Source of the DNA: Solwaraspora sp. WMMD791 | GTDB lineage: Bacteria; Actinomycetota; Actinomycetes; Mycobacteriales; Micromonosporaceae | DNA length: 64,000 nt | Direction of reading: 5' to 3' | NCBI RefSeq assembly: GCF_029581195.1 | Contig: NZ_CP120737.1 | Span: 3,573,001 to 3,637,000 of the forward strand | In this document: positions 1 to 64,000 of the stretch, one piece after another | How positions within the stretch are numbered: position 1 is the stretch's first letter | Layout: the number at the start of each line of letters is the position of its first letter | Notes under the pieces: generated by a model | Told to the model about the DNA's origin: nothing | Seen by the model: only the letters and a program-made list of their open reading frames with translations | Database searches by the model: none | Made by a program: the position numbers and the translations under genes

Positions 1-378
1 GACGTGCACGCCCTTGCCGGACAGCGCGTTGAGGTACGCCGGCAGCACCGAGGTCAGCGTCTTGCCCTCACCGGTCTTCATCTCGGCGATGTTGCCGAAG
101 TGCAGCGCGGCGCCGCCCATGATCTGCACGTCGTAGTGGCGCTGGCCGAGCACCCGCGACGCCGCCTCGCGGGCGGTGGCGAACGCTTCCGGTAGCAGGT
201 CGTCGAGCGATTCGCCGTCGGCGTACCGCTGCCGGTACTGGTCGGTCAGCTCGCGCAGCTCCGCGTCGGTGAGGTCGACGTAGTCGTCCTCGATCGAGTT
301 GACGGCCGCGGCGACCGCCTTGAGCCGGCGGACCATGCGGCCCTCGCCAGCGCGGAGGACCTTCTCAAGAATCGACAC
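1..378 (-). CDS. secA: Protein translocase subunit SecA, N-terminal part (cut by window edge)
   Basis: The ATPase motor of the Sec pathway drives secretory proteins through SecYEG. Only the first 126 residues lie in the window. The Walker A motif MKTGEGKT is at residues 100-107, preceded by the typical SecA helical start and the HYDVQIMGG segment (81-89) of the nucleotide-binding domain. The start is a GTG (378-376) giving [13 protein letters not shown], the usual actinobacterial SecA1 beginning. The C-terminus lies beyond position 1. It is the first gene of the common actinobacterial order secA-hpf-comF-lpqB-mtrB-mtrA. SecA1 rather than SecA2 is inferred from that context. Confidence 0.95.
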
Positions 379-549
379 GGATCAACGCTCCCCTAGACGG
401 TGTGCGTCACTATCGTAGGCGCTCCGATCGGGCTGACGGCAGTCGCAGCCGGCTTCTCTGCACGGAAAGAGCGACAAACCGGACCATGCTGGCCAGGTCG
501 GCCGGCATAACCGTTATGCCCTGCGCGAAAGCTGGGCCAGGATGGGCCG

Positions 550-1680
550 GTGGAACCCGTCGAGATCACCGAAGGCGGCGTCCGGCTGCGGATGTTCCTG
601 CCCGACGACGCCCCCGCCGTCGCGCAGGCCTGCGACGACCCGCTCACCCGGCGGTTCGTCCCTGGTATGCCGCAGCCGTACACCGTCGCCGAGGCGATGC
701 ACTGGATCACCGAAGGCTCGACCGCGGCCTGGGCCGCCGGCGGCGCCGCCTGGGCGATCGCCGACCCGGCCACCGACCAACTGTACGGCTGCGTCGGACT
801 GAGCCGCGCCGTACCCGAACGCCGCCAGATCGAGATCGGCTACTGGATGGTGCCCAGCTGGCGGGGACGCGGGCTCGCCACCGCCGCCACCATCGCCGCC
901 ACCCGGCACGCCTTCACCAGCGGATTCGACCGGGTCGAACTGCTCACCGACGGGGAGAACGTCGCGAGCCAGCGGATCGCGCTGGCCGCCGGCTACACCC
1001 GCGAGGGGATACGCCGGGGCGCGGCGCTCGGGCCCGCCGGCGGCGACGCACCTCGCGACGATCTCGTGGTCTGGGCCCGGCTGGCCGACGACCCACCCGG
1101 CCCGACCCCACGACTGCTGCCCGACCTGCCCGGTGACGCGCTGACCGACGAGGTGGTGCGGCTGCGCCCGCTGACAGCCGCCGACACCGAGTTCAGCTAC
1201 GCCCTGCAGACGTTGCCCGACGTGGTGGCCACCAGCGTCCCGTCGGTGGTGCCGACCCGGGCCGACGTGGCGACGCAGTGCGCCCTGGCCGGCAGCCGGT
1301 GGCTCGCCGGGCACCGGGCCGACCTGGTGATCTGCGACGCCGCGACCGGTGAGCCGGCCGGCCGGCTCGGCCTCTACCACCAGGAGCCGCAGACCGGGCA
1401 GGCCATGATCGGCTACTCGCTGCTGCCCCGGTGGCGCGGTCGCGGCTACACCGCCCGGGCGGTCCGGCTGGTAGCCCGGTGGGCGTTCGACCACACCACG
1501 ATCGCCCGGCTCATCGCCGGCGCGTCGCCGGCGAACGTCGCCTCGCAGCGGGTGCTGGAACGGGCCGGGTTCCGCCGGGAGGCGGTGCTGCGCGGGCGAC
1601 TGCCCGGACCGGACGGCACCCGGTTGGACGACGTCCAGTACGCCCTGATACCGCAGTGGCTGGCTGACAGCCGGCCGTGA
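550..1680 (+). CDS. Two-domain GNAT family N-acetyltransferase
   Basis: A 376-residue protein made of two tandem GNAT acetyl-CoA-dependent acetyltransferase domains (about residues 1-175 and 190-376). Each half has the acetyl-CoA-binding R/Q-x-x-G-x-G/A type loop: SWRGRGLATAA in the first, RWRGRGYTARA in the second, each followed by a downstream NxxSQRxxxxAGF/Y segment (NVASQRIALAAGY, NVASQRVLERAGF). It starts with GTG at 550. It sits between secA and hpf on the opposite strand to both, so it interrupts an otherwise conserved order. The substrate cannot be told from sequence; RimJ/RimL-like small-molecule or protein acetylation are both possible. Confidence 0.88.
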   Translation: MEPVEITEGGVRLRMFLPDDAPAVAQACDDPLTRRFVPGMPQPYTVAEAMHWITEGSTAAWAAGGAAWAIADPATDQLYGCVGLSRAVPERRQIEIGYWMVPSWRGRGLATAATIAATRHAFTSGFDRVELLTDGENVASQRIALAAGYTREGIRRGAALGPAGGDAPRDDLVVWARLADDPPGPTPRLLPDLPGDALTDEVVRLRPLTAADTEFSYALQTLPDVVATSVPSVVPTRADVATQCALAGSRWLAGHRADLVICDAATGEPAGRLGLYHQEPQTGQAMIGYSLLPRWRGRGYTARAVRLVARWAFDHTTIARLIAGASPANVASQRVLERAGFRREAVLRGRLPGPDGTRLDDVQYALIPQWLADSRP

Positions 1681-1731
1681 CACCTGTGCCGCCCGGTGCC
1701 GGGTACCCGGCACCGGGCGGCACAGGTGTCA
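1678..1731. terminator. Perfect 54-bp palindrome between convergent genes
   Basis: The sequence from 1678 to 1731 is its own reverse complement, with arms of about 25 bp around a central GGTACC. It overlaps the TGA stop (1678-1680) of the acetyltransferase gene and ends 14 bp before the end of the oppositely transcribed hibernation-factor gene. A bidirectional terminator is the simplest reading. There is no T-tract on either side, as is common in high-G+C actinomycetes. Confidence 0.75.
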
Positions 1732-1744
1732 GTTGGCCGTTGCG

Positions 1745-2434
1745 TCAGGTCGTCGTCGGCTCCGCCAGTGCCATGACGCCGTAGTCGTAGCCCTTGCGGC
1801 GGTAGACCACGCTCGGCCGGCCCGATTCCTTGTCCAGGAACAGGTAGAAGTCGTGACCGACCAGTTCCATCTGGAACAGCGCGTCGTCGACCGTCATCGG
1901 GTCGCCCGGGTGTTCCTTCTCCCGGACGATGTGCCACGGCTGATCGTCGTACTCGTCGTAGGCATCGTGCTCATCGTGGGTGGCGTCGGGGTCGGGACGG
2001 TCGAGCACGGCCACCGCGGCGGCGGGTTCCTCGGTCGGCTGAGCCGGCGGCAGCGGGTTGAAGCCGTTCAGTCCGGCGGTGGGCAGCCCGGCGGTCGCCT
2101 CGGCGACCGATACCGGGGCGTGTCGACCCCGGTGCACCCGACGACGGTCGGCGGCCCGGCGCAGCCGGGTGTCCAACTTGCTGATGGCGGCGTCGAGCGC
2201 GCTGTAGAAATCCTTGGCGCAGGCCTCGGCACGGATCACCGGGCCGCGGGAAACGCAGGTGAGCTCGACCCGTTGGCAGTTGTCGGACTGCCGGGGGTTG
2301 CGCTCGTGGAACAACTCGACGTCGACGCGCATCAACTTGTGGTCGTACCGTTCGACCTTGGCCAACTTCTCGGCGACATGAACCCGGTAGTGCTCGGGGA
2401 CCTCGACGTTTCGGCCTTTCACCACGATGTCCAC
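1745..2434 (-). CDS. hpf: Long-form ribosome hibernation promoting factor
   Basis: A 229-residue HPF/RaiA-type protein that binds the 30S subunit and dimerises 70S ribosomes in stationary phase. The N-terminal domain (VDIVVKGRNVEVPEHYR... to about residue 105) has the S30AE fold signature. The C-terminal domain (about 170-225, VREKEHPGDPMTVDDALFQM then GHDFYLFLDKESG) is the dimerisation domain of the long form. The start is the GTG at 2434, because AGGAGGTCACGC lies directly upstream; a longer open frame to 2518 lacks homology-like sequence. Conserved neighbour of secA and comF. Confidence 0.93.
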   Translation of the reverse strand: MDIVVKGRNVEVPEHYRVHVAEKLAKVERYDHKLMRVDVELFHERNPRQSDNCQRVELTCVSRGPVIRAEACAKDFYSALDAAISKLDTRLRRAADRRRVHRGRHAPVSVAEATAGLPTAGLNGFNPLPPAQPTEEPAAAVAVLDRPDPDATHDEHDAYDEYDDQPWHIVREKEHPGDPMTVDDALFQMELVGHDFYLFLDKESGRPSVVYRRKGYDYGVMALAEPTTT

Positions 2435-2699
2435 GCGTGACCTCCTGAATACGATCAGACGACCGGTAACTGGTGGGGGAATCGCCGACCGGTCCAGGTG
2501 CCACAGCGGGCCGGGCATCGACCGGTCGGGTCAGGTTCGCACCTCCCTCCGGGACACCAGCGGTGGCTGTTCAACCACCTGTCATACCCCTGATAGGCAC
2601 ACGCTAACGCGCCGACGGCGCAACGTCATCAGTTCCGGGAAGACCGGAGCGCGAAGTTTTCCACATCGCGAACAGCGCCCGACCCATGACCACAAGCGA

Positions 2700-3518
2700 T
2701 TACCGCGAGTAGCGACGCCGTGTCGCGGCGATCACCACAGCGGCGTACGGAGCCAGCCCTTGCGCAGCGAGCAGCCGGTCGACAGCGGCCAATGTCGCAC
2801 CCGTCGTGACGATGTCGTCCACCACGATCACACAGCGTCGCGGGTCCGGCGGTCGACGCTTGTCAAGTCCGACCCGCCGGTGCCGGAAACCGGCGCGGGC
2901 CGACGCCAGCCGGCCGGCGCTGTCCAAGCCCGCCGAGTCCGGCCGCGGCAACGCCCGCAACGGCCGGGCCACCGACACCCGCCACCCGTCGGCGCGCAGC
3001 GCGGCGACCGCGTACCGGGTGATCCGCCGCAGGTGGTCGCCGTGCCGGGCCCGCACGGCGGCAGCGGTCGACGGCACCGCGACGAGCACCACCGGGCGGG
3101 TCCGGTCGGCGGTGGCGGCCACCGCCACGGCCAGCAGCCGACCCAACGGCCGGGCCAGCCGGTGCCGGCCCCGTTCCTTGTACGCCAACAGCAGTTCCCG
3201 CAGCACCCCGGCGTACTCGCCGAGGGCCACGCAGTCAGGCAACCCGGGCGGGGCCGGGGACGGCCGCACCGGCCGGGGGCGCAGCCGCTGGACCTGTGCG
3301 ACACAGCGGTCGCACACCCCGTACCGCAGCCGGACCCGACCCCCGGCGGCGGCGCGGGCCGCCGCTGTCGACCCGCAGCCGGCGCACTCCGTCGGCAGCA
3401 CCAGGTCCACCAGATAGGCCCAGACATCGTCCATCAGGTAGGCCCAGACATCGCCCGGCACGCGCACGATCCCATCGGTAGGCAGGGGTCGGAGACCGAC
3501 GAACGGCAGAATCTCCAT
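2700..3518 (-). CDS. ComF family phosphoribosyltransferase-like protein
   Basis: A 272-residue protein with the ComF arrangement: two N-terminal CxxC pairs (CAGC and CDRC) forming a probable zinc site, then a type I phosphoribosyltransferase domain with the PRPP loop VIVVDDIVTTGATL near the C-terminus. ComF proteins are linked to DNA uptake in naturally competent bacteria; the role in actinomycetes is unknown. The ATG at 3518 begins 32 bp after the lpqB stop. ATG 3434 (MDDVWAYLVDLVLP) is a plausible alternative because most ComF proteins begin just before the first CxxC. The extra N-terminal part contains a short internal duplication (GDVWAYL/DDVWAYL). Confidence 0.85.
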   Translation of the reverse strand: MEILPFVGLRPLPTDGIVRVPGDVWAYLMDDVWAYLVDLVLPTECAGCGSTAAARAAAGGRVRLRYGVCDRCVAQVQRLRPRPVRPSPAPPGLPDCVALGEYAGVLRELLLAYKERGRHRLARPLGRLLAVAVAATADRTRPVVLVAVPSTAAAVRARHGDHLRRITRYAVAALRADGWRVSVARPLRALPRPDSAGLDSAGRLASARAGFRHRRVGLDKRRPPDPRRCVIVVDDIVTTGATLAAVDRLLAAQGLAPYAAVVIAATRRRYSR

Positions 3519-3549
3519 CGACCGGGTCGACGGCGAAGGACCGACCGCG

Positions 3550-5412
3550 TCAATAGAGAAAGAACGGTGCGCTGGGGGCCACGTCGTCGGTCCCGGATTC
3601 GGCGGCGGCCGCCGGATCCACCCCCTCCACCTCCTCCAGCCGGATCTGTTCGCTCGGCTCGAAAATGTCGTACGGGATGCCGTTGGCCACGTACATCCGG
3701 GCACCGACGCCGGCCGGCGCGCCATTGACCTGGTTGGCCGGGTTGGCCGGGTAGCCGGCCAGGTGCGTCACGCTCGCCCCGCCCAGGTCACGCAGGGATC
3801 TCGTCTCGATCGCCCCGTCGACCGTCACGTCGTAGAGGGTCACCCGACCGTCCGGATTGGTGCCGGCCACCACCAGCAGCGTCTCCGCCACCCAGTCGAC
3901 CTGGGTGATCTCGGACAGCGAGGTGGGCACCGCGCGCGGTGGCAGCACCTCGACCTTGTCGTCGCGGCCGAGCGCGGCCACGTAGAGCTGCCCGCCGACC
4001 ACCAGGGCGATCCGATGCCCATCCGGCGCGACGCCCACCGACTGCACCGCGCCGTCGACGCCGGTGATCGTGACCGGTTCGACCGCACCGCTGCCCACCC
4101 GGAACGAGTACAGGCCGCCATCGGCGACGACCAGCCCGACGTCACCCGGTGCCTTCAGCCACACCGGTCGGCCGATGGCATTGAACGCCCGGGTGCTGGT
4201 GTCGAAGCTGGTGCCGGCACCGGTCGCCGAGCCGGTCACCAGTCGCTGCCCGTCGCCGGTCTGGACCACCAGCGCCGCGTACGTGCCGCCACCGGCCCGG
4301 GTGAAACCGGCGGCGACGACGTCACGGTTGACCTCGTCGGTGAGCACCGGGACCGGCTCGCCGCTCCGCGCCGAGCTGCGCAGCCGGTGCACCTGGCCCT
4401 GGTAGACGACGAACCGTTCCGGCGTCTCCGCCAGCGCCTGACTGGCGTTCATCGCGCGCAGGTCGGCACCTCGAAAGACCCTCGGGTTCTGGCCCTGGAT
4501 CGTCAACTCCAGGTCGTTGCTGAAGTCCCCCGGCCCCAGCGACCACATCAGCTGGGCGGCGAGCCGGTCGAGCTGGCGGTCGTCGGTCAACGCCGCGGCG
4601 TCGGCGACCAGGGTCACCTTGAGCTGGTCGCCGGTGTCCGGGACGTTGCCGCCGGAGCGCAGCCCGCTCGGTAGCGCCTGCACCGCCGAGGCGAGCCAGC
4701 TCGACGGGCCGCTGATCAGCGCCTCCAGCAGGACGGTGCGACGCCGTTCCACCGGCACCGCGGCCGGCAGGTACCGCAGGTCCGGCACCAGGGCCCGCTG
4801 GCTGGTGTCCCAGAAGTAGATGGTGCGCTGCAGGTAGAAGGACTTCAGCGCGTCCTCACTGAGCAGCAGCGCCGACGGCGGGTCGAAAATGAACTTGCCC
4901 TGCTCCCCGGCGACCGAGCCGACCCGGAAGGTGTACTCGGTGAACTCGGGCTCCTGGGCCGGCAGCGGTTCCAGGGCACCGTTGGGACGCAACAGCCCCA
5001 CCTGCTGGACGGTGAGCGCCACCTCCTCGATGCCGGCCTCCGCCCGGGTGATCTGCGGGCGTTCCCGCAGCCGCACCACGGTCAGCACGACCTCCGGGTT
5101 CGGGTCGCGGATATCGTCGCGGTGTACCGGGGCGACGAAATCCCGGACCTGTTCGACCGCCCGTTCCGCCTCGACGGCGGGCGCCTGCAGGAAGTTTTCC
5201 ACGAACGCCTCGGTGTTGTTGCGTTCGTCGAGCCGCGAGGCCGGTGTCTGCGTCCCGCCGCTGCCGGTCGGCAGCCCGGGTGCCGGGCCCTGCCCGTCGA
5301 CGCGAACCTCGGTGTACTCCGGGATGCCGCACCCGGCGAGCAGCACCGCCGCCACCACCGGGACGGCCAGTAGCGGGGTCGCCAGCAGGCGGTTGCGCCA
5401 GCGATGTCTCAT
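3550..5412 (-). CDS. lpqB: Lipoprotein LpqB, MtrB-associated GerMN-domain protein
   Basis: A 620-residue envelope lipoprotein. The signal peptide ends in a lipobox LLAGC with Cys28 as the lipidation site. Its middle part matches the LpqB/GerMN region (about 190-330), followed by a beta-propeller-like C-terminal region. In mycobacteria LpqB binds the extracellular part of MtrB and affects MtrA phosphorylation. The ATG overlaps the mtrB stop in an ATGA arrangement (5409-5412), so the two are translationally coupled. The length is close to the mycobacterial family's (about 580-600 aa). Confidence 0.94.
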   Translation of the reverse strand: MRHRWRNRLLATPLLAVPVVAAVLLAGCGIPEYTEVRVDGQGPAPGLPTGSGGTQTPASRLDERNNTEAFVENFLQAPAVEAERAVEQVRDFVAPVHRDDIRDPNPEVVLTVVRLRERPQITRAEAGIEEVALTVQQVGLLRPNGALEPLPAQEPEFTEYTFRVGSVAGEQGKFIFDPPSALLLSEDALKSFYLQRTIYFWDTSQRALVPDLRYLPAAVPVERRRTVLLEALISGPSSWLASAVQALPSGLRSGGNVPDTGDQLKVTLVADAAALTDDRQLDRLAAQLMWSLGPGDFSNDLELTIQGQNPRVFRGADLRAMNASQALAETPERFVVYQGQVHRLRSSARSGEPVPVLTDEVNRDVVAAGFTRAGGGTYAALVVQTGDGQRLVTGSATGAGTSFDTSTRAFNAIGRPVWLKAPGDVGLVVADGGLYSFRVGSGAVEPVTITGVDGAVQSVGVAPDGHRIALVVGGQLYVAALGRDDKVEVLPPRAVPTSLSEITQVDWVAETLLVVAGTNPDGRVTLYDVTVDGAIETRSLRDLGGASVTHLAGYPANPANQVNGAPAGVGARMYVANGIPYDIFEPSEQIRLEEVEGVDPAAAAESGTDDVAPSAPFFLY

Positions 5413-7244
5413 GACGGTGCCCCCGCCCCGGTCACCCCGCCGGCCGGCGTCACCACGACCCGGCCCGGCTCGTCGTCGGCCGCGCCTGACTCACGGGAGG
5501 CCGCAGCTGACTCACCGGAGGCCGCACCTGACTCGCGGGAGGCCGCACCTGAACCGTCGTAGGCCGCACCTGGCGTGTCACCGGTCGGCGGCGCGGCCTG
5601 CTCCGGCACCGCAACCCGGTCGGTCGGCACCAGCCGCAACGGCGCGGACTTGAGCCGGTCCCCGGCCCGCGCCGGCAAGGTGAGCCGGAACTGTGCCCCC
5701 TGGCCCGGCGCGCCCCAGGCCTCCAGCCAGCCACCGTGCAACCGGGCGTCCTCCACGCTGATCGACAGCCCGAGACCCGTCCCACCGGTCTGCCGGGCAC
5801 GCGACGGGTCGGCCCGCCAGAAGCGGTTGAACACCAGCTTCTCCTCCCCTGGTCGCAGCCCCACGCCGTGGTCGCGGACGGTCACCGCGACGGCGGCGTC
5901 GTCCATGCCCAGCGTCACCACCACCGGGCGGCCCTCACCGTGCTCGACCGCGTTGCCGAGCAGGTTGCGCAGCACCCGCTCCACCCGCCGCGGATCCACC
6001 TCGGCGATCACCGGAGTGTCCGGCAGGCGCAGCTCGATGCGGACCCCCAACCGCTCGGCCAGCCCGTCGAGGCGGTCGGCCACCCGGCGTACCACCGGGA
6101 CCAGATCGGTCGGCTCGACGTCGAGCACCGCGAATCCGGCGTCGAACCGGCTGATCTCCAGCAGATCGGTGAGCAGGTTCTCGAACCGGTCCAGCTCGGT
6201 CTGCAGCAGTTCGGCACTGCGGGCGACCGCCGGGTCGAACCTGTCGCGCTCGGCGAACATCAGGTCGGCTGCCATCCGTACGGTGGTCAGCGGGGTCCGC
6301 AGCTCGTGCGACACGTCGGAGGTGAACCGACGCTGCAGCCGCGACATCTCCTCCAGCCGGGTGATCTGCCGTTGCAGGTTCGTCGCCATCTGGTTGAACG
6401 ACGCGGCCAGCAGAGCGAGATCGTCCTCGCCGTCGACCACCATCCGCTGGTCCAGCAGACCGGCGGAGAGCCGCTGCGCGGTGCGCGCGGCCACCCGTAC
6501 CGGGGTCACCACCAGCCGGGTGACCAGGGCCGCGAGCAGCCCGAGGAGCATGACCAGCGCGAGCCCGGTGATCAGCACGGTGGTCCGGATCTGGTTGGCG
6601 GCCTGGTCCTGGGTGGTCAACGGCGCGAGATAGTAGAGCTCGACCTGGCCGAACTTGGTCGGCACCGGTGACCCGTAGACGAGATACTTCGCCCGCCCTT
6701 CGCCCAGGTCACCGGTGCGGATCTGCTGCGCCTGGGCACCGGACCCGACCTGCTCGGCCAGCTCCGGGGTGATCATGCCGCTGGCGTCCACCGCCGGGGA
6801 GATCGCCGAGGAGATCAGCGGGTAGCTGCTCGCGGTCATCACGACCACCACCCCGCCCCGCTGGTCGGGATCGCCTCCGGCGAGGGTGCCCACGATCTGT
6901 TCGAAGGTGACCCGCAGCTGCGGATCGAAGTACTGCGGATGCACGCTCATCTGCTCGGCGGCGTAGTCCCGGCCGTGTTCCAGGCGGCGCTGGACGTCCT
7001 CCCGGGCCCGGTCGAGCAGGATGTTGGTGCTCTGCGAGGCGACCATGTAGGCGAAGCCGCCGACCAGCAGCCCGGAGGCGACCAGGGTGATGGTGACCAC
7101 CCGCAGCTGCAGTGACCGACGCCACATCCGGTTGACCGCCACCACGACCAGCAGGATCCGGGCGGCCACCAGCTCCCGCGCCGGGCGCAGGGCACCGGTG
7201 ACGCGGGAGAGCAGGACGGATGCGGTACGGAGTCGGCCAGCCAC
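5409..7244 (-). CDS. mtrB: Sensor histidine kinase MtrB
   Basis: A 611-residue membrane kinase that phosphorylates MtrA and links cell-wall state to division and osmotic control. Two membrane segments (about 49-69 and 221-243) enclose an extracytoplasmic sensor. HAMP (about 243-296) is followed by HisKA with the phosphoacceptor His313 in FTSDVSHELRTPL, then the HATPase domain with NLLGNAVEHG and GTGLGLSI boxes. The C-terminal 70 residues are low-complexity repeats of the type SRESGAA (7-residue period, DNA about 5487-5574), not part of the catalytic core. The start is GTG at 7244, 13 bp after mtrA. Confidence 0.95.
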   Translation of the reverse strand: MAGRLRTASVLLSRVTGALRPARELVAARILLVVVAVNRMWRRSLQLRVVTITLVASGLLVGGFAYMVASQSTNILLDRAREDVQRRLEHGRDYAAEQMSVHPQYFDPQLRVTFEQIVGTLAGGDPDQRGGVVVVMTASSYPLISSAISPAVDASGMITPELAEQVGSGAQAQQIRTGDLGEGRAKYLVYGSPVPTKFGQVELYYLAPLTTQDQAANQIRTTVLITGLALVMLLGLLAALVTRLVVTPVRVAARTAQRLSAGLLDQRMVVDGEDDLALLAASFNQMATNLQRQITRLEEMSRLQRRFTSDVSHELRTPLTTVRMAADLMFAERDRFDPAVARSAELLQTELDRFENLLTDLLEISRFDAGFAVLDVEPTDLVPVVRRVADRLDGLAERLGVRIELRLPDTPVIAEVDPRRVERVLRNLLGNAVEHGEGRPVVVTLGMDDAAVAVTVRDHGVGLRPGEEKLVFNRFWRADPSRARQTGGTGLGLSISVEDARLHGGWLEAWGAPGQGAQFRLTLPARAGDRLKSAPLRLVPTDRVAVPEQAAPPTGDTPGAAYDGSGAASRESGAASGESAAASRESGAADDEPGRVVVTPAGGVTGAGAPS

Positions 7245-7257
7245 AGTGCGACCCAGG

Positions 7258-7947
7258 CTAGCCGGTGCCCGCCTTGTAGCCCACGCCCCGAACGGTGAGG
7301 ATGATTTCGGGTCGCTCCGGATCCGGCTCGATCTTGGCGCGCAGGCGCTGCACGTGCACGTTCACCAGCCGGGTGTCCGCCGCGTGCCGGTAGCCCCAGA
7401 CCTGCTCCAGCAGCACCTCCCGGGTGAAGACCTGACGCGGCTTGCGGGCCAGCGCGACCAGCAGGTCGAACTCCAGCGGGGTCAGTTTGACCTCCTCACC
7501 GTCGCGGCTGACCGTGTGCGCCGGCACGTCGATGGTGATCTGGTTGCCCGGTGGCCCGATGGTCAACAACTCCGGGGCGACGTCCTCGCCACGCCGCAAC
7601 CGGGCCCGCATCCGGGCCACCAGCTCCTTGGGCTTGAACGGCTTCACCACGTAGTCGTCGGCACCGGACTCCAGGCCGAGCACGACGTCCACGGTGTCGC
7701 TCTTGGCGGTCAGCATCACGATCGGAATGCCCGACTCGGAGCGGATCGCCCGGCAGACGTCGATCCCGCTCATCCCGGGCAGCATCAGGTCGAGCAGCAC
7801 GATGTCCGGCCGGTTCTCCCGGAACGCGGCGAGCGCCCGCTCCCCGTCGGCAACGAACGACGGCAGGAAGCCCTCGCTGCGCAGCACGATACCCATCATC
7901 TCCGCCAGGGCGGGATCGTCGTCGACAACCAGCACGCGGGCTCTCAT
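7258..7947 (-). CDS. mtrA: Response regulator MtrA (OmpR/PhoB type)
   Basis: A 229-residue response regulator. The receiver domain begins MRARVLVVDDD, with phosphoacceptor Asp53 in LLDLMLPG and the conserved Lys102 in VVKPF. The C-terminal winged helix (about 130-229) has the OmpR-type LTPLEFDLL and RGVGYK signatures. In actinomycetes MtrA controls cell-wall hydrolases, dnaA and developmental genes. The ATG at 7947 was chosen over the in-frame start at 8028 because the family begins exactly here. First gene of the mtrA-mtrB-lpqB operon. Confidence 0.96.
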   Translation of the reverse strand: MRARVLVVDDDPALAEMMGIVLRSEGFLPSFVADGERALAAFRENRPDIVLLDLMLPGMSGIDVCRAIRSESGIPIVMLTAKSDTVDVVLGLESGADDYVVKPFKPKELVARMRARLRRGEDVAPELLTIGPPGNQITIDVPAHTVSRDGEEVKLTPLEFDLLVALARKPRQVFTREVLLEQVWGYRHAADTRLVNVHVQRLRAKIEPDPERPEIILTVRGVGYKAGTG

Positions 7948-8135
7948 GTGACCAATATTCCATCCCGCCTCCACCGGCGGGGGACCGCCACCGTCGACGA
8001 ACCGCCCAGGCGGCCGCGCTTCCGACATTTACCGCGATCGCCCGCCCTGCCGTGGCAGGCCACGGCCAACGTGCCACGATGGGACGCTGACGCCCCGTGC
8101 ATCACGGTCAACCACCTCGTCACCAGGAGTCCCGG

Positions 8136-8969
8136 GTGAATCAGGCCGGCCCGTCCGACGTGCTGCCGCTGCGCCCGCTCACCACGGGCGAGGTGCTCGA
8201 CGCCGCGGTCGGTCTGCTGCGCGGTCACGCACCGGTGCTACTGGCCGCCGGCGCGCTGCTGGCCCTGGCCGAACAACTACTGCTACTGCCGTTACGCGAG
8301 GCCGCCGGCGCGACGCCACCGGCGTACCTGCCGACGTGGCACCGGTTCGGGCACTACTGGCTGCTGCTGGCCACCGGGGCCGCCATCGAGGTGACGGTCA
8401 TCGCGCTGCTCGGTGGGCTCACCTCCCGGGCCGCCGGGGCGGCACTGCTCGGCCAACGGCTCCCCGTACGTCGGTTGCTCGATCCACGTGGCGCCCGGTT
8501 CGCCGGGGTCGTCCTGGTCGCCGGAGCGGCCGGTACGGTCATGTTCACCGCCGCGCTGGCCGGGCCGGTCTGGTTCGTGGCGTACGCGATCCTCGGTCTG
8601 GCCGTACCCGCGATCGTCCTGGACCGGATCCCGGTGTGGCAGTCGCTGGCCCGCTCGTCCGTGCTGGCCTGCCGGGCCGGGCTGCGCGCCGGACTGATCC
8701 GGATCCTCGGTTATGTGATCTGGTTCGCGATCCGCGCCGGGCTCGGGCTGGCCGCGCTGAACCTGGTCGACCCCGGATCACCATGGTTGGCGGCGGCGAC
8801 GGTGGCCGGCTGGACCATGATCAACGCGCTGGTCTACCCGACGCTGGCCTGCCTCGACGCCGTACTGCACGTGGAGACCAGGATGCGCACCGAAGGGCTG
8901 GACATCGCGCTGCGCCGTACCGCCGGCGTCCGTGACCGGCCCGCGCCGCCGTTGGCGGTCGGTACGTGA
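8136..8969 (+). CDS. Polytopic membrane protein at head of MoxR/DUF58 cluster
   Basis: A 277-residue protein with several hydrophobic segments (for example HAPVLLAAGALLALAEQLLL near the N-terminus, and further helices to the end). The segment LTTGEVLDAAVGLLR is typical of the actinobacterial DUF7847/glycerophosphodiester-phosphodiesterase-membrane-domain-like proteins. The start is GTG 8136, because AGGAG lies 7 bp upstream; an in-frame GTG at 8097 has no such site. It overlaps the next gene by 4 bases (GTGA). No catalytic motif is seen; the function is unknown, presumably structural or assembly-related within this cluster. Confidence 0.75.
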   Translation: MNQAGPSDVLPLRPLTTGEVLDAAVGLLRGHAPVLLAAGALLALAEQLLLLPLREAAGATPPAYLPTWHRFGHYWLLLATGAAIEVTVIALLGGLTSRAAGAALLGQRLPVRRLLDPRGARFAGVVLVAGAAGTVMFTAALAGPVWFVAYAILGLAVPAIVLDRIPVWQSLARSSVLACRAGLRAGLIRILGYVIWFAIRAGLGLAALNLVDPGSPWLAAATVAGWTMINALVYPTLACLDAVLHVETRMRTEGLDIALRRTAGVRDRPAPPLAVGT

Positions 8970-9685
8970 GCGCGTCGCTGAGCCGCTGGTGGACCGAACG
9001 GGTGGCCGCCGTCGGCGACGTCCTGCCGCTGCCGCTGGCCGCGCTGCTGCTGGTGGCCAGCGCCGCTGTCCTCGGCGCCGGCTGGTTCAGCTGGCCTGCC
9101 TGGTGGCCCCGGCGGCGACCCGGCTGGCTGAATCCGTGGGCCTGGCTGCGCCGGTTCAGCTGGTCGACGGTATCGACTCCGGTACGCCGGTTGGCGGCGT
9201 TCGGGGTCCGCGCCGGCCGTGCCGTCGCCGCAGCGTACCGGCGGCTGACCGTCCGGGCCGTCCGGCGCTGGCTGGCCAGGCTCGACCCGCGCCGGCGCCG
9301 CCGGTCGGCCGCCGTACCCGCCAGCGTGGTCGCAGCGGTGCAGCCACGCCAGCCGGACGGCCCGCCGGACGGGCTCGCCGACCGGTTCGCCGCCCAGGGC
9401 CGGTACGCCGAGGCGGTCCGGGAACGGTTGCGGACGATGATCCGGGACGTCGCCGACCACGGCGTGGTCACCGACCGCCCCGGCTGGACGGTCACCGAAC
9501 TCGCCGACGCGGCCAGCCGGGCGGCACCGGCGGCCCACCCTGCGTTGACCGAGGCCAGCGGCATCTTCAGCGAGGTCTGGTACGGCAGACGCCCGGCGCG
9601 TGCCGGGCACGACCAACGGATGCGGGAACTCGCCGACCAACTGCGTGCCGCCCTCGGGCCGACCACGCCGGGGGCGCGACGATGA
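8966..9685 (+). CDS. DUF4129 domain membrane protein
   Basis: A 239-residue protein with one strong membrane segment (about 20-45), a basic linker, and a C-terminal domain (about 125-225) of the DUF4129 type, with RYAEAVRERLRTMIRDV and DRPGWTVTELADAA. DUF4129 proteins recur next to MoxR ATPases and DUF58 proteins and resemble C-terminal parts of transglutaminase-like membrane proteins. The GTG start overlaps the previous stop and the TGA overlaps the next ATG, so four genes (8136-12062) are joined by 4-base overlaps. Function unknown. Confidence 0.82.
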   Translation: MSASLSRWWTERVAAVGDVLPLPLAALLLVASAAVLGAGWFSWPAWWPRRRPGWLNPWAWLRRFSWSTVSTPVRRLAAFGVRAGRAVAAAYRRLTVRAVRRWLARLDPRRRRRSAAVPASVVAAVQPRQPDGPPDGLADRFAAQGRYAEAVRERLRTMIRDVADHGVVTDRPGWTVTELADAASRAAPAAHPALTEASGIFSEVWYGRRPARAGHDQRMRELADQLRAALGPTTPGARR

Positions 9686-11067
9686 CCCGTACCGGCAGCG
9701 GCACCACCCGGTGGCGCTGGTTGCGGCTCGTCGTCCCGTTCGTGCTGGTCGGCGGCCTGTTCGTCGGTACGGCGGTGGCGTACCACCGGACGCATCCGGA
9801 CCCGACCCGGCCCGGTTTCCTGTCCCCGACCAACGTCGGCCCGGACGGCGGCAGCGACCTCGCCGCCGCGCTGCGCGACGACGGTGTCACCGTACATCCG
9901 GCCAGCGGGACCGTCGGCGCGCTGCGGGCCGCCCAGGCCACCCCGAGCACCCTGTTCGTCCCCGCGCCGACCCTGATGCACCCCGACTATCTGCAGGTAC
10001 TGACCAGGCTGCCGGCCGGCACCCGGGTGCTGCTGGTCGACCCGCCGGCCCGGCTGCTGCGCGGCAGCCCGTTGCCGGTCGACACCGCCGGCCGCCGGTG
10101 GGCCGCGCGGGCGGCGGGACCGGACGTCGACGGGCGACGCTGCGTGGTGCCCGAGGTGGCCGACGCGGGACCGGCGGCGACGGTACGGCAGCGCTACACC
10201 GCCCCGTCCGGGGTCGACCCGACCCGGTTCGACCTGTGCTACGACGCCGCCCTGGCCCGGCTGGCCTGGGGTCAGGTGGAGCTGGTGGTGGCCGGCGCGA
10301 ACGACCCCTTCCGCAACGACCGGTTCGGCGAGCACCGCAACGCGTCGTTCGCCGCCGGGCTGCTGGGCACCAGGCCGCAGGTGGTCTGGCTGGATCTGGC
10401 CCGGCCGGACGCGCCGCCGCCGACCCGCGACGCGGCACCGCAGCCACCGGTCTACCTGCCGCCGGAGGATCCGGGTTCCAGCCCCAGCGCGAGCGCCACG
10501 CCGGCAGCCGGGCGGCAGTTGCCGGCACCCAACGCCACCGCGCCGTCGGACAATCCGCTGTGGGATGCTTTTCCGCCGTGGTTCTGGGCGTTGCTCGCCC
10601 AGCTCGCCCTCGCCGCGCTGGTGCTGGTGCTGTGGCGGGCCCGCCGATTCGGCCCGGTGGTGGCCGAGCCACTGCCGGTGACGGTGCCGGCCGCGGAGAC
10701 CCTGCTGGGGCGGGGGCAGCTCTACCGGCGGTCCCGGGACCGCGCTGCCACCGCCGGTATCCTGCGTACCGCCATGCTGGACCGCGTCGTCGCGCTGCTG
10801 GACCTGCCGGACCGACCCCGGCCGGCCGAGATCGTGGCGGCGGTCGCCGCCCGGACCGGGGCGTCGGCCGCGCAGGTCGACGCCCTGCTGTACGGGCCGC
10901 CGCCGACGACCGACAGCGACCTGCTGGAGCTGACCCGGCGGCTGGCGGCCCTACCGGACGACCTCGCCGGGCCGGGCCGTCCGACAGCCGGGCCGGCAAG
11001 CGACCAGGCCGGGCCGACGGCACCGGCGCCCCGGTCCCCATCCGCGATCGAAGGAGAACCCCGGTGA
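9682..11067 (+). CDS. DUF4350 domain membrane protein
   Basis: A 461-residue protein with an N-terminal membrane helix (about 12-32), an extracytoplasmic DUF4350 domain (about 45-260, GGSDLAAALRDDGVTVHPA near its start), a Pro/Ser/Ala-rich linker, a second membrane helix (about 295-315, WALLAQLALAALVLVLW), and a cytoplasmic tail with GRGQLYRRSRDRA. DUF4350 is related to the ABC-type uncharacterised GldG-like transport family by fold. ATG 9682 overlaps the DUF4129 stop. Role unknown; the genomic link to MoxR suggests a membrane partner of the ATPase. Confidence 0.82.
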   Translation: MTRTGSGTTRWRWLRLVVPFVLVGGLFVGTAVAYHRTHPDPTRPGFLSPTNVGPDGGSDLAAALRDDGVTVHPASGTVGALRAAQATPSTLFVPAPTLMHPDYLQVLTRLPAGTRVLLVDPPARLLRGSPLPVDTAGRRWAARAAGPDVDGRRCVVPEVADAGPAATVRQRYTAPSGVDPTRFDLCYDAALARLAWGQVELVVAGANDPFRNDRFGEHRNASFAAGLLGTRPQVVWLDLARPDAPPPTRDAAPQPPVYLPPEDPGSSPSASATPAAGRQLPAPNATAPSDNPLWDAFPPWFWALLAQLALAALVLVLWRARRFGPVVAEPLPVTVPAAETLLGRGQLYRRSRDRAATAGILRTAMLDRVVALLDLPDRPRPAEIVAAVAARTGASAAQVDALLYGPPPTTDSDLLELTRRLAALPDDLAGPGRPTAGPASDQAGPTAPAPRSPSAIEGEPR

Positions 11068-12062
11068 GCCAACCCAGTGCGGTCGGTCCGGTCGACGTCC
11101 TGACCACCGACAGCGACGCCGCGCGGGCCGCGCTGCGCCGGCTGCGCGCCGAGGTGGCCAAGGCCGTCGTCGGGCAGGACGCGGTGGTCACCGGCCTGGT
11201 CATCGCGCTGCTCTGCCGGGGGCACGTCCTGCTCGAGGGGGTGCCCGGGGTCGCCAAGACGCTGCTGGTGCGGGCCGTCGCCGCCGCTCTGGATCTGGAC
11301 GCCAAGCGGCTGCAGTTCACCCCGGACCTGATGCCCGGCGACGTCACCGGATCGCTCATCTTCGACCCACGTACGGCGGCCTTCACCTTCCGGGAAGGGC
11401 CGGTCTTCACGAACCTGCTGCTCGCCGACGAGATCAACCGCACGCCGCCGAAGACCCAGTCGGCGCTGCTGGAGGTGATGGAGGAGCACCAGGTGTCGGT
11501 GGAAGGGGTCCGCCGGCCGCTGCCGGCACCGTTCATCGTGGCCGCCACCCAGAACCCCGTCGAGTACGAGGGCACCTACCCGTTGCCGGAGGCCCAGCTC
11601 GACCGGTTCCTGCTGAAGCTGGCCGTACCGCTGCCCAACCGGGACGACGAGCTGGGGGTGCTGCGCGCCCACCACGCCGGCTTCGACCCGGGTGACCTGG
11701 CCGCCGCCGGAATCCGCCCGGTCGCCGGGGCCGCCGATCTGGCGGCGGCCCGACACGCCGTCCGGCAGGTGCAGGTCAGCGAGGGGGTCTTCGGCTACAT
11801 CGTGGACCTGTGCCGGGCGACCCGGACGGCGCCGGCGCTGGAGCTCGGGGCCTCGCCGCGTGGCTCCACCGCGTTGCTCAACACCGCCAAGGCGTGGGGG
11901 TGGCTGGCCGGGCGCGACTACGTGACCCCCGACGACGTCAAGGCGGTGACCCGGGCCACCCTGCGGCACCGGATCCGGCTGCGGCCGGAAGCGGAACTCG
12001 AAGGCGTCACCGCCGACGGCGTACTCGACTCGGTGCTCGGCACCGTCGCGACGCCCCGGTGA
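11064..12062 (+). CDS. MoxR family AAA+ ATPase
   Basis: A 332-residue AAA+ chaperone-like ATPase. Walker A is GVPGVAKT (59-66); Walker B ends in the acidic pair of LLADEINR (Asp122-Glu123); the sensor region ATQNPVEYEGTYPLPEAQLDRF is the MoxR hallmark. MoxR proteins act with von Willebrand factor/DUF58 partners to mature or assemble protein complexes. The GTG start overlaps the DUF4350 stop and is preceded by AAGGAG. It is followed by a DUF58 gene after 37 bp, the standard MoxR pairing. Confidence 0.94.
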   Translation: MSQPSAVGPVDVLTTDSDAARAALRRLRAEVAKAVVGQDAVVTGLVIALLCRGHVLLEGVPGVAKTLLVRAVAAALDLDAKRLQFTPDLMPGDVTGSLIFDPRTAAFTFREGPVFTNLLLADEINRTPPKTQSALLEVMEEHQVSVEGVRRPLPAPFIVAATQNPVEYEGTYPLPEAQLDRFLLKLAVPLPNRDDELGVLRAHHAGFDPGDLAAAGIRPVAGAADLAAARHAVRQVQVSEGVFGYIVDLCRATRTAPALELGASPRGSTALLNTAKAWGWLAGRDYVTPDDVKAVTRATLRHRIRLRPEAELEGVTADGVLDSVLGTVATPR

Positions 12063-12099
12063 CCGGGTCGGCACCGCCGACGACGTCCGGCAGGTCGCG

Positions 12100-13524
12100 A
12101 TGGTGACCTGGCGGGCGGCGGCGCTGCTCGGCGTCGGCGCGACGACCCTGCCCTGGTGGCCCGCCCCGTGGTGGGGCCTGGTGGTGATCACCGCGTCGGT
12201 GGCCGCCCTGACCGTGCTGGACGTGGCGTTGGCCGCCCCGCTGAGTCGGCTCGAACTGGGCCGCGACGGCGACCGGACCGTCTGGTTCGGCACGTCGGCG
12301 ACGGTGACGGTGCGGCTGGCCAACGGCTCCCGTCGGCGGTTGCGGGCGCAGGTCCGCGACACCTGGGTCCCGTCCGCTGGCGCCGTCGCGGACCCGGCCG
12401 GCGCCGCCGTCAACACCGGCCCGGACAACGCCGGCCCAGTTGGTGCCGACCCGGATGGCGCCGACCCGGACGACGGCGGCGTGACGGCCGCCGGCAGCGA
12501 CCGCAGCGGGCCGGTCTGGCGGGTACGGCTGGCCCCGGGTGCGGTCGCGGCGCTGCCCGCCGCGCTCACCCCGGCCCGGCACGGCGACCGGTCCGCCATC
12601 GAGGTGACCGTCCGCTCGTCCGGCCCGCTCGGGCTGGCCTTCCGGCAACGTCGCGGGCACCCGCCCACTCCGCAGTGGACCGTACGGGTGTTGCCGCGCT
12701 TCGACGCGCGCCGGCTGCTCGCCGAGAAACTGGCCCGGCTACGGGTCATCGACGGCATCCGGGCCACCCGGGGCCGCGGTCAGGGCACCGAGTTCGACAA
12801 CCTGCGGGAGTACGTCGTCGGCGACGACGTACGATCGATCGACTGGCGGGCCAGCGCCCGCCGGTCCGACGTCCTGGTCCGGACCTGGCGCCCGGAGCGG
12901 GACCGCCGGGTGATGTTCGTGCTGGACACCGGACGGACCTCGGCGGCCCTGATCGGTGACCAGCCCCGGCTCGACGTCGCGATCGACGCCGCGCTGCTGC
13001 TGGCGACCCTGGCGAACCGGGCCGGCGACCGGTTCGACCTGATGGCGGTGGACGCGAAGGTCCGGGCGGCGATCTGGGGCGTGAGCCGGCAGGCGCTGCT
13101 GCCCCGACTGGTCCAGACCCTGGCCGGGCTGCAACCGGCGCTGGTGGAGACGGACTACGAGCTGGTCGTCGGCGAGATTCTACGGCGGGAGTCCCGACGC
13201 TGCCTGGTGGTGCTCTGCACCGCGTTGGAGCCCGGCGCGCTCGGCGACGGGCTGCTGCCGGTGCTGCCCCGGCTGGCCGCCCGCCATCAGGTCGTGGTCG
13301 CCGCCATCGGGGATCCGACGTTGCCGGCGATGGTGGACGGACCGGTGCACACGGTCGCCGACGCCTACCTGGCCGCCGCGGCGACCCGGACCGTCACCGA
13401 GCGGGGCCGGGTGAGTGCGGTGCTGCGCCGGTACGGGGTGGCGGTGCTGGACGCCTCGGCACCGACCTTCGCCGGTCGCCTCGCCGACCTCTACCTTCAG
13501 CTGAAGCTGCTCGGCCGGCTCTGA
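12100..13524 (+). CDS. DUF58 domain protein
   Basis: A 474-residue protein. Two N-terminal hydrophobic stretches (about 5-45) are followed by a beta-rich region and the DUF58 core (about 225-400) with the diagnostic GTEFDNLREYVVGDDVRSID motif, then DWRASAR and VLVRTWRPERDRRVMFVLD. DUF58 proteins carry a VWA-like fold and pair with MoxR ATPases. The region around residues 90-130 is a low-complexity Asp/Gly/Pro insertion. The 3' end overlaps the convergent SpoIIM-like gene by 28 bp. Client proteins are unknown. Confidence 0.88.
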   Translation: MVTWRAAALLGVGATTLPWWPAPWWGLVVITASVAALTVLDVALAAPLSRLELGRDGDRTVWFGTSATVTVRLANGSRRRLRAQVRDTWVPSAGAVADPAGAAVNTGPDNAGPVGADPDGADPDDGGVTAAGSDRSGPVWRVRLAPGAVAALPAALTPARHGDRSAIEVTVRSSGPLGLAFRQRRGHPPTPQWTVRVLPRFDARRLLAEKLARLRVIDGIRATRGRGQGTEFDNLREYVVGDDVRSIDWRASARRSDVLVRTWRPERDRRVMFVLDTGRTSAALIGDQPRLDVAIDAALLLATLANRAGDRFDLMAVDAKVRAAIWGVSRQALLPRLVQTLAGLQPALVETDYELVVGEILRRESRRCLVVLCTALEPGALGDGLLPVLPRLAARHQVVVAAIGDPTLPAMVDGPVHTVADAYLAAAATRTVTERGRVSAVLRRYGVAVLDASAPTFAGRLADLYLQLKLLGRL

Positions 13525-14468
13525 GCCACGTCGGCGCCCCGTCGGGAGCCACGCACCAGCACGTAGCCGAGGAAGGCCAGCCAGGCAGCCGCGCCGACGG
13601 CGACCCGCAGCCAGGTCGGCAGCGGGGCCGGCGTCACGAAGGCCTCGATCAGCGCGGCGACGGCGAAGACCGGCACCAGCCCGAGGGCCACCAGGACGCC
13701 GGAGAGCCCCGCGTCGGCGACGGCACGGCTGCGGCTCGCTCCGGCCGGCGGGGCGAGCCAGGCACCGCCGATGCGCAGCCCGACCCCGGCGGCGACGAAC
13801 ACCCCGGTCAGCTCCAGCAGCCCGTGCGGAGTGATCAGACCGAAAAAGACGTCCGCGCGATCGTAGGAGATCATCACGCCGCCGGTGACGCCGATGTTGA
13901 GGGCGTTCACCCACAGCAGGTAGAGCACCGGGACCACCAGGATCCCGGCGGCCAGGCACTGTGCGGCCAGCCAGGCGTTGTGGGTCGACAGCTGGGCGGC
14001 GAAGTTGGGGGCCGCGTACCGGGTGTAGTAGCCGGCGAAGCTCGATTCGGCGAGTTCCGCCGCGGCCCGGTCGCCGATCAGGACCCGGGCGCTGTCCGGG
14101 TGGCCGGCGACCCACCACATCAGGAATCCGGTGAGTGCGCAGAACGCCACCGCGACCGCGCCCCACCACGGGGCCGCCCGGACCACCGCCTGCGGGAACC
14201 CGGTGGCGGCGAAGTGGCCGAGAGTGCGCCAGCCGGACCGGGGGCCGGTCGTCAGCCGGGACCGGGCGGCCAGCACCAGGGTGGAGAGCCGGGCGACCAG
14301 CGCCGGGTCGGGCGAGCGGCTGCGGACCACCGACAGGTGGGTGGCGGTACGTTGATACAGCGCCACCAGTTCGTCGACCTCGGCGACGGTGAGCTGCCGG
14401 CCACGGGTCAGCTGCTCGAGCCGCCGCCACTGCGGCTCGTGCTCGGCCACGTACGCGTCGAGGTCCAC
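13497..14468 (-). CDS. Stage II sporulation protein M-like membrane protein
   Basis: A 323-residue SpoIIM-family membrane protein (DUF95 type): a soluble N-terminal part (VDLDAYVAEHEPQWRRL, then LVALYQRTATHLS), followed by six or so membrane segments from about residue 95 on. In Bacillus SpoIIM joins the engulfment complex. Actinobacterial relatives sit beside RDD, MoxR and DUF58 genes and their role is unknown. The start is GTG 14468 with GGGAGGT 4 bp upstream; in-frame ATG codons at 14486 and 14495 are alternatives. Divergent from the RDD gene (35 bp apart). Confidence 0.87.
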   Translation of the reverse strand: MDLDAYVAEHEPQWRRLEQLTRGRQLTVAEVDELVALYQRTATHLSVVRSRSPDPALVARLSTLVLAARSRLTTGPRSGWRTLGHFAATGFPQAVVRAAPWWGAVAVAFCALTGFLMWWVAGHPDSARVLIGDRAAAELAESSFAGYYTRYAAPNFAAQLSTHNAWLAAQCLAAGILVVPVLYLLWVNALNIGVTGGVMISYDRADVFFGLITPHGLLELTGVFVAAGVGLRIGGAWLAPPAGASRSRAVADAGLSGVLVALGLVPVFAVAALIEAFVTPAPLPTWLRVAVGAAAWLAFLGYVLVRGSRRGADVAQSRPSSFS

Positions 14469-14502
14469 GGCCACCTCCCGACCCATAGTGTTCACTGGCA
14501 GG

Positions 14503-15609
14503 GTGAGTGCGCACGCATCCGGGGGGACCAGGCTGGTCGGCGGTGAGGCCGTCGAGGTCGAGGTACGGCTGGCCCGGGCCGGTTCCCGGATCCTGGCGCT
14601 GCTGGTGGATCTGCTGGTCCAGGTGCTGATCGCGCTGCTGCTGGCGGTGGTGGCCGGGGTGCTGTTGGCGTCGCTGCCGTCGTCGGTCGAGGTGGACGAC
14701 GCGCTCGGGCAGGCGGTGCTGACCGTGGGTGCGGTCCTGGTGCTGGTCGGTTACCCGGTGCTGTGCGAGACCCTCGGCAACGGCCGTACGGTCGGCAAGC
14801 GGGCGGTCGGGATCCGGGTGGTCCGCGACGATGGTGGCCCGCCGCAGTTCCGGCACGCGCTGACCCGCAACCTGGTCGGGGTGGCCGCCGAGTGGCCGGG
14901 GTTGCTGCTGCCGCCGCTGACCTGGCTGGCGAGTCTCGTGACGCTGATGTCGAACAGTCAGGGCAAGCGGCTCGGGGATCTGGCCGCCGGGACGATCGTG
15001 GTGCACGACCGGGCACCGGCGTCGTGGGGCTGGGTGCCGGGTATGCCGCCGGCATTGGCCGGCTGGGCCCGTACCCTCGATCTGACCCGGCTCGACGACG
15101 AGCTCGCGCTGTCGGTGCGGCACCTGTTGACCAGAGGGCACGGGTTTGCCGAGCCGGCGCGCTCGGAGCTGGTGCGGCTGGTCGCGGCGGACGTCGCCGC
15201 GGTGACCACTCCCCCGCCGCCGGCGGGGGTGCCGGGGTGGGCGTACCTGGCGGCGGTCCTGGCCGAGCGGCACCGCCGGTCCGGGCAGCGGCTGGTGCGT
15301 AGCCGGGCGGCGAGCGCCGCGCTCTGGCCGGAGCTGGCGGGGCTCAGCCCGGCCAGGACCGGCACGCTGCGGCCGGCGGCACCACCGTCCTGGGCCGATC
15401 CGCTCCGCGCGCCGGATCCGGCCGGTGCGGTGGTGCCGACGCAGCGTGACGCGGCGCAGTGGCCACGGGGCAACTGGCCCCGGCCGCCGTGGATGGGGCC
15501 GACCAGCGAACAACCGGACTGGACCGGGGTACGGCGGCCGCCGGTCGCCAGCACGCTGCGCCGCGCGTCGGTGCGGGAGCCGACCGGTCCGGGGCCGGAC
15601 GGCACCTGA
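14503..15609 (+). CDS. RDD family membrane protein
   Basis: A 368-residue protein whose N-terminal half (about 15-175) is an RDD domain: ARAGSRILALLVDLLVQ with its Arg and Asp, GRTVGKRAVGIRV in the loop, and about three membrane helices. The C-terminal half is soluble and Pro/Arg-rich with no recognised domain, making it about twice the length of a minimal RDD protein. GTG 14503 was chosen because the RDD homology begins just after it; GTG 14488 is an in-frame alternative. Some RDD proteins act as cation antiporters; here the neighbours suggest a membrane complex with SpoIIM/MoxR/DUF58. Confidence 0.85.
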   Translation: MSAHASGGTRLVGGEAVEVEVRLARAGSRILALLVDLLVQVLIALLLAVVAGVLLASLPSSVEVDDALGQAVLTVGAVLVLVGYPVLCETLGNGRTVGKRAVGIRVVRDDGGPPQFRHALTRNLVGVAAEWPGLLLPPLTWLASLVTLMSNSQGKRLGDLAAGTIVVHDRAPASWGWVPGMPPALAGWARTLDLTRLDDELALSVRHLLTRGHGFAEPARSELVRLVAADVAAVTTPPPPAGVPGWAYLAAVLAERHRRSGQRLVRSRAASAALWPELAGLSPARTGTLRPAAPPSWADPLRAPDPAGAVVPTQRDAAQWPRGNWPRPPWMGPTSEQPDWTGVRRPPVASTLRRASVREPTGPGPDGT

Positions 15610-15636
15610 CGGTCGGCGGTACTGCGGTGGAGCAGT

Positions 15637-15686
15637 ATTCCTCAGAGGAATAATTATGGATCTTGTGTTGTGTCTGTGGGTGGTTC
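15637..15686 (+). repeat. Left inverted end of the ISL3 element
   Basis: About 50 bases, starting with the 15-base palindrome and then AATTATGGATCTTGTGTTGT. They mirror 17041-17090 with one mismatch in the first 35 positions and scattered changes and one gap after that. Confidence 0.85.
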
Positions 15687-15769
15687 GGCGCGGCGTTGGT
15701 GGCGCACGCCGTTGCCCTGCCTAGGTTCTGGCTTGTCGAAGGTCAGAACTGGGAAAGGCGGGGAACGGC

Positions 15770-17032
15770 GTGCGTTCTGTCAGCGTATGGGCTGCTCTGC
15801 TCGGCGTCGAGCGGGCGGTGGTGGAGGACGTCGAGTTCGACGACGAAGACGCGTTGTTGGTGGTCCATGTACGGGTGCGTAGAGGGGCGCGGCGGCGGTG
15901 TCCGTACTGCGGCCGGCGGTGTCCGGGTTTCGACGCCGGTCACGGGCGGCGGCGGTGGCGGGCTCTGGATCTGGGCACGGTCAGGGCGGTCGTCGAGGCC
16001 GACGCGCCACGGGTGTCCTGCGCCGAGCACGGCGTGGTGGTCGCGGCGGTGCCGTGGGCGCGTCACAACGCCGGACACACCCGGGCGTTCGACGCCACCG
16101 TGGCGTGGCTGGCGGTGCGCACCGCGAAATCGACGGTGTGTCAGCTGATGCGCGTCGGTTGGCGCACCGTCGGGGCGATCGTGGCCAGGGTATGGGCCGA
16201 CACCGGCGAGGTCACCGACCGGTTCGCCGGGCTGCGTCGGATCGGCATCGACGAGATCGCCTACAAGAAGGGTCACCGGTACCTGACCGTCGTGGTCGAC
16301 CACGACACCGGCCGACTGGTGTGGGCCGCGCCGGGCAAGGACGCCGCGACGTTGCACGCCTTCTTCGACCAGCTCGGTGAGCAGCGCGCCGCGGCCATCA
16401 CCCACGTGTCCGCCGACGGCGCCGACACGATCGCGAAGGTCGTCACCCGCCGCTGCCCGCAGGCGGTGCGGTGCGCCGACCCGTTCCACGTCGTGGCCTG
16501 GGCCACCGAAGCGCTGGACCTGGTACGCCGACAGGCGTGGAACCAGGCCGCCGGACGCGGCACCGGCCGACGCAACACCGCCCGGGGCGACGCCCGCACA
16601 CTCAAGAACGCACGGTGGGCCCTGTGGAAGAACCCGGACAACCTCACCGAGGCACAGAAGGCAAAACTCGACTGGATCGCCAGGACCCAGCCCCAGCTGT
16701 ACCGGGCCTGGGCCCTCAAGGAAGGCCTCCGCGCCGTGTTCGCCATGGCCAAGGACAGCCCGGCAGCGGCACTCGAAGCCCTCGACAGGTGGATCGAGTG
16801 GGCCCGCCGCAGCCGTATCGACGCCTTCGTCGAACTCCAACGCCGGATCACACGCCACCGCGACACGATCCGCGCCGCGATCGAACACCAACTGTCCAAC
16901 GGACTCATCGAGTCAGTCAACGCCAAGATCCGGCTGATCACCCGGATCGCGTTCGGCTTCCACTCACCCCACGCACTGATCGCCCTCGCCATGCTCAGCC
17001 TCGGCGGCCACCGACCACAACTACCCAGATGA
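15770..17032 (+). CDS. ISL3 family transposase
   Basis: A 420-residue transposase with an N-terminal zinc-ribbon (CPYCGRRCPG at about 44-53 and a later Cys-x-x-His in SCAEHG), followed by an HTH region and the DDE_Tnp_ISL3 domain with GIDEIAYKKGHRYLTVVVDHD and, near the end, SNGLIESVNAKIRLITRIAFGFHS. The length and both termini are typical and there is no frameshift, so it looks functional. It catalyses cut-and-paste or copy-type movement of the surrounding element. The start is GTG 15770. Confidence 0.92.
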   Translation: MRSVSVWAALLGVERAVVEDVEFDDEDALLVVHVRVRRGARRRCPYCGRRCPGFDAGHGRRRWRALDLGTVRAVVEADAPRVSCAEHGVVVAAVPWARHNAGHTRAFDATVAWLAVRTAKSTVCQLMRVGWRTVGAIVARVWADTGEVTDRFAGLRRIGIDEIAYKKGHRYLTVVVDHDTGRLVWAAPGKDAATLHAFFDQLGEQRAAAITHVSADGADTIAKVVTRRCPQAVRCADPFHVVAWATEALDLVRRQAWNQAAGRGTGRRNTARGDARTLKNARWALWKNPDNLTEAQKAKLDWIARTQPQLYRAWALKEGLRAVFAMAKDSPAAALEALDRWIEWARRSRIDAFVELQRRITRHRDTIRAAIEHQLSNGLIESVNAKIRLITRIAFGFHSPHALIALAMLSLGGHRPQLPR

Positions 17033-17040
17033 CGATCCAG

Positions 17041-17090
17041 AACCGACCCACACAAACAACACAAGACCCATAATTATTCCTCAGAGGAAT
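17041..17090 (-). repeat. Right inverted end of the ISL3 element
   Basis: Reverse complement of the left end. It ends in the second copy of the 15-base palindrome (17076-17090), directly followed by ATCG. Confidence 0.85.
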
Positions 17091-17136
17091 ATCGTTCGGA
17101 CAGGCGTCCTGGTGTGGCGCCGTCACGGAAGGTGAC

Positions 17137-17334
17137 GTGACGGGCCGGGGTGGAATGCCGGCGTGGTGTGGCAGCATCGGTGCGGTGAAGGCATTCATCC
17201 CCTGGCTGGTCGTGCTGCTCCTGGTCATCGGCCTGAACGCGGTCGGGCTACGCCCGTTGGCCACCGCGCTGGCGTTGGGCTGGCTGGTCTACTGCATCTG
17301 GACCTGGGTACGCCCGGGACGCCGCCCGTCGTAG
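17137..17334 (+). CDS. Small single-helix membrane protein
   Basis: A 65-residue hypothetical protein with one long hydrophobic stretch (FIPWLVVLLLVIGLNAVGL) and a second shorter one (ATALALGWLVYCIWTWV), ending in a basic tail. GTG 17137 is supported by GGAAGG 4 bp upstream; GTG 17185 would give a 49-residue version starting at VKAFIPW. It lies 46 bp beyond the insertion sequence. No family is recognised. Confidence 0.5.
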   Translation: MTGRGGMPAWCGSIGAVKAFIPWLVVLLLVIGLNAVGLRPLATALALGWLVYCIWTWVRPGRRPS

Positions 17335-17423
17335 CCGATTCAGGGCCAGACCGCGACACGCCGCGAGTCGGTAATTTCCGGATTAGCTTGACAGCCTGGC
17401 TACGCACTGCAAATCTACGACTA

Positions 17424-17562
17424 CGTCGCGTCACTAAGTTGTCACGCTGACGCGCGGGGGAACCAAACCGGGGGGATGCGCGGGGCGGCTGCAGGTGAGC
17501 GGAGCGGACGCTCACCAGGCGGCCGCCCCGCGTACGTAAGGCCCAATCCCGCAGCCGACCGA
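17424..17562 (+). ncRNA. Candidate c-di-AMP (ydaO-type) riboswitch without a downstream gene
   Basis: Several segments resemble the ydaO/yuaA aptamer in order: TAAGTTGTC near the 5' side, GCGGGGGAACCAAA (about 17453-17466), GGGGGGATGC in place of the usual GGGGTGAATC, and a long variable hairpin (arms 17479-17489 and 17522-17532, inner arms 17495-17501 and 17509-17515). Then GGCCCAATCCCGCAGCCGACC follows, where known members have a CCCGACAGCTAACC-type 3' segment. Family members usually precede cell-wall hydrolase or transporter genes. Here the only downstream gene, manA, is on the other strand. The match was made by eye; a terminator-like hairpin is the fallback explanation. Confidence 0.42.
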
Positions 17563-17599
17563 GACCAGGCGGACCGACGGAGACCAGGCGGACCGCAGA

Positions 17600-18790
17600 C
17601 TAGGCAGGATCCAGGTTGACCGAGGCGACGAACGCCTCACCCGCGCCGGAGATCGTCAGCGACCCCGGTCGGGCCGACCCGACCGCTGCCTGCCCCGGCG
17701 GTACGGCGACCGCCGCGACCCCGTCGTCCACCGTGACTGCGCCGGTGAGGCAGAGCACCACCCGAGGGCCGGCCGCCGCCACCGCCGCCTGTGGCACGTC
17801 GGCGTCGAGCACCACCCGGTGCAGGCTGAACTCGGCTGCCGGTACCGGCCAGGTGATCACCCCGGGGGCGACCGACCGGGGCCGTACCACCGGCTCGTCG
17901 AGCACGTCGAAGCGCAACACCCGCAGCAGCTCGGCGACGTCGACCCGCTTGGGGGTCAGCCCGCCGCGCAGCACGTTGTCGCTGGCGGCCATGATCTCGA
18001 TCCCGGCACCGCGCAGGTAGGCGTGCAGATTGCCGGCCGGCATCCAGACCGCCTCGCCGGGGGCCAGCCGCACCCGGTTGAGCAGCAACGCGACCAGCAC
18101 CCCGGGGTCGGCCGGGTAGTGCGCGGCCAGGTCGGTCAGCAGCGCACCGTCGGCGGCGTACCGGGCCGGCAGGCCGTCGACCGCCGCAACCGCCGCCGCA
18201 ACCAGCGCCGCCCGGTCGTCCGCCGGCCAGCCGAGCAGCGTCTCGATCGCCTCCGGCAGCCCGCCGGTGCCGGTCCGCAGCGACTTGACCACCGGCTCCA
18301 GGGCGTCGAGGCGCAGCGCCGCCACCGCCTGCGCGGACCGCGCCGGGTCCCGGAAGCCACAGAGCGCGTCGAACGGGCTGATCGCGACCAGCAGCTCCGG
18401 CTTGTGGTACGGATCGACGTAGTTGCGCGCCCCACTCTCGGCGCCACCGGACCGCTCGGCGGCGTACCGCTCCCGGGCCCGCGCCGCGTCCGGGTGGGCC
18501 TGCAGCGACAGCGGCGTCCGCGCGGCGAGGACCTTCATCAGGTACGGCAACCGGCCGTCGAACCGGGCGGCGGTCGGCCCGCCCAGCCAGCCCTGCGGAT
18601 CCTGGTCGATCAGCTCCGCCAGGCTGACCGGCGCCCCGTTCCGCTCGACAGTGGACGGAGCGGCCGGGTGGGCACCCAGCCACAGCTCTGCCTCCGGCCC
18701 CGGCGACGGGGACGGCCGGCCCTGCAACTGGGCGATGACCTCCCGCGACCCCCAGGCGTAGTCCCGGATCTGGCTGGTCAACAGTTCCAC
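17600..18790 (-). CDS. manA: Mannose-6-phosphate isomerase, class I
   Basis: A 396-residue type I phosphomannose isomerase interconverting fructose-6-phosphate and mannose-6-phosphate, with a zinc-dependent cupin fold. Features: the N-terminal IRDYAWGSRE start, AELWLGAHPAAPS, the zinc-ligand stretch LSLQAHPD (about residues 95-102), DPYHKPEL, and GEAVWMPAGNLHAYL with another metal-binding His. The start is GTG 18790, 12 bp after the SIS-domain gene. It is the last gene of the manB-trm112-SIS-manA operon feeding GDP-mannose synthesis with manC at 56-57 kb. Confidence 0.94.
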   Translation of the reverse strand: MELLTSQIRDYAWGSREVIAQLQGRPSPSPGPEAELWLGAHPAAPSTVERNGAPVSLAELIDQDPQGWLGGPTAARFDGRLPYLMKVLAARTPLSLQAHPDAARARERYAAERSGGAESGARNYVDPYHKPELLVAISPFDALCGFRDPARSAQAVAALRLDALEPVVKSLRTGTGGLPEAIETLLGWPADDRAALVAAAVAAVDGLPARYAADGALLTDLAAHYPADPGVLVALLLNRVRLAPGEAVWMPAGNLHAYLRGAGIEIMAASDNVLRGGLTPKRVDVAELLRVLRFDVLDEPVVRPRSVAPGVITWPVPAAEFSLHRVVLDADVPQAAVAAAGPRVVLCLTGAVTVDDGVAAVAVPPGQAAVGSARPGSLTISGAGEAFVASVNLDPA

Positions 18791-18802
18791 GACGGCCCTG
18801 CC

Positions 18803-20008
18803 TCAGGTGGTGGAGAGTTCCTTCATCTCGGTCACCGCCGGAACCGCCATCGGATCCAGATGGTGGGCCAGCGCCAGATACACCGAGGCGAAGTCCGGCA
18901 CCGCGATCAGCGAGGCGAGCCGCTCCAACGCCGACCCGCCCTCGGCGGTCAACACGTCGCAACGCACCCCACGGCGGTCGGCGAGGGTCTGCACCGCCTC
19001 GGCCCGCCGCTCCTCCACCACCAGCGGCTCGTCGGCGTCGTCCTCCGGGTTCAGCCCACCGTCGCGCAGCAGTACCAGCCGCAACCGGGTCGGTGGCTCC
19101 TCGGCCTCGTCCGGGTCGGCGAAGATGTCCCGGCTGGACTCGCCGAGACCCCCGAAGACCCCGTCGAGCAGGCCGACCCGTCCCCGGCCGGCCTCACCGA
19201 GCGCGCCGGTGACCACCGGATAACGGGCGTTCGTCGACAACGAGTCACCGAACCGGCGGGCGGCGACCGACGCCACCGGCGACGAACCCCAGACGATCGG
19301 CACCGAACCGGCCAGCCCGAGCGCGAGCGCCTTCGCCGGGTTGACGAACGACTCCGCCGCCGGCCGGCACCGTTCCGCGTCGGCGTCGAGCCGCGCGGCG
19401 GTCTCCGCGAGGTCCGCCTCGTTCACCTTCACCAGCCCCAACGCCCGCGCCGCCAGCAGCACCGGCACGGTCAACGCCCAGAGGCTGGCCCGTGCCGGAG
19501 CCCGACGCGGCACCGGGATGAACGGCGCGCGGACCCCTTCGGCGACCGACTGCAGCTGCGAGTCGGGGGCACCGACGGCGACCAGCCGGGCCCCGCGCCG
19601 GGCGGCGGCCTGCGCCGCGCCGAGCGCTTCCGGGCTGCGCCCGGAGGCGCTGACCGCGATCACCACGTCGGCCGCACCGACCCAGCCGGGCACGCCGGCG
19701 CTGCGGTGCGGGATCACCGGTACGGGGCAGCGTGGGCCGGCCACCGTGGCCAGCACGTCACCGGTACGCCCGGCGGTGCCGATCCCGGCGATCACCACCG
19801 CCCGGGGCCGCCCCTCGTCGCTGAGCACCCCGAGGTTGGCCTCGGCGGCCAACGCCGCCGACTCGCGTACCTGCGCACCGGCCGAGGCGGTGAACCGCAG
19901 CATTCCGCCCGGGTCGGCGAGGCCCAGCGCGTCGACGTCGTCGAGCAGCGCCTCGTCGGCGACCCGCTGGCCCACCACCCCGGAGGTCCCGTCGATCGGC
20001 AGCGCCAT
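18803..20008 (-). CDS. SIS-domain phosphosugar isomerase-like protein
   Basis: A 401-residue protein with two SIS-type sugar-phosphate-binding regions: VVIAGIGTAGRTGDVLAT (about 70-90) and VVIAVSASGRSPEALGAA (about 115-132). It matches actinobacterial proteins annotated as bifunctional phosphoglucose/phosphomannose isomerase or TobH-like. Its ATG overlaps the stop of the Trm112-like gene (TGATG). Operon position between manB and manA supports a role in hexose-phosphate interconversion, but the presence of a separate class I ManA makes its exact substrate uncertain. Confidence 0.82.
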   Translation of the reverse strand: MALPIDGTSGVVGQRVADEALLDDVDALGLADPGGMLRFTASAGAQVRESAALAAEANLGVLSDEGRPRAVVIAGIGTAGRTGDVLATVAGPRCPVPVIPHRSAGVPGWVGAADVVIAVSASGRSPEALGAAQAAARRGARLVAVGAPDSQLQSVAEGVRAPFIPVPRRAPARASLWALTVPVLLAARALGLVKVNEADLAETAARLDADAERCRPAAESFVNPAKALALGLAGSVPIVWGSSPVASVAARRFGDSLSTNARYPVVTGALGEAGRGRVGLLDGVFGGLGESSRDIFADPDEAEEPPTRLRLVLLRDGGLNPEDDADEPLVVEERRAEAVQTLADRRGVRCDVLTAEGGSALERLASLIAVPDFASVYLALAHHLDPMAVPAVTEMKELSTT

Positions 20009-20190
20009 CAGGACGCCTCGCCCGGCATCCGGGCCTCGTCCAGCATCAGCACCGGGATGCCGTCACGCACCTCGAAGATCCGGGAGCACTCCGGGCAGGT
20101 GAGGGTCTGCGCGTCGGCATCGTAGGTCAACGGTGTGTGATGCGTGTCCGGGCAGGCCAGGATCTCCAGTAGCTGCGAATCCAGGGCCAT
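20008..20190 (-). CDS. Trm112 family zinc-ribbon protein
   Basis: A 60-residue protein (MALDSQLLEILACPDTHHTPL...). It has the Trm112/YcaR signature: a first metal-site segment LACPDTHH, a second CPECSRIFEVRDGIPVLM, and the closing LDEA. The first site has a single Cys where many relatives have CPxC. Eukaryotic Trm112 activates methyltransferases; the bacterial function is unknown. The ATG at 20190 with an AAGGAG-like site was chosen over a longer frame to 20364, which overlaps manB. Commonly found between manB and the SIS gene in actinomycetes. Confidence 0.88.
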   Translation of the reverse strand: MALDSQLLEILACPDTHHTPLTYDADAQTLTCPECSRIFEVRDGIPVLMLDEARMPGEAS

Positions 20191-20233
20191 CGGGTGGCTC
20201 CTTCCACGTCGCGGGGTGAACCCGAAGATGATC

Positions 20234-21610
20234 CTAGCCGCGGACCAGCGCCAGCACGCCGTCGCGCAGTTGCACCATCCGCTCGGTGGTCGGCGCCTCG
20301 ACGTTGAGCCGCAGCAACGGCTCGGTGTTCGACGCCCGCAGGTTGATCCAGGAACCGTCGTCAAAGCTGACGGTCAGCCCGTCCAGCTCGTCGAGGTCGG
20401 CGTCGGCGTACGCGGCCTTGACCTCGGCGAGCTTCGCCTGCTGGTCGGTGACCGTCGAGTTGATCTCGCCGGAGGCGACGTACCGCTCGAACTCGTGGGC
20501 CAGCTCGGACAGCGGCTTGTCCTGCTCGCCGAGCGCGGCCAGCATGTGCATCGCGGCCAGCATCCCGGTGTCGGCGAACCAGAAGTCCCGGAAGTAGTAG
20601 TGCGCCGAGTGCTCACCGCCGAAGACCGCGTTGGTCCGGGCCATCTCCGCCTTGATGAACGAGTGACCGACCCGGGACCGGACCGGCTCCCCGCCGTTCT
20701 CCCGGACGATCTCGGCCACCGCGCTGGAGGTGATCAGGTTGTGGATGACCGTCTCACCGGGGTGCTTGGCCAACTCCCGGGTGGCGACCAGGGCGGTGAT
20801 CGCCGACGGGGAGACCGGCTCGCCGCGCTCGTCGACGACGAAGCAGCGGTCGGCGTCGCCGTCGAACGCCAGACCCAGGTCGGCGCCGTGCTCCCGGACC
20901 GCCTTCTGCAGGTCGACGATGTTCTTCGGATCGAGCGGGTTCGCCTCGTGGTTCGGGAACGACCCGTCCAGCTCGAAGTACATCGGCACGATGTCCAGCG
21001 GCAGCGCCGGCAGCACCGTGGCACCCAGTACGGCGGGCACCGTGTAGCCGCCCATCCCGTTGCCGGCGTCGACGACCACCTTCAGCGGCCGGATCCCGGA
21101 CAGGTCGACCAGGGTACGCAGGTGCGCCGCGTAGTCGGCGAGCAGCTCACGCCGCTCCACCCGCTCCGCACCGGACGGTGTCTCACCACTGTCGAGCAAC
21201 GCCTGGGCACGGTCGCGGATGTCGGTCAGCCCGGAGTCCTGGCCGATCGGCGCCGCCCCGGAACGGCACATCTTGATCCCGTTGTACTGGGCCGGGTTGT
21301 GGCTGGCGGTGAACATCGCACCGGGCAGCTCCAACGCGCCGGAGGCGTAGTAGAGCAGGTCGGTGGAGGCCAGCCCGGCGTGCAGCACCTCGGCCCCGGC
21401 GGCGTTGGCCCCGGCGGCGAACGCGGCGGCCAGCGGCGGGGACGACTCCCGCATGTCGTGGGCGATGACGATCCGGTCGGCCTTGTCGCCCAACTCCTTG
21501 AGCACCTGCACGAACGCGGTGCCGAGGGCCCGGGCCACCGTTTCGTTCAACTGGTCGGGAGTGGTGCCACGGACGTCGTAGGCCTTGACGATTTTGGACA
21601 AGTCAGACAA
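20234..21610 (-). CDS. manB: Phosphomannomutase/phosphoglucomutase
   Basis: A 458-residue alpha-D-phosphohexomutase converting mannose-6-phosphate to mannose-1-phosphate. Active-site serine Ser103 is in the TASHNP loop, the metal-binding loop is FDGDADR (about 240), the sugar-binding loop is GGEHSAHYYFRDFW, and the C-terminal phosphate-binding RASNTEPLLRLN is present. The start codon is TTG at 21610, supported by GAGGAG 8 bp upstream and by the family-typical KIVKAYDVRG beginning. First gene of the mannose operon. Confidence 0.95.
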   Translation of the reverse strand: MSDLSKIVKAYDVRGTTPDQLNETVARALGTAFVQVLKELGDKADRIVIAHDMRESSPPLAAAFAAGANAAGAEVLHAGLASTDLLYYASGALELPGAMFTASHNPAQYNGIKMCRSGAAPIGQDSGLTDIRDRAQALLDSGETPSGAERVERRELLADYAAHLRTLVDLSGIRPLKVVVDAGNGMGGYTVPAVLGATVLPALPLDIVPMYFELDGSFPNHEANPLDPKNIVDLQKAVREHGADLGLAFDGDADRCFVVDERGEPVSPSAITALVATRELAKHPGETVIHNLITSSAVAEIVRENGGEPVRSRVGHSFIKAEMARTNAVFGGEHSAHYYFRDFWFADTGMLAAMHMLAALGEQDKPLSELAHEFERYVASGEINSTVTDQQAKLAEVKAAYADADLDELDGLTVSFDDGSWINLRASNTEPLLRLNVEAPTTERMVQLRDGVLALVRG

Positions 21611-21788
21611 GGTCTCGCTCCTCAGCCGCGCCGGTTGCCAACACAGGTGAGGGTAACGGAGCAGCGTCCGGCCGATTTGGCCAAGGCGGTCGGGCCACCC
21701 TCCGGCCGTCCGATGTTCATCCTCCCGCCGACCGGCGACGCCGCCGCGTCACCGGATCGTCGCAGGTCAGCGCTGAAGTCGGGGCAGG

Positions 21789-22631
21789 TCAGCGCTGAAT
21801 CCGGGGCAGCAGCATCGTCGCCGAGCCGGCGGCGTCCGTACCGTCGGCACCAGGAGTCGCGTGCCGACCACCGCGCCCCCGGCGTACCAGCAGCACCAGC
21901 AGCGCCACCCCGACCGCGACCATGCCCAGGCCGACGGCGAGCACCCCGACCCCGATCCCGGGCCTTTGACCCGGCTCACCGCCGGACCCGGCGGCGGCGA
22001 CCAGGTCCGGGTCCACCGGGGCGGCGACCGGCGGCGGGCTCGGGCTCGCCGCCGCCGGCACCTCGGTCGGCTCCGGGGTCGGCTCCCCGGTCGGCGACGG
22101 CGGGGCCGGCGCGTAGCTGCCGGCGAGCCGGCCGGTGGCCTTCTTCGACCCGGCCGTACGCCCGAGCAGGTCACCACCGGCGGTGTACGCCTCGGCGACG
22201 ACGTGCACGGTGCCGGCCGGGGTGCCGGCCCGCAACGCCACCTGGTAGCGCACCGACCGACTCTTGCCCTTGCACAGCTCGTCTTCCGCCGGGGCGGTCC
22301 GGTCGGTGACCAGCAGCCCGTCGCCGTTGTCGGCGATCGGCACCCGCACCCAGTCGTCGTCGATCCGCACCTGCACGGCGACCTGGTCGACGGTTGCGCC
22401 GGGCAGCCGGATCGCCAGGGCGGTACGCAGCGACACGCACCCGTCGGAGCGCTTGGAGACCTTCACCGTCACCCCGGCGGCCTTCTCGCCGACGGTGAAC
22501 CCGCCGGGCAGGCCGAGCTGGACCCGCACCTGGTCGTCCTGCGCGTACGCCGGTGCGGCGCCGGGCAGCGCTGTGCCGGCGCTCAGCAGGAGCACCATCG
22601 CGACCTGGGCCGCCGTACGCCGTACCGCCAT
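21789..22631 (-). CDS. Secreted, C-terminally membrane-anchored protein, function unknown
   Basis: A 280-residue protein with a Sec signal peptide (MAVRRTAAQVAMVLLLSAG to APAYA), a beta-rich extracytoplasmic domain containing two Cys (GCVSLRT, ELCKGKS) that may form a disulfide, a Pro/Thr/Ser/Ala-rich stalk (about 175-215), a membrane helix (VGVLAVGLGMVAVGVALLVLLV) and a basic tail. This is a sortase-like stalk layout but there is no LPXTG. ATG 22631 starts directly at the signal peptide; ATG 22661 is an in-frame alternative. No domain is recognised. Confidence 0.7.
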   Translation of the reverse strand: MAVRRTAAQVAMVLLLSAGTALPGAAPAYAQDDQVRVQLGLPGGFTVGEKAAGVTVKVSKRSDGCVSLRTALAIRLPGATVDQVAVQVRIDDDWVRVPIADNGDGLLVTDRTAPAEDELCKGKSRSVRYQVALRAGTPAGTVHVVAEAYTAGGDLLGRTAGSKKATGRLAGSYAPAPPSPTGEPTPEPTEVPAAASPSPPPVAAPVDPDLVAAAGSGGEPGQRPGIGVGVLAVGLGMVAVGVALLVLLVRRGRGGRHATPGADGTDAAGSATMLLPRIQR

Positions 22632-22764
22632 GTCCCGCCTCGCCTCCCGCGTCGCCGGCACCCGCGCCTGCGACGCCGTCGCGCGACAGGTTACCGCGCG
22701 GACGCTACGCTGCCGGTCCGCGCAGCGCGCCGAGCTGGTGGGAGACCAGCGCCAGAGGCGGTGG

Positions 22765-24246
22765 TCAGAGATCGAGTCCAGTGAGGACCATCACCCTGGG
22801 CTCGGTGTAGTCGTCCATCGCGCTGCGGACCCCTTCGCGGCCGACGCCGCTGCCCTTGACCCCGCCGTACGGCATCTGGTCGGCCCGGTACGACGGCACG
22901 TCACCGACGATCACCCCGCCGACGGCGAGCGTGCGGTGCGCGGCGAACGCCGTCTGCAGCCGGCGGGTGAAGACGCCGGCCTGCAGCCCGTACGCCGAGT
23001 CGTTGATCGCCGCGAACCCGGCGGCGTCGCTGTCGACCCGTTGCACGACGAGCACCGGGCCGAAGACCTCCTCGGTGAGCACCCGGGCACCGGCCGGCAC
23101 CTGCGTCAGCACCGTCGGCGGGTACGTCGCACCGGCACGCCGGCCGCCGACGTCGATCGTCGCCCCAGCGGTCACCGCCTCGTCCACCCAGGACTCGACC
23201 CGGATCGCGGCGGTTTCGTCGATCAACGGGCCGACGTCGGTCGCCTCGTCGGCCGGGTCACCGAGGCGCAGCGCCGCCACGGCGTCGACGAGCCGGGGCA
23301 GGAAGCCGTCGTAGAGCCATTCGTGCACGTACACCCGCTGCACCGCGATGCAGCTCTGCCCGGCCTGATAGTTGGCGAAGGTGGCGATCCGCTGCGCCGC
23401 CCAGGTCAGCTCCTCGTCGCCGGCCCAGTCCTCGCAGATCAACGCGGCCGCGTTGCCGCCCAACTCCAGGGTGACATGCTTCTCCGGCGCTGAGCGGCGG
23501 ATCAGCGCGCCGACCGGGCCGGAGCCGGTGAACGACACCACCGGCAGGCGTGGGTCGGCGACCAGACCGCCGGCCCGGTCGTTCGGGACCGGCAGTACGG
23601 AGACCATCCCGGCGGGCAGCCCGGACTCCGGGCCATCCGGCTCGGTGACCTCCGCGATCAGCTCACCGAGCAACAGCGCGGTCAACGGGGTCGCCGGAGC
23701 CGGCTTGACGATGATCGGTGCGCCGACCGCGATCGCCGGGGCCACCTTGTGAGCCACCAGGTTCAGCGGAAAGTTGAACGGCGAGATGCCCAGGACCGGG
23801 CCGCGCGGCACCCGACGGACCAGCGCGATCCGGCCGGCGGCAGCCGGGTCGGTGTCGAGGCGCTGCAGGTCACCGGAGAAGCGCCGGGCCTCCTCGGCGG
23901 CCCAGCGGAACGTGGAGACCGCGCGGGCCACCTCGGCACGCGCCCATTTGATCGGTTTGCCGTTCTCGGCGGTGATCAGCCGGGCGATCTCGTCGGCGCG
24001 CTGCGCGAGCCGGGCACTGATGTGGTCCAGCGCGGCCGCCCGGCGGTACGCCGGCAGCGCGGCCGCCACCGGCGCGACCCGGTGCGCGGCGGCCACCGCC
24101 TGCTCGACCTGGTCGGGCGTGGCGTGGCTGGTCCGCCCGACGAGCCGACCGTCGTACGGGTGGTGCACGTCGAGCGGCTCGTCGCCGTGCGCCGGCTCGC
24201 CGGCCAGCCAGAACGGCGTACGCGGGGTCGGGTCGGCAGGTTCCAT
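22765..24246 (-). CDS. NAD(P)-dependent aldehyde dehydrogenase
   Basis: A 493-residue enzyme of the aldehyde dehydrogenase superfamily oxidising an aldehyde to the acid. It has GISPFNFPLNLVAHKVAPA (cofactor and substrate entry), KPAPATPLTALLLGE, SFTGSGPVG, the general base Glu in LELGGNAA, and the nucleophilic Cys in YQAGQSCIAVQRV. The C-terminal part YGGVKGSGVGREG is typical of the subgroup that includes glyceraldehyde-3-phosphate (non-phosphorylating) and succinate-semialdehyde-like enzymes. It stands alone, so the substrate is unassigned. It marks the start of the accessory stretch after the mannose region. Confidence 0.9.
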   Translation of the reverse strand: MEPADPTPRTPFWLAGEPAHGDEPLDVHHPYDGRLVGRTSHATPDQVEQAVAAAHRVAPVAAALPAYRRAAALDHISARLAQRADEIARLITAENGKPIKWARAEVARAVSTFRWAAEEARRFSGDLQRLDTDPAAAGRIALVRRVPRGPVLGISPFNFPLNLVAHKVAPAIAVGAPIIVKPAPATPLTALLLGELIAEVTEPDGPESGLPAGMVSVLPVPNDRAGGLVADPRLPVVSFTGSGPVGALIRRSAPEKHVTLELGGNAAALICEDWAGDEELTWAAQRIATFANYQAGQSCIAVQRVYVHEWLYDGFLPRLVDAVAALRLGDPADEATDVGPLIDETAAIRVESWVDEAVTAGATIDVGGRRAGATYPPTVLTQVPAGARVLTEEVFGPVLVVQRVDSDAAGFAAINDSAYGLQAGVFTRRLQTAFAAHRTLAVGGVIVGDVPSYRADQMPYGGVKGSGVGREGVRSAMDDYTEPRVMVLTGLDL

Positions 24247-24290
24247 CCCGCCAGCCTAGGGTCAACAGCCGCGTCGGGGCAGTACGCCGC

Positions 24291-24533
24291 TCAGACCACG
24301 CCACGGGGCAGCCGGTAGCCGAGTTGCTGGGCGTAGGTCAGCAGCGGGCGGGTCGTCGGGACCAGCATCGTCGCCTCCGTGGACCAGTGGTGTCCCCGGT
24401 TGCCGTCGAGCCGACGACGCCGTACCGCTGTCTGCTCGCGCCGGAGTGCTTCCAGTCGCTGGGACGCCGCCGACCGGCTGGAAAACCGGTCCCGGCAGCG
24501 CAGCCACCAGTCACCCATCATCTCGATGATCAT
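24291..24533 (-). CDS. Small basic protein with PTTRPLLT tail
   Basis: An 80-residue protein, strongly basic and probably helical in the first half (RCRDRFSSRSAASQRLEALRR), ending in the segment LVPTTRPLLTYAQQLGYRLP. AAGGAG sits 5 bp before ATG 24533, which supports it as a real gene. Short proteins with a PTTRPLLT-type ending occur beside DUF5753 regulators in Micromonosporaceae by my recollection; this was not checked. Function unknown. Second of three short minus-strand genes, or the last if they are one transcript. Confidence 0.65.
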   Translation of the reverse strand: MIIEMMGDWWLRCRDRFSSRSAASQRLEALRREQTAVRRRRLDGNRGHHWSTEATMLVPTTRPLLTYAQQLGYRLPRGVV

Positions 24534-24552
24534 TTCTCTCCTTGATCAAGAA

Positions 24553-24759
24553 TCAGTTTTTCGTACGTCCGGCAAGTCGATGAAGCCCTCGACGCTGGAC
24601 GAATATCTCCCGCCGCTCAGCGGCGTTCCCGTCACGGTCGATCACGTATCCGGTGAGCCAGACCCAGCCGTCGTACGTCCACTTCCGGTCGACCGAGATC
24701 ACCCGGAACCGGAACCCCCGGCCGTCGGCGAACTGCACGCTCGCTGCCCGGCCGATCAC
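24553..24759 (-). CDS. Small hypothetical protein, beta-rich
   Basis: A 68-residue protein (MIGRAASVQFADGRG start, then FRVISVDRKWTYDGWVWLTGYV) predicted to be mostly beta strands. It starts with GTG 24759, but the reading frame stays open upstream with family-like sequence (LVREPQPKSGDVLV) and no ATG or GTG. The true start may therefore be a rarer codon near 24800, at the end of the 44-residue gene. Neighbour of two other short genes on the same strand, 19 bp before the 80-residue gene. No family is recognised. Confidence 0.55.
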   Translation of the reverse strand: MIGRAASVQFADGRGFRFRVISVDRKWTYDGWVWLTGYVIDRDGNAAERREIFVQRRGLHRLAGRTKN

Positions 24760-24802
24760 CAGTACGTCGCCCGACTTCGGCTGCGGCTCCCGGACCAGCC
24801 GG

Positions 24803-24937
24803 CTAGTCAGAGTGCCTGACCAGCGGCCAGGTCGGCCGCCCGCAGTACGGACACCACCGGGACTTCACCCGGAACGACCACAGCCCGGCGGCAAAGCCGA
24901 GCAGCGCCGCCCCGACCACCGCTTCGATTCCCACCAT
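24803..24937 (-). CDS. 44-residue membrane protein with CPYC motif
   Basis: A very short gene with a good ribosome site (AGAGGAG about 7 bp before ATG 24937). It encodes one membrane helix (GIEAVVGAALLGFAAGLWSF) and a cytosolic tail with RWCPYCGRPTWPLVRHSD, a half zinc-ribbon-like CxxC. First of three short minus-strand genes and divergent from the HTH/DUF5753 gene at 25060. Function unknown. The single CxxC could bind metal only as a dimer or with a partner. Confidence 0.6.
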   Translation of the reverse strand: MVGIEAVVGAALLGFAAGLWSFRVKSRWCPYCGRPTWPLVRHSD

Positions 24938-25059
24938 CCACACTCCTCTCACCCACTAACGGCGGTGCGTCGATTTCCACCCTGGACTATCGGCCGGCGT
25001 ACGTAGAAGATGAACCAGGTTGAGATCACAGGCATCAGTAGGTATTCGGGGTGATAAAC

Positions 25060-25824
25060 ATGAGTGAACTCACGACGGAGCTCCGACGGCTCCGACTGGC
25101 CCGGCGCATGAACCAGACCCAGCTGGCAAAGGCGCTCTCGGTGTCGAAGTCGTTGATCGCCAGCTTCGGGACGGGCCGGCTGGTGCCGCAGGAGGACACC
25201 GCGCAGGCCATCGACCAGGTGCTGAACTCCGGCGACAAGATCCAGAAACTCGCCGAGGAGGCACGTGGAGACCTCAAGCCGTGGCTGCGGTCCTGGGTCG
25301 AGCACGAACACCGCGCGATCCTGCTGCGGGCCTGGGAGCCGACGTTGATTCCCGGACTGCTGCAGACCGAGGCGTACATGCGGCTGGTCTTCGCTGGAGT
25401 ACCCACCAACAAGGGCCCGATCGAGGAGGTGGTCGCGGACCGGCTGGCTCGGCAGGCTGCGGTGCTGGACCGGGAGCCACCGGTGGAGTTGATAGCGCTG
25501 GTCGAGGAATCCGCGCTGCGACGTGGTCCCCGCGAGGTGATGAAGGAGCAGCTCGCCCACCTGGTCGACCTCGGGCACCGGCCGACGGTGCGAATCCGCG
25601 CGGTCCCCGACTCGGCCGGGCTCCACGCTGGCCTCAGCGGACCGCTCTCGCTGGCCACCCTGAGCGACGGACGACGCGTCGGCTACCTCGACGACCTGCT
25701 GCGCGGTCGCCTCGCCAGCACCACTGGTGACGTGCTCGAGCTGGAACTAATCTGGGAGGCAATCAACGAGTTGGCGCTCTCCGCCGACCAGACCAGGGAC
25801 CTCATGTTAGGGATGATCCAATGA
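25060..25824 (+). CDS. XRE-type HTH regulator with DUF5753 domain (WhiJ-like)
   Basis: A 254-residue protein with an N-terminal helix-turn-helix (about 5-60, RMNQTQLAKALSVSKSLIAS) and the C-terminal DUF5753 ligand-like domain (about 85-250, LLRAWEPTLIPGLLQTEAYMR is its hallmark). In Streptomyces such proteins (WhiJ and paralogues) pair with a small DUF397 protein and tune development or antibiotic production. ATG 25060 is preceded by GGGGTG; GTG 25051 is an alternative. The stop overlaps the DUF397 gene (ATGA), so the pair is co-translated. Confidence 0.92.
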   Translation: MSELTTELRRLRLARRMNQTQLAKALSVSKSLIASFGTGRLVPQEDTAQAIDQVLNSGDKIQKLAEEARGDLKPWLRSWVEHEHRAILLRAWEPTLIPGLLQTEAYMRLVFAGVPTNKGPIEEVVADRLARQAAVLDREPPVELIALVEESALRRGPREVMKEQLAHLVDLGHRPTVRIRAVPDSAGLHAGLSGPLSLATLSDGRRVGYLDDLLRGRLASTTGDVLELELIWEAINELALSADQTRDLMLGMIQ

Positions 25825-26009
25825 GAACTGAACCAGCCTGGCGGAAGTCGTCGCGGTCCAACGGCGCATCCGGCAACTGTGTCGAGGTGGCCGACAACCT
25901 GCCCGGCCGAGTCCTGGTCCGCGACACCAAGGACCGCGACGGCGGCACCCTGACCTTCGGCCCATCCGCCTGGCGCTGCTTCGTCGAGCTGGCCAAGCAG
26001 ATTCCCTGA
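25821..26009 (+). CDS. DUF397 domain small protein
   Basis: A 62-residue protein with the DUF397 signature: W-R-K-S-S-R-S at the start (WRKSSRSNGASGNCVEVA), VRDTKDRDGGTLTF in the middle and WRCFVELAK at the end. These proteins bind and modulate the adjacent DUF5753/HTH regulator, and some pairs behave like toxin-antitoxin modules. The ATG overlaps the regulator's stop by 4 bases. Confidence 0.93.
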   Translation: MRTEPAWRKSSRSNGASGNCVEVADNLPGRVLVRDTKDRDGGTLTFGPSAWRCFVELAKQIP

Positions 26010-26047
26010 GCTGACGCCAACCTCCGGCGAGACTACGATCCCCGGCC

Positions 26048-26482
26048 GTGGCGGTACGGGTGTGGCGTCGTCCAGGCCTGTGGTGGGCGGCGGGGATCGT
26101 GGTCGTCGCACTCCTCACCTGCTGGTTCGGCAACGCGTCCCTGAAGGCCTCCGCTCGGGACGAACAGCGCAAGTCGGACCATAGCCTAGCGACCTACCTG
26201 GGGCTGCTCGTGGCAGGCGATTACTCCGGAGCCCGGCTGATGCTCTGCGGCGGAGACGACATGGCCCTCGCCCGGCTCGGCGATACGGAGCTGACGGCAT
26301 GGACAGAGCACGGGATCAGCTCCTTCACCGTACGGGGAGCCCGACCCTGGTCCTCGATCGACGGCCACGGAACGGTCTACGACGTAGATCTGACCTTGTC
26401 GAGGGAAGCGACGGCCACCATCGACGTGGTGGTGGAGATCATCGACGATGAACCATGCATCGGCACGGACTTCCCCGTCTGA
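26048..26482 (+). CDS. Membrane-anchored extracytoplasmic hypothetical protein
   Basis: A 144-residue protein with an N-terminal membrane anchor (WWAAGIVVVALLTCWFG) and a soluble NTF2-like-looking domain: LATYLGLLVAGDYSGARLMLC, then strands ending in VVVEIIDDEPCIGTDF. The GTG start at 26048 follows the DUF397 gene by 38 bp. Its end overlaps the next gene by 35 bp. Fold assignment is inference from the helix-strand pattern. Confidence 0.55.
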   Translation: MAVRVWRRPGLWWAAGIVVVALLTCWFGNASLKASARDEQRKSDHSLATYLGLLVAGDYSGARLMLCGGDDMALARLGDTELTAWTEHGISSFTVRGARPWSSIDGHGTVYDVDLTLSREATATIDVVVEIIDDEPCIGTDFPV

Positions 26483-27098
26483 AGGCCGCTCGGGCAAGAG
26501 CCCGAACCCGTCGCCACAGCGTTGGCCGGTGGTCGCTCCGCCGATCGCGGTCGGCGTACTGCTGCTCGGCCTGCTGTTCAAGACGGCGACGACCACATAC
26601 GTCGTCACACACTTGCGCGCGGTAGATGACGGCGTGTCCCCGGAAGACGCCGCGAACCGGAACGGACTGGAAGATCTCGCCCTTGATGTCGTTGCCAGAC
26701 TTGAGTTGACCATGTCTGGCCTGGCCATTGCCGGGCTACTTTTGTCGATCACCGGTCTGGTCCGTGGCAGCGGGTGGGCACATGTCACGACCTGTGCTCT
26801 GGCCTCTCCGTTCGCGCTGTTCTGCGGCATACTGCTGGTCGACGGCAGAGGCTCCGCCGTGGCGGACATCGACGACTTGGGCCACGTCGCCCCCAGGTTC
26901 GAGATCGTACCGACCTGGGTCTCCGTCTGCGACACGCTCGGGCCACCGCTGCTCGTCGCCGGGGCGATCGCCGTCCTCGTCCTGCTGTTCCTGCCCCCGG
27001 TCTTCCGCCGTTTCTACCCGCGCCCTACCAACAGCCCGGCCCCCGGAGTCGAACTGCTCTCGGTTAACCGAAGTCCGCAAAGCCCAAGATCAATGTGA
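26448..27098 (+). CDS. Four-helix membrane protein, function unknown
   Basis: A 216-residue protein with about four membrane helices (VVAPPIAVGVLLLGLLF; LTMSGLAIAGLLLSITGLV; VTTCALASPFALFCGILLV; PLLVAGAIAVLVLLFLPPVF) and short loops. The start overlaps the upstream gene, suggesting coupling. The last 14 bases lie inside the 27085-27153 hairpin. No family is recognised. Confidence 0.6.
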   Translation: MNHASARTSPSEGRSGKSPNPSPQRWPVVAPPIAVGVLLLGLLFKTATTTYVVTHLRAVDDGVSPEDAANRNGLEDLALDVVARLELTMSGLAIAGLLLSITGLVRGSGWAHVTTCALASPFALFCGILLVDGRGSAVADIDDLGHVAPRFEIVPTWVSVCDTLGPPLLVAGAIAVLVLLFLPPVFRRFYPRPTNSPAPGVELLSVNRSPQSPRSM

Positions 27099-27153
27099 GC
27101 GGTATCGTTCTCAAATCCGCACCGTAGCAACGATGGCGCTCACATTGATCTTG
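27085..27153. repeat. Long hairpin between convergent genes
   Basis: 17-base arms CAAGATCAATGTGAGCG (27085-27101) and its exact complement (27137-27153), with a second inner 6-base arm ATCGTT/AACGAT (27104-27109, 27129-27134). It starts inside the membrane-protein gene and ends 22 bp before the end of the reductase gene. It may act as a bidirectional terminator. The length and perfect arms also fit a small non-autonomous mobile element. Confidence 0.7.
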
Positions 27154-27174
27154 TCGACCCTGCGGCCCGACCAG

Positions 27175-27924
27175 TCAGGCCGACGCCGGGAGCTGGAAGC
27201 CTGCCGGTTGGCGCTCGGTCGTGGCGGCCAGTTCGGCGACCGTGGCGGCCGGGGTGGGGATCAGCGGGGTGGTGGCCAGCCAGGAGTAGATTTCCGGCAG
27301 GCTCAAACCCGTTGGGACCGCCCCGGTGAAGGCCTCGAAGTACAGCGGAGTGTTGGGGCCGATGCGCCAGCTCTCGGCGAGGCCGCCGACATCGACGGTG
27401 TCGAAACCGAAGTCGTCGATCAGCTCGGTGACCTGCGCCTTGGCGGCGGGGTCATCGCCGGTGACGGGCAGAGCGGTGCGGTCCGGGGCACCGGCCGGGC
27501 GGGCCAGTTCGCGCAGCAGCCTGCCGTTGACGTCATGGAACGCCTTGACCACGGATGAGCCGGACAGGAACCGTTGCACGAGTTCGCTGGAGGTGAGTTC
27601 GTCGGCGTCGAGTTCCGGGTGCGCCCAACCCGTCACGGCCGGCGCGTAGTTCATGGTGTCGATCACCGTCCTGCCGGCGAGCGCCTCCCGTGGCAGTTGC
27701 TCGTAGTTGGCCAGCGGAATGGTCGCGACCACGAGGTCGCCCGCTTGTGCCGCCCCGGTCGGGGTGGCGGCGCGGGCGAGTGGGCCAAGCTCGGCGATCA
27801 GATCACCGAGGCTCTCCGGTCCGCGCGAATTGCTGATCACCACCTGCCAGCCGGCGCTGACCGCGCTGCGGGCGATGGCAGAGCCGATGTTGCCGCTGCC
27901 GATGATGCCCAGCGTTCCTGCCAT
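27175..27924 (-). CDS. NADPH-dependent F420 reductase-like oxidoreductase (COG2085)
   Basis: A 249-residue Rossmann-fold protein. LGIIGSGNIGSAIARSAVSAG is the N-terminal dinucleotide site, followed by VVISNSRGPESL, VVATIPLANYEQLPRE and a C-terminal helical domain. The family includes F420H2:NADP+ oxidoreductase and related flavin/F420-independent reductases; which cofactor is used here is not determined. The ATG at 27924 has GGAGGAG upstream. It is divergent from a MerR regulator with an operator-like palindrome between them. Confidence 0.83.
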   Translation of the reverse strand: MAGTLGIIGSGNIGSAIARSAVSAGWQVVISNSRGPESLGDLIAELGPLARAATPTGAAQAGDLVVATIPLANYEQLPREALAGRTVIDTMNYAPAVTGWAHPELDADELTSSELVQRFLSGSSVVKAFHDVNGRLLRELARPAGAPDRTALPVTGDDPAAKAQVTELIDDFGFDTVDVGGLAESWRIGPNTPLYFEAFTGAVPTGLSLPEIYSWLATTPLIPTPAATVAELAATTERQPAGFQLPASA

Positions 27925-27972
27925 GTGACGTACTCCTCCGCAAAGGGATGAAAGGTTGCCGTGGCTACGCTA

Positions 27973-27996
27973 GGAGCTGCCATTGATGTGAGGTCC
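27973..27996. promoter_or_regulatory. Imperfect palindrome, probable MerR operator
   Basis: 24 bases with 8 of 12 symmetric pairs matching (GGAgCTgcCAT...ATGtgAGgTCC), placed between the divergent reductase and MerR genes. MerR-family operators are dyads of this size between -35 and -10 elements. No clear -35/-10 pair could be fixed. Confidence 0.35.
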
Positions 27997-28003
27997 CGAT
28001 GAT

Positions 28004-28375
28004 GTGGTGGTGGTCATAGTGCGCATCGGGGAGCTGGCGGCCCGCACCGGTGCCAGCGTGCGGTCGCTGCGCTACTACGAGGAGCAGGGCCTGCTGACGG
28101 CCGAGCGGGACTCGGCGGGCCGCCGCCGCTACGCCGAAACGGCTGTCGCCCGGGTGGCGCTGATCCGGCGAGGGTTCTCGGCCAGCCTGTCCAGCCGGGT
28201 GATCGCCGACCTGCTCCCGCTGCTCGAGGCCGAATGCGTACCTCGGTCACGAGCCCTGCTGGACGCGGAGCGGGAGCGGCTGGAAGCGCAGATCGCCGCG
28301 ATGACCCGGGCCCGGGTACGCCTCGACGAAGTCATCGCCATCGCGACAGACCCCACCTGGAAATGCGACGCCTAG
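28004..28375 (+). CDS. MerR family transcriptional regulator
   Basis: A 123-residue regulator. The N-terminal winged helix begins RIGELAARTGASVRSLRYYEEQGLL and continues with an R-R-Y segment, followed by a dimerisation coiled coil (LLDAERERLEAQIAAMTRARVRLDEVI). There is no large effector domain. Several GTG codons (28004, 28007, 28010, 28019) could start it; 28019 gives the family-typical VRIGELA start. It is divergent from the COG2085 reductase, which it presumably controls. Confidence 0.87.
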   Translation: MVVVIVRIGELAARTGASVRSLRYYEEQGLLTAERDSAGRRRYAETAVARVALIRRGFSASLSSRVIADLLPLLEAECVPRSRALLDAERERLEAQIAAMTRARVRLDEVIAIATDPTWKCDA

Positions 28376-28519
28376 GCATCCTGGACTTGCCGCGGGCCAG
28401 GGCGCGGTAGGCGGGCCGCCGCCGGGACGATCGCCGCACGGACCAGCTGCCGGATCCCATTGACCTTGCCCTGGGCGGTGTGACTATGAGTCCCGTTGAC
28501 GACAACCTGCATGTGGTGT

Positions 28520-28536
28520 GGAATATGTTGCATGCC
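28520..28536. promoter_or_regulatory. Operator-like site before the GntR gene
   Basis: On the minus strand the site reads GGCATGCAACATATTCC. Fifteen of 17 positions (ATGCAACATATTCCACA) match the palindromic site at 30520-30536 in front of the hydrolase gene. It lies 23 bp upstream of the chosen GntR start, which fits autoregulation. Confidence 0.5.
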
Positions 28537-28558
28537 GGTGCCAGGACGCGTGGGGGTT

Positions 28559-29209
28559 ATGTCGCGGTCCCTGCTACGGGAGAACGCCTACCGGTGGATC
28601 CGGGACGCCATCGTCGACGGCACGTTGGCACCGGGCGAGCGGCTCAACGACGCGGAGCTGGCGGAATGGCTGGGAGTGAGCCGCACCCCGGTGCGCGAGG
28701 CCTTGACCCGCCTCGAGGAGATGGGCCTGGTCAAGACGAAGCCCGGCCGCTACACCATGGTGAGCCCGCTGGATGCCCACGCCGCGCGAGCGGCGCAGAC
28801 AGTCACCGCCGCGATGCACGAGCTCGCGGTCCGCGAAGCGGTGCCCCGGCTGTCCGCCGATGACATCGAGGCCATGCGGGCGGCCAACGGTCGTTTCGCG
28901 GCAGCCTTGCAGGCTGACGACGTCGACGCGGCCATCGCAGCAGATGACGAGTTTCACGGCGTTGCGGTGGTTGCCTCCGCCAATCCGGCACTTCGCACGG
29001 TTCTGGAGCAGTTCACGCCCGTACTCCGGCGACTCGAGCGGCTGCGTTTCTCCTCGCTGAGCGGCCGCAGCTCGGTGGCTCTGCACGAGCGCATCATCGC
29101 GCTGTGCGAGGCGCATGACGTCGAGGGTGCCGCCACGGCCGCCCGGGAAAACTGGATGAGCCTGGACGAGGCGTTCGAACTGGGAACGGCCGGCGATTCG
29201 CCTGCGTGA
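28559..29209 (+). CDS. GntR family regulator, FCD subgroup
   Basis: A 216-residue regulator with an N-terminal winged helix (LLRENAYRWIRDAIVDGTLAPGERLND, then LGVSRTPVREALTRLE) and an all-helical FCD effector domain. FCD proteins usually bind a carboxylic acid or related metabolite through a metal site. ATG 28559 was chosen because the HTH homology starts right after it; longer forms from 28496 or 28550 are open. It heads a cluster with a MerR/GyrI regulator, an NTF2-like protein and an alpha/beta hydrolase. Confidence 0.88.
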   Translation: MSRSLLRENAYRWIRDAIVDGTLAPGERLNDAELAEWLGVSRTPVREALTRLEEMGLVKTKPGRYTMVSPLDAHAARAAQTVTAAMHELAVREAVPRLSADDIEAMRAANGRFAAALQADDVDAAIAADDEFHGVAVVASANPALRTVLEQFTPVLRRLERLRFSSLSGRSSVALHERIIALCEAHDVEGAATAARENWMSLDEAFELGTAGDSPA

Positions 29210-29231
29210 CGACCCGTTGGAGACTGTGACG

Positions 29232-30053
29232 ATGCGTACGGGTCTGACCATCGGCGAGTTCGCCACCGTGACACACCTCAGCGTGCGGACCCTGCGGCGC
29301 TATCACGAGTCCGGGTTGCTGGCACCGGCGAAGGTGGACCCCGACACGAGCTACCGGTACTACCTGCCCGACCAGATCGCGACGGCGCAGGTCATCCATC
29401 GGCTCCGGGAGCTCGACGTGCCCTTGGCCGAGATCAAGTCGATCATCACGACCGACGACCCGCATCAGCGCGCCGATCTCATAGCGGGTCACCTGCACCG
29501 GCTCGAGGCCGAACTCGACCGTACGCGGGCAGCGGTGGTGTCGCTGCGCCAGTTGCTGCTGCCCGACGCTGCGGTGCTCGATGTCGAACTGCGTTCGGTC
29601 CCCGCCCGGACCGTGGTCGCCGTCAGCGCGGAGGTCCGGCTCGAGGACTCCCTCGACTGGTTCGACCGGGCGATGGACGACCTGGACGCAGCCTTTCCAC
29701 CGGACGAACGCTCCGGGCCGGCCGGCGGTCGGTACGCCAACGAGCTGTTCACCGGTGGGACCGGGGTCATGACCGTCTTCCGGCCGGTGCACCGCCCGCG
29801 TGGCGATGGCCGGATCAAGGTCGTCGACCTTCCGGCGGCCGATCTGGCCGTGGCCGTCCATGCGGGCCCGCACGACGACATCGATGTCACCTACGGTCGC
29901 CTGGGGAACTGGGTGGCTTCGCATGCGCTGGCCGTGGACGGGCCCGTTCACGAGACGTACCTGGCGGGTCCCCGCGATACCGGGGACGCTCGACGGTGGC
30001 GGACCGAGATCGGCTGGCCGGTCTTCCGGCTGACCCCCGGCAGCTCACAGTGA
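29232..30053 (+). CDS. MerR regulator with GyrI-like effector domain
   Basis: A 273-residue protein. The MerR winged helix (GLTIGEFATVTHLSVRTLRRYHESGLL, then SYRYY) is followed by a coiled coil and a C-terminal GyrI/AraC-effector-like domain (about 115-270, starting LRSVPARTVVAVSAEV, with GPHDDIDVTYGRLGNWV). This is a BmrR/TipA-type layout for sensing drugs or hydrophobic compounds. ATG 29232 lies 9 bp after GGAG; TTG 29217 and GTG 29226 are alternatives. It starts 22 bp after the GntR gene. Confidence 0.87.
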   Translation: MRTGLTIGEFATVTHLSVRTLRRYHESGLLAPAKVDPDTSYRYYLPDQIATAQVIHRLRELDVPLAEIKSIITTDDPHQRADLIAGHLHRLEAELDRTRAAVVSLRQLLLPDAAVLDVELRSVPARTVVAVSAEVRLEDSLDWFDRAMDDLDAAFPPDERSGPAGGRYANELFTGGTGVMTVFRPVHRPRGDGRIKVVDLPAADLAVAVHAGPHDDIDVTYGRLGNWVASHALAVDGPVHETYLAGPRDTGDARRWRTEIGWPVFRLTPGSSQ

Positions 30054-30123
30054 CGCAGCACCCGAACGGGTAGTGCGCCGACGTCCTTGACCCTCTCCCT
30101 GGGGGAGGCTCGATCGTTGGGCT

Positions 30124-30489
30124 ATGAACATGGAGCCGAACCGAGAGACCGCCGTCACCTGGGAAGAGTTGCCGACCGCCATCGCGGTGTACCTGCCCGC
30201 GCATCAAGCCCGGGACCCCGAGACCGCCATCGGAGCGTTCGCCGTGGACGCGGTGGTGACGGACGAAGGCCGCACCTACCGGGGCCTGGACGAAATCAGG
30301 ACATGGCTGGTAGATGGGGGCAGCGGGTACACGTACACCACGGATTTCGTCGGCGCCCACCGCGTCGGTGATGCCCAGTTCGACGTGGTGCAGCACCTGG
30401 AGGGCAACTTCCCGGGCGGATCAGCGGATCTGCACTACCGGTTCGACCTGGACGGCGCCTCCATCACCCGGCTCACCATCGAGCCATGA
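30124..30489 (+). CDS. NTF2/SnoaL-like protein
   Basis: A 121-residue protein with the cone-shaped alpha+beta NTF2/SnoaL pattern: AIAVYLPAHQARDPETAIGAF, then DEGRTYRGLDEIRTWL, then strands ending in ITRLTIE. Family members are small isomerases, hydrolases or binding proteins, often next to enzymes acting on aromatic or polyketide substrates. The ATG at 30124 is preceded by a GGGGGAGG-like stretch. Confidence 0.75.
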   Translation: MNMEPNRETAVTWEELPTAIAVYLPAHQARDPETAIGAFAVDAVVTDEGRTYRGLDEIRTWLVDGGSGYTYTTDFVGAHRVGDAQFDVVQHLEGNFPGGSADLHYRFDLDGASITRLTIEP

Positions 30490-30519
30490 CCGCGCAGCCA
30501 GCTTGCCGCATCGTGCTCC

Positions 30520-30536
30520 ATGCAATATATTGCACA
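30520..30536. promoter_or_regulatory. Palindromic operator before the alpha/beta hydrolase
   Basis: Contains the perfect palindrome TGCAATATATTGCA (30521-30534), 77 bp upstream of the hydrolase start. It is A/T-rich in a 72% G+C region and nearly matches the site upstream of the GntR gene at 28520, so the GntR regulator probably binds both. Confidence 0.55.
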
Positions 30537-30610
30537 TCAGAGGTAGCGACCGCGACCTCAGCGAGTACCCCGCCGGGCGACGCCTGCGCGGCGACGGAAG
30601 GACGAGCCAC

Positions 30611-31327
30611 ATGAGCGGCACCACCGGTGGTCAGGAGATCAAGAATGTCGTGCTCGTGCACGGCGCATTCGCTGACGGTTCGGGCTGGCGCGGCGTGTAC
30701 GACAGGCTGACGGCCCAGGGCTACCGGGTCACCATCGTGCAGAACCCGCTCACCTCGCTCGAGGACGACGTCGCGGCGACCCGGAGAGTGCTCGACCAGC
30801 AGAACGGCCCGACGATTCTCGTCGGGCACTCGTGGGGCGGCACCGTCATCACCGAGGCCGGGGTCCACCCGAACGTCGCCGGGCTGGTCTACGTGTCAGC
30901 GCTCGCGCCCGACGCGGGCGAAACCACCGCCCAGCAGTACGAAGGGTTCGCCCCGACGCCCGACTTCGTCATCGACGTCACCGAGGACGGATACGGCTTC
31001 CTCAACCCGGAGAAGTTCAAGGCCGGGTTCGCGGCGGACGCCAGCGACGCCGACGCTGCCTTCCTCCGCGACTCGCAGGTGCCTGTCAACATGGCGGCGT
31101 TCTCGACCCCGGTGAAGAACGCCGCCTGGCGCCACAGGCCGAGCTGGGCTGTCATCGCGACCGAGGACAAGGCGTTCGACCAGGCGATGCTGCAGCACAT
31201 GGCCAACCGGATCGGTGCCACGATCACCAACGTCCCGGCCAGTCACGCCCTGTACGCCACACAGCCAGGCGTCGTTACCGACGTGATCGTCACCGCCGCG
31301 CAGAACGCCGTCAGCGTCGCTCGCTGA
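30611..31327 (+). CDS. Alpha/beta hydrolase (esterase-like)
   Basis: A 238-residue hydrolase: VVLVHGAFADGSGWRGVYDRL (oxyanion region), the nucleophile Ser in the elbow VGHSWGG, an acid in VIATEDKAF, and a catalytic His in PASHALY. It resembles the EstC/salicylate-esterase-like group often induced by aromatic compounds. The ATG at 30611 has GGAAGGA upstream. Regulation by the upstream palindrome and the GntR protein is inferred. Confidence 0.86.
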   Translation: MSGTTGGQEIKNVVLVHGAFADGSGWRGVYDRLTAQGYRVTIVQNPLTSLEDDVAATRRVLDQQNGPTILVGHSWGGTVITEAGVHPNVAGLVYVSALAPDAGETTAQQYEGFAPTPDFVIDVTEDGYGFLNPEKFKAGFAADASDADAAFLRDSQVPVNMAAFSTPVKNAAWRHRPSWAVIATEDKAFDQAMLQHMANRIGATITNVPASHALYATQPGVVTDVIVTAAQNAVSVAR

Positions 31328-31376
31328 GACACGACCCGACGGCCGTCGCGGTCGGCCACCAGATTCCGCCCGTCGC

Positions 31377-31913
31377 TTACAGTTGCGACAGGAACTCCTC
31401 GATCGCCGTACCGACGTCGCCGAGTGCCTGGGCGTAGGCCCGCAGCGGACCGGGTGGCCGTAGGCCATGGTCGCCGCCGGTGATCGTGACGACCCGCTTG
31501 CCCGTCGCCGAAGCGACGTCCGGTAGCCAGCTGCTGTCGCGGGTCCCCCCGACGAGGAGCGCGGGTGCCGGGTTCCGGCCGATCGCCTCGGCGACGACCT
31601 CGATGTGCAGCAGCGGGGTCAGCCAGATCGCCGGAAGTTGCCGTTCAGCCGCGAGCACGGCGGCGTAGCTGCCGAGCGACTTCGCGACGACCACCGGTTG
31701 TGCGCCGGGTGCAGACATGGTCAGCCGGTGGATGGCCGCCGCCACGTGTGCCCGGACGAACGGTTCCGGCCCGATGTTCAGCAGCCCGTCCGGGACGTCC
31801 CACCGCACCGTCTCCACTGGCGTCTCGCGGTCGGCGAGCGCCTCGCGGGCAAGGTCGAGCAGGGGCGCCTGCGGGCCGTAGCCACGCCCGGGAACGATGA
31901 CGCCAGCGATCAT
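31377..31913 (-). CDS. Small alpha/beta hydrolase
   Basis: A 178-residue protein. The nucleophile elbow is AKSLGS (Ser about 80), an acidic residue is in VGGTRDSSW and a His in TGGDHGL, the usual triad order, with a short N-terminus IAGVIVPGRGYG. This short alpha/beta hydrolase type is common in actinomycetes with unknown substrate. It is divergent from the aldehyde dehydrogenase gene at 32176. Confidence 0.78.
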   Translation of the reverse strand: MIAGVIVPGRGYGPQAPLLDLAREALADRETPVETVRWDVPDGLLNIGPEPFVRAHVAAAIHRLTMSAPGAQPVVVAKSLGSYAAVLAAERQLPAIWLTPLLHIEVVAEAIGRNPAPALLVGGTRDSSWLPDVASATGKRVVTITGGDHGLRPPGPLRAYAQALGDVGTAIEEFLSQL

Positions 31914-32103
31914 CCGACGACAGTACCGACCCGGTACAGCGCCTCACGAGGTCGGACCGTCGACACGGTCGAACCCGGCGCAGCGTGACCAACCCGGCCA
32001 CACCGTCGGTCGCACTACGCGGTGCGCACGGAAACAGTCGCCGTACCCCTTGTCTGCCGCGATTTCGGTCGCAAGGATGGCTCGTAGCTGGCGGATACCT
32101 CAT

Positions 32104-32154
32104 CCTGACCTGATCCGATTCCTGACCTGATCCGATTCCTGACCTTGATCCGGG
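32104..32154 (+). repeat. Three 17-bp tandem repeats upstream of the aldehyde dehydrogenase
   Basis: CCTGACCTGATCCGATT occurs twice in perfect tandem (32104-32120, 32121-32137), followed by a third copy changed at several positions (32138-32154). It ends 21 bp before the start codon, so it forms part of the 5' leader or promoter. Confidence 0.8.
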
Positions 32155-32175
32155 CCGACGTGCGGGAGCCGAACG

Positions 32176-33612
32176 ATGACCGACAAGCAGACCCTGCGCA
32201 ACTTCGTCGACGGCGGGTACGTCGACCCGGTCGACGGCGGCTACCAGGACCTGGTCGACCCGTGCACCGGTGAGGTGTTCGCCCAGGCCCCGACCTCCGG
32301 CCCGGCCGACGTCGACCGGGCCATGTCGGCGGCGGCCACCGCGTTCGAAAGTTGGCGGGACACCACCCCGGCGCAGCGGCAGCTGGCGCTGCTCAAGCTC
32401 GCCGACGCGGTCGAGGCCCGCGCCGCCGACCTGGTCGACGCCGAGGTACGCAACACCGGCAAGCCCCGGCAGCTGACCGCCGACGAGGAGCTGCCGCCCT
32501 GCGTCGACGAGTTCCGCTTCTTCGCCGGTGCCGCCCGGGTGCTGGAGGGCAAATCCGCCGGCGAGTACCTGGCCGGGCACACCTCCTACGTACGCCGGGA
32601 GCCGATCGGGGTCTGCGCGCAGGTCACGCCCTGGAACTACCCGCTGATGATGGCGGTCTGGAAGATCGCCCCGGCGTTGGCCGCCGGCAACACGGTGGTG
32701 CTCAAGCCGTCCGACACCACGCCGCTGTCCACGCTGCTGCTGGCCGAGATCGCCGCCGAGTTCCTGCCGCCGGGAGTGTTCAACGTGGTCTGCGGCGACC
32801 GGGACACCGGCCGGGCACTCGTCGCGCACCCGACGCCGGACTTCGTGTCGATCACCGGGTCACCCCGGGCCGGCATGGAGGTGGCGGCGGCCGCCGCCTC
32901 CGATCTCAAGCGCACCCACCTGGAGCTGGGCGGCAAGGCCCCAGTGGTGATCTTCGACGACGCCGATGTCGCGGCGGCGGCCGAGGCGATCGCCGGCGCC
33001 GGCTACTTCAACGCCGGGCAGGACTGCACCGCCGCGACCCGGGTGCTGGCCGGGCCGGGCGTGTACGACGACTTCGTCGCGGCGCTCACCGAGCAGGCCC
33101 GGGGTACGAAGACCGGCCTGCCGGACGAGCCGGACGTGGCGTACGGACCGTTGAACAACGTCGACCAGCTCGGCCGGGTCACCGGCTTCGTCGACCGGCT
33201 GCCGGACCACGCGCAGCTGCACACCGGCGGCGTACGGGTCGGTGACCGGGGCTTCTTCTACGCCCCGACGGTGGTCTCCGGGGTGCGCCAGCCCGACGAG
33301 ATCATCCAGGACGAGGTCTTCGGCCCGGTGATCACCGTGCAGCGGTTCACCGACGAGGACGAGGCGGTCCGGTGGGCCAACGGCGTCCGGTACGGACTCT
33401 CCGCGTCAGTGTGGACCCGCGACCACGGGCGGGCGATGCGGATGACCCGCCGGCTCGACTTCGGCTGCGTCTGGGTCAACACCCACATCCCGTTCATCTC
33501 GGAGATGCCGCACGGCGGGTTCAAACATTCCGGGTACGGCAAGGACCTGTCGATGTACGGGCTGGAGGACTACACCCGGCTCAAGCACGTCATGCACGCC
33601 ATCGACAGCTGA
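32176..33612 (+). CDS. Aminobutyraldehyde dehydrogenase-like enzyme
   Basis: A 478-residue aldehyde dehydrogenase. Catalytic Cys284 is in GQDCTAATRV and general base Glu250 in LELGGKAP; TPWNYPLMMAVWKIAPA and SITGSPRAG bind the cofactor. The overall sequence resembles gamma-aminobutyraldehyde/betaine-aldehyde dehydrogenases, which convert 4-aminobutanal from putrescine to GABA. GGGAG lies 7 bp before ATG 32176. Proximity to potABCD, the aminotransferase and the FAD oxidase supports a polyamine role. Confidence 0.88.
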   Translation: MTDKQTLRNFVDGGYVDPVDGGYQDLVDPCTGEVFAQAPTSGPADVDRAMSAAATAFESWRDTTPAQRQLALLKLADAVEARAADLVDAEVRNTGKPRQLTADEELPPCVDEFRFFAGAARVLEGKSAGEYLAGHTSYVRREPIGVCAQVTPWNYPLMMAVWKIAPALAAGNTVVLKPSDTTPLSTLLLAEIAAEFLPPGVFNVVCGDRDTGRALVAHPTPDFVSITGSPRAGMEVAAAAASDLKRTHLELGGKAPVVIFDDADVAAAAEAIAGAGYFNAGQDCTAATRVLAGPGVYDDFVAALTEQARGTKTGLPDEPDVAYGPLNNVDQLGRVTGFVDRLPDHAQLHTGGVRVGDRGFFYAPTVVSGVRQPDEIIQDEVFGPVITVQRFTDEDEAVRWANGVRYGLSASVWTRDHGRAMRMTRRLDFGCVWVNTHIPFISEMPHGGFKHSGYGKDLSMYGLEDYTRLKHVMHAIDS

Positions 33613-33638
33613 GCTGCCGCTGGTCCAGCCGACCCGGC

Positions 33639-34508
33639 TCAGCCGGCAGCGGGTGCGGGCGTCCCGCCGGCCGGGTCCGGACCGGTGCCGCTGGCCGGCT
33701 CACCAGTCGCGGTGGCCGGCGCAGTCGCAGTGGCCGGCGCAGTCGCAGTGGCCGGCCTGGCGCCAGTGGCCGACTCGGTCGCAGCAGTGGCGCCCCACCG
33801 GGGCAGCCAGCCTTCGCCAACGGCGAGACACCGGACGACCAGCAGCACCAGCAGTGGGCCGCCGAGCACCGCCACGAGCAGGCTGACCAGGTCCGGCGAC
33901 ATCGTGTCCGCCGGCCGTACGCTGACCACACCGGCCGGATCGACCACCAGCTCGGCCGAATCGCCGACCTGGTAACGGTCGTCGCTGAGCAGGTCCGGCA
34001 CCAGGACGGCACCGCTGGTGTCCTGCCACTGGTAGTCGCAGTCGACCACGTCGCCGCGTTGCTGCGTACACTCCCGGGCGACCACCACCGCGGTGACCCG
34101 GTCCCCGGCGGCGGTGAGGTAGCCGATGCTGGCCAGGTCGGCGACGACCAGGCTGACCAGCGCCACCGCCAGGGTGATCAGCAGTCCTGGCCAGCTGCGG
34201 CGGACCCGGTAGGCGACCGCCATCGCCAGCAGTGCGCCTCCGGCCATCGCCACACCGAAGCCGATGATGCTGCCGACGTCGCCGAGGAACGCCCCGGCCG
34301 TACCGAGCAAGGCGAAGCCGGTGCCGACGGCCGCGACCCGCCATCCGACGCGGGCCGGCCACGGGTGCGGAGGCGGCCACCGCAGCAGGCCGCCGATCCG
34401 GCTCCACCCGCTGTTGCCCGCCAGCACCGTCCTGTCGCGTCGCTGCTGCTCGCCGAGATCCTCGATCACCACATCATCCTGACCGTCACCGATCCGACCC
34501 GCCGTCAT
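33639..34508 (-). CDS. Membrane protein with repeat-rich C-terminal tail
   Basis: A 289-residue protein with about four membrane helices in two pairs (VAAVGTGFALLGTAGAFLG and following; final VSLLVAVLGGPLLVLLVV) around an extracytoplasmic loop with a DUF3592-like pattern (VVARECTQQRGDVVDCDYQW). The C-terminal tail is Ala/Thr/Pro repeats (ATATAP units) from an 18-bp tandem repeat at about 33706-33757. ATG 34508 was chosen; an in-frame extension to 34634 would begin inside the 74-bp hairpin and lacks sensible sequence. Function unknown. Confidence 0.6.
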   Translation of the reverse strand: MTAGRIGDGQDDVVIEDLGEQQRRDRTVLAGNSGWSRIGGLLRWPPPHPWPARVGWRVAAVGTGFALLGTAGAFLGDVGSIIGFGVAMAGGALLAMAVAYRVRRSWPGLLITLAVALVSLVVADLASIGYLTAAGDRVTAVVVARECTQQRGDVVDCDYQWQDTSGAVLVPDLLSDDRYQVGDSAELVVDPAGVVSVRPADTMSPDLVSLLVAVLGGPLLVLLVVRCLAVGEGWLPRWGATAATESATGARPATATAPATATAPATATGEPASGTGPDPAGGTPAPAAG

Positions 34509-34615
34509 CCTGACAGCCGCGACGCGGATCCGGCTCAGCCACTCGGGCGAATCCCTAGCCAGTGGCCCCTCCCACCCCCTCCCCTCGCCCGCCCCGCCCC
34601 GCCACCTCCCCCCAA

Positions 34616-34689
34616 GATCGCGACGATCTTGCACTCATCGTGAATTTTTGTCCACTTTGTTCCACAATAAGTGCAAGATCGTCGCGATC
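34616..34689 (-). repeat. 74-bp hairpin repeat, copy A
   Basis: Arms of about 23 bases starting GATCGCGACGATCTTGCACT pair across an A/T-rich asymmetric centre. Read on the minus strand it aligns with copies B and C, including the internal GTGGAACAAAGTGGA. It lies upstream of the AbiEi-like gene, in inverted orientation to copy B on the other side. Confidence 0.88.
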
Positions 34690-34796
34690 ATGCACAGTGC
34701 GGGCGGGCAGGAAGGTTATCCACAGGGGCCGCGTTCATCCACAGCTCGGCTGACGGCACCAGCCCCGACGTAGGGCGTCGCAACAAGGTGCCAGGC

Positions 34797-35663
34797 ATGG
34801 CTGACGCGATGCGTTACCGGGAACTGCGGAACTCCGGCATCAGCGAGGGCGAGATTCGGGGTCGGGTCGACCGCGGTCAACTCTGGCGCCCGTTCAACGA
34901 CACGTACCTTCCTGCGACGTCGGCGCGACAACTCCCGCACGCCCGACTCCGGGCGCTGCTGGTCCGGCTACCGCCGGCCGCGTTGATCTGTCGGCAGAGT
35001 GCCGCGCCGTTGCACGGCTTCGGTGACTTCGTCACCCGAACCACCGACCACAGGGTGCATGTGCTGCTACCGGCAGGCGTCCCTCGACCCCGGTTGCGCG
35101 GTGTGGTCGTCCACGAAACCGCCCTGCCGGCCGAGCCCTGTCTCGTCGACGGCGTGTGGTGCACGTCCCCGGCGCGTACCGCAGTCGACCTGGCACGAAC
35201 ATCCGGCCGGATCGACGCCCTGCCCGTCCTTGACGGCGCGCTGCGGGCCGGCCGATGCGATCTCGACACACTCGCCGCCGAGGTGGCGCTGCACTCCGGC
35301 CTGCCGGGCGTGGTCAAGCTACGCGAACTGCTCAAGGCGGCGGATGCGGGTGCCCAGTGCCGCCAGGAGAGTCAGCTACGGCTCATCGCCATTGATGGCG
35401 GGCTGCCCCGTCCGCAGACCCAGATCAAGATCCTCGATGCCTCGTTCATCACCCGGTACGTGATCGACCTCGGGTGGGAGGAGTCGCGGGTCGGCGCGGA
35501 GTACGACGGCCGGTCGCATCTCACCGCCGAGCGAGCCCAACATGATCGGGAGCGACACAACTGGCTCGCCGCGCAGGGCTGGCGGATGCGGTACTTCACC
35601 GCCGTCGACATCTATCGACGCCCACGACACGTGGTGGCCGTCCTACGTCAGGCCCTCGCTTGA
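34797..35663 (+). CDS. AbiEi-like/DUF559 (Vsr-fold) protein
   Basis: A 288-residue protein. The N-terminal winged-helix part (YRELRNSGISEGEIRGRVDRGQLW, then YLPAT) resembles AbiEi antitoxin/transcriptional regulator domains; a central region has CTSPARTAVDLAR. The C-terminal region has a DUF559/Vsr-type nuclease fold signature: YVIDLGWEESRVGAEYDGRSH, then HDRERHNWLAAQGWRMRYF. The Asp and Glu-x-Asp of a PD-(D/E)XK-like site are present. ATG 34797 was chosen; upstream frame 34671 begins in the hairpin. It is flanked by inverted hairpins A and B; its TGA lies on the first bases of copy B. A defence or regulatory role is inference. Confidence 0.7.
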   Translation: MADAMRYRELRNSGISEGEIRGRVDRGQLWRPFNDTYLPATSARQLPHARLRALLVRLPPAALICRQSAAPLHGFGDFVTRTTDHRVHVLLPAGVPRPRLRGVVVHETALPAEPCLVDGVWCTSPARTAVDLARTSGRIDALPVLDGALRAGRCDLDTLAAEVALHSGLPGVVKLRELLKAADAGAQCRQESQLRLIAIDGGLPRPQTQIKILDASFITRYVIDLGWEESRVGAEYDGRSHLTAERAQHDRERHNWLAAQGWRMRYFTAVDIYRRPRHVVAVLRQALA

Positions 35664-35735
35664 TCGCGACGATCTTGCACTTATCGTGGAACAAAGTGGA
35701 TATATCTTCTCGATGAGTGCAAGACCGTCGTGGTC
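35662..35735 (+). repeat. 74-bp hairpin repeat, copy B
   Basis: Same length and arms as copy A, in opposite orientation. The centre reads TTATCGTGGAACAAAGTGGA. The right arm has three changes (GACCGTCGTGGTC), and a diverged copy of its last 24 bases follows immediately (to about 35769). Its first two bases belong to the TGA of the AbiEi-like gene. Confidence 0.88.
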
Positions 35736-35778
35736 ATGGGCTGCGGGTTGCAAGAGCGTCGTGGTCATGGGCCGTGGA

Positions 35779-36987
35779 TCAGGAGGTACGCAGGCCCCAG
35801 GGAGACCCGTACGCGGTGAGCAGGTCGAGGAACGGCTGCGCCGGGAACGCCTCCGGCCCCAGCACCCCGGTGCCGGACCAGGTCCCTCCTGCCAGCAGCT
35901 CCAACGCCACCACCGGGTTGACGGCGGTCTGCCAGACCACTGCCTGGTGGCCGTACTCGGCCATCGACCACTCGTTGTCTACCACGTGGTAGAGGTACAC
36001 CTCCAGCGGTGCACCGGTCGGGGACAACCCGGTGACCCAGGTGCCGGCGCAGGTCCTGCCCCGCATCCGGTCCCCCAGGGTGGCCGGATCCGGCAGACAG
36101 GCGGCGACCACGTCGCGCGGGGCGACCCGTACGCCGCCGACGGTCACCGGCCGGGTCGAGTCCAGTCCCAGCTTGTGCAGCGTCTTGAGGACGTCGATGA
36201 ACTCGGCCCCGAGGCCGTACTTGAAGGTGACCCGCTTCGCCGACACCCAGCGCGGGATCAGCAGCACCTCCTCATGCTCGACGTTGACGCACTCGACCGG
36301 GCCGATGCCGTCGGGGAAGTCGAAGACCTCCGGTTCACTGAACGGCGCCGTGGTGTACCAGCCCCGGTCGGCTTCCCAGATCACCGGCGGGTTCAGGCAC
36401 TCCTCGATGGTGGTCCAGATGGAGAACGACGGGGCGAAGTCGTAGCCGTCGACGGTCAGGTTCGCGCCGTCGCGTACCCCGATCTGGTCGATCGACGAGA
36501 ACAGGTGGTCGGCGGCGTAGCGGGCGAACACGTCGGACAGCCCCGGTTCGACGCCGATGCCGACCAGGGCCAGCCGGCCGGCGGCAGCCCAGTCGGCGGC
36601 GACGGCGAACTGCGCGTCGCCGAGTTTCACCCCGCATGCGGTGTGCGGCCGGTCGGGGTGCGGCGTGGACAGCGACATCGCCATGTCCAGGTAGTCGGCA
36701 CCGGCGGCGTACGCGCCGTCGAAGATCGGCATGACGAAGCGCGGGTCGACGGCGTTGAGCACGTGGGTGATCCGGTGTTCCCGGCACAGCGCGGTCACCG
36801 CCTCGGCCGAGGAGGCGTCGAGCGAGCCGGCGGCGACAAAGCGAGGGTCGCTGCAGGCGGCGACAGCCCGGGCGGCGCGGGCCGGGTCGCGGTCGGCGAC
36901 CACCATGGTGTCGAAGAAGTCCCGGCGGGCGGCGATCGACACCGCCGCCGCGCCCACGCCACCGGCGCCTATCAGCAGGATCCGCAT
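35779..36987 (-). CDS. Saccharopine dehydrogenase-family oxidoreductase
   Basis: A 402-residue Rossmann-fold enzyme. ILLIGAGGVGAAAVSIAARR is the NAD(P) site; the body resembles Lys9/saccharopine dehydrogenase and, in segments such as WVSAKRVTFKYGLGAEF, ACLPDPATLG and AGTWVTG, carboxynorspermidine dehydrogenase of vibrios. The family forms or cleaves secondary amines by reductive condensation. Its start lies 39 bp after potC on the same strand, so it is probably in the pot operon, which favours a polyamine or diamine substrate. The precise reaction is unassigned. Confidence 0.8.
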   Translation of the reverse strand: MRILLIGAGGVGAAAVSIAARRDFFDTMVVADRDPARAARAVAACSDPRFVAAGSLDASSAEAVTALCREHRITHVLNAVDPRFVMPIFDGAYAAGADYLDMAMSLSTPHPDRPHTACGVKLGDAQFAVAADWAAAGRLALVGIGVEPGLSDVFARYAADHLFSSIDQIGVRDGANLTVDGYDFAPSFSIWTTIEECLNPPVIWEADRGWYTTAPFSEPEVFDFPDGIGPVECVNVEHEEVLLIPRWVSAKRVTFKYGLGAEFIDVLKTLHKLGLDSTRPVTVGGVRVAPRDVVAACLPDPATLGDRMRGRTCAGTWVTGLSPTGAPLEVYLYHVVDNEWSMAEYGHQAVVWQTAVNPVVALELLAGGTWSGTGVLGPEAFPAQPFLDLLTAYGSPWGLRTS

Positions 36988-37022
36988 CGCGCTCCCTTCG
37001 GCAGGATCCGCATCGCGCTCCC
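36972..37022 (-). repeat. Duplicated ribosome-site/start region with a 13-codon upstream ORF
   Basis: A 22-bp direct repeat (36975-36996 and 37001-37022) copies the ribosome site GGGAG, the ATG and the first codons of the dehydrogenase gene. The upstream copy opens a 13-codon frame (ATG at 37013, TGA 36974-36972) whose end overlaps the fifth and sixth codons of the real gene in another frame. Translation starting at the first copy would thus run past the true start. Confidence 0.72.
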
Positions 37023-37026
37023 CCGA

Positions 37027-37857
37027 TCAGCCCAGGCCGGCGCGGCGACGCCGGCCGATCGTGCCACCGAGCACCACCAGCAGCAGCGCGACCGCGAACA
37101 TCGCCGTGCCGATCACGTTCACCTGCGGTGGGATACCGCGCTGCGCGGCACCCCACACGTACATCGGGAAGGTGACGGTGGTGCCGGAGGTGAAGTTGGT
37201 GACGATGAAGTCGTCGAACGACAGGGAGAACGACAGCAGCGCGGCGGCGACGATGCCGGGCAGCACCAACGGCAGGGTGATCAGCCGGAACGTCTGCCAC
37301 GGCGTGGCGTACAGGTCGGTCGCCGCCTCTTCCAGCCGGGTGTCCATGCCGGCCAGCCGCGCCTTGACGGTGACCACGACGAAGCTCAGGCAGAACATCA
37401 CGTGGGCGATCACCACGGTCCAGAAGCCGAGCGGCACCGCGCCGGCCACGAACAGCGTCAGCAGCGACGAGCCCAGCACCAGCTCCGGGGTGGCCATCGG
37501 CAGGAAGATCAGCAGGTTGGTCGCGGACCGGCCGCGGAACCGGTGCCGGACCAGCGCGAACGCCATCAAGGTGCCGAGGACCGTCGCGGTGAGGGTGGCC
37601 AGGAAACCGATCTGTACGCTGCGCAGCACCGCGTCGCACATGTCGCTGGTCGCGCAGGGCTGCCGCCAGTTGTCCAACGTGAACTCGTTGAAGTCGTATG
37701 ACAGTCGGCTGGACGGCCGGTTGAACGACAGCCCGGCGACCACCGCCACCGGCAGCAGCAGGTAGCCGAGCACCAGCAGGCCGACGCCGAGAACCCAGTG
37801 GTCGACCAGCCACCGGGCCAGCCGCGCGCCGGTCCCCGGAACACCCGGGCCCATCAC
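37027..37857 (-). CDS. potC: Polyamine ABC transporter permease, PotC type
   Basis: A 276-residue inner-membrane permease with six helices and the EAA loop EEAATDLYATPWQTFRLITLP (about 160-180) that docks onto the ATPase. The arrangement ATPase-permease-permease and similarity to PotC/YdcV identify it. The ATG at 37857 overlaps the potB stop (ATGA). It works with potA, potB and potD to import spermidine/putrescine-like compounds. Confidence 0.92.
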   Translation of the reverse strand: MMGPGVPGTGARLARWLVDHWVLGVGLLVLGYLLLPVAVVAGLSFNRPSSRLSYDFNEFTLDNWRQPCATSDMCDAVLRSVQIGFLATLTATVLGTLMAFALVRHRFRGRSATNLLIFLPMATPELVLGSSLLTLFVAGAVPLGFWTVVIAHVMFCLSFVVVTVKARLAGMDTRLEEAATDLYATPWQTFRLITLPLVLPGIVAAALLSFSLSFDDFIVTNFTSGTTVTFPMYVWGAAQRGIPPQVNVIGTAMFAVALLLVVLGGTIGRRRRAGLG

Positions 37858-38801
37858 AGCACCTCCTCGGTGCCGGTACGCCGGACGTAGACCGACACGA
37901 TGACCAGGATCGTCGCCATCAGCAGGAACGACAGCGCCGCCGCCTGCGGATAGTCCAGCCGCACCAGGAACGCCGAGTCGATCACGTTGCCGATCATGTA
38001 CTCGTTCGGGGTGCCGAGCAGCCGGGCGTTGATGTAGTCCCCCGACGCGGGAATGAACGTGAGCAGCGTGCCGGCGACCAGGCCGGGGGCCGACAGCGGC
38101 AGGGTCACCCGCCAGAAGGCCCGCGCCGGGGAGGCGTACAGGTCACTGGCGGCTTCCAGCAGCCGGGGATCGAGCCGCTCCAGGCTCGCGTACAGCGGCA
38201 GCACCATGAACGGCAGGAAGTTGTACGTCAACCCGAGCACCACCGCGACCGGGGTGAACAGCAGCCGGCCGTCCGGGGCGAGCAGGTGCAGATCCTGCAG
38301 TACGCCGACCAGCCAGCCGTTCTCCGACAGGATCGTCTTCCAGGCCAGGGTGCGGACCAGGAAACTGGTGAACATCGGGGCGACGACGCAGACCAGCATC
38401 AGGTTCTTCCACCGGCCGGCCTGCTGGGCGATCGCGTACGCCAGGGGATAGCCGAGCAGCACCGCGATCACGGTGGCGGTGCCGGCGTAGAGGAAGCCCC
38501 GGCCGAACTGGGTCCAGTACGCCGACAGCGCCGCCGGGTAGTTGCCGAACGACCAGGTCATCGCGTACCCGGTGGCCAGCGAGCCGTTCGGGTCGTACAG
38601 GCTGGTCGCCCCGAGCTGGATCGCCGGGACCGCGAAGAACAGGATCAGCCAGGCTCCGCCCGGCAACAGCAGCAGGTACGGCAGCAGTCGGCTGCGTCCG
38701 CGTCGGGTCGGCACCGGCGGCGTGCCCGGTCCGCCCCCGGCCGGCCCCCTGCCGGCCGGTCCGCCCCCGGCCGCACCACCGACGTGCGCCAGGACGCTCA
38801 T
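37854..38801 (-). CDS. potB: Polyamine ABC transporter permease, PotB type
   Basis: A 315-residue permease with a Gly/Pro-rich N-terminal tail (about 1-30), six membrane helices and the EAA loop LEAASDLYASPARAFWRVTLP. The N-terminal tail is longer than in E. coli PotB. The ATG at 38801 overlaps the potA stop. The four genes are transcribed D-A-B-C. Confidence 0.92.
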   Translation of the reverse strand: MSVLAHVGGAAGGGPAGRGPAGGGPGTPPVPTRRGRSRLLPYLLLLPGGAWLILFFAVPAIQLGATSLYDPNGSLATGYAMTWSFGNYPAALSAYWTQFGRGFLYAGTATVIAVLLGYPLAYAIAQQAGRWKNLMLVCVVAPMFTSFLVRTLAWKTILSENGWLVGVLQDLHLLAPDGRLLFTPVAVVLGLTYNFLPFMVLPLYASLERLDPRLLEAASDLYASPARAFWRVTLPLSAPGLVAGTLLTFIPASGDYINARLLGTPNEYMIGNVIDSAFLVRLDYPQAAALSFLLMATILVIVSVYVRRTGTEEVL

Positions 38802-39946
38802 GAGGCGGGTACGGCTTCGTCGAGCAGCGGTGCGGTCTGGTCACCGGCGCCCGGTTCGCGGGCCAGCAGGAAGGCGTGCGCCGGCTGCCAGTAGGCGACC
38901 ACGTCGGCACCGACCGGCGTCAGCGCGCCCTCGCCGAGGTTCGGGCTGAACACGCTCAGCTCGGTGCCCCAGCCGGTGCGCACCTGGTACTGGGTGCTGA
39001 CCCCCAGGTACGCCAGGTCGGTGACGACACCGGGGACCGACTGCGCCCCGGCGGGCACCTGATCGGCGTCCCGGGCCAGGGCGAGCTTCTCCGGACGTAC
39101 CCCCAGATGGACCGGACCCTCGACGGACCGGGACCTGGCCGCGGGCACCGCGAACCGCGCGCCGTACGCGGTGACCAGGATGTCGTCGCCGGATCGGCCG
39201 GTGACCTCGCCGGCGATCAGGTTCGACTGGCCGAGGAAGTTCGCGACGAACGCGGTCGCCGGGAACTCGTACATCTGCGCGGGTGGGCCGAGCTGCTCGA
39301 TGCGGCCGGCGTGCATCACCGCGACGGTGTCGGCCATCGTCATGGCCTCCTCCTGGTCGTGGGTGACGTGCACGAAGGTGATGCCGACCTCGGTCTGGAT
39401 CCGTTTCAGCTCGGTCTGCATCTGCCGGCGCAGTTTCAGGTCGAGGGCGCCGAGCGGTTCGTCGAGCAGCAGCACCTGCGGGTGGTTGATCAACGCGCGG
39501 GCCAGGGCCACCCGCTGCTGCTGCCCGCCGGAGAGCTGCTGCGGCCGGCGTGGGCCGAAACCGCCGAGCTGCACCAGCTCCAGCATCTGCTCGACCTGTT
39601 TCCGCACGTCGCGGATGCCGCGTCGGCGCAGTCCGAACGCGACGTTCTCGGCGATGCTCAGGTGCGGGAAGAGGGCGTAGCTCTGGAAGACGGTGTTGAC
39701 CGGCCGGCGGTACGGCCGCAGCCGGGTGATGTCGTGCCCGCCGAGCAGCACCTGACCGCTGGTGGGCTGTTCCAGCCCGGCGACCATCCGTAGCGTGGTG
39801 GTCTTGCCACAGCCGGAGGCACCGAGCAGGGCGAAGAACGCCCCCTGCGGCACGGTCAGGCTCAGTTCGTCCACCGCGAGGAACGGGCCGAACCGTTTGG
39901 TCACGTTCGCCAGGTGCAGGTCACCGGCGGGCGGGTCGATCGCCAT
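38798..39946 (-). CDS. potA: Polyamine ABC transporter ATP-binding protein
   Basis: A 382-residue ABC ATPase with Walker A GASGCGKTT (42-50), Q-loop QSYALFPHLS, signature LSGGQQQRVALARAL, Walker B VLLLDEPLGALD, and the His in THDQEEAMTMAD. The C-terminal TOBE domain (about 285-365) is typical for PotA/FbpC-type importers. It starts at ATG 39946, 9 bp after the potD stop. Confidence 0.94.
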   Translation of the reverse strand: MAIDPPAGDLHLANVTKRFGPFLAVDELSLTVPQGAFFALLGASGCGKTTTLRMVAGLEQPTSGQVLLGGHDITRLRPYRRPVNTVFQSYALFPHLSIAENVAFGLRRRGIRDVRKQVEQMLELVQLGGFGPRRPQQLSGGQQQRVALARALINHPQVLLLDEPLGALDLKLRRQMQTELKRIQTEVGITFVHVTHDQEEAMTMADTVAVMHAGRIEQLGPPAQMYEFPATAFVANFLGQSNLIAGEVTGRSGDDILVTAYGARFAVPAARSRSVEGPVHLGVRPEKLALARDADQVPAGAQSVPGVVTDLAYLGVSTQYQVRTGWGTELSVFSPNLGEGALTPVGADVVAYWQPAHAFLLAREPGAGDQTAPLLDEAVPAS

Positions 39947-39955
39947 CGTGCCGCC

Positions 39956-41194
39956 TCAGGCCCCGATGACCTGCTGGAACTTCTGCTCGTACGAGCGTTC
40001 CTGCTCCTCGGTGAGCGCCATGAAGACCTTGGCCTGGCCGAGCAGCGCCTCGTCGGGGAAGATCAGCGGGTTGGCGGCCAGCTCCGGATCGATGGCGGCC
40101 ATCGCCTCCTGGGCGCCGGCGACCGGGCAGATGAAGTTGACGTACGCGGCGACCTCGGCGGCGACCGCCGGGTCGTAGTAGTGGTCCATCAACTTCTCGG
40201 CGTTGGTCTTGTGGGCGGCCTGGTTCGGCACCTGCATGTTGTCGGAGAAGAGGATCAGCCCGGATTCGGGTGCCTGGAAGACGATGTTGGGGTCCTCGGC
40301 GGCCAACTGGATGACGTCGCCGGACCAGCCGATGCAGGCGGCCACGTCGCCCCGGGCCAGGTCGGCGGCGTAGTCGTTGCCGGTGAACCGGCGGATCTGC
40401 CCGTCGGCGACCGCCTGACGCAGCTTCTCCAGGGCGTCGTCGAACTGCGCGTCGGTGAAGTCCGACGGGTCGTGGCCGCCGGCCTGCAGCAGCAGACCCA
40501 TGGTGTCGCGCATCTCGGTCAACGCGGTCACCCGGCCCTTGAGGTCGGCCCGGGTGAGCAGTTCGTCGATGGTCCGGACCTCGCCGGTGACGCTGCCGTT
40601 GTAGGCGATCCCGGTCAACCCGGACTGCCACGGTACGGCGTACGAGTCGTCGGGGTCGAACGGCCGGGCCTTCAGCGACGGCAGCAGGTTGGCCGTGACG
40701 TTGGGCAGGTTCGCCTTGTCGAGTGACTGCACCCAGCCGAGCCGGATCATGCGGGCGGCCAACCAGTCGGTGAGCACCATGATGTCGCGGCCGGTGGGCT
40801 GGCACGCCGACAGCTGGTTCTGCACCTTGCCGAAGAACTCGTTGTTGTCGTTGATGTCCTCGGTGTAGGTGACCTCGATGCCGCTGGCCTGCTGGAACGC
40901 TTCCAGGGTGGGGCGGCGGCTCTCGTCGTCGGCGTCGACGTCGATGTACTGCGGCCAGTTGGAGAAGGCGAGCGTCTTCTCGCTGTCGGAGACGTCCTCG
41001 CTGACGCAGCTGGACTCGGTCTGCTGGGCCGCCGGGGTGCCGCAGGCGGCGAGGGCGCTGCCGGCGAGCAGGACTCCGCCGGAGGCGGCGGCGCCGCGGA
41101 CCAGGCTGCGGCGGCTCACCGAGCGGCCGGCGCCGAGGGCGGTGAGCAGGGCGGCGGCCGGCGCGGACGGCGGCGGGCGGAGGCGGCTACGCAT
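39956..41194 (-). CDS. potD: Polyamine ABC transporter substrate-binding lipoprotein
   Basis: A 412-residue periplasmic-type binding protein with a twin-arginine signal (SRRSLVRG) combined with a lipobox-like LAACG, so it is probably a Tat-exported lipoprotein. The body matches PotD/PotF: TLAFSNWPQYIDVD, VTYTEDINDNNEFFGKV, GRDIMVLTDWLAARM, SGLTGIAYN, and the acidic/aromatic ligand residues around CIGWSGD. The ATG at 41194 has AGGAG 7 bp upstream, which rules out the longer frame to 41263. First gene of potDABC, divergent from an Lrp-type regulator. Confidence 0.93.
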   Translation of the reverse strand: MRSRLRPPPSAPAAALLTALGAGRSVSRRSLVRGAAASGGVLLAGSALAACGTPAAQQTESSCVSEDVSDSEKTLAFSNWPQYIDVDADDESRRPTLEAFQQASGIEVTYTEDINDNNEFFGKVQNQLSACQPTGRDIMVLTDWLAARMIRLGWVQSLDKANLPNVTANLLPSLKARPFDPDDSYAVPWQSGLTGIAYNGSVTGEVRTIDELLTRADLKGRVTALTEMRDTMGLLLQAGGHDPSDFTDAQFDDALEKLRQAVADGQIRRFTGNDYAADLARGDVAACIGWSGDVIQLAAEDPNIVFQAPESGLILFSDNMQVPNQAAHKTNAEKLMDHYYDPAVAAEVAAYVNFICPVAGAQEAMAAIDPELAANPLIFPDEALLGQAKVFMALTEEQERSYEQKFQQVIGA

Positions 41195-41431
41195 GGACGG
41201 CTCCTGAAGGGGTGAGGGTCGGCGGAGCCGACCCGGAAGCAAGGCGGCGTAGTGTGTGACCAATTAGACGCCGATCCTGACATGCAGGTGCCCGCATCAC
41301 AAGGGATTCCGTTGCGGAGCTCGCCATTGGCGACGAAATGCGCCAGACTCAGACTCTTAACGTCGGTCGACTCGGCGGCGTACCACCTGCAGGGAATAAT
41401 GCACCGACTTTGGCAGAGAGGGAACCCTGGG

Positions 41432-41914
41432 ATGGGCACACGGCAGTCCGGCGGCGGCGGACCGGGCCACGTACTCCTCGACGACGTGGCCAAGCAGATC
41501 ATCGAACAGCTGCAGGAGGACGGCCGGCGGCCGTACGCGACGATCGGCAAGGCGGTCGGGCTGTCCGAGGCGGCGGTCCGCCAGCGGGTGCAGCGGCTGC
41601 TCGACGCCGGGGTGATGCAGATCGTCGCGGTCACCGACCCGCTGCAGCTCGGCTTCCCCCGGCAGGCGATGATCGGTCTACGTACCTCCGGGGACCTGGA
41701 GACGGTCGCCGACCGGCTCGCCGAGCTCGACGAGGTCGACTACGTGGTGATCACCGCCGGGTCGTTCGACCTGCTCACCGAGGTGGTCTGCCGCAACGAC
41801 GACCACCTGCTGGAGATCCTGCAGCGGCTGCGCGACGTCGAAGGCGTCGTCTCGACCGAGGCGTTCGTCTACCTCAAACTGCGCAAACAGACCTACACCT
41901 GGGGTACGGCCTGA
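41432..41914 (+). CDS. Lrp/AsnC family regulator
   Basis: A 160-residue regulator with an N-terminal HTH (LLDDVAKQIIEQLQEDGRRPYATIGKAVGLSEAAVRQRVQRLL) and a C-terminal RAM/AsnC effector domain (about 90-155, VVITAGSFDLLTEVVC). Such proteins bind amino acids. The gene is divergent from potD across 237 bp and likely controls polyamine transport. ATG 41432 was chosen; the open frame upstream to 41252 overlaps the divergent promoter. Confidence 0.9.
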   Translation: MGTRQSGGGGPGHVLLDDVAKQIIEQLQEDGRRPYATIGKAVGLSEAAVRQRVQRLLDAGVMQIVAVTDPLQLGFPRQAMIGLRTSGDLETVADRLAELDEVDYVVITAGSFDLLTEVVCRNDDHLLEILQRLRDVEGVVSTEAFVYLKLRKQTYTWGTA

Positions 41915-41977
41915 ACCCGTACCGTTGATTGACCCACCTACCCTGACGACACACGTCGAACAGATCGGGGCGGGCAG

Positions 41978-42889
41978 ATGCGTCGTCGTCGGGTACGGAT
42001 GATCGCAGGCGTCTCAGCGGTGCTACTGGTGACCGTGGCCGGCTGCAGCACGGTCAGCACCGAATCGGACCAGGTGGCGTTGCACTACGACGCCGGGGCC
42101 TTCTCCAGCACCACATACCAGGAGTGCGTCACCCAGAACAACCGTGCCTGGGACGGGCCGGGCGAGCGGTACTACGTCTACCCGGCGGGCCAGCGTACGT
42201 TCGACTTCACCGGCCGGGAGGGCTCCGAGTCCCCGCCGTTCGTGGTGGTCTCGAAGGACAACCAGGAGCTGACCGTCTCCGGTGGACTCACCTTCCACCT
42301 GGACACCTCGTGCGAGGACGACGGCGGCATGCTGCGCGAGTTCCACGAGGAGATCGGGCTGAAGTTCCAGCCGATGGTCGACGGCGACGGCCGCACCACC
42401 GACCGGTGGCTGGAGATGCTGGCCTTCTACATCGGCCACCCGTTGCAGCGGGCGATGGCCACCGAGGCGCAGAAGTACGACTGGCTGGCGCTGTACAACG
42501 ACCCGGCCACCCGGGCCGCGTTCGAAACGGCGATCAACGCCGACCTGGGCGCGGCGGTGCAGGCCACCACCGGCGGCCGGGCGTACTTCCTGCAGTTCAA
42601 CCTCACCCTGCAGAAGCCGACGCCCCGTCAGGAGCTGGTCGACGGCCTCGCGGCGGTGCAGGTGGCGATCACCGAACGGCGGGCGGTCACCGAACAGAAC
42701 GCCACCGTCGAGGAGAAGCTCAAGCAGATCCGCCAGCTCGTCGAGGTGCTCGGCCCGGACGCGTACGTCCTCTACGAGGTGTTCCAGCGCTGCCTGACCG
42801 ACGAGACCGCCAAGGGCTGCCCGACCTTCGTGCCGGTCCCGGCCGGCGGCAGCGTCGACCTCAACGCGCCCCGCCCGACCACCGACTGA
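41978..42889 (+). CDS. SPFH/Band 7-like lipoprotein
   Basis: A 303-residue protein with a lipobox VTVAGC (Cys23), then a domain of SPFH/prohibitin type: ESDQVALHYDAG, RTFDFTG, PPFVVVSKDNQELTVSGGLTFHLD, and a long C-terminal helix (DGLAAVQVAITERRAVTEQNATVEEKLKQIRQL). SPFH proteins usually use an N-terminal membrane helix and form ring scaffolds. A lipid anchor would place this one outside the membrane. The last part has two Cys near the C-terminus. Function unknown. Confidence 0.77.
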   Translation: MRRRRVRMIAGVSAVLLVTVAGCSTVSTESDQVALHYDAGAFSSTTYQECVTQNNRAWDGPGERYYVYPAGQRTFDFTGREGSESPPFVVVSKDNQELTVSGGLTFHLDTSCEDDGGMLREFHEEIGLKFQPMVDGDGRTTDRWLEMLAFYIGHPLQRAMATEAQKYDWLALYNDPATRAAFETAINADLGAAVQATTGGRAYFLQFNLTLQKPTPRQELVDGLAAVQVAITERRAVTEQNATVEEKLKQIRQLVEVLGPDAYVLYEVFQRCLTDETAKGCPTFVPVPAGGSVDLNAPRPTTD

Positions 42890-42975
42890 CCGCCTCATCT
42901 GAGCCGGGCACCGGCCCCGACCTCAGCTTCAGCCCCGACTGCGGCCTTCGGGCGGAGGCAGGTGTCCGATCGAGC

Positions 42976-43015
42976 GGTATTCCTGTGACGAATGATTATT
43001 CCTCACAGGAATACC
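42976..43015. repeat. Isolated palindrome pair resembling fused ISL3 ends
   Basis: Two 15-base palindrome-like units, ATTCCTGTGACGAAT (42979-42993) and ATTCCTCACAGGAAT (42998-43012), are separated by GATT and embedded in a perfect 13-base inverted repeat (GGTATTCCTGTGA at 42976-42988, complement at 43003-43015). They resemble the left and right terminal palindromes of the insertion sequence at 15637-17090 placed back to back. The rest of the 42890-43258 gap holds no gene that I can see. Confidence 0.72.
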
Positions 43016-43258
43016 GGTCTACGGCGGTACCTGCTCGGGGAGTTGGCTCGCGGGCGCACCGTGCCACGATCGGCTGACCGCGAAATGTCATCGAGCGGCA
43101 CCGCTTGGGCGACTCAGCCCGTGATGCGGATTTCGTCGTTACAGATAGCCAGGATTGCTCAAATCGTGGCCGAACGCCGCTGTTGATCTCGTGAACCTTG
43201 CAGTGCGCGCCGGATCTGTGCGATAACCGTAGCCAGGACGGCGTCTGCGCAGGCGCCG

Positions 43259-44632
43259 GTGCTGCCGACGCGATGGGGCCACGACATGGGCAACCCGACC
43301 GACCACCTCTGGATGCACTTCACCCGGATGTCGAGCTACCGGGACGCCCCGGTGCCGACCATCGTGCGCGGCGAGGGCGCGTACGTCTGGGACAGCTCCG
43401 GACGCCGCTACCTGGACGGGCTGGCCGGGCTCTTCGTGGTCAACGCCGGCCACGGGCGCACCGAGCTGGCCGAGGCCGCCGCGAAGCAGGCCGGCGAGCT
43501 GGCGTACTTCCCGATCTGGTCGTACGCGCACCCGACGGCGGTCGAGCTGGCCGAGAAGATCGCCGCACTCGCCCCCGGCGACCTCAACCGGGTCTTCTTC
43601 ACCACCGGCGGCTCGGAGGCGGTCGAGTCGGCCTGGAAGCTGGCCCGCGCCTACTTCAAGCTGACCGGCAAGCCGACCAAGCACAAGGTGGTCAGCCGGC
43701 ACATCGCGTACCACGGCACCACGATGGGGGCGCTGTCGATCACCGGGCTGCCCGGCATCAAGGCCGACTTCGAGCCGCTGGTCCCGGGCGGGATCAAGGC
43801 CCCGAACACCAACTTCTACCGCGCGCCGGAGCACGGCGACGACCCGGTGGCGTTCGGCCGGTGGGCGGCCGAGGAGATCGGCCGGGCCATCGAACGCGAA
43901 GGCCCGGACACGGTGGCCGCCGTCTTCCTGGAGCCGGTGCAGAACGCCGGCGGCTGTTTCCCGCCGCCGCCGGGCTACTTCGAGCGGGTACGCGAGATCT
44001 GTGACGCCTACGACGTACTGCTCGTCTCCGACGAGGTGATCTGCTCGTGGGGGCGGCTCGGCGCGTACTTCGGTGCCGAGCGGTACGGCTACCAGCCGGA
44101 CATCATCACCACCGCGAAGGGGATCACCTCCGGCTACTCGCCGCTGGGGGCGATGATCGCCTCGGACCGGTTGATCGCGCCGTTCCTCGACGGCACCGCG
44201 TCGTTCGCGCACGGCATCACCTTCGGCGGCCACCCGGTCTCCTGCGCGGTGGCGCTGGCGAACCTGGAGATCTTCGCCCGGGAGGACCTGATCGGGCACG
44301 TACGGGCCAACGAAAGCGCTTTCCGGGCCACCCTGGAAAAGCTGTACGACCTCCCGATCGTCGGTGACGTCCGGGGCGACGGATACTTCTACGGCATCGA
44401 GCTGGTCAAGGACCGCACCACCCGGGAGTCGTTCGACGACGCCGAATCGGAGCGGCTGCTGCGCGGGTTCCTCTCCGGGGCGCTGTTCGCCGCCGGGCTC
44501 TACTGCCGGGCCGACGACCGGGGCGACCCGGTGATCCAGCTGGCCCCGCCGCTGATCGCCGACCAGACCCAGTTCGACGAGATCGAGCAGATCCTGCGCG
44601 CGGTGCTGACCGAGGCCTGGCAGCGACTCTGA
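43259..44632 (+). CDS. Class III aminotransferase (putrescine/omega-amino acid:pyruvate type)
   Basis: A 457-residue PLP enzyme of the ornithine/omega-transaminase family. GLFVVNAGHGRTELAEA, FFTTGGSEAVESAWKLAR, SRHIAYHGTTMGALSITG, the metal/PLP pair DEVICSWGRLG, and the Schiff-base Lys in TTAKGITSGYSPLGAM all fit. Closest pattern: putrescine or omega-amino acid:pyruvate transaminases such as SpuC. GTG 43259 is open to a longer N-terminus; ATG 43286 (MGNPTDHLW) is an equally good start. It would deaminate diamines to aminoaldehydes for the dehydrogenase at 32.2 kb. Confidence 0.9.
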   Translation: MLPTRWGHDMGNPTDHLWMHFTRMSSYRDAPVPTIVRGEGAYVWDSSGRRYLDGLAGLFVVNAGHGRTELAEAAAKQAGELAYFPIWSYAHPTAVELAEKIAALAPGDLNRVFFTTGGSEAVESAWKLARAYFKLTGKPTKHKVVSRHIAYHGTTMGALSITGLPGIKADFEPLVPGGIKAPNTNFYRAPEHGDDPVAFGRWAAEEIGRAIEREGPDTVAAVFLEPVQNAGGCFPPPPGYFERVREICDAYDVLLVSDEVICSWGRLGAYFGAERYGYQPDIITTAKGITSGYSPLGAMIASDRLIAPFLDGTASFAHGITFGGHPVSCAVALANLEIFAREDLIGHVRANESAFRATLEKLYDLPIVGDVRGDGYFYGIELVKDRTTRESFDDAESERLLRGFLSGALFAAGLYCRADDRGDPVIQLAPPLIADQTQFDEIEQILRAVLTEAWQRL

Positions 44633-44643
44633 CCCAGCCCCAA

Positions 44644-44717
44644 GATCCCGACGATCTTGCACCTATCGTTGGACAAAGTGGACATATTTCCTCGATAACT
44701 GCAAGATCGTCGGGGAG
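44644..44717 (+). repeat. 74-bp hairpin repeat, copy C
   Basis: Same 74-bp structure as copies A and B, in + orientation. Arms are GATCCCGACGATCTTGCA and complement, the centre is ACCTATCGTTGGACAAAGTG. It fills the 101-bp gap between the aminotransferase stop and the FAD oxidase start. Confidence 0.87.
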
Positions 44718-44733
44718 CAGGGAGGGGTGGCGG

Positions 44734-46131
44734 GTGGTCGGGCAGCAGCGGGGCAGTGGTCCCTGGGACGTGTCGTACTGGATGTCCACGGTCGACGAGG
44801 AGCTCACCCCGAGGCCGGCGCTGGACGGTGACCGGATCGCCGACGTGGTGATCGTCGGGGCCGGCTACACCGGCCTGTGGACCGCCTACTACCTGGCCCT
44901 GGCCGACCCGACGCTGCAGATCGTGGTGCTGGAGAAGGAGATCGCCGGGTACGGCGCCTCGGGGCGCAACGGTGGCTGGTGCTCGGCGCTGCTGCCGACG
45001 TCGCTGACCGAGCTGGCCCGCCGGCACGGCCGGGACGCGGCAGTGGCCATGCAGCAGGCCATGTACGCCACGGTCGACGAGGTGGGCCGGGTCGTCGCCG
45101 CCGAGGGCATCGACTGCCACTGGCACCAGGGCGGCACCGTCACGCTCGCCCGTACCCCGGCCCAGCTGCGCCGGGCCGAGGCGGCGGTCGCCGAGGCCCA
45201 CGCGTACGGCGGATCCGACGCCGACCTGACTCTGCTCGACGCCGACGCGGCCACCGCCCGGTGTGCCGCCGACGGGGTGCTCGGGGGCACCTACACCCCG
45301 CACTGCGCGGCGATCCACCCGGCGCGGCTGGTCCGTGGCCTCGCCTCGGCGGTGCAGCGGTACGGCGTGACGATCCACGAACGGACCCCGGTGACGGCGT
45401 ACGGCCCCGGCCTGGCCCGCACACCCACCGGGACGGTCCGCGCGCCGGTGGTGGTCCGGGCCACCGAGGGCTACACCCCGGCGCTGCCGGGCCTGGGCCG
45501 CGCGATCACCCCGGTCTACTCGTTGATGATCGCCACCGAGCCGCTGCCCGACGAGACGTGGGACCGCATCGGGCTGGCCGGGCGGGAGACGTTCAGCGAC
45601 TTCCGGCACCTGATCATCTACGGCCAGCGCACCGCCGACGGGCGGCTGGCGTTCGGCGGGCGCGGCGCGCCGTACCATTTCCGGTCCCGGGTCCGGCCGG
45701 AGTTCGACCGCGACCCCCGAGTGTTCCGCGCGCTGCGTCGGACCCTGGGTGAGCTGTTCCCGGCGCTCGGCGAGGACGTCGCGCTCACCCACGCCTGGGG
45801 TGGGCCGCTGGGCGTGGCGCGGGACTGGGCGGCGTCGGTGGGGCTGGCCCGGTCGACCGGGCTGGCCTGGGCCGGCGGCTACGTCGGCGACGGCGTGGGG
45901 CTGGCCAACCTGGCCGGCCGTACGCTGGCCGACCTGATCCGGGACGCCGACAGTGAGCTGACCGCGCTGCCCTGGGTGGGGCACCGCTCGCCGCGCTGGG
46001 AGCCGGAGCCGCTGCGCTGGCTCGGGGTCAACGCCAGCGTACGGCTGATGGGCAGTGCCGACGCGGCGGAGGCCCGGTCGGGCCGGCCGTCGCGGCGGGC
46101 GGCGCTGATGAACCGGCTGATCGGCAGCTGA
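44734..46131 (+). CDS. FAD-dependent amine oxidoreductase (DAO family)
   Basis: A 465-residue flavoprotein. VVIVGAGYTGLWTAYYLA binds FAD (42-47 GAGYTG). GASGRNGGWCS is the motif seen in gamma-glutamylputrescine oxidase and sarcosine-oxidase-like enzymes, and the C-terminal GGYVGDGVGLANLAGRTLADLI closes the FAD site. In E. coli PuuB oxidises gamma-glutamylputrescine; no glutamyl-putrescine ligase is seen here, so a free amine substrate is possible. The GTG at 44734 has GGAGGGG upstream. Confidence 0.86.
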   Translation: MVGQQRGSGPWDVSYWMSTVDEELTPRPALDGDRIADVVIVGAGYTGLWTAYYLALADPTLQIVVLEKEIAGYGASGRNGGWCSALLPTSLTELARRHGRDAAVAMQQAMYATVDEVGRVVAAEGIDCHWHQGGTVTLARTPAQLRRAEAAVAEAHAYGGSDADLTLLDADAATARCAADGVLGGTYTPHCAAIHPARLVRGLASAVQRYGVTIHERTPVTAYGPGLARTPTGTVRAPVVVRATEGYTPALPGLGRAITPVYSLMIATEPLPDETWDRIGLAGRETFSDFRHLIIYGQRTADGRLAFGGRGAPYHFRSRVRPEFDRDPRVFRALRRTLGELFPALGEDVALTHAWGGPLGVARDWAASVGLARSTGLAWAGGYVGDGVGLANLAGRTLADLIRDADSELTALPWVGHRSPRWEPEPLRWLGVNASVRLMGSADAAEARSGRPSRRAALMNRLIGS

Positions 46132-46156
46132 GCGCTGCCGCACACGCCCCGGCCCG

Positions 46157-46531
46157 TCAGGGCCTCGGCGGGATCACCCGCAGGTGGCCGCGGCGCCCGG
46201 TCGGGGAGTTGATGTCCAGATCGACGACGTCCGGCTCACCCGGCCGGGGCGGCGGGGCGGGGCGGGCCGCTTCGCGGACCGCTTCGGCGAGAGCCACCAG
46301 GTCGTCGGTGGTCGGCGGCGGCGGATCGAACTCCCCTTCGTGGCGCACCACCTGCCAGCCCCGGGGCGCGGTCAGGCTACGGGCGTGCTGCTCACACAGG
46401 TCGTACGTGTGAGGTTCGGCGAACGCGGCCAATGGCCCGACGACAGCGGTCGACTCGTTGTAGACGTAGGTCAACGTGGCGACGGCCTGACGGGGACAGC
46501 CGTTCCGGGAGCAGCGCCGCTGTGACCTCAC
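46157..46531 (-). CDS. DUF3499 family protein
   Basis: A 124-residue protein with the DUF3499 signature: two Cys-containing segments RRCSRNGCPRQAVATLTYVY and TYDLCEQHARSLTAPRGW, likely a zinc site, with a variable Pro-rich C-terminus. It is conserved in actinobacteria next to the metallopeptidase/whiB genes; function unknown. It starts with GTG 46531 and is divergent from the metallopeptidase-family gene. Confidence 0.9.
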   Translation of the reverse strand: MRSQRRCSRNGCPRQAVATLTYVYNESTAVVGPLAAFAEPHTYDLCEQHARSLTAPRGWQVVRHEGEFDPPPPTTDDLVALAEAVREAARPAPPPRPGEPDVVDLDINSPTGRRGHLRVIPPRP

Positions 46532-46658
46532 GGCCGCACGTTATCTCTAATACCGGCTTCCCGACCAGCGTGCCGCCGCGACACGCCGAGACTCCTGATC
46601 CCCCACGCCCGAACGGCCCGGATCCGGACTACGCTGAGCTGGTGACCGGAGGATTTCT

Positions 46659-47117
46659 GTGACCGTCCCCGCGCCGGAAAGCGCCCAGGTGCCCCGCCGT
46701 GCGCGGCGGGACCGCCGGGACCGGCACGGGCGCGGTCTGCGCGGCCGACTGGTGCCGGCGACGGTGCCACTCGCCCGGACGAAGGCCGAGGTCTTCGACG
46801 AGCTGGTGCTGGACACGGTCGAGACGCTGGAACGCCGGTTCGCCAAGGAGCTCGTCGGGGTCGAGTTCGCCGTCGAGGACGTACCACCGGATCTGAACGT
46901 CTACGACTCCGACGTACTGGAGGACGGCGAGGTGCCATTGGCCCGGCTGCTGCCGGGGCGGCCGGGCCGGCAGGAGATGCCGCCCCGGATCGTGCTCTAC
47001 CGGCGGCCGTTGGAGTTCCGGGCGATGGACCGGGAGGATCTCGCCGACCTGGTGCACGACGTGATCATCGAGCAGGTGGCGAACCTGCTGGGCGTGGACC
47101 CGGACGAGCTGGCCTGA
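46659..47117 (+). CDS. Metallopeptidase-family (zincin-like) protein with degenerate site
   Basis: A 152-residue protein of the minimal zincin family found beside DUF3499 in actinobacteria. The body (KAEVFDELVLDTVETLERRF, GVEFAVEDVPPD, PPRIVLYRRPLEFRAMD) fits, but where active relatives have HExxH it reads HDVIIEQVANLLG, lacking the catalytic Glu and second His. It may be a non-catalytic member. Start ATG 46659 or a nearby codon. Confidence 0.82.
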   Translation: MTVPAPESAQVPRRARRDRRDRHGRGLRGRLVPATVPLARTKAEVFDELVLDTVETLERRFAKELVGVEFAVEDVPPDLNVYDSDVLEDGEVPLARLLPGRPGRQEMPPRIVLYRRPLEFRAMDREDLADLVHDVIIEQVANLLGVDPDELA

Positions 47118-47143
47118 CCGGCCCGGCCGGTGGCCGAAAGAGC

Positions 47144-47179
47144 CGTCGGCCCGGCCGGGATGTCCGGGCCGGGCCGACG
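47144..47179. terminator. Hairpin between metallopeptidase and whiB genes
   Basis: 13-base arms CGTCGGCCCGGCC (47144-47156) and exact complement (47167-47179) with a 10-base loop, between the convergent ends at 47117 and 47190. Probable bidirectional terminator, without a T-tract. Confidence 0.72.
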
Positions 47180-47189
47180 TGACGGTACG

Positions 47190-47447
47190 TCAGGCGACGC
47201 GCCGCTTGAGCTTGCGACGTTCCCGTTCGGACAGTCCACCCCAGATGCCGAACCGCTCGTCGTGGCCGAGTGCGTACTCCAGGCACTCGGACTTCACCTC
47301 ACACCGCGAGCAGATCCGCTTCGCCTCACGAGTGGATCCGCCCTTCTCCGGAAAGAACGCCTCGGGGTCGGTCTGCGAGCACAGCGCCCGTTCCTGCCAC
47401 TCCGGGGCGTTCCCGAGCAGGTCCGCAACCTCCAGCCGACCATCCAT
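47190..47447 (-). CDS. whiB: WhiB2/WhmD-type iron-sulfur regulator
   Basis: An 85-residue Wbl protein with Cys23, Cys46, Cys49 and Cys55 for a [4Fe-4S] cluster, the FGIWGG turn (66-71) and a basic tail RERRKLKRR for DNA contact. The segment TDPEAFFPEKGGSTREAKRIC identifies the WhiB/WhmD/WhiB2 class, which controls septation and sporulation together with WhiA. The ATG at 47447 has AAAGGAGG upstream; the longer frame to 47516 is rejected. Confidence 0.95.
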   Translation of the reverse strand: MDGRLEVADLLGNAPEWQERALCSQTDPEAFFPEKGGSTREAKRICSRCEVKSECLEYALGHDERFGIWGGLSERERRKLKRRVA

Positions 47448-47568
47448 ACGCGTGCCTCCTTTCGCGCGCCGCCCGATCCCGGTCGGCGCAACCCCCCACG
47501 CGGAAGGCGTGTCCAACTTGCCCGTTCGATCCGGTTTTAGTACGGCCCGTCCGAGCGACCCCAGGGAA

Positions 47569-47584
47569 ATTACACGCGTGTAAT
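47569..47584. promoter_or_regulatory. 16-bp palindrome upstream of whiB
   Basis: ATTACACGCGTGTAAT is a perfect palindrome 122 bp upstream of the whiB start. It resembles the BldD-type TNAC-N5-GTNA site but has a 6-base spacer. Binding of a developmental regulator is inference. Confidence 0.45.
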
Positions 47585-47802
47585 GCGTGCGTCGTCAAGA
47601 CGAACCTGGTAAATAAGGCTCCCTCTCGCGGACCGGGCCGACTGACCTCCCACCGTCATCAGGCCCGCAACCTGCCCTATCGATTCAGACCCCCGCCAAG
47701 TAACGCGACATCGGCGCGTCGCCCCCGCCACCTGCGTGGATCCGCACCCGCGACCCGCTACGGCGCGGGCCGGCCACCCGCCACCGCCCCCGGCCGCACA
47801 CA

Positions 47803-47846
47803 CGCCACCGAGCCGGCACCGCCAACGCGGTACCGGCTCGGTGGCG
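47803..47846 (-). terminator. Strong hairpin downstream of the 121-residue gene
   Basis: 20-base arms with one mismatch and a CAAC loop, 76 bp after the stop of the minus-strand gene ending at 47922. Likely terminator of the 50099-47922 genes. The remainder of the 47585-47921 gap shows no gene. Confidence 0.7.
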
Positions 47847-47921
47847 CGGTCTGATCGACCGCCTACCTCACGTGCCCTGCTGCCCTCCCCAGGGGTCTGT
47901 CACACCCAGAAGTCGATCTCG

Positions 47922-48287
47922 TCACACCGCGCGCGGGATCAACCTCCCGGCGGTCGCATGCTGCGGCCAGACGAACTCGGTCACCGCGCCGCCGGTGATC
48001 GTCACCTGACCGGCCGGCACGTCCTCGGAGCGCCAGACGGTGTACGTACCAGCCCGCAGGTCGGTGTAGACCGCACTGAAGAACACCCCGTCGTGCACCT
48101 GCCGCTCGCGGACCGCGGCATGGGTACGGGGCGTCGGCTCCGCGGCGTCCGGATCGGCGACCGGGCTGATCTCGATCTCCCGGCCGTGGAACTCCTGTCC
48201 GGTGTAGATGATCAGAGCCCCCATGTCACCACCGATGTCGAGGACGACACTGCCGGTCTCCGACGGGGCCAGACTGTGCTCGTGCAT
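47922..48287 (-). CDS. Small conserved-looking hypothetical protein
   Basis: A 121-residue protein, beta-rich: ETGSVVLDIGGDMGALIIYTG, HGREIEISPV, VFFSAVYTDLRAGTYTVW, GQVTITGGAVTEFVW. It has no signal peptide and no Cys. ATG 48287 has AGGAGG 8 bp upstream. It follows the DUF4331 gene on the same strand. I recall similar proteins being labelled phospholipase in databases but see no catalytic motif to support that. Confidence 0.62.
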   Translation of the reverse strand: MHEHSLAPSETGSVVLDIGGDMGALIIYTGQEFHGREIEISPVADPDAAEPTPRTHAAVRERQVHDGVFFSAVYTDLRAGTYTVWRSEDVPAGQVTITGGAVTEFVWPQHATAGRLIPRAV

Positions 48288-48339
48288 TGAGCCCACCTCC
48301 TGGGGTCTTACCTGCTGGCTCGAACGTCCGCGCGCGCGG

Positions 48340-49728
48340 TCAGGACGGGTTGTTGAAGCCGTCGTACGGCACCCCGAGATACGGGAACTTCTTCAGGAAC
48401 GGGGCGGTCACGTCGGCGGCGCTCAACCCGTGGGTCACCGCCCCCGCCGCGTCGTCCGGAGTGAAGTTCTTGTCGATCAGCGGGAACGTCAACCCGGCGA
48501 TCGCCCGCAGCGCGATCGTCACCACGTCGTCGGTGGTCCGCCGCCCGTTCGGGAAGCCGGCCAGGTCACCACCGAGCAGACCGAAGCGGCTGGGCCGCTT
48601 GGCCGGCGGGATGGCGGTGTTCAGCCGCAGCATGTCGGCCTGCAGGTCGCCGGTGTTGTTCTGGAAACCGTCGATCAGACCCGCCGGGATGCCGGTCAGC
48701 AGGATCGCCACGAGGTCCGCCCGGGGCTTGCCCGACTCGTTCAGCTCCGCCAGCCGGGGGAAGACGTCCGGGTAGAGCACCGGCAGCAACTGCGCCAGTT
48801 CGGGCTTCTCGACCAGGCCGGCGAACCGCTTGTCCTCCGACGGCGGCAGCGTGTTCCACAGGTCCTTCTGCGCCATCGGCACGATGACCTCGTTGAACAG
48901 CGGGTTGCCCAAGCGGGACACCTGCACCACCGGACCTACGTTGAGGTCCGCCGCCTTGGCCTCACCGAGCACCCGGATCTGCTGACGGCCCGCCGAGGTC
49001 CACACCCCGATCACCGAACGCTGGTCGTTGACGTCGTACCGCCCGCCGCCACTGACCAGGTGCGTGATCGGAATCTGCAGCGCGATGCTGGAGACATTGA
49101 CCCGGTCCGTGGCGTTGACCGGCTCGTCCGCCGCGTTGAAGATGTCCTTTCCCACCACGTGCAACTGCTGGAACGGACGCAGATTGCCCAGGTCGAAAAT
49201 CGCACCGAGGTCGACGAAGAAACCTTCCGCGCGCTGCCCGGCGAATACCCGCTCGCCAGTCTTCAGCTCGAACGTCGCATCGTTGGCCAGGCCGACGTAG
49301 TCCGGGGTGGACAGCGGCCCGATGTTGCACGGAGGGCACGGCACCTTCCGGGCCAGCACCTGCGCCCGGCCGTGTGCGTCCACCTTGGTCACGCTGTAGA
49401 ACTGCCGCCGGTTCCAGTTCTCACTGTCCAGCGCGTCGATCGGACCGGTGTTGTAGAGGAACGTGTTCTCGTTGGTGATCTCCGTGACGAACCGGAACTG
49501 ATAGGTGATGTCCGGGTGCCCGTCACCATTGTTGTCGACGTGGATCTCGTACAGCACGTCGTCGCCGAACTCGAAGAAGTTCGGTCCGCCCGACGGCACC
49601 TGAAACGGCAGATAGTTGGCGATCAGCGTGACCGTGTCCGGCCGGTCCGGACTGACGAACGCGTACACGTCGGTGCTGTCGGCAACCGGGTCTTTTGATA
49701 TCTCCGGTGCCTCGCGGTGCGAAGACAT
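48340..49728 (-). CDS. DUF4331 domain protein
   Basis: A 462-residue protein matching DUF4331 over its length: MSSHREAPEISKDPVADSTDVYAFVSPD at the start, then TLIANYLPFQ, GDDVLYEIHVDNNGDGHPDI (acidic, possible Ca-binding loop), and C-terminal DAAGAVTHGLSAADV. DUF4331 proteins are secreted or surface proteins in many bacteria, but no signal peptide is visible here, so export would need another route. It follows a small Tat-signal protein on the same strand. Function unknown. Confidence 0.88.
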   Translation of the reverse strand: MSSHREAPEISKDPVADSTDVYAFVSPDRPDTVTLIANYLPFQVPSGGPNFFEFGDDVLYEIHVDNNGDGHPDITYQFRFVTEITNENTFLYNTGPIDALDSENWNRRQFYSVTKVDAHGRAQVLARKVPCPPCNIGPLSTPDYVGLANDATFELKTGERVFAGQRAEGFFVDLGAIFDLGNLRPFQQLHVVGKDIFNAADEPVNATDRVNVSSIALQIPITHLVSGGGRYDVNDQRSVIGVWTSAGRQQIRVLGEAKAADLNVGPVVQVSRLGNPLFNEVIVPMAQKDLWNTLPPSEDKRFAGLVEKPELAQLLPVLYPDVFPRLAELNESGKPRADLVAILLTGIPAGLIDGFQNNTGDLQADMLRLNTAIPPAKRPSRFGLLGGDLAGFPNGRRTTDDVVTIALRAIAGLTFPLIDKNFTPDDAAGAVTHGLSAADVTAPFLKKFPYLGVPYDGFNNPS

Positions 49729-49820
49729 GGCGAACCTACCTCACATAGCCTGAGTAAATCGGGAATCGACGCGGGACGCGCCAGGTGAAGAAAAGCTCGG
49801 GCGTACGCCGAGGAGGGCTG

Positions 49821-50099
49821 TCAGCCCTTGGCGGCGCGCTGCAGCCGAGCGGCGAGCCCTTTGTCACGTACCTCGATCCGTGAGGTGCCGACGAAGACGT
49901 CCATCGTGCCGCTGGACGGATCCCGCAGGTGCACGACGATCGCCTGGTCGCCGGCGGACCCGGCGAGCCGGCTGTCCACGGCCGCAGACAGGCCGGTGAC
50001 GCTGACCGCCGCCGCGCCCACACCCGCGCTTGCCGCCACGGTCAGCACCTGACGGCGGGAGATCTTGAACTTCGGTCGGTTCCGCTGGCCAGTTCTCAT
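49821..50099 (-). CDS. Small Tat-exported protein
   Basis: A 92-residue protein with a twin-arginine signal (KISRRQVLTVAASAGVGAAAV; residues about 12-32) and a short mature part containing VVHLRDPSSGTMDVFVGTSRIEV. ATG 50099 is preceded by AAAGG; a longer frame to 50201 is rejected. It is the upstream partner of the DUF4331 gene. No domain is assigned. Confidence 0.7.
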   Translation of the reverse strand: MRTGQRNRPKFKISRRQVLTVAASAGVGAAAVSVTGLSAAVDSRLAGSAGDQAIVVHLRDPSSGTMDVFVGTSRIEVRDKGLAARLQRAAKG

Positions 50100-50291
50100 G
50101 GACAACCTTTCCGGTGGGTCAGGGGGTAACCCACTGTCGCGACGGGACCTTCGCCAGCGGCAGGTCCATCGGTTGCCCCGCAGCCGCCGGCAACTATCCA
50201 TACGCGCGACGACGCCGAGCGGTTCGACGGTGTGCGAAACAGGTTCGTCGGAATGTCCGGCTCCGCCCGCCGCCGGCCGGGCCGACCCCGG

Positions 50292-52841
50292 TCACCGCTG
50301 GTACGCGGTGCTGCGCTGCACCGCTGGACGCCCGGCGGCGGCCGCGATCGCCTGCAGCTGCGCCACCGTACGGGCCGATCCGTTGGCCGAACCCGCCATC
50401 CGGGAGATCGTCTCCTCCATCAGGGTGCCGCCCAGGTCGTTGCAACCGCCGCGCAGCATCGCGACCGTGCCCTCGTCACCCAGCTTCACCCAGGAACACT
50501 GGATGTTGTCGATCCGGCCGTGCAGCAGCAGCCGGGCCATCGCGTGCACCACCCGGTTCTCCCGCCAGGTCGGGCCGGGCCGGGCCAGTCCGGCCAGGTA
50601 GATCGGCGCGTTGGTGTGCACGAACGGCAGCGCCACGAACTCGGTGAACCCTCCGGTGCGGTCCTGCACCCCGGCCAGGACCCGGAAATGCGCCAACCAC
50701 TGCGCCGGATGGTCCACGTGTCCGTACATCATGGTCGAGCTGGACCGCAGCCCCACCTCGTGGGCCGTGGTCACCACCTCGACCCAGGTGGCGGCCGGAA
50801 GTTTGCCCTTGGTCAGCACCCAGCGCACGTCGTCGTCGAGGATCTCGGCGGCGGTGCCGGGAATGGTGTCGAGGCCGGCCTCACGCAACCGCACCAGCCA
50901 GTCGCGCACCGGTACGCCGGCCTTGGCCGCCGCAGTGACGATCTCCATCGGCGAGAAGGCGTGCACGTGCAGCTGCGGCACCCGCTGCTTCACCGCACGG
51001 ACCAGATCGACGTACGCGGTCACCGGCAGCGCCGGATCGATCCCACCCTGCATGCAGACCTCGGTCGCCCCGGCCTGCCAGGCCTCCTCGGCCCGGTCCG
51101 CCACCTGCTGTGCGGAGAGCCGGTACGCGTCGGCGTCGCGCTCCCGCTGGGCGAACGCGCAGAACCGGCAGCCGACGTAGCAGACGTTGGAGAAGTTGAT
51201 GTTGCGGTTGACGACGTAGGTGACGTCGTCGCCGACGGTGTCGCGCCGCACGTCGTCGGCGATCCGGCAGAGCTGGTCCAGGGCCACCCCGTCGGCGGCG
51301 AACAGCGCCAGTGCCGCGTCGGTGTGCCGGGGCTGCAACAACGCCGCCGGGTCCTCGGCGGCCAGCCGCAACCCGGCCCGCAGATCAGCGTCCCCGTCGG
51401 TGCCGGTTGCGGCCCCGACACCCGTGGGTACGCTGATCCGCCCGGCCACCTCGGCCCAGTCGCCGTACACCTGGTCGAAGTCGCCCCGCCGGTCGTCGGT
51501 GCGCCCGGTGGTGTCGATGGTGGCGTGCAGGTCGGTCCGGCCGGTCGAGGGGAACACCTCCTCCGGCTCCTGCCAGGGCCGACCGACCGGCCGGGCGGCG
51601 GAGTCGGCCAGCCCGGTGTCCGCCTCGGCGAGCGCCGCGACGTGCCCGGTCAGCCGTGGATCGAGCCAGGCGCCGCCACGCCGCACGTACTCGGGATAGA
51701 TCGTCAACCGCTCCCGCAGCGTGAAGCCGGCGTCGGCGGTACGCCGGGCCAGCTCCTCGATCTGCGGCCACGGACGCTCCGGGTTGACGTGGTCGGGGGT
51801 CACCGGGGACACCCCGCCCCAGTCGTCGATGCCGGCCCGCAGCAGCAACGCGTACTCCCCGGCGACCAGGTTCGGTGGTGCCTGCAACCGGGCCGACGGG
51901 CCGAGCAGGATCCGGCCGACGGCGACCGTCGCTGCCAGGTCCCGCAGCTCGGCGTCCGGCATGCCGCGCATCGCCGTGTCCGGCTTGGCCCGGAAGTTCT
52001 GCAGGATCACCTCCTGGATGTGGCCGTACTCGCGGGCCGCCGACCGGATCGCGAACAGCGATTCGACCCGCTCCCGGCGCGTCTCGCCGATCCCGATCAG
52101 CAGCCCCGTCGTGTACGGCACCCCCACCCGGCCGGCGTCGGCGATCGCCCGCAACCGCACCGCCGGTTCCTTGTCCGGCGAGCCGAAGTGCGGGCCGCCC
52201 GGCTCGGACCACAGCCGGGTCGCGGTGGTCTCCAGCATCATCCCCATGCTCGGCGCGACCGGCTTGAGCCGTTGCAGCTCGGCCCAGCTCAACACGCCCG
52301 GGTTGAGATGCGGCAGCAGGCCGGTCTCCTCCAGTACGGCGATCGCACAGGCCCGCAGATAGTCGACGGTCGAGTCGTAGCCACGCTCGTCGAGCCACTG
52401 CCGGGCCGCCGGCCACCGCTCCTCCGGCCGGTCGCCGAGGGTGAACAACGCCTCCTTGCAGCCCTGGGCGGCACCGGCACGGGCGATCGCGAGGACCTCG
52501 TCGCGGTCCAGGTAGGCGGCGGGCAGCCGGCCGGGAACGGTGGCGAAGGTGCAGTAGTGGCACCGGTCCCGGCACAGCCGGGTCAACGGGATGAAAACCT
52601 TCCGGGAGTACGTGATCACCCCTGGCCGGCCGGCGTCGCGCAGCCCGGCGTCGCGGACCGCCCCGGCGATGGCGAGCAGTTCGTCCAGCTCCGCTCCGGT
52701 GGCGGCGAGCAACGCGGTCGCCTCGTCGACGTCGAGGCTGCGGCCGTCGGCGGCCCGGCGCAGCGCCCGACGCACACTCGCCGGTGTCGGGTGCTCCGCC
52801 GCGCCGTCGGCGGCGGCAACGGGGTCAGGGTGCGCGGTCAC
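50292..52841 (-). CDS. fbiC: FO synthase, fused CofG/CofH
   Basis: An 849-residue bifunctional radical SAM enzyme making the deazaflavin FO from tyrosine and a pyrimidine diamine. The N-terminal CofG half has CRDRCHYC (Cys90, Cys94, Cys97); the C-terminal CofH half has the second CxxxCxxC in [10 protein letters not shown]. Length equals mycobacterial FbiC (about 856). Start GTG 52841. It lies near fbiA and fbiB, which use FO. Confidence 0.96.
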
Positions 52842-52908
52842 CCGTTGAGACTAGGTCCTCGCTGCCGCACTCATCGGTGGCATGCGCCACAGCTGGGCCT
52901 GGCCCCGG

Positions 52909-53754
52909 TCAGGAGATCCGCTGGGTCGGCTCGGCCGGTCCCGAATCGGCCGGCGGTCCCGAATCGGCCGGCGGCTCCGCAGCGCTCGGCGAACCCGATG
53001 TCGCCGGCGGCCCGGACGCGGGTCGCGGCGGGGGCGCGTACATCGGGTGCGGGTGCGGGTGCGGGTGCGGTGGACCGTACGGACCCGGAGGGCCGTAGCC
53101 ACCCTGTGGGGGCGCAACGTAGCCGGCCTGCGGCGGTGGGCCGTAGCCGGGCGATGGTGGCGGGCCGTAGCCGGACTGCGGTGGCGGGCCGTAGCCGGGC
53201 GCGGGGGCGTACGGCCCCGGCGGCCCGTACCCGGCCGGCCCGGCGACCGGAGGGTTCGGCTTCGGTGCCTGGTAGCGGCCCTGCCAGAGTTGGAAGATCG
53301 CCAACCCGGCCACCCCGAGCACGGCCAGCCACGCCGCCCGGCCCAGCAGCCCCTGGAAGGCCGCCCGGATGCTGTCGTCGACCAGCACCACGAAACCGAC
53401 CAGCAGACCGAACAGGCCACCGAAGACGGCCGCGACGGCGTACTCGATCAGCGCGACCAGGGTGATCAGCCGGGCCCGGGCCAGCTCCGGCGACAGGTGC
53501 GTGGCCAACAGCACCGCCACCAGCGGAAACCCGATGGTCACCAGGTTGACGAAGCCGCCGAAACTGTCCGCCGACCGGCGGGCGAACCCGGGACCGGCAC
53601 CGAGCTGGTACGGCACGAGGAGGTCCAGCAGCGCGAGGAACAGGAAGACGGCGGTGGCGCCGAGCAGCACGACAGCCGCCACCTCCCGTAGCGGCATGGT
53701 GAAGTCCCTGGCCGGAGGTCGGTCTCCGGGTGTGGCCTCGGGGGGCGTGGTCAC
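52909..53754 (-). CDS. Membrane protein with GYGPPP repeat tail
   Basis: A 281-residue protein with four membrane helices in the first 170 residues (VVLLGATAVFLFLALLDLLV; LVTIGFPLVAVLLATHL; LVALIEYAVAAVFGGLFGLLV; LAVLGVAGLAIFQLW) and a Pro/Gly/Tyr-rich C-terminal tail (about 178-250) built of GYGPPP units and HPHPHPHP. GTG 53754 has GGGAGAA upstream; the same frame stays open far beyond but overlaps fbiA. Function unknown. Confidence 0.7.
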   Translation of the reverse strand: MTTPPEATPGDRPPARDFTMPLREVAAVVLLGATAVFLFLALLDLLVPYQLGAGPGFARRSADSFGGFVNLVTIGFPLVAVLLATHLSPELARARLITLVALIEYAVAAVFGGLFGLLVGFVVLVDDSIRAAFQGLLGRAAWLAVLGVAGLAIFQLWQGRYQAPKPNPPVAGPAGYGPPGPYAPAPGYGPPPQSGYGPPPSPGYGPPPQAGYVAPPQGGYGPPGPYGPPHPHPHPHPMYAPPPRPASGPPATSGSPSAAEPPADSGPPADSGPAEPTQRIS

Positions 53755-53829
53755 GGCTTCTCCCGATCCTTCAGTGGCGGTGTACCGGCAGAGCCTAACG
53801 GTGTCCGCCGATGGGCGAGGATGGTCGGC

Positions 53830-54807
53830 ATGCGGATCGTGGTGCTGAGCGGTGGGATCGGCGGGGCGAAGTTCCTGGTCGGTGCCCGGGCGTACGCCCG
53901 GCGCACCGGGGCCGAGGTGACCGCCGTGGTCAACGTGGGTGACGACGTCATGCTGCACGGGCTGCGGATCAGCCCCGATCTGGACAGTGTGATGTACACC
54001 CTGGGTGGTGGTGCCGACCCGGAACGCGGCTGGGGTCGGGTCGACGAGACCTGGACCGTCAAGGAGGAGTTGGCCGCGTACCAGGCGGAGCCGACCTGGT
54101 TCGGGCTCGGTGACCGCGACATCGCCACCCACCTGGTGCGGACCACGATGCTCAACGCCGGCTACCCGCTGTCGGCGGTCACCGAGGCGCTCTGCGTCCG
54201 GTGGCGGCCGGGAATCCGGATGCTGCCGGCCACCGACGACCGGTTGGAGACCCATGTCGTCGTCGCGGACCCGGACGGCGGTGAGCGGGCCATCCACTTC
54301 CAGGAATGGTGGGTACGCCACCGGGGCGCGCTGCCGACGCACCGGTTCGTCTTCGTCGGGGCCGCCGAGGCGACACCGGCGGTCGGCGTACCGGAGGCGG
54401 TGGCCACCGCCGACGTCGTACTGATCGCGCCGAGCAATCCGGTGGTGAGCATCGCGCCGATCCTCGCCGTACCGGGAATCCGCGCCGCGCTGGTCGACGG
54501 CCCGGCACCGGTCGTCGGCGTCTCGCCGATCATCGGCGACGCGCCGGTCCGTGGAATGGCCGACCGCTGTCTGGCGGTGCTCGGCGCCCCCTGCACCGCC
54601 GGCGGTGTCGCCGGCCTGTACGGCGCCCGCCGCGACGGCGGCCTGCTCGACGGTTGGCTGGTCGACGGCGTCGACGCCGGCACCCGGCTCGACGGGGTCG
54701 AGGTCCGGGCCGCACCACTGTGGATGACCGACGAGGCGGCGACCGAGGCGATGGTCGCGGAAGCCGTGGAGCTGGCCGCAACGGCCAGGACCGAGGTCGC
54801 CGGATGA
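53830..54807 (+). CDS. fbiA: 2-phospho-L-lactate (or phosphoenolpyruvate) transferase FbiA/CofD
   Basis: A 325-residue CofD-family enzyme linking FO to the nucleotide-activated phospho-acid, giving F420-0 or its dehydro form. MRIVVLSGGIGGAKFLVGA is the GDP-binding N-terminus; NVGDDVMLHGLRISPDLDSVMY and IAPSNPVVSIAPIL are diagnostic. ATG 53830 was chosen; ATG 53821 is in frame 9 bp earlier. The stop overlaps the fbiB start. Confidence 0.94.
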   Translation: MRIVVLSGGIGGAKFLVGARAYARRTGAEVTAVVNVGDDVMLHGLRISPDLDSVMYTLGGGADPERGWGRVDETWTVKEELAAYQAEPTWFGLGDRDIATHLVRTTMLNAGYPLSAVTEALCVRWRPGIRMLPATDDRLETHVVVADPDGGERAIHFQEWWVRHRGALPTHRFVFVGAAEATPAVGVPEAVATADVVLIAPSNPVVSIAPILAVPGIRAALVDGPAPVVGVSPIIGDAPVRGMADRCLAVLGAPCTAGGVAGLYGARRDGGLLDGWLVDGVDAGTRLDGVEVRAAPLWMTDEAATEAMVAEAVELAATARTEVAG

Positions 54808-55976
54808 GACTGGAGATCCTGCCGGTGACCGGGATCGGCGAGGTACGGCCCGGTGACGACCTGGCCGACGTGATCGCCGACGCGGCACCGTGGCTGCGCG
54901 ACGGCGACGTCCTGGTGGTGACCAGCAAGATCGTGTCGAAGGCGGAAGGTCGGCTGGTGGCGCTGCCGGCCGACGAGCCGGACCGTAGCCGGGTCCGCGC
55001 CGACCTGCTCGACGCCGAGACCGCCGAGGTGGTCGCCGAACGCGGGCCGACCCGGATCGCTCGGACCCGGCACGGGTTCGTGATGGCCGCCGCAGGGATC
55101 GACAACTCCAACGTGGCGTCCACCCATCTGGTGCTGCTGCCGGTGGACCCGGACCACTCGGCACGCCGGCTGCGGCGGGCGCTGCGGGCCCGGCGGGGCT
55201 GGGACGTGGCGGTGATCGTGTCGGACACGATGGGCCGGCCGTGGCGCAACGGCCTCACCGACGTCGCGCTCGGGGCCGCGGGCATCGACCCGGTCCGCGA
55301 CTACCGGGGGCTGACCGATCCGTACGGCAACGAGTTGCGGCTGACCCAGGTGGCCGTGGTCGACGAACTCGCCAGCGCCGGTGACCTGGTCAAGGGCAAG
55401 GCAGAGCAGGTGCCGGTCGCGGTGGTACGCGGCTATCCGTGGCACCGGGGCGAGGCGGCGGAGCAGGCCGACGACGACGGCCCCGGGGTCCGGCCGCTGA
55501 TCCGTGAACCGGGTCAGGACATGTTCCGGCTGGGCACCGCCGAAGCACACCGGGCCGGCCTGATCGCCGCCGCGACCCTGCCGGACCTCACCGGACCGGT
55601 CGACGGACCGGTCGACGCCGAGGCGGTACGGCGAGCGGTCCGGTTGGTGTCCGAGCTCACCGCGCCGGGCACCCGGTTCACCCCGTTGTCACCGCACGCC
55701 ATGGCTGGGCCGACCGACGATGGGCCGACCGACGATGGGTCGACCACCGCCGTCTCGCCGATCGGCTACCTGCGCTGTCAGCCGCCCTCGGCCGCAGCGA
55801 CGGATCTGGTGCGGTTCGGCGCGGACCTGCACCGGCTGCGGGCCGCGTTGGCCGCCGACGGCATCGCCAGCACGGCCCTGGTCACCGACGCACCCGACGG
55901 GCGGGTCGACGTACTGCTCGGGCTGACGCCCGACGCCGGGTCGACCGGCCACCTCGCGCACCGCGCCGGCAGCTGA
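54804..55976 (+). CDS. fbiB: F420-0:gamma-glutamyl ligase (CofE-type FbiB, no nitroreductase domain seen)
   Basis: A 390-residue protein. Residues 1-245 are the CofE ligase that adds glutamates to F420-0, with VVTSKIVSKAEGR, GPTRIARTRHGFVMAAAGIDNSN and IVSDTMGRPWRNGLTDVALG. The C-terminal 140 residues do not show the FMN-binding nitroreductase pattern present in mycobacterial FbiB (448 aa) and contain a PTDDGPTDDG repeat. ATG 54804 overlaps the fbiA stop (ATGA). Confidence 0.9.
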   Translation: MRLEILPVTGIGEVRPGDDLADVIADAAPWLRDGDVLVVTSKIVSKAEGRLVALPADEPDRSRVRADLLDAETAEVVAERGPTRIARTRHGFVMAAAGIDNSNVASTHLVLLPVDPDHSARRLRRALRARRGWDVAVIVSDTMGRPWRNGLTDVALGAAGIDPVRDYRGLTDPYGNELRLTQVAVVDELASAGDLVKGKAEQVPVAVVRGYPWHRGEAAEQADDDGPGVRPLIREPGQDMFRLGTAEAHRAGLIAAATLPDLTGPVDGPVDAEAVRRAVRLVSELTAPGTRFTPLSPHAMAGPTDDGPTDDGSTTAVSPIGYLRCQPPSAAATDLVRFGADLHRLRAALAADGIASTALVTDAPDGRVDVLLGLTPDAGSTGHLAHRAGS

Positions 55977-56020
55977 TCCGCACACCATCTGGGTGGCTGG
56001 CCCGCCGCCGGCGCGGTGAC

Positions 56021-57121
56021 TCACACGTACCCGTCGGCGCCGCGTTCCTTGAGCGCGTCGACCAGTCGTTTGACGTCCTGCGCCCGGTCCCGGGGGCAGA
56101 CCAGCACCGCGTCCGGAGTGTCCACCACGATCAAATCCCGTACGCCGAGCGCGGCGACCAGGCGGCCGGAGTGCGGCACGACGACGAGGCCGGTGCTGTC
56201 GTGCAGCAGCACACCCGGCTTCTCCTCGGCGGTCGGGGCGCCGAGCACGACGTTGCCGTCCGGATCGGCCGGCAGCACGTCGCCGAGGGTGTGGAAGTCG
56301 CCGACGTCGTTCCAGCCGAAGTCGCCCGGTACGGTGCCGACCCGACCGGCCGCCGCCGCGCCCTCCATCACCGCGTAGTCGACCGAGATGCGCGGCAGGG
56401 TGGGCCAGATGTCGCCGAGCACCTCGTCGCGGTCCGGCGAGTCCCAGCGCGCCGCGATCCGAGTCAGGCCGGAGTGCAGTTCCGGCTGCTGGCGGGCCAG
56501 TTCGGCGAGGAACGCGTCGACCCGCCAGACGAACATGCTGGCGTTCCAGAGGTGCCGGCCGGACCGCAGGTAGTTCTCGGCGACGGCCAGGCCGGGTTTC
56601 TCGGTGAACTGCTCGACCCGGCGGACCGGGCCGGGGCCGATGGTGTCGCCGCAGGCAAGGTAGCCGTAGCCGGTCTCCGGTCGGGTCGGGGTGATACCGA
56701 CGGTCATCAGCAGCCCGGCCTCGGCTCCGGCCACCGCCTGACGGATCGTGGTCACGTACCGGTCGGTGTCGCCGATGAGGTGGTCGGCGGCGAACGATCC
56801 CATCACCGCCTGGGGTTCGCGGCGGGCGATGACCGCAGCCGCCAGGGCGATCGCCGCACACGAATCCCGGGGCGACGGCTCGACGAGCACGTTCTCCTCC
56901 GGCACCGCCGCCAACTGCCGGGCAACCGCTGCGGCGTGCGCCGCACCGGTCACCACCAGGATCCGGTCCGGATCGGTGAGCGGGGCGAGCCGGGCCACGG
57001 TCGCCTGGAGCAGCGACGCGGCGGTGCCGGTGAGCGGATGCAGGAATTTAGGGTTACCGGCGCGGGACAGCGGCCAGAGTCGGGTGCCGCTGCCACCCGC
57101 CGGAATGACGGCGAAGAGCAT
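56021..57121 (-). CDS. manC: Mannose-1-phosphate guanylyltransferase
   Basis: A 366-residue GDP-mannose pyrophosphorylase with the pyrophosphorylase signature GGSGTRLWPLSR, then NPKFL, SFAADHLI, and ETGYGYL. C-terminal sugar-binding segment VVVDTPDAVLVCPRDRAQDVK completes the monofunctional type. It makes GDP-mannose from the product of ManB. Start ATG 57121. It is convergent with fbiB. Confidence 0.93.
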   Translation of the reverse strand: MLFAVIPAGGSGTRLWPLSRAGNPKFLHPLTGTAASLLQATVARLAPLTDPDRILVVTGAAHAAAVARQLAAVPEENVLVEPSPRDSCAAIALAAAVIARREPQAVMGSFAADHLIGDTDRYVTTIRQAVAGAEAGLLMTVGITPTRPETGYGYLACGDTIGPGPVRRVEQFTEKPGLAVAENYLRSGRHLWNASMFVWRVDAFLAELARQQPELHSGLTRIAARWDSPDRDEVLGDIWPTLPRISVDYAVMEGAAAAGRVGTVPGDFGWNDVGDFHTLGDVLPADPDGNVVLGAPTAEEKPGVLLHDSTGLVVVPHSGRLVAALGVRDLIVVDTPDAVLVCPRDRAQDVKRLVDALKERGADGYV

Positions 57122-57162
57122 CAGCCCATCATGCCCGCCCGGCGCACCCGTCCCGGCGGTAC

Positions 57163-57254
57163 CTGGACCGGCTCACCCGGCAGGCCCTGGACCGGCTCAC
57201 CCGGCAGGCCCTGGACCGGCTCACCCGGCAGGCCCTGGACCGGCTCACCCGGCG
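57163..57254. repeat. 24-bp tandem repeat, about 3.8 copies
   Basis: A 24-base unit starting CTGGACCGGCTCACCCGG repeats perfectly from 57163 to 57234, with a fourth partial copy to 57254. It lies in the short gap before manC and supplies the stop codon (57245-57247) of the glycosyltransferase gene. One antisense frame through it would read GLPGEPVQ repeats. A variable-number locus is plausible. Confidence 0.85.
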
Positions 57255-58402
57255 GACCGTGCCGCTGCCCGGTGCCAGGACGCGACGTGCACCTGGGCGC
57301 TGGACGACCAGGTGAAGTCCCGGGCCCGGTCCACGCCGGCCTTGGCGAGCGCGTCCCGGCGGGATTCGTCGTCGAGCAGGGTGGCCAGGTCGGCGGCGAT
57401 CCGGTCCGGGTCCTCGCTGGTGTAGGCGACCGCGTCACCGCCGACCTCGGGCAGCGACAGTCGGGGCGTGGTCAGCACCGGCGCGCCGCAGGCCATCGCC
57501 TCCAGGATCGGCAGTCCGAAGCCCTCGCCGTACGAGGGGTACGCGGCCACGAGCGCGCCGCCGAGGAACCCGGGCAGGTCGGCGTAGCGCAGGTAGCCGG
57601 GGCGCAGCAGCCGCAGGTGGGCAGGGACGTCGGCGACGGCCCGGTCGATGTCGTCGTCGTGGCCCTGGCCCCCGGCCAGGACCAGGGCGGGTGGTTCGGG
57701 GCGGTCCTGGACCGCACGTACCCAGCCCCGGATCAGGTTCGGGACGTTCTTGCGCGGCTCCTTGGCGCCGAGGAAGGCGATGTAGCCGGTGTCGGCGAGG
57801 CCGAGCCGGGCCCGGACCCGCGCCTTCTCCTCGTCGCTGGGCACGTGGAAGGCGCTGCCGTCGACCCCGTGGTAGGCGACGTCGATGCGTGCCTGGTCGG
57901 CGTTGAGCAGCCGGATCAGCTCGTCGCGACTGGCCTTGCTGGGCACGATCACCCGGCTGGCCCGGCGCAGCGAGGTCTTGATCGCGCTGCGGAAGAAGGT
58001 CCGGCGGGATTTGTCGTAGTGCTCCGGCTCGGTGAAGAAAGTCGCATCATGCACAGTCACAGTAACCGGACAACCCGCACGCATCGGGCAGGTGTAGTAC
58101 GGGGAGTGCAGCACGTCCGCACCGACCTGCTGAGCGAGCAGCGGTAGCCCGGTCTGCTCCCAGGCCAACCGGGCGGGACGGTGCGCCACCGCCGCCGGAG
58201 CGGCGATCACGTCGACGGCCGGCAGCATCCGGGTGTACCGCTCGACGTCTGTACGCAGCGCGACGACGGAGACCTCGATGTCGCTGCCGACGAGGGCACC
58301 GAGGGCACCGAGCAGGCCGTCAACGTATCGACCAACGCCACCGCGGTCGGCGGGCACGCTCGTGGCGTCGATGAGTACGCGGGGCGGTCGACCGGCGGTC
58401 AC
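57245..58402 (-). CDS. Glycosyltransferase family 4-type enzyme
   Basis: A 385-residue GT-B glycosyltransferase. The N-terminal acceptor domain begins VLIDATSVPADRGGVGRYVDG; the donor domain has VAYHGVD, GAKEPRKNVPNLIRGW, and the E-x7-E motif in YPSYGEGFGLPILEAMACGAPVLTT. The sugar donor is likely GDP-mannose given adjacent manC, by inference. GTG 58402 has GAGGAG 8 bp upstream. Confidence 0.9.
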   Translation of the reverse strand: MTAGRPPRVLIDATSVPADRGGVGRYVDGLLGALGALVGSDIEVSVVALRTDVERYTRMLPAVDVIAAPAAVAHRPARLAWEQTGLPLLAQQVGADVLHSPYYTCPMRAGCPVTVTVHDATFFTEPEHYDKSRRTFFRSAIKTSLRRASRVIVPSKASRDELIRLLNADQARIDVAYHGVDGSAFHVPSDEEKARVRARLGLADTGYIAFLGAKEPRKNVPNLIRGWVRAVQDRPEPPALVLAGGQGHDDDIDRAVADVPAHLRLLRPGYLRYADLPGFLGGALVAAYPSYGEGFGLPILEAMACGAPVLTTPRLSLPEVGGDAVAYTSEDPDRIAADLATLLDDESRRDALAKAGVDRARDFTWSSSAQVHVASWHRAAARSAG

Positions 58403-58621
58403 AGGGCAACTCCTCTAGAGGGGTGGTGGAGGGTTGTGAAGAACGACACGTGTGCCAAGCCTACGCCGCCCGACGCCGTGCGCCGCGTCGACGACGCGGA
58501 CGAAAACCAGCGTTCGTGTGCCGGCCGGCCGCCCGTCAGCGGGGCGAGACCGGACCGTGACTGCGAGTACGGTCAGTGACCGTCGGGCACCGCCGCGAAC
58601 CGCACGTTAGGCTCGGCGCCG

Positions 58622-59368
58622 ATGACCAACAACCTCGCCGGACTGCTCGCGGTCACCATCGCGGCGGATCCGACCCGACCACTGCTCACGTGGTACGACG
58701 ACGCGATCGGCGACCGGACCGAGCTGTCCGGAGCGACCCTGGCCAACTGGGTGGCCAAGACCGCCAACCTGATCGTCGACGGTGCCGGTGCCACGGCTGG
58801 TGACACCGCCGAGGTGCTGCTGCCGCCGCACTGGCAGACCGCCGCGGTGCTGCTGGGCTGCTGGTCCGCCGGGCTCACGGTGCGGGCCCCCGGGCTGGCC
58901 GACGACCAGGACCAGGCCAGCGCCGGAAACCAGGTCGACGGCACGGCCGGCCCCGCCGCCGAGGTGTGCTTCGCCGCCGCGCACCAGCTGCCCGGACCGG
59001 ACCGGCCACCAGCCGGGGAGCAGTACCTGCTGAGCCTCGCGCCGATGGCGATGCCGGCCCGCGACCTGCCGCCCGGCTGGGCGGACTACGTCACCGAGGT
59101 ACGCGGGCACGGCGACCATTTCACGCCGTACCCGGCGGTCGATCCACAGGACGCCCAGCTGGCGGCCCGGGCGGCCGCACGCGGCGCGGAGCTGGGCATC
59201 GTCGCCGGCAGCCGGGTCCTGATCGACGCCGACCGGCATCCGGATCCGGTCGACTGGCTGCTCGCACCGCTGGCCGCCACGGCCAGCGTGGTGCTCTGCC
59301 GGCAGCTCGACCAGGCGTCGCTCCACGGGCGGGCGGCCAGCGAGAAGGTCGATCTGGTGCTGGCCTGA
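58622..59368 (+). CDS. TIGR03089 family protein
   Basis: A 248-residue protein of the actinobacterial TIGR03089 family, which resembles the N-terminal part of AMP-dependent ligases but lacks the P-loop and adenylation core: LTWYDDAIGDRTELSGATLANWVAKTANLI is its start. Probably non-catalytic. It is conserved next to the mannose/F420 genes in several actinomycetes; function unknown. Start ATG 58622. Confidence 0.88.
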   Translation: MTNNLAGLLAVTIAADPTRPLLTWYDDAIGDRTELSGATLANWVAKTANLIVDGAGATAGDTAEVLLPPHWQTAAVLLGCWSAGLTVRAPGLADDQDQASAGNQVDGTAGPAAEVCFAAAHQLPGPDRPPAGEQYLLSLAPMAMPARDLPPGWADYVTEVRGHGDHFTPYPAVDPQDAQLAARAAARGAELGIVAGSRVLIDADRHPDPVDWLLAPLAATASVVLCRQLDQASLHGRAASEKVDLVLA

Positions 59369-59446
59369 GCGGGCTGCTCCCGCCGGGTCACCCGCCCGCC
59401 GGGTCACCGCTTCCTGGTCAACGGTCCCTGGTCACCGGTCACCGGG

Positions 59447-59860
59447 TCACAGCTCGCTGGGGACCACCTCCCGTTGCGCCCCGTCCGGCGCGCACACGAA
59501 GAAGCCACCGCGCTCGGCCAGCCACGGCTTGCCGGCCGCCTCGCCGTCGGTGAGCACCTTTTCCCGGACCCTGAGGATGATGTATCGCGATCCGTCCGGA
59601 TTGCCGTTCCGCCAGCCGGGCCCGTACAGGCGGTCGACCAGCATCTCGCGGCGCTGCTGAAGGATCGCACCGTTCACCACCCACTCGGTCGGCAGCCGGT
59701 ACCAGAACGTCCGGGTGATTCCGGCCGCAGGATCGAAGGCATGCGTCCCCTCGACCCAGACGCCGAGCGTATCGGTGATCTGTAGGCGGAAGTAGATCCC
59801 CACGACAGTCAGACGCACAACGCTGACGCTGAGTTGCCAGGTCGGCCGAATTCGATCCAC
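59447..59860 (-). CDS. Hypothetical 137-residue protein
   Basis: A beta-rich protein rich in aromatics (YRLPTEWVVNGAILQQRREMLVDRLYGPGWR, YIILRVREKVL). The frame opens with GTG 59860 but no clear ribosome site was found, so the start is uncertain. Codon use looks coding (G/C at third positions). It lies between a convergent and a co-oriented gene. No family is recognised. Confidence 0.6.
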   Translation of the reverse strand: MDRIRPTWQLSVSVVRLTVVGIYFRLQITDTLGVWVEGTHAFDPAAGITRTFWYRLPTEWVVNGAILQQRREMLVDRLYGPGWRNGNPDGSRYIILRVREKVLTDGEAAGKPWLAERGGFFVCAPDGAQREVVPSEL

Positions 59861-59887
59861 CGTCGGTAACTGGCCGGCACCCGTCGG

Positions 59888-61891
59888 TCAGCTGGCCGGC
59901 ACCCGGTCGGTGGCGAGCCGGACGAACGCGTCGAGCGCCGCCGGGTTCGCCAGCGCCCCGCTCGCCACCGCCTGCTCCACCGGCGTACCGGTCAGGATCT
60001 TCTTCACCGGCACCTCCAGCTTCTTGCCGGACAGGGTCCGGGGCACCGCCGCGACCTGGTGGATCCCGTCCGGAACGTGCCGCGGCGACAGCGCCGACCG
60101 CAGCTCACGCACGATCCGGGTACGCAGCGCGTCGTCCAGCCCGGCACCGTCGCGCAACGCCACGAACAGCAGCAGCTCCCCCGCTCCGCCCTGCGGATCC
60201 TCCAGATGGATCACCAACGAGTCGGCGACCTCGGGCAGTGCCTCCACCACCGAGTAGAACTCGGCCGTGCCCAGCCGGACGCCGCCACGGTTGAGCGTCG
60301 CGTCGGAGCGACCGGTGATCGCGCAGGCGCCGTGCGCGGCGATGGTGATCCAGTCGCCGTGACACCACACACCCGGGTAGCGCTCGAAGTACGCCTGCCG
60401 GTAGCGGTGCCCGTCCGGATCGTTCCAGAACCCGACCGGCATGCTCGGCATCGGTGCGGTGATCACCAGCTCGCCCAGCTCACCGACGACCGCCCGGCCG
60501 TCGGCGGCCCGGGCCTCGACCCGCGCGCCCAACGCGCGGCAGGCGATCTCCCCGGCCCGTACCTCGACCAGCGGTACGCCGCCCACGAACCCGGTGCACA
60601 CGTCGGTGCCGCCGGACAGCGACGCCAGCTGCAGGTCCGCGCCGACCGACTCGTACACCCAGGTGAATCCGGGTGCGGGCAGCGGCGCCCCGGTCGACCC
60701 GACGCCCCGCAACGCGGACAGGTCGGCGATCTCGCGCGGCACCAACCCGTCCTTGCGGCATGCCAGCAGAAACGGTGCCGAGGTGCCGAAGTAGGTGGTG
60801 CCGGTGTGTGCCGCGAGTCGCCACAGGGTGCCCAGGTCCGGCCGGGCCGGGCCGTCCGGCGCCGCGTCGACCGCCGGGTTGCCGTCGAACAGCACGATCG
60901 CCGCACCGACCGCCGGCCCGGAGGCGAGGTAGTTCCACATCATCCAGCCGGTCGTGGTGAACCAGAAGAACCGGTCTCCCGGGCCGAGATCGTGGTGCAG
61001 CGCCAGCATCTTCAGGTGCTCCAGCAGAATGCCACCGTGGCCGTGCACGATCGGCTTCGGCAGCCCGGTGGTGCCCGAGGAGTAGAGCACGTACAGCGGG
61101 TGGTCGAACGGCACCGCGTCGAACGCGAGCGGCTCGTCCGTCGGCGCGGCCAGCGCCGACCAGGTCGACGTCGCCCACTGCGGGGTCCCCTCCTGGGGCG
61201 ACAGGTACGGGATCACCACCCGGTGCCGGGCCGACGGCAGCGCGGCGGCGATCGCCGCCAGCTCCGCCTGCCGGTCCACCGCCTTGTCGCCGTACCGGTA
61301 GCCGTCGACGGCGACCAGCACCGTCGGCTCGATCTGCCGCCACCGGTCGGTGACGCTGCGGGTGCCGAACTCCGGCGCGGCCGACGAGAAGACCGCGCCG
61401 AGGCTCGCCGAGGCCAGCATCAGCACGTACGTCTCCGGGATGTTCGGCGCGTACGCCGCGACCCGGTCGCCGCGACCCACCCCCAGGCGGCGCAGCCCGG
61501 CCCGCACCCGGCGCACCTGGTCGCGCAGCTCGGCGACGGTGAGGGTGACCGGGGCCCGGGTCTGACTGTGCGCGATGACCACCGGATCGTCGTCGGCGAG
61601 CCCGCCGGCGCGCAGCACGTGTTCGGCGTAGTTGAGCCGGGCACCGGGGAACCACCGGGCACCGGGCATCCGTGCCTCGGCGAGGACCTCCTGCGGCGGC
61701 TCGTGCGCGATCACGGCGAAGTACTCCCAGATCGACCCCCAGAAGCCGGCCAGGTCGTCGACCGACCACTGCCAGAGCTGCGGGTAGTCGGCGAACCGCA
61801 GGTCCCGGGTGCGTTCCAGCCACTGCAGGTAGGCACCGATCCGGGTCCGCTGCCGTACGTCCGCCGGTGGGCGCCACAGCACCTCGCTCAC
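59888..61891 (-). CDS. Acetoacetyl-CoA synthetase
   Basis: A 667-residue AMP-forming acyl-CoA ligase that activates acetoacetate. The start MSEVLWRPPADVRQRTRI and AARMPGARWFPGA-like segment are typical of the acetoacetate group; YSSGTTGLPKPIVHGHGG is the P-loop (motif 1); TGRSDATLNRGGVRLGTAEFY holds the A8 motif; the final KKLEVPVKKIL supplies the catalytic Lys. GTG 61891 has GGAGGAG 8 bp upstream. A longer open frame to 63226 is rejected. Confidence 0.93.
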   Translation of the reverse strand: MSEVLWRPPADVRQRTRIGAYLQWLERTRDLRFADYPQLWQWSVDDLAGFWGSIWEYFAVIAHEPPQEVLAEARMPGARWFPGARLNYAEHVLRAGGLADDDPVVIAHSQTRAPVTLTVAELRDQVRRVRAGLRRLGVGRGDRVAAYAPNIPETYVLMLASASLGAVFSSAAPEFGTRSVTDRWRQIEPTVLVAVDGYRYGDKAVDRQAELAAIAAALPSARHRVVIPYLSPQEGTPQWATSTWSALAAPTDEPLAFDAVPFDHPLYVLYSSGTTGLPKPIVHGHGGILLEHLKMLALHHDLGPGDRFFWFTTTGWMMWNYLASGPAVGAAIVLFDGNPAVDAAPDGPARPDLGTLWRLAAHTGTTYFGTSAPFLLACRKDGLVPREIADLSALRGVGSTGAPLPAPGFTWVYESVGADLQLASLSGGTDVCTGFVGGVPLVEVRAGEIACRALGARVEARAADGRAVVGELGELVITAPMPSMPVGFWNDPDGHRYRQAYFERYPGVWCHGDWITIAAHGACAITGRSDATLNRGGVRLGTAEFYSVVEALPEVADSLVIHLEDPQGGAGELLLFVALRDGAGLDDALRTRIVRELRSALSPRHVPDGIHQVAAVPRTLSGKKLEVPVKKILTGTPVEQAVASGALANPAALDAFVRLATDRVPAS

Positions 61892-62149
61892 GCCTGCACT
61901 CCTCCCCGGGTCCCGGCCGCGCCGCCGGTGGCACCCGTGCCCATCCTCGCGTACCGCCGTCGCCATTGTCGTGCCTGCGGCACCGGTGCCATTGTCGTGC
62001 CTGCGGTGGGGGCAACGGAGCGTGCTGGGAACACAAGCCGTGGCGGGCAGGTCGCGGTACGGGCACAGCCGACCGGCGTACCGCCGAAAAACCCGCCGGT
62101 GCTGCCCAGGGTGCCCGCCATCACCCACCCGAAACGGTACGGTTCGCCC

Positions 62150-62851
62150 ATGCGTCATCTCTGGAGCTTCCTCAGCGGCATCGCCGTCGCGCCGCTCTGT
62201 TGGCTGCTCGTCGCGGTGGGCCAGACGACGTCGACCAGGACCATCGGTGACTGGGTGTCCGACGGCGAGTACCACACCGCGACCCTGCTCGGGCCGGCGG
62301 CGCTGCTGTTCGCGGCCGGGCTGCTGCTCGGCCTGCTGGGTACGCTGCGGTTCTCCCCGCTCGGCCCGCTCGCCGCCGGGCTGGCCCTGGCCGCCCCGTA
62401 CGTGGCGACGTTCATCGACCCGTTCGGCACCCGTGACCTCCTCGGCGTCGACGCGGTGGTGTTCGGTGAGCCGATCGTGCTGCTGACCCCGGTCGACAAC
62501 GGCACCCTGGCCCTGCTCGGGGTGCTGTTGAGCACGGCCGTGCTGAGCCGGCGGCGCTGGTCGGCCGACCGCCGTACGGGCGACCCGACCCCCGCCGAGC
62601 CGGCGGCACCGGCGGCGGAGCCGTTGCCGGTCCGGCCGCTCGGCGAGTTCGACCCGTCGCTGTGGTCGCTGCCCGGTGGCCCGACCGAGCCGGCGCCGGC
62701 GGCGACCCCCACTGCGCCCACGGCGGCCGATCCGACGACCGGAGGCCGGACCGGCACCACCACCACGTTGACGGCCACAGCGGCCGACACCGACGCCGAC
62801 CGGTTGCGGCCGGCCCGCCCGATCCCCCGGTCGGCCCGACGGAGCCGCTGA
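62150..62851 (+). CDS. Membrane protein with low-complexity C-terminal tail
   Basis: A 233-residue protein with three or four membrane helices (about 5-25, 45-70, 75-95, 120-135) and a Pro/Ala/Thr-rich cytosolic tail. ATG 62150 starts the helix-rich part. It has the same layout as the next gene (MRHL.SFLSGIAVAP versus MRHVGSLVLSLVLAPV), suggesting a tandem duplication. Function unknown. Confidence 0.7.
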   Translation: MRHLWSFLSGIAVAPLCWLLVAVGQTTSTRTIGDWVSDGEYHTATLLGPAALLFAAGLLLGLLGTLRFSPLGPLAAGLALAAPYVATFIDPFGTRDLLGVDAVVFGEPIVLLTPVDNGTLALLGVLLSTAVLSRRRWSADRRTGDPTPAEPAAPAAEPLPVRPLGEFDPSLWSLPGGPTEPAPAATPTAPTAADPTTGGRTGTTTTLTATAADTDADRLRPARPIPRSARRSR

Positions 62852-62963
62852 CCCACGCGTCGGCCGCTGACCCACGCGTCGGCGGGGACTCCGCCGGTCA
62901 CCTGCGGCCGCCATCGTCCCGGCGGGTACCGTGCGATGAGGTGTCGACGCGTGAGGAGTCCGG

Positions 62964-64000
62964 ATGAGGCACGTGGGCTCGTTGGTGCTGTCGCTGGTCC
63001 TCGCCCCGGTCATCTGGTTCCTCGCCGGCCTCGGGCTCAGCGAGTACGCGGCGGCCCGTCGGGAGGCGTACGACCAGCCGCCGACCGAGGTGTTCGTCGG
63101 GCTGGCCGCGCTGGCGGTCTGCGGCATCGTGTACGCGGTGCTGCTGCTGCCCCGGCTGTCACCGATCGGACCGGTCGTCGCCGGCCTGTCGTTCCTGGGT
63201 CTCGCCGCCTGGTCGGCCGCCGACATGACCAGCTTCTACCAGAACATGCCGGGCCGGCTGTTCGGCACCGACGACACGTTCACCGCCCCGGCCGAAGGAC
63301 TGGCCGTCGTGCTGGCGGTGCCGCTGCTGGCCACGGTGGTCAGCCCGCGACGGTGGCGCGGCGAGCGGATGGTCGCCCTGTACGCCGGTCAGCCGGACCC
63401 TCCGCAGGTGGCCAGGACGGCGCCGCTGCCCGGCCACGGCCAGGGCGGCGGGTACGGCGGCGGGTACGGCGAGCCCCGGGCGTACGGCGGGTACGGCGGC
63501 CCGGCCCAGACCATGGCGTTTCCGGCCGCCGCCGGGCCGCTGCCGCGCCCCGCCCATCCGGCGGGGATCCCGGATTCCGAGCAGGACACGATGCGGTTGA
63601 CGCCACCGGGGCACCGCCGGGACGACCCGACGATCGCCCTGCCGCCGGTGCCGGGGGCAACGCCCCGGATCCCGGCCGGCCCGCCGCCGGTCGACCAGAC
63701 GGTCCCGCTGCGCACCGGCGCCGGCACCGGATCGGCCGACGAGACGACCCGGATCCAGCTACCGGCCGCCGCCGACACCGGCAGCGACGAGACCACCCGA
63801 ATCCAGCTACCGGCCGCCGCCGACACCGGCCAGACCACCCGCGTGCCGCCGACGGACGAGACGGTGCGGATGCGGACGCCACCGGCGGCCGACGCCACCG
63901 TGCGGATCACACCGGCGGCCGACGCGCCGGACACCGGGGGCGACGAGCAGACCACGGCCGTGGTCGCCCCCGCCGCCGACCCGGACGCCACCACGGCGCT
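62964..64000 (+). CDS. Membrane protein with Thr-rich repeat tail (continues past window)
   Basis: Open from ATG 62964 to the window end (345 codons). Four membrane helices in the first 125 residues are followed by a Gly/Tyr segment (GGGYGGGYGEPRAYGGYGG). A long tail then repeats D-x-T-x-R-L/I-type units: DTMRL, ETTRIQLPAAADTG (twice), ETVRM, ATVRI. GAGGAG stands 7 bp before the ATG. Such acidic-Thr repeats resemble FHA-domain phosphothreonine sites. The 3' end is missing. Confidence 0.72.
   Translation, partial: MRHVGSLVLSLVLAPVIWFLAGLGLSEYAAARREAYDQPPTEVFVGLAALAVCGIVYAVLLLPRLSPIGPVVAGLSFLGLAAWSAADMTSFYQNMPGRLFGTDDTFTAPAEGLAVVLAVPLLATVVSPRRWRGERMVALYAGQPDPPQVARTAPLPGHGQGGGYGGGYGEPRAYGGYGGPAQTMAFPAAAGPLPRPAHPAGIPDSEQDTMRLTPPGHRRDDPTIALPPVPGATPRIPAGPPPVDQTVPLRTGAGTGSADETTRIQLPAAADTGSDETTRIQLPAAADTGQTTRVPPTDETVRMRTPPAADATVRITPAADAPDTGGDEQTTAVVAPAADPDATTA

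Follow-up and report, generated by a model that had tools for sequence, protein, structure and literature searches.

The described systems closest to the locus analysed here differ in their enzymes. REPtrons (REPIN-RAYT systems) contain a gene bordered by palindromic repeats of a gene-specific type, which are also dispersed between genes at 3' ends, and the RAYT enzyme is a Y1 HUH transposase. In the REP of E. coli, a conserved mismatch in the middle of the stem is contacted by the REP enzyme, and the same source states that evidence for mobility of tnpA_REP itself is lacking (PMC8266576). Known REPs also serve as targets of insertion sequences (PMC1525189), and the CGTC class of repeats apparently has no dedicated transposase, according to PMC3733652. 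In AbiE type IV toxin-antitoxin systems, the antitoxin AbiEi binds pairs of 23-bp inverted repeats in its own promoter (PMC7319586). The Vsr-like EDxHD nucleases include homing nucleases (PMC3943268), a DUF559 protein of Caulobacter was termed Vsr-like (PMC12907096), and for giant conflict proteins, MTES_1575 was assigned to the Vsr-type nucleases (PMC3710099). Insertion sequences are gene-bearing units with inverted ends, and MITEs are short copies without a gene.

The locus lies in a stretch of 64,000 nucleotides from Solwaraspora sp. WMMD791 (contig NZ_CP120737.1, positions 3,573,001 to 3,637,000; in the following, the window) and consists of two hairpins enclosing a single gene (the cassette). 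As in REPtrons, the gene is bordered by palindromic repeats, such repeats are dispersed between genes at 3' ends and the repeat types are gene-specific. In contrast, the enzyme is a Vsr/DUF559-like nuclease, the GTAG tag is absent from the hairpin consensus (40 copies, read by eye) and the gene unit itself changes place. The cassette resembles a REPtron in its way of working, its nuclease being unrelated to the REPtron enzyme, yet it is not a member of this group, because the defining Y1 enzyme was searched for and not found in the genome of the window. With AbiE, the cassette shares an AbiEi-like part and inverted repeats of about the size of the AbiEi operator. This part is, however, fused to a nuclease, the repeats are two-sided and dispersed, and no AbiEii toxin (DUF1814) was found among five neighbouring proteins scanned, one of which had no Pfam match at all. 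Like Vsr/EDxHD nucleases, including the homing endonuclease I-Bth0305I, the protein has a putative nuclease core with conserved acidic residues and matches 3hrl and, weakly, 3r3p, but in the cases examined the gene lies between other genes with terminal repeats of its own and not in a target gene or intron. The inverted ends around a gene and the short gene-less copies are reminiscent of insertion sequences and MITEs, whereas domain profile searches with the cassette protein matched no transposase or recombinase known so far.

In the literature searched, to which most subscription journals did not belong, no paper was found that describes AbiEi-DUF559 genes as mobile or links them to dispersed hairpins, and the titles and abstract openings of the DUF559 literature contained nothing comparable. 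The cassette appears to be a type of actinobacterial mobile DNA that has not been described before.

Structure of the hairpin-gene-hairpin unit

Hairpin A, the upstream terminal repeat, occupies 34612 to 34693 on the plus strand, and the downstream repeat, hairpin B, 35658 to 35739 on the minus strand. Both comprise 82 nt, are 86.6% identical and have opposite canonical orientation. They form imperfect palindromes, in which a stem of at most 25 bp carries a loop of about 25 nt. Compared to 200 shuffled sequences, DNA folding of the two strands gave z-scores of -7.2 and -8.1 in the case of A and of -4.9 and -4.0 in the case of B. The initial annotation had described two equally long hairpins of 74 bp, which lie in opposite orientation and enclose exactly one gene with its stop codon on the second copy. 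This arrangement was confirmed, including the equal length, but 74 bp is the length of the stem-loop core of A (34616 to 34689) and the whole repeat has 82 bp. Immediately past B, an additional partial copy of a hairpin arm is present (35749 to 35777, plus strand), which forms a direct repeat (D5) with 90% identity to 35718-35746. A third copy in the window, of the same family, is a solo hairpin at 44640 to 44721 on the minus strand.

The sole gene of the cassette (34797 to 35663, plus strand) encodes 288 AA if started at ATG; the longest ORF begins with GTG at 34671. The stop codon TGA (35661-35663) is located inside hairpin B.

Location of the unit in related genomes

The genome of the window (G000) was compared with six congeners (G001 to G006). 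An orthologue of the cassette gene (82-90% identical) occurs in three of these seven genomes of the genus, namely G000, G003 and G006, and more distant members of the family are found in all seven, with three to six per genome. G006 contains the cassette at the same place as the window. In G003, the orthologous saccharopine-dehydrogenase site has one hairpin and the gene is absent; the cassette of this genome, again with inverted hairpins, is located about 34 kb away between the SpoIIM and DUF58 genes. At the same junction, neither hairpin nor gene was found in any of the six other genomes of the genus, and in the window the unoccupied site is an overlap of 28 bp between the ends of both genes (13497 to 13524). 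In G003, the hairpin provides the in-frame TGA which ends the SpoIIM gene. The flanks of the compared cassette sites have diverged, blurring exact edges and any target duplication.

These genome comparisons show that the position of the hairpin-gene-hairpin unit differs between relatives. A cassette moved by its terminal repeats had been suggested initially, with an empty site containing one clean hairpin as the support to be looked for. The orthologous site in G003 is of this kind, and the displaced unit of G003, set against six unoccupied sites, together with the differing flanks in a further genus (g85, see below) supports the idea. Neither of the outcomes named against it was observed: the gene and its hairpins do not occupy one locus in all relatives, and other relatives bounded by repeats exist. 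The cassette reading is correct in outline and bigger in extent than first proposed. Units with inverted ends at different sites, as known for insertion sequences, were found in the comparisons of G003 and of g85, and unoccupied sites in that of G003.

As an alternative, homing was considered, in which the nuclease would cut sites with a solo hairpin and repair would copy the gene into them via the hairpin homology; solo hairpins would be spread otherwise or be remnants of cassettes. A cassette in G000 and G006 versus one solo hairpin at the same site in G003 would fit, and so would the weak profile match to the mobile intron protein 3r3p (E 0.12) and the known homing nucleases of the Vsr-like EDxHD type (PMC3943268). 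Unoccupied sites, as expected of a homing endonuclease gene, are present, but the cassette sites of G003 and G000 differ. Against homing, the cassette site of G003 is free of hairpins in six congeners, and homing alone would leave unexplained the dispersed hairpins and those gene-matched repeats of which no copies were seen elsewhere. We consider this explanation unlikely.

Dispersal of the hairpins and co-occurrence with the gene

Using A with its flanks (121 bp) as BLAST query, B was recovered with an E-value of 3e-22, and 40 distinct places in the genome were obtained. A covariance model was built from the alignment of these 40 places, which match it by construction. At E ≤ 0.01 and with 150 candidates scored per genome, the model detected at least 108 hairpin places in G000, at least 115 in G006 and at least 118 in G003, thus in the three genomes with an orthologue of the gene. 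At the same threshold, four hairpins were found in G004, one each in G002 and G001 and none in G005. With more than 100 copies per genome, two neighbours such as A and B could occur by chance; therefore, their adjacency was rejected as evidence on its own and the case for a cassette rests on the other genomes.

The placement of 38 solo copies (excluding A and B) was determined relative to genes called with a simple ORF picker. Gaps between convergent genes contained 18, tandem gaps 17 and divergent gaps two of them, and one lies inside a predicted ORF, compared to 22 convergent, 44 tandem and 33 divergent among 99 comparison gaps in the same stretches. The distance to the stop codon was at most 18 bp for 26 of the 35 solo hairpins adjoining a gene end. 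The solo hairpin at 44640-44721 (G000 3617640) is common to G000, G003 and G006, while the G002 sequence aligned with this place has none; the same was found for the solo hairpin at G000 3679779, which is also present in G003 and G006 and missing in G002. For another one (G003 6633983-6634064), the aligned sequence of G006 has no hairpin. For three sites common to G000, G003 and G006, orthologous copies were 89% identical on average and copies from different sites 79%, whereby the orthology of the third site in G000 was taken from position and 98% identity. Due to this difference, most of the compared solo hairpins look old.

A position in the middle of the stem (alignment A1, columns 24 and 62) is unpaired in 20 of the 40 copies. 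Stem pairs changed on both sides were found for 8 of 25 pairs, a value reached in 102 of 500 shuffles, while the covariation score of the alignment was reached in 1 of 500. Because covariation is modest, no RNA function is claimed. A search for structured RNAs matched only plant- and animal-type microRNA models far under their gathering scores, which was taken as chance for a plain stem-loop, and this possibility was rejected. In G004, which is nearly free of hairpins, one well-conserved hairpin exists (C1, 4319117-4319198, L235; 94.6 bits). A solo hairpin in G004 and a paralogue of distant relation (36% over residues 111-284) lie 4.8 kb apart, and no cassette was recognised there.

Co-occurrence was analysed in a set of 61 relatives, and the gene was called present at E ≤ 1e-30, which was the case in 13. 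With stricter filters (E ≤ 1e-6), at least 75 hairpins each were counted in G000, G003 and G006, 28 in G014, two in G004, one each in G002 and G030, and none were found in 54 genomes. All four genomes with at least 28 hairpins are among the 13 gene-bearing ones (p = 0.0014), and the 48 gene-free genomes have at most two hairpins each. The hairpin family of the window is not present in nine of the 13 gene-bearing genomes, several of which have hairpins of other sequence beside the gene. Few independent lineages are behind this co-occurrence. In G014, two copies of the family gene (L057, 1372-2190; L063, 1456-2208) look damaged and 28 hairpins remain; in one of the copies, an uninterrupted frame of 272 AA lacks the section with E191 and R195, and the other has lost the nuclease core.

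Encoded protein and proposed mechanism

DUF559 was recognized in the 288-AA protein with 30.3 bits (Pfam cut-off 20.6). Its core, residues 216-286 (35442 to 35654, plus strand), contains D224, E235 and D250, with E191 just before it. The AbiEi profile of PADLOC matched residues 14-192 (34836 to 35372, plus strand), the putative DNA-binding part, with an E-value of 5e-10, and it matched 30 of 32 homologues. For the window protein, MTES_1575 and AbiEi_1 were under their Pfam cut-offs. In the alignment of the 32 homologues (A3, a chosen set from which the truncated copy L063 was left out), E191, R195, D224, E235, D250 and W262 are invariant, whereas H241 is not. A profile of the homologues matched 3hrl, a Vsr-like endonuclease, with an E-value of 6e-4; the weaker match mentioned above, 3r3p, we take to be the homing endonuclease I-Bth0305I. 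A single-sequence structure model of the window protein had a mean pLDDT of 42.5. The nuclease domain that the initial annotation had ascribed to the protein is supported at the level of sequence profiles, by the DUF559 match above cut-off and the profile matches to 3hrl and 3r3p; the AbiEi-like part was recognized by PADLOC, with Pfam AbiEi_1 under its cut-off. Its hint at defence found no support in the five neighbouring genes tested.

The window protein had no match in PHROGs. A viral origin was rejected, since no relative was found in viral contigs (16-row alignment, with one conserved stretch as its only pattern). The Y1 transposase (PF01797) was not found in G000, G003, G043 and five g85 genomes; one was found in G006 and 4-12 in each of four hairpin-poor congeners, and the control search was positive in 5 of 14 control genomes. 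By this search, a RAYT origin was not supported. The Y1-rich congeners (G001, G002, G004 and G005) are those without hairpin expansion, which is possibly due to chance.

The explanation that we hold to be probable is a mobile element, widespread in the actinobacterial class, in which a gene with AbiEi-like and Vsr/DUF559-like parts lies between inverted repeats recognized by its own protein. The cassette protein would drive the displacement of the unit. Its AbiEi-like part may bind the hairpin arms of 20-25 bp, comparable to AbiEi antitoxins on inverted repeats of 23 bp, i.e., about the arm length here (PMC7319586), its nuclease may nick or cut the ends of the unit and the target, and host repair or replication would join the unit in. 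We infer arm binding and cutting from the invariant residues, the profile matches to 3hrl and 3r3p and the size of the AbiEi operator. Solo hairpins may also be spread in trans by the cassette protein. As repeats bearing TGA can give a stop codon, insertion at the 3' ends of genes would be tolerable. In favour of this explanation count the displaced units in G003 and g85, the gain or loss of solo hairpins, the co-occurrence of hairpins with the gene, the matched and strictly inverted repeats and the second dispersed hairpin family in g85. Against it count the old appearance of the solo hairpins compared, the survey and congeneric loci lacking a matched pair, the repeats of G043 with no copies elsewhere in the sample, the nine gene-bearing genomes without this hairpin family, the few lineages behind the co-occurrence, and the many hairpins next to one gene match in G174 and to damaged genes in G014.

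For a further-reaching version of this explanation, the chances appear about even. It holds that class-wide self-moving elements exist in which a Vsr/DUF559-like nuclease with an antitoxin-derived DNA-binding part replaces every known transposase, that REPIN-like solo hairpins arose independently and that AbiEi-type operators became transposon ends. If the protein drives movement, bacteria would have arrived at the REPIN-RAYT arrangement a second time by unrelated means. A very common actinobacterial family (profile search of 246 class genomes, 160 positive at E ≤ 1e-30), known mainly as DUF559/AbiEi-like, would then power mobile elements as well as dispersed hairpins at gene ends. The explanation suggests a path from toxin-antitoxin operators to transposon ends and offers a testable mover for palindromic repeats without a known one.

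Relatives in the actinobacterial class

For a survey of the class, 40 loci were chosen non-randomly, one per genome, roughly in order among the matches listed and off contig edges; L173, truncated by the end of its contig, was excluded, leaving 39 usable loci. Neighbouring genes called by the simple ORF picker served as controls, and flank lengths varied slightly between the repeat tests (300 to 400 bp). A matched repeat in both flanks with a score of at least 30 (350-bp flanks) was present at 22 of 39 loci versus 4 of 267 neighbour genes (p = 3e-19), with 17 loci missing this score. It was reached by 12 of 18 loci inspected beforehand and by 10 of the other 21. Hairpins were found upstream at 18 of 39 loci (controls, 23 of 281), downstream at 10 (31 of 281) and on both sides at seven (6 of 281). 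Ten hairpin-free loci, picked for their high scores, had short inverted repeats spanning the gene, which in most cases form arrays with a unit length of 20-35 bp. Seven of the 39 loci contain the core GATCWTGCA; it is strictly inverted, with 20 plus and 0 minus occurrences upstream and 0 plus and 14 minus downstream; in 286 controls, it occurred once (plus) and never (minus) upstream, and four times (plus) and once (minus) downstream.

Nine paralogues in G043 were examined separately. A matched flank pair was found for seven of the nine, compared to 0 of 72 mixed pairs, and seven of nine repeats had no copy outside their own region in a 400-kb sample. Dispersal is therefore not the rule. By these comparisons of flanking sequence, the repeats are shown to be matched to their own gene. 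Within the genus of the window, 30 of the 33 family genes were tested; 26 have a downstream hairpin and six a matched pair at score 30, which the other 24 do not have. Three paralogues in G000 (L010, L011 and L012) each have a downstream hairpin of their own sequence and no matched upstream repeat, and the sampled DNA contains few copies of these hairpins at other places.

The repeats might also be regulatory, i.e., autoregulatory sites of an AbiEi-like repressor together with transcript ends, next to a gene that does not move itself. The binding of AbiEi antitoxins to inverted repeats in their own promoters (PMC7319586) is in line with such operators, and the 26 of 30 downstream hairpins at congeneric gene ends, as well as solo hairpins after stop codons, with terminators. 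Against both stand the strictly inverted, matched repeats on the two sides of the gene, the displaced unit in G003 and g85, and the more than 100 dispersed copies in orthologue-bearing congeners, so that we regard this as the least probable of the explanations considered.

The g85 genus has a different dispersed hairpin. Across 12 genomes, its arm was matched 4-125 times per genome and about equally often on either strand, and the reversed pattern not once. In G192, a g85 genome, the gene sits between two g85-type hairpins. Seven g85 genes (66-85% identical, some possibly paralogues) have no common flanking DNA in 20 of 21 pairs. For the remaining pair, G109 versus G210, both flanks match collinearly and enclose the cassette in reversed orientation.

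This inversion in place is the outcome expected of recombination between inverted repeats and would agree with passive movement, in which the unit is displaced by recombination between dispersed hairpins or by a transposase acting in trans, with the nuclease as a passenger, perhaps of repair or defence. Such genomes have other transposases, e.g. the integrase-core one between the arms of L233 described below. Yet recombination would hardly reach hairpin-free sites or spread copies of 80 bp, and neither G000 nor G003 gave a Y1 match. The match of repeats to their gene and the nuclease residues invariant in 32 homologues also speak against a passenger. Passive movement is therefore judged very unlikely, and movement by the cassette protein itself is preferred here, too.

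Two further hairpin pairs were considered as cassettes and rejected. L234 has two hairpins without a homologue between them. At L233, two arms lie 1.2 kb apart around a transposase-like protein instead of an AbiEi-DUF559 gene. This protein (1493-2702, in G192; integrase core and HTH), presumably IS30-like, has a hairpin arm on either side, which gives the impression of a hairpin invaded by an insertion sequence. In G174, 114 arm matches of the g85 family (L236-L247) were counted together with a single gene match close to the cut-off (E 2e-31); in this genome, the hairpins may have persisted longer than their gene.
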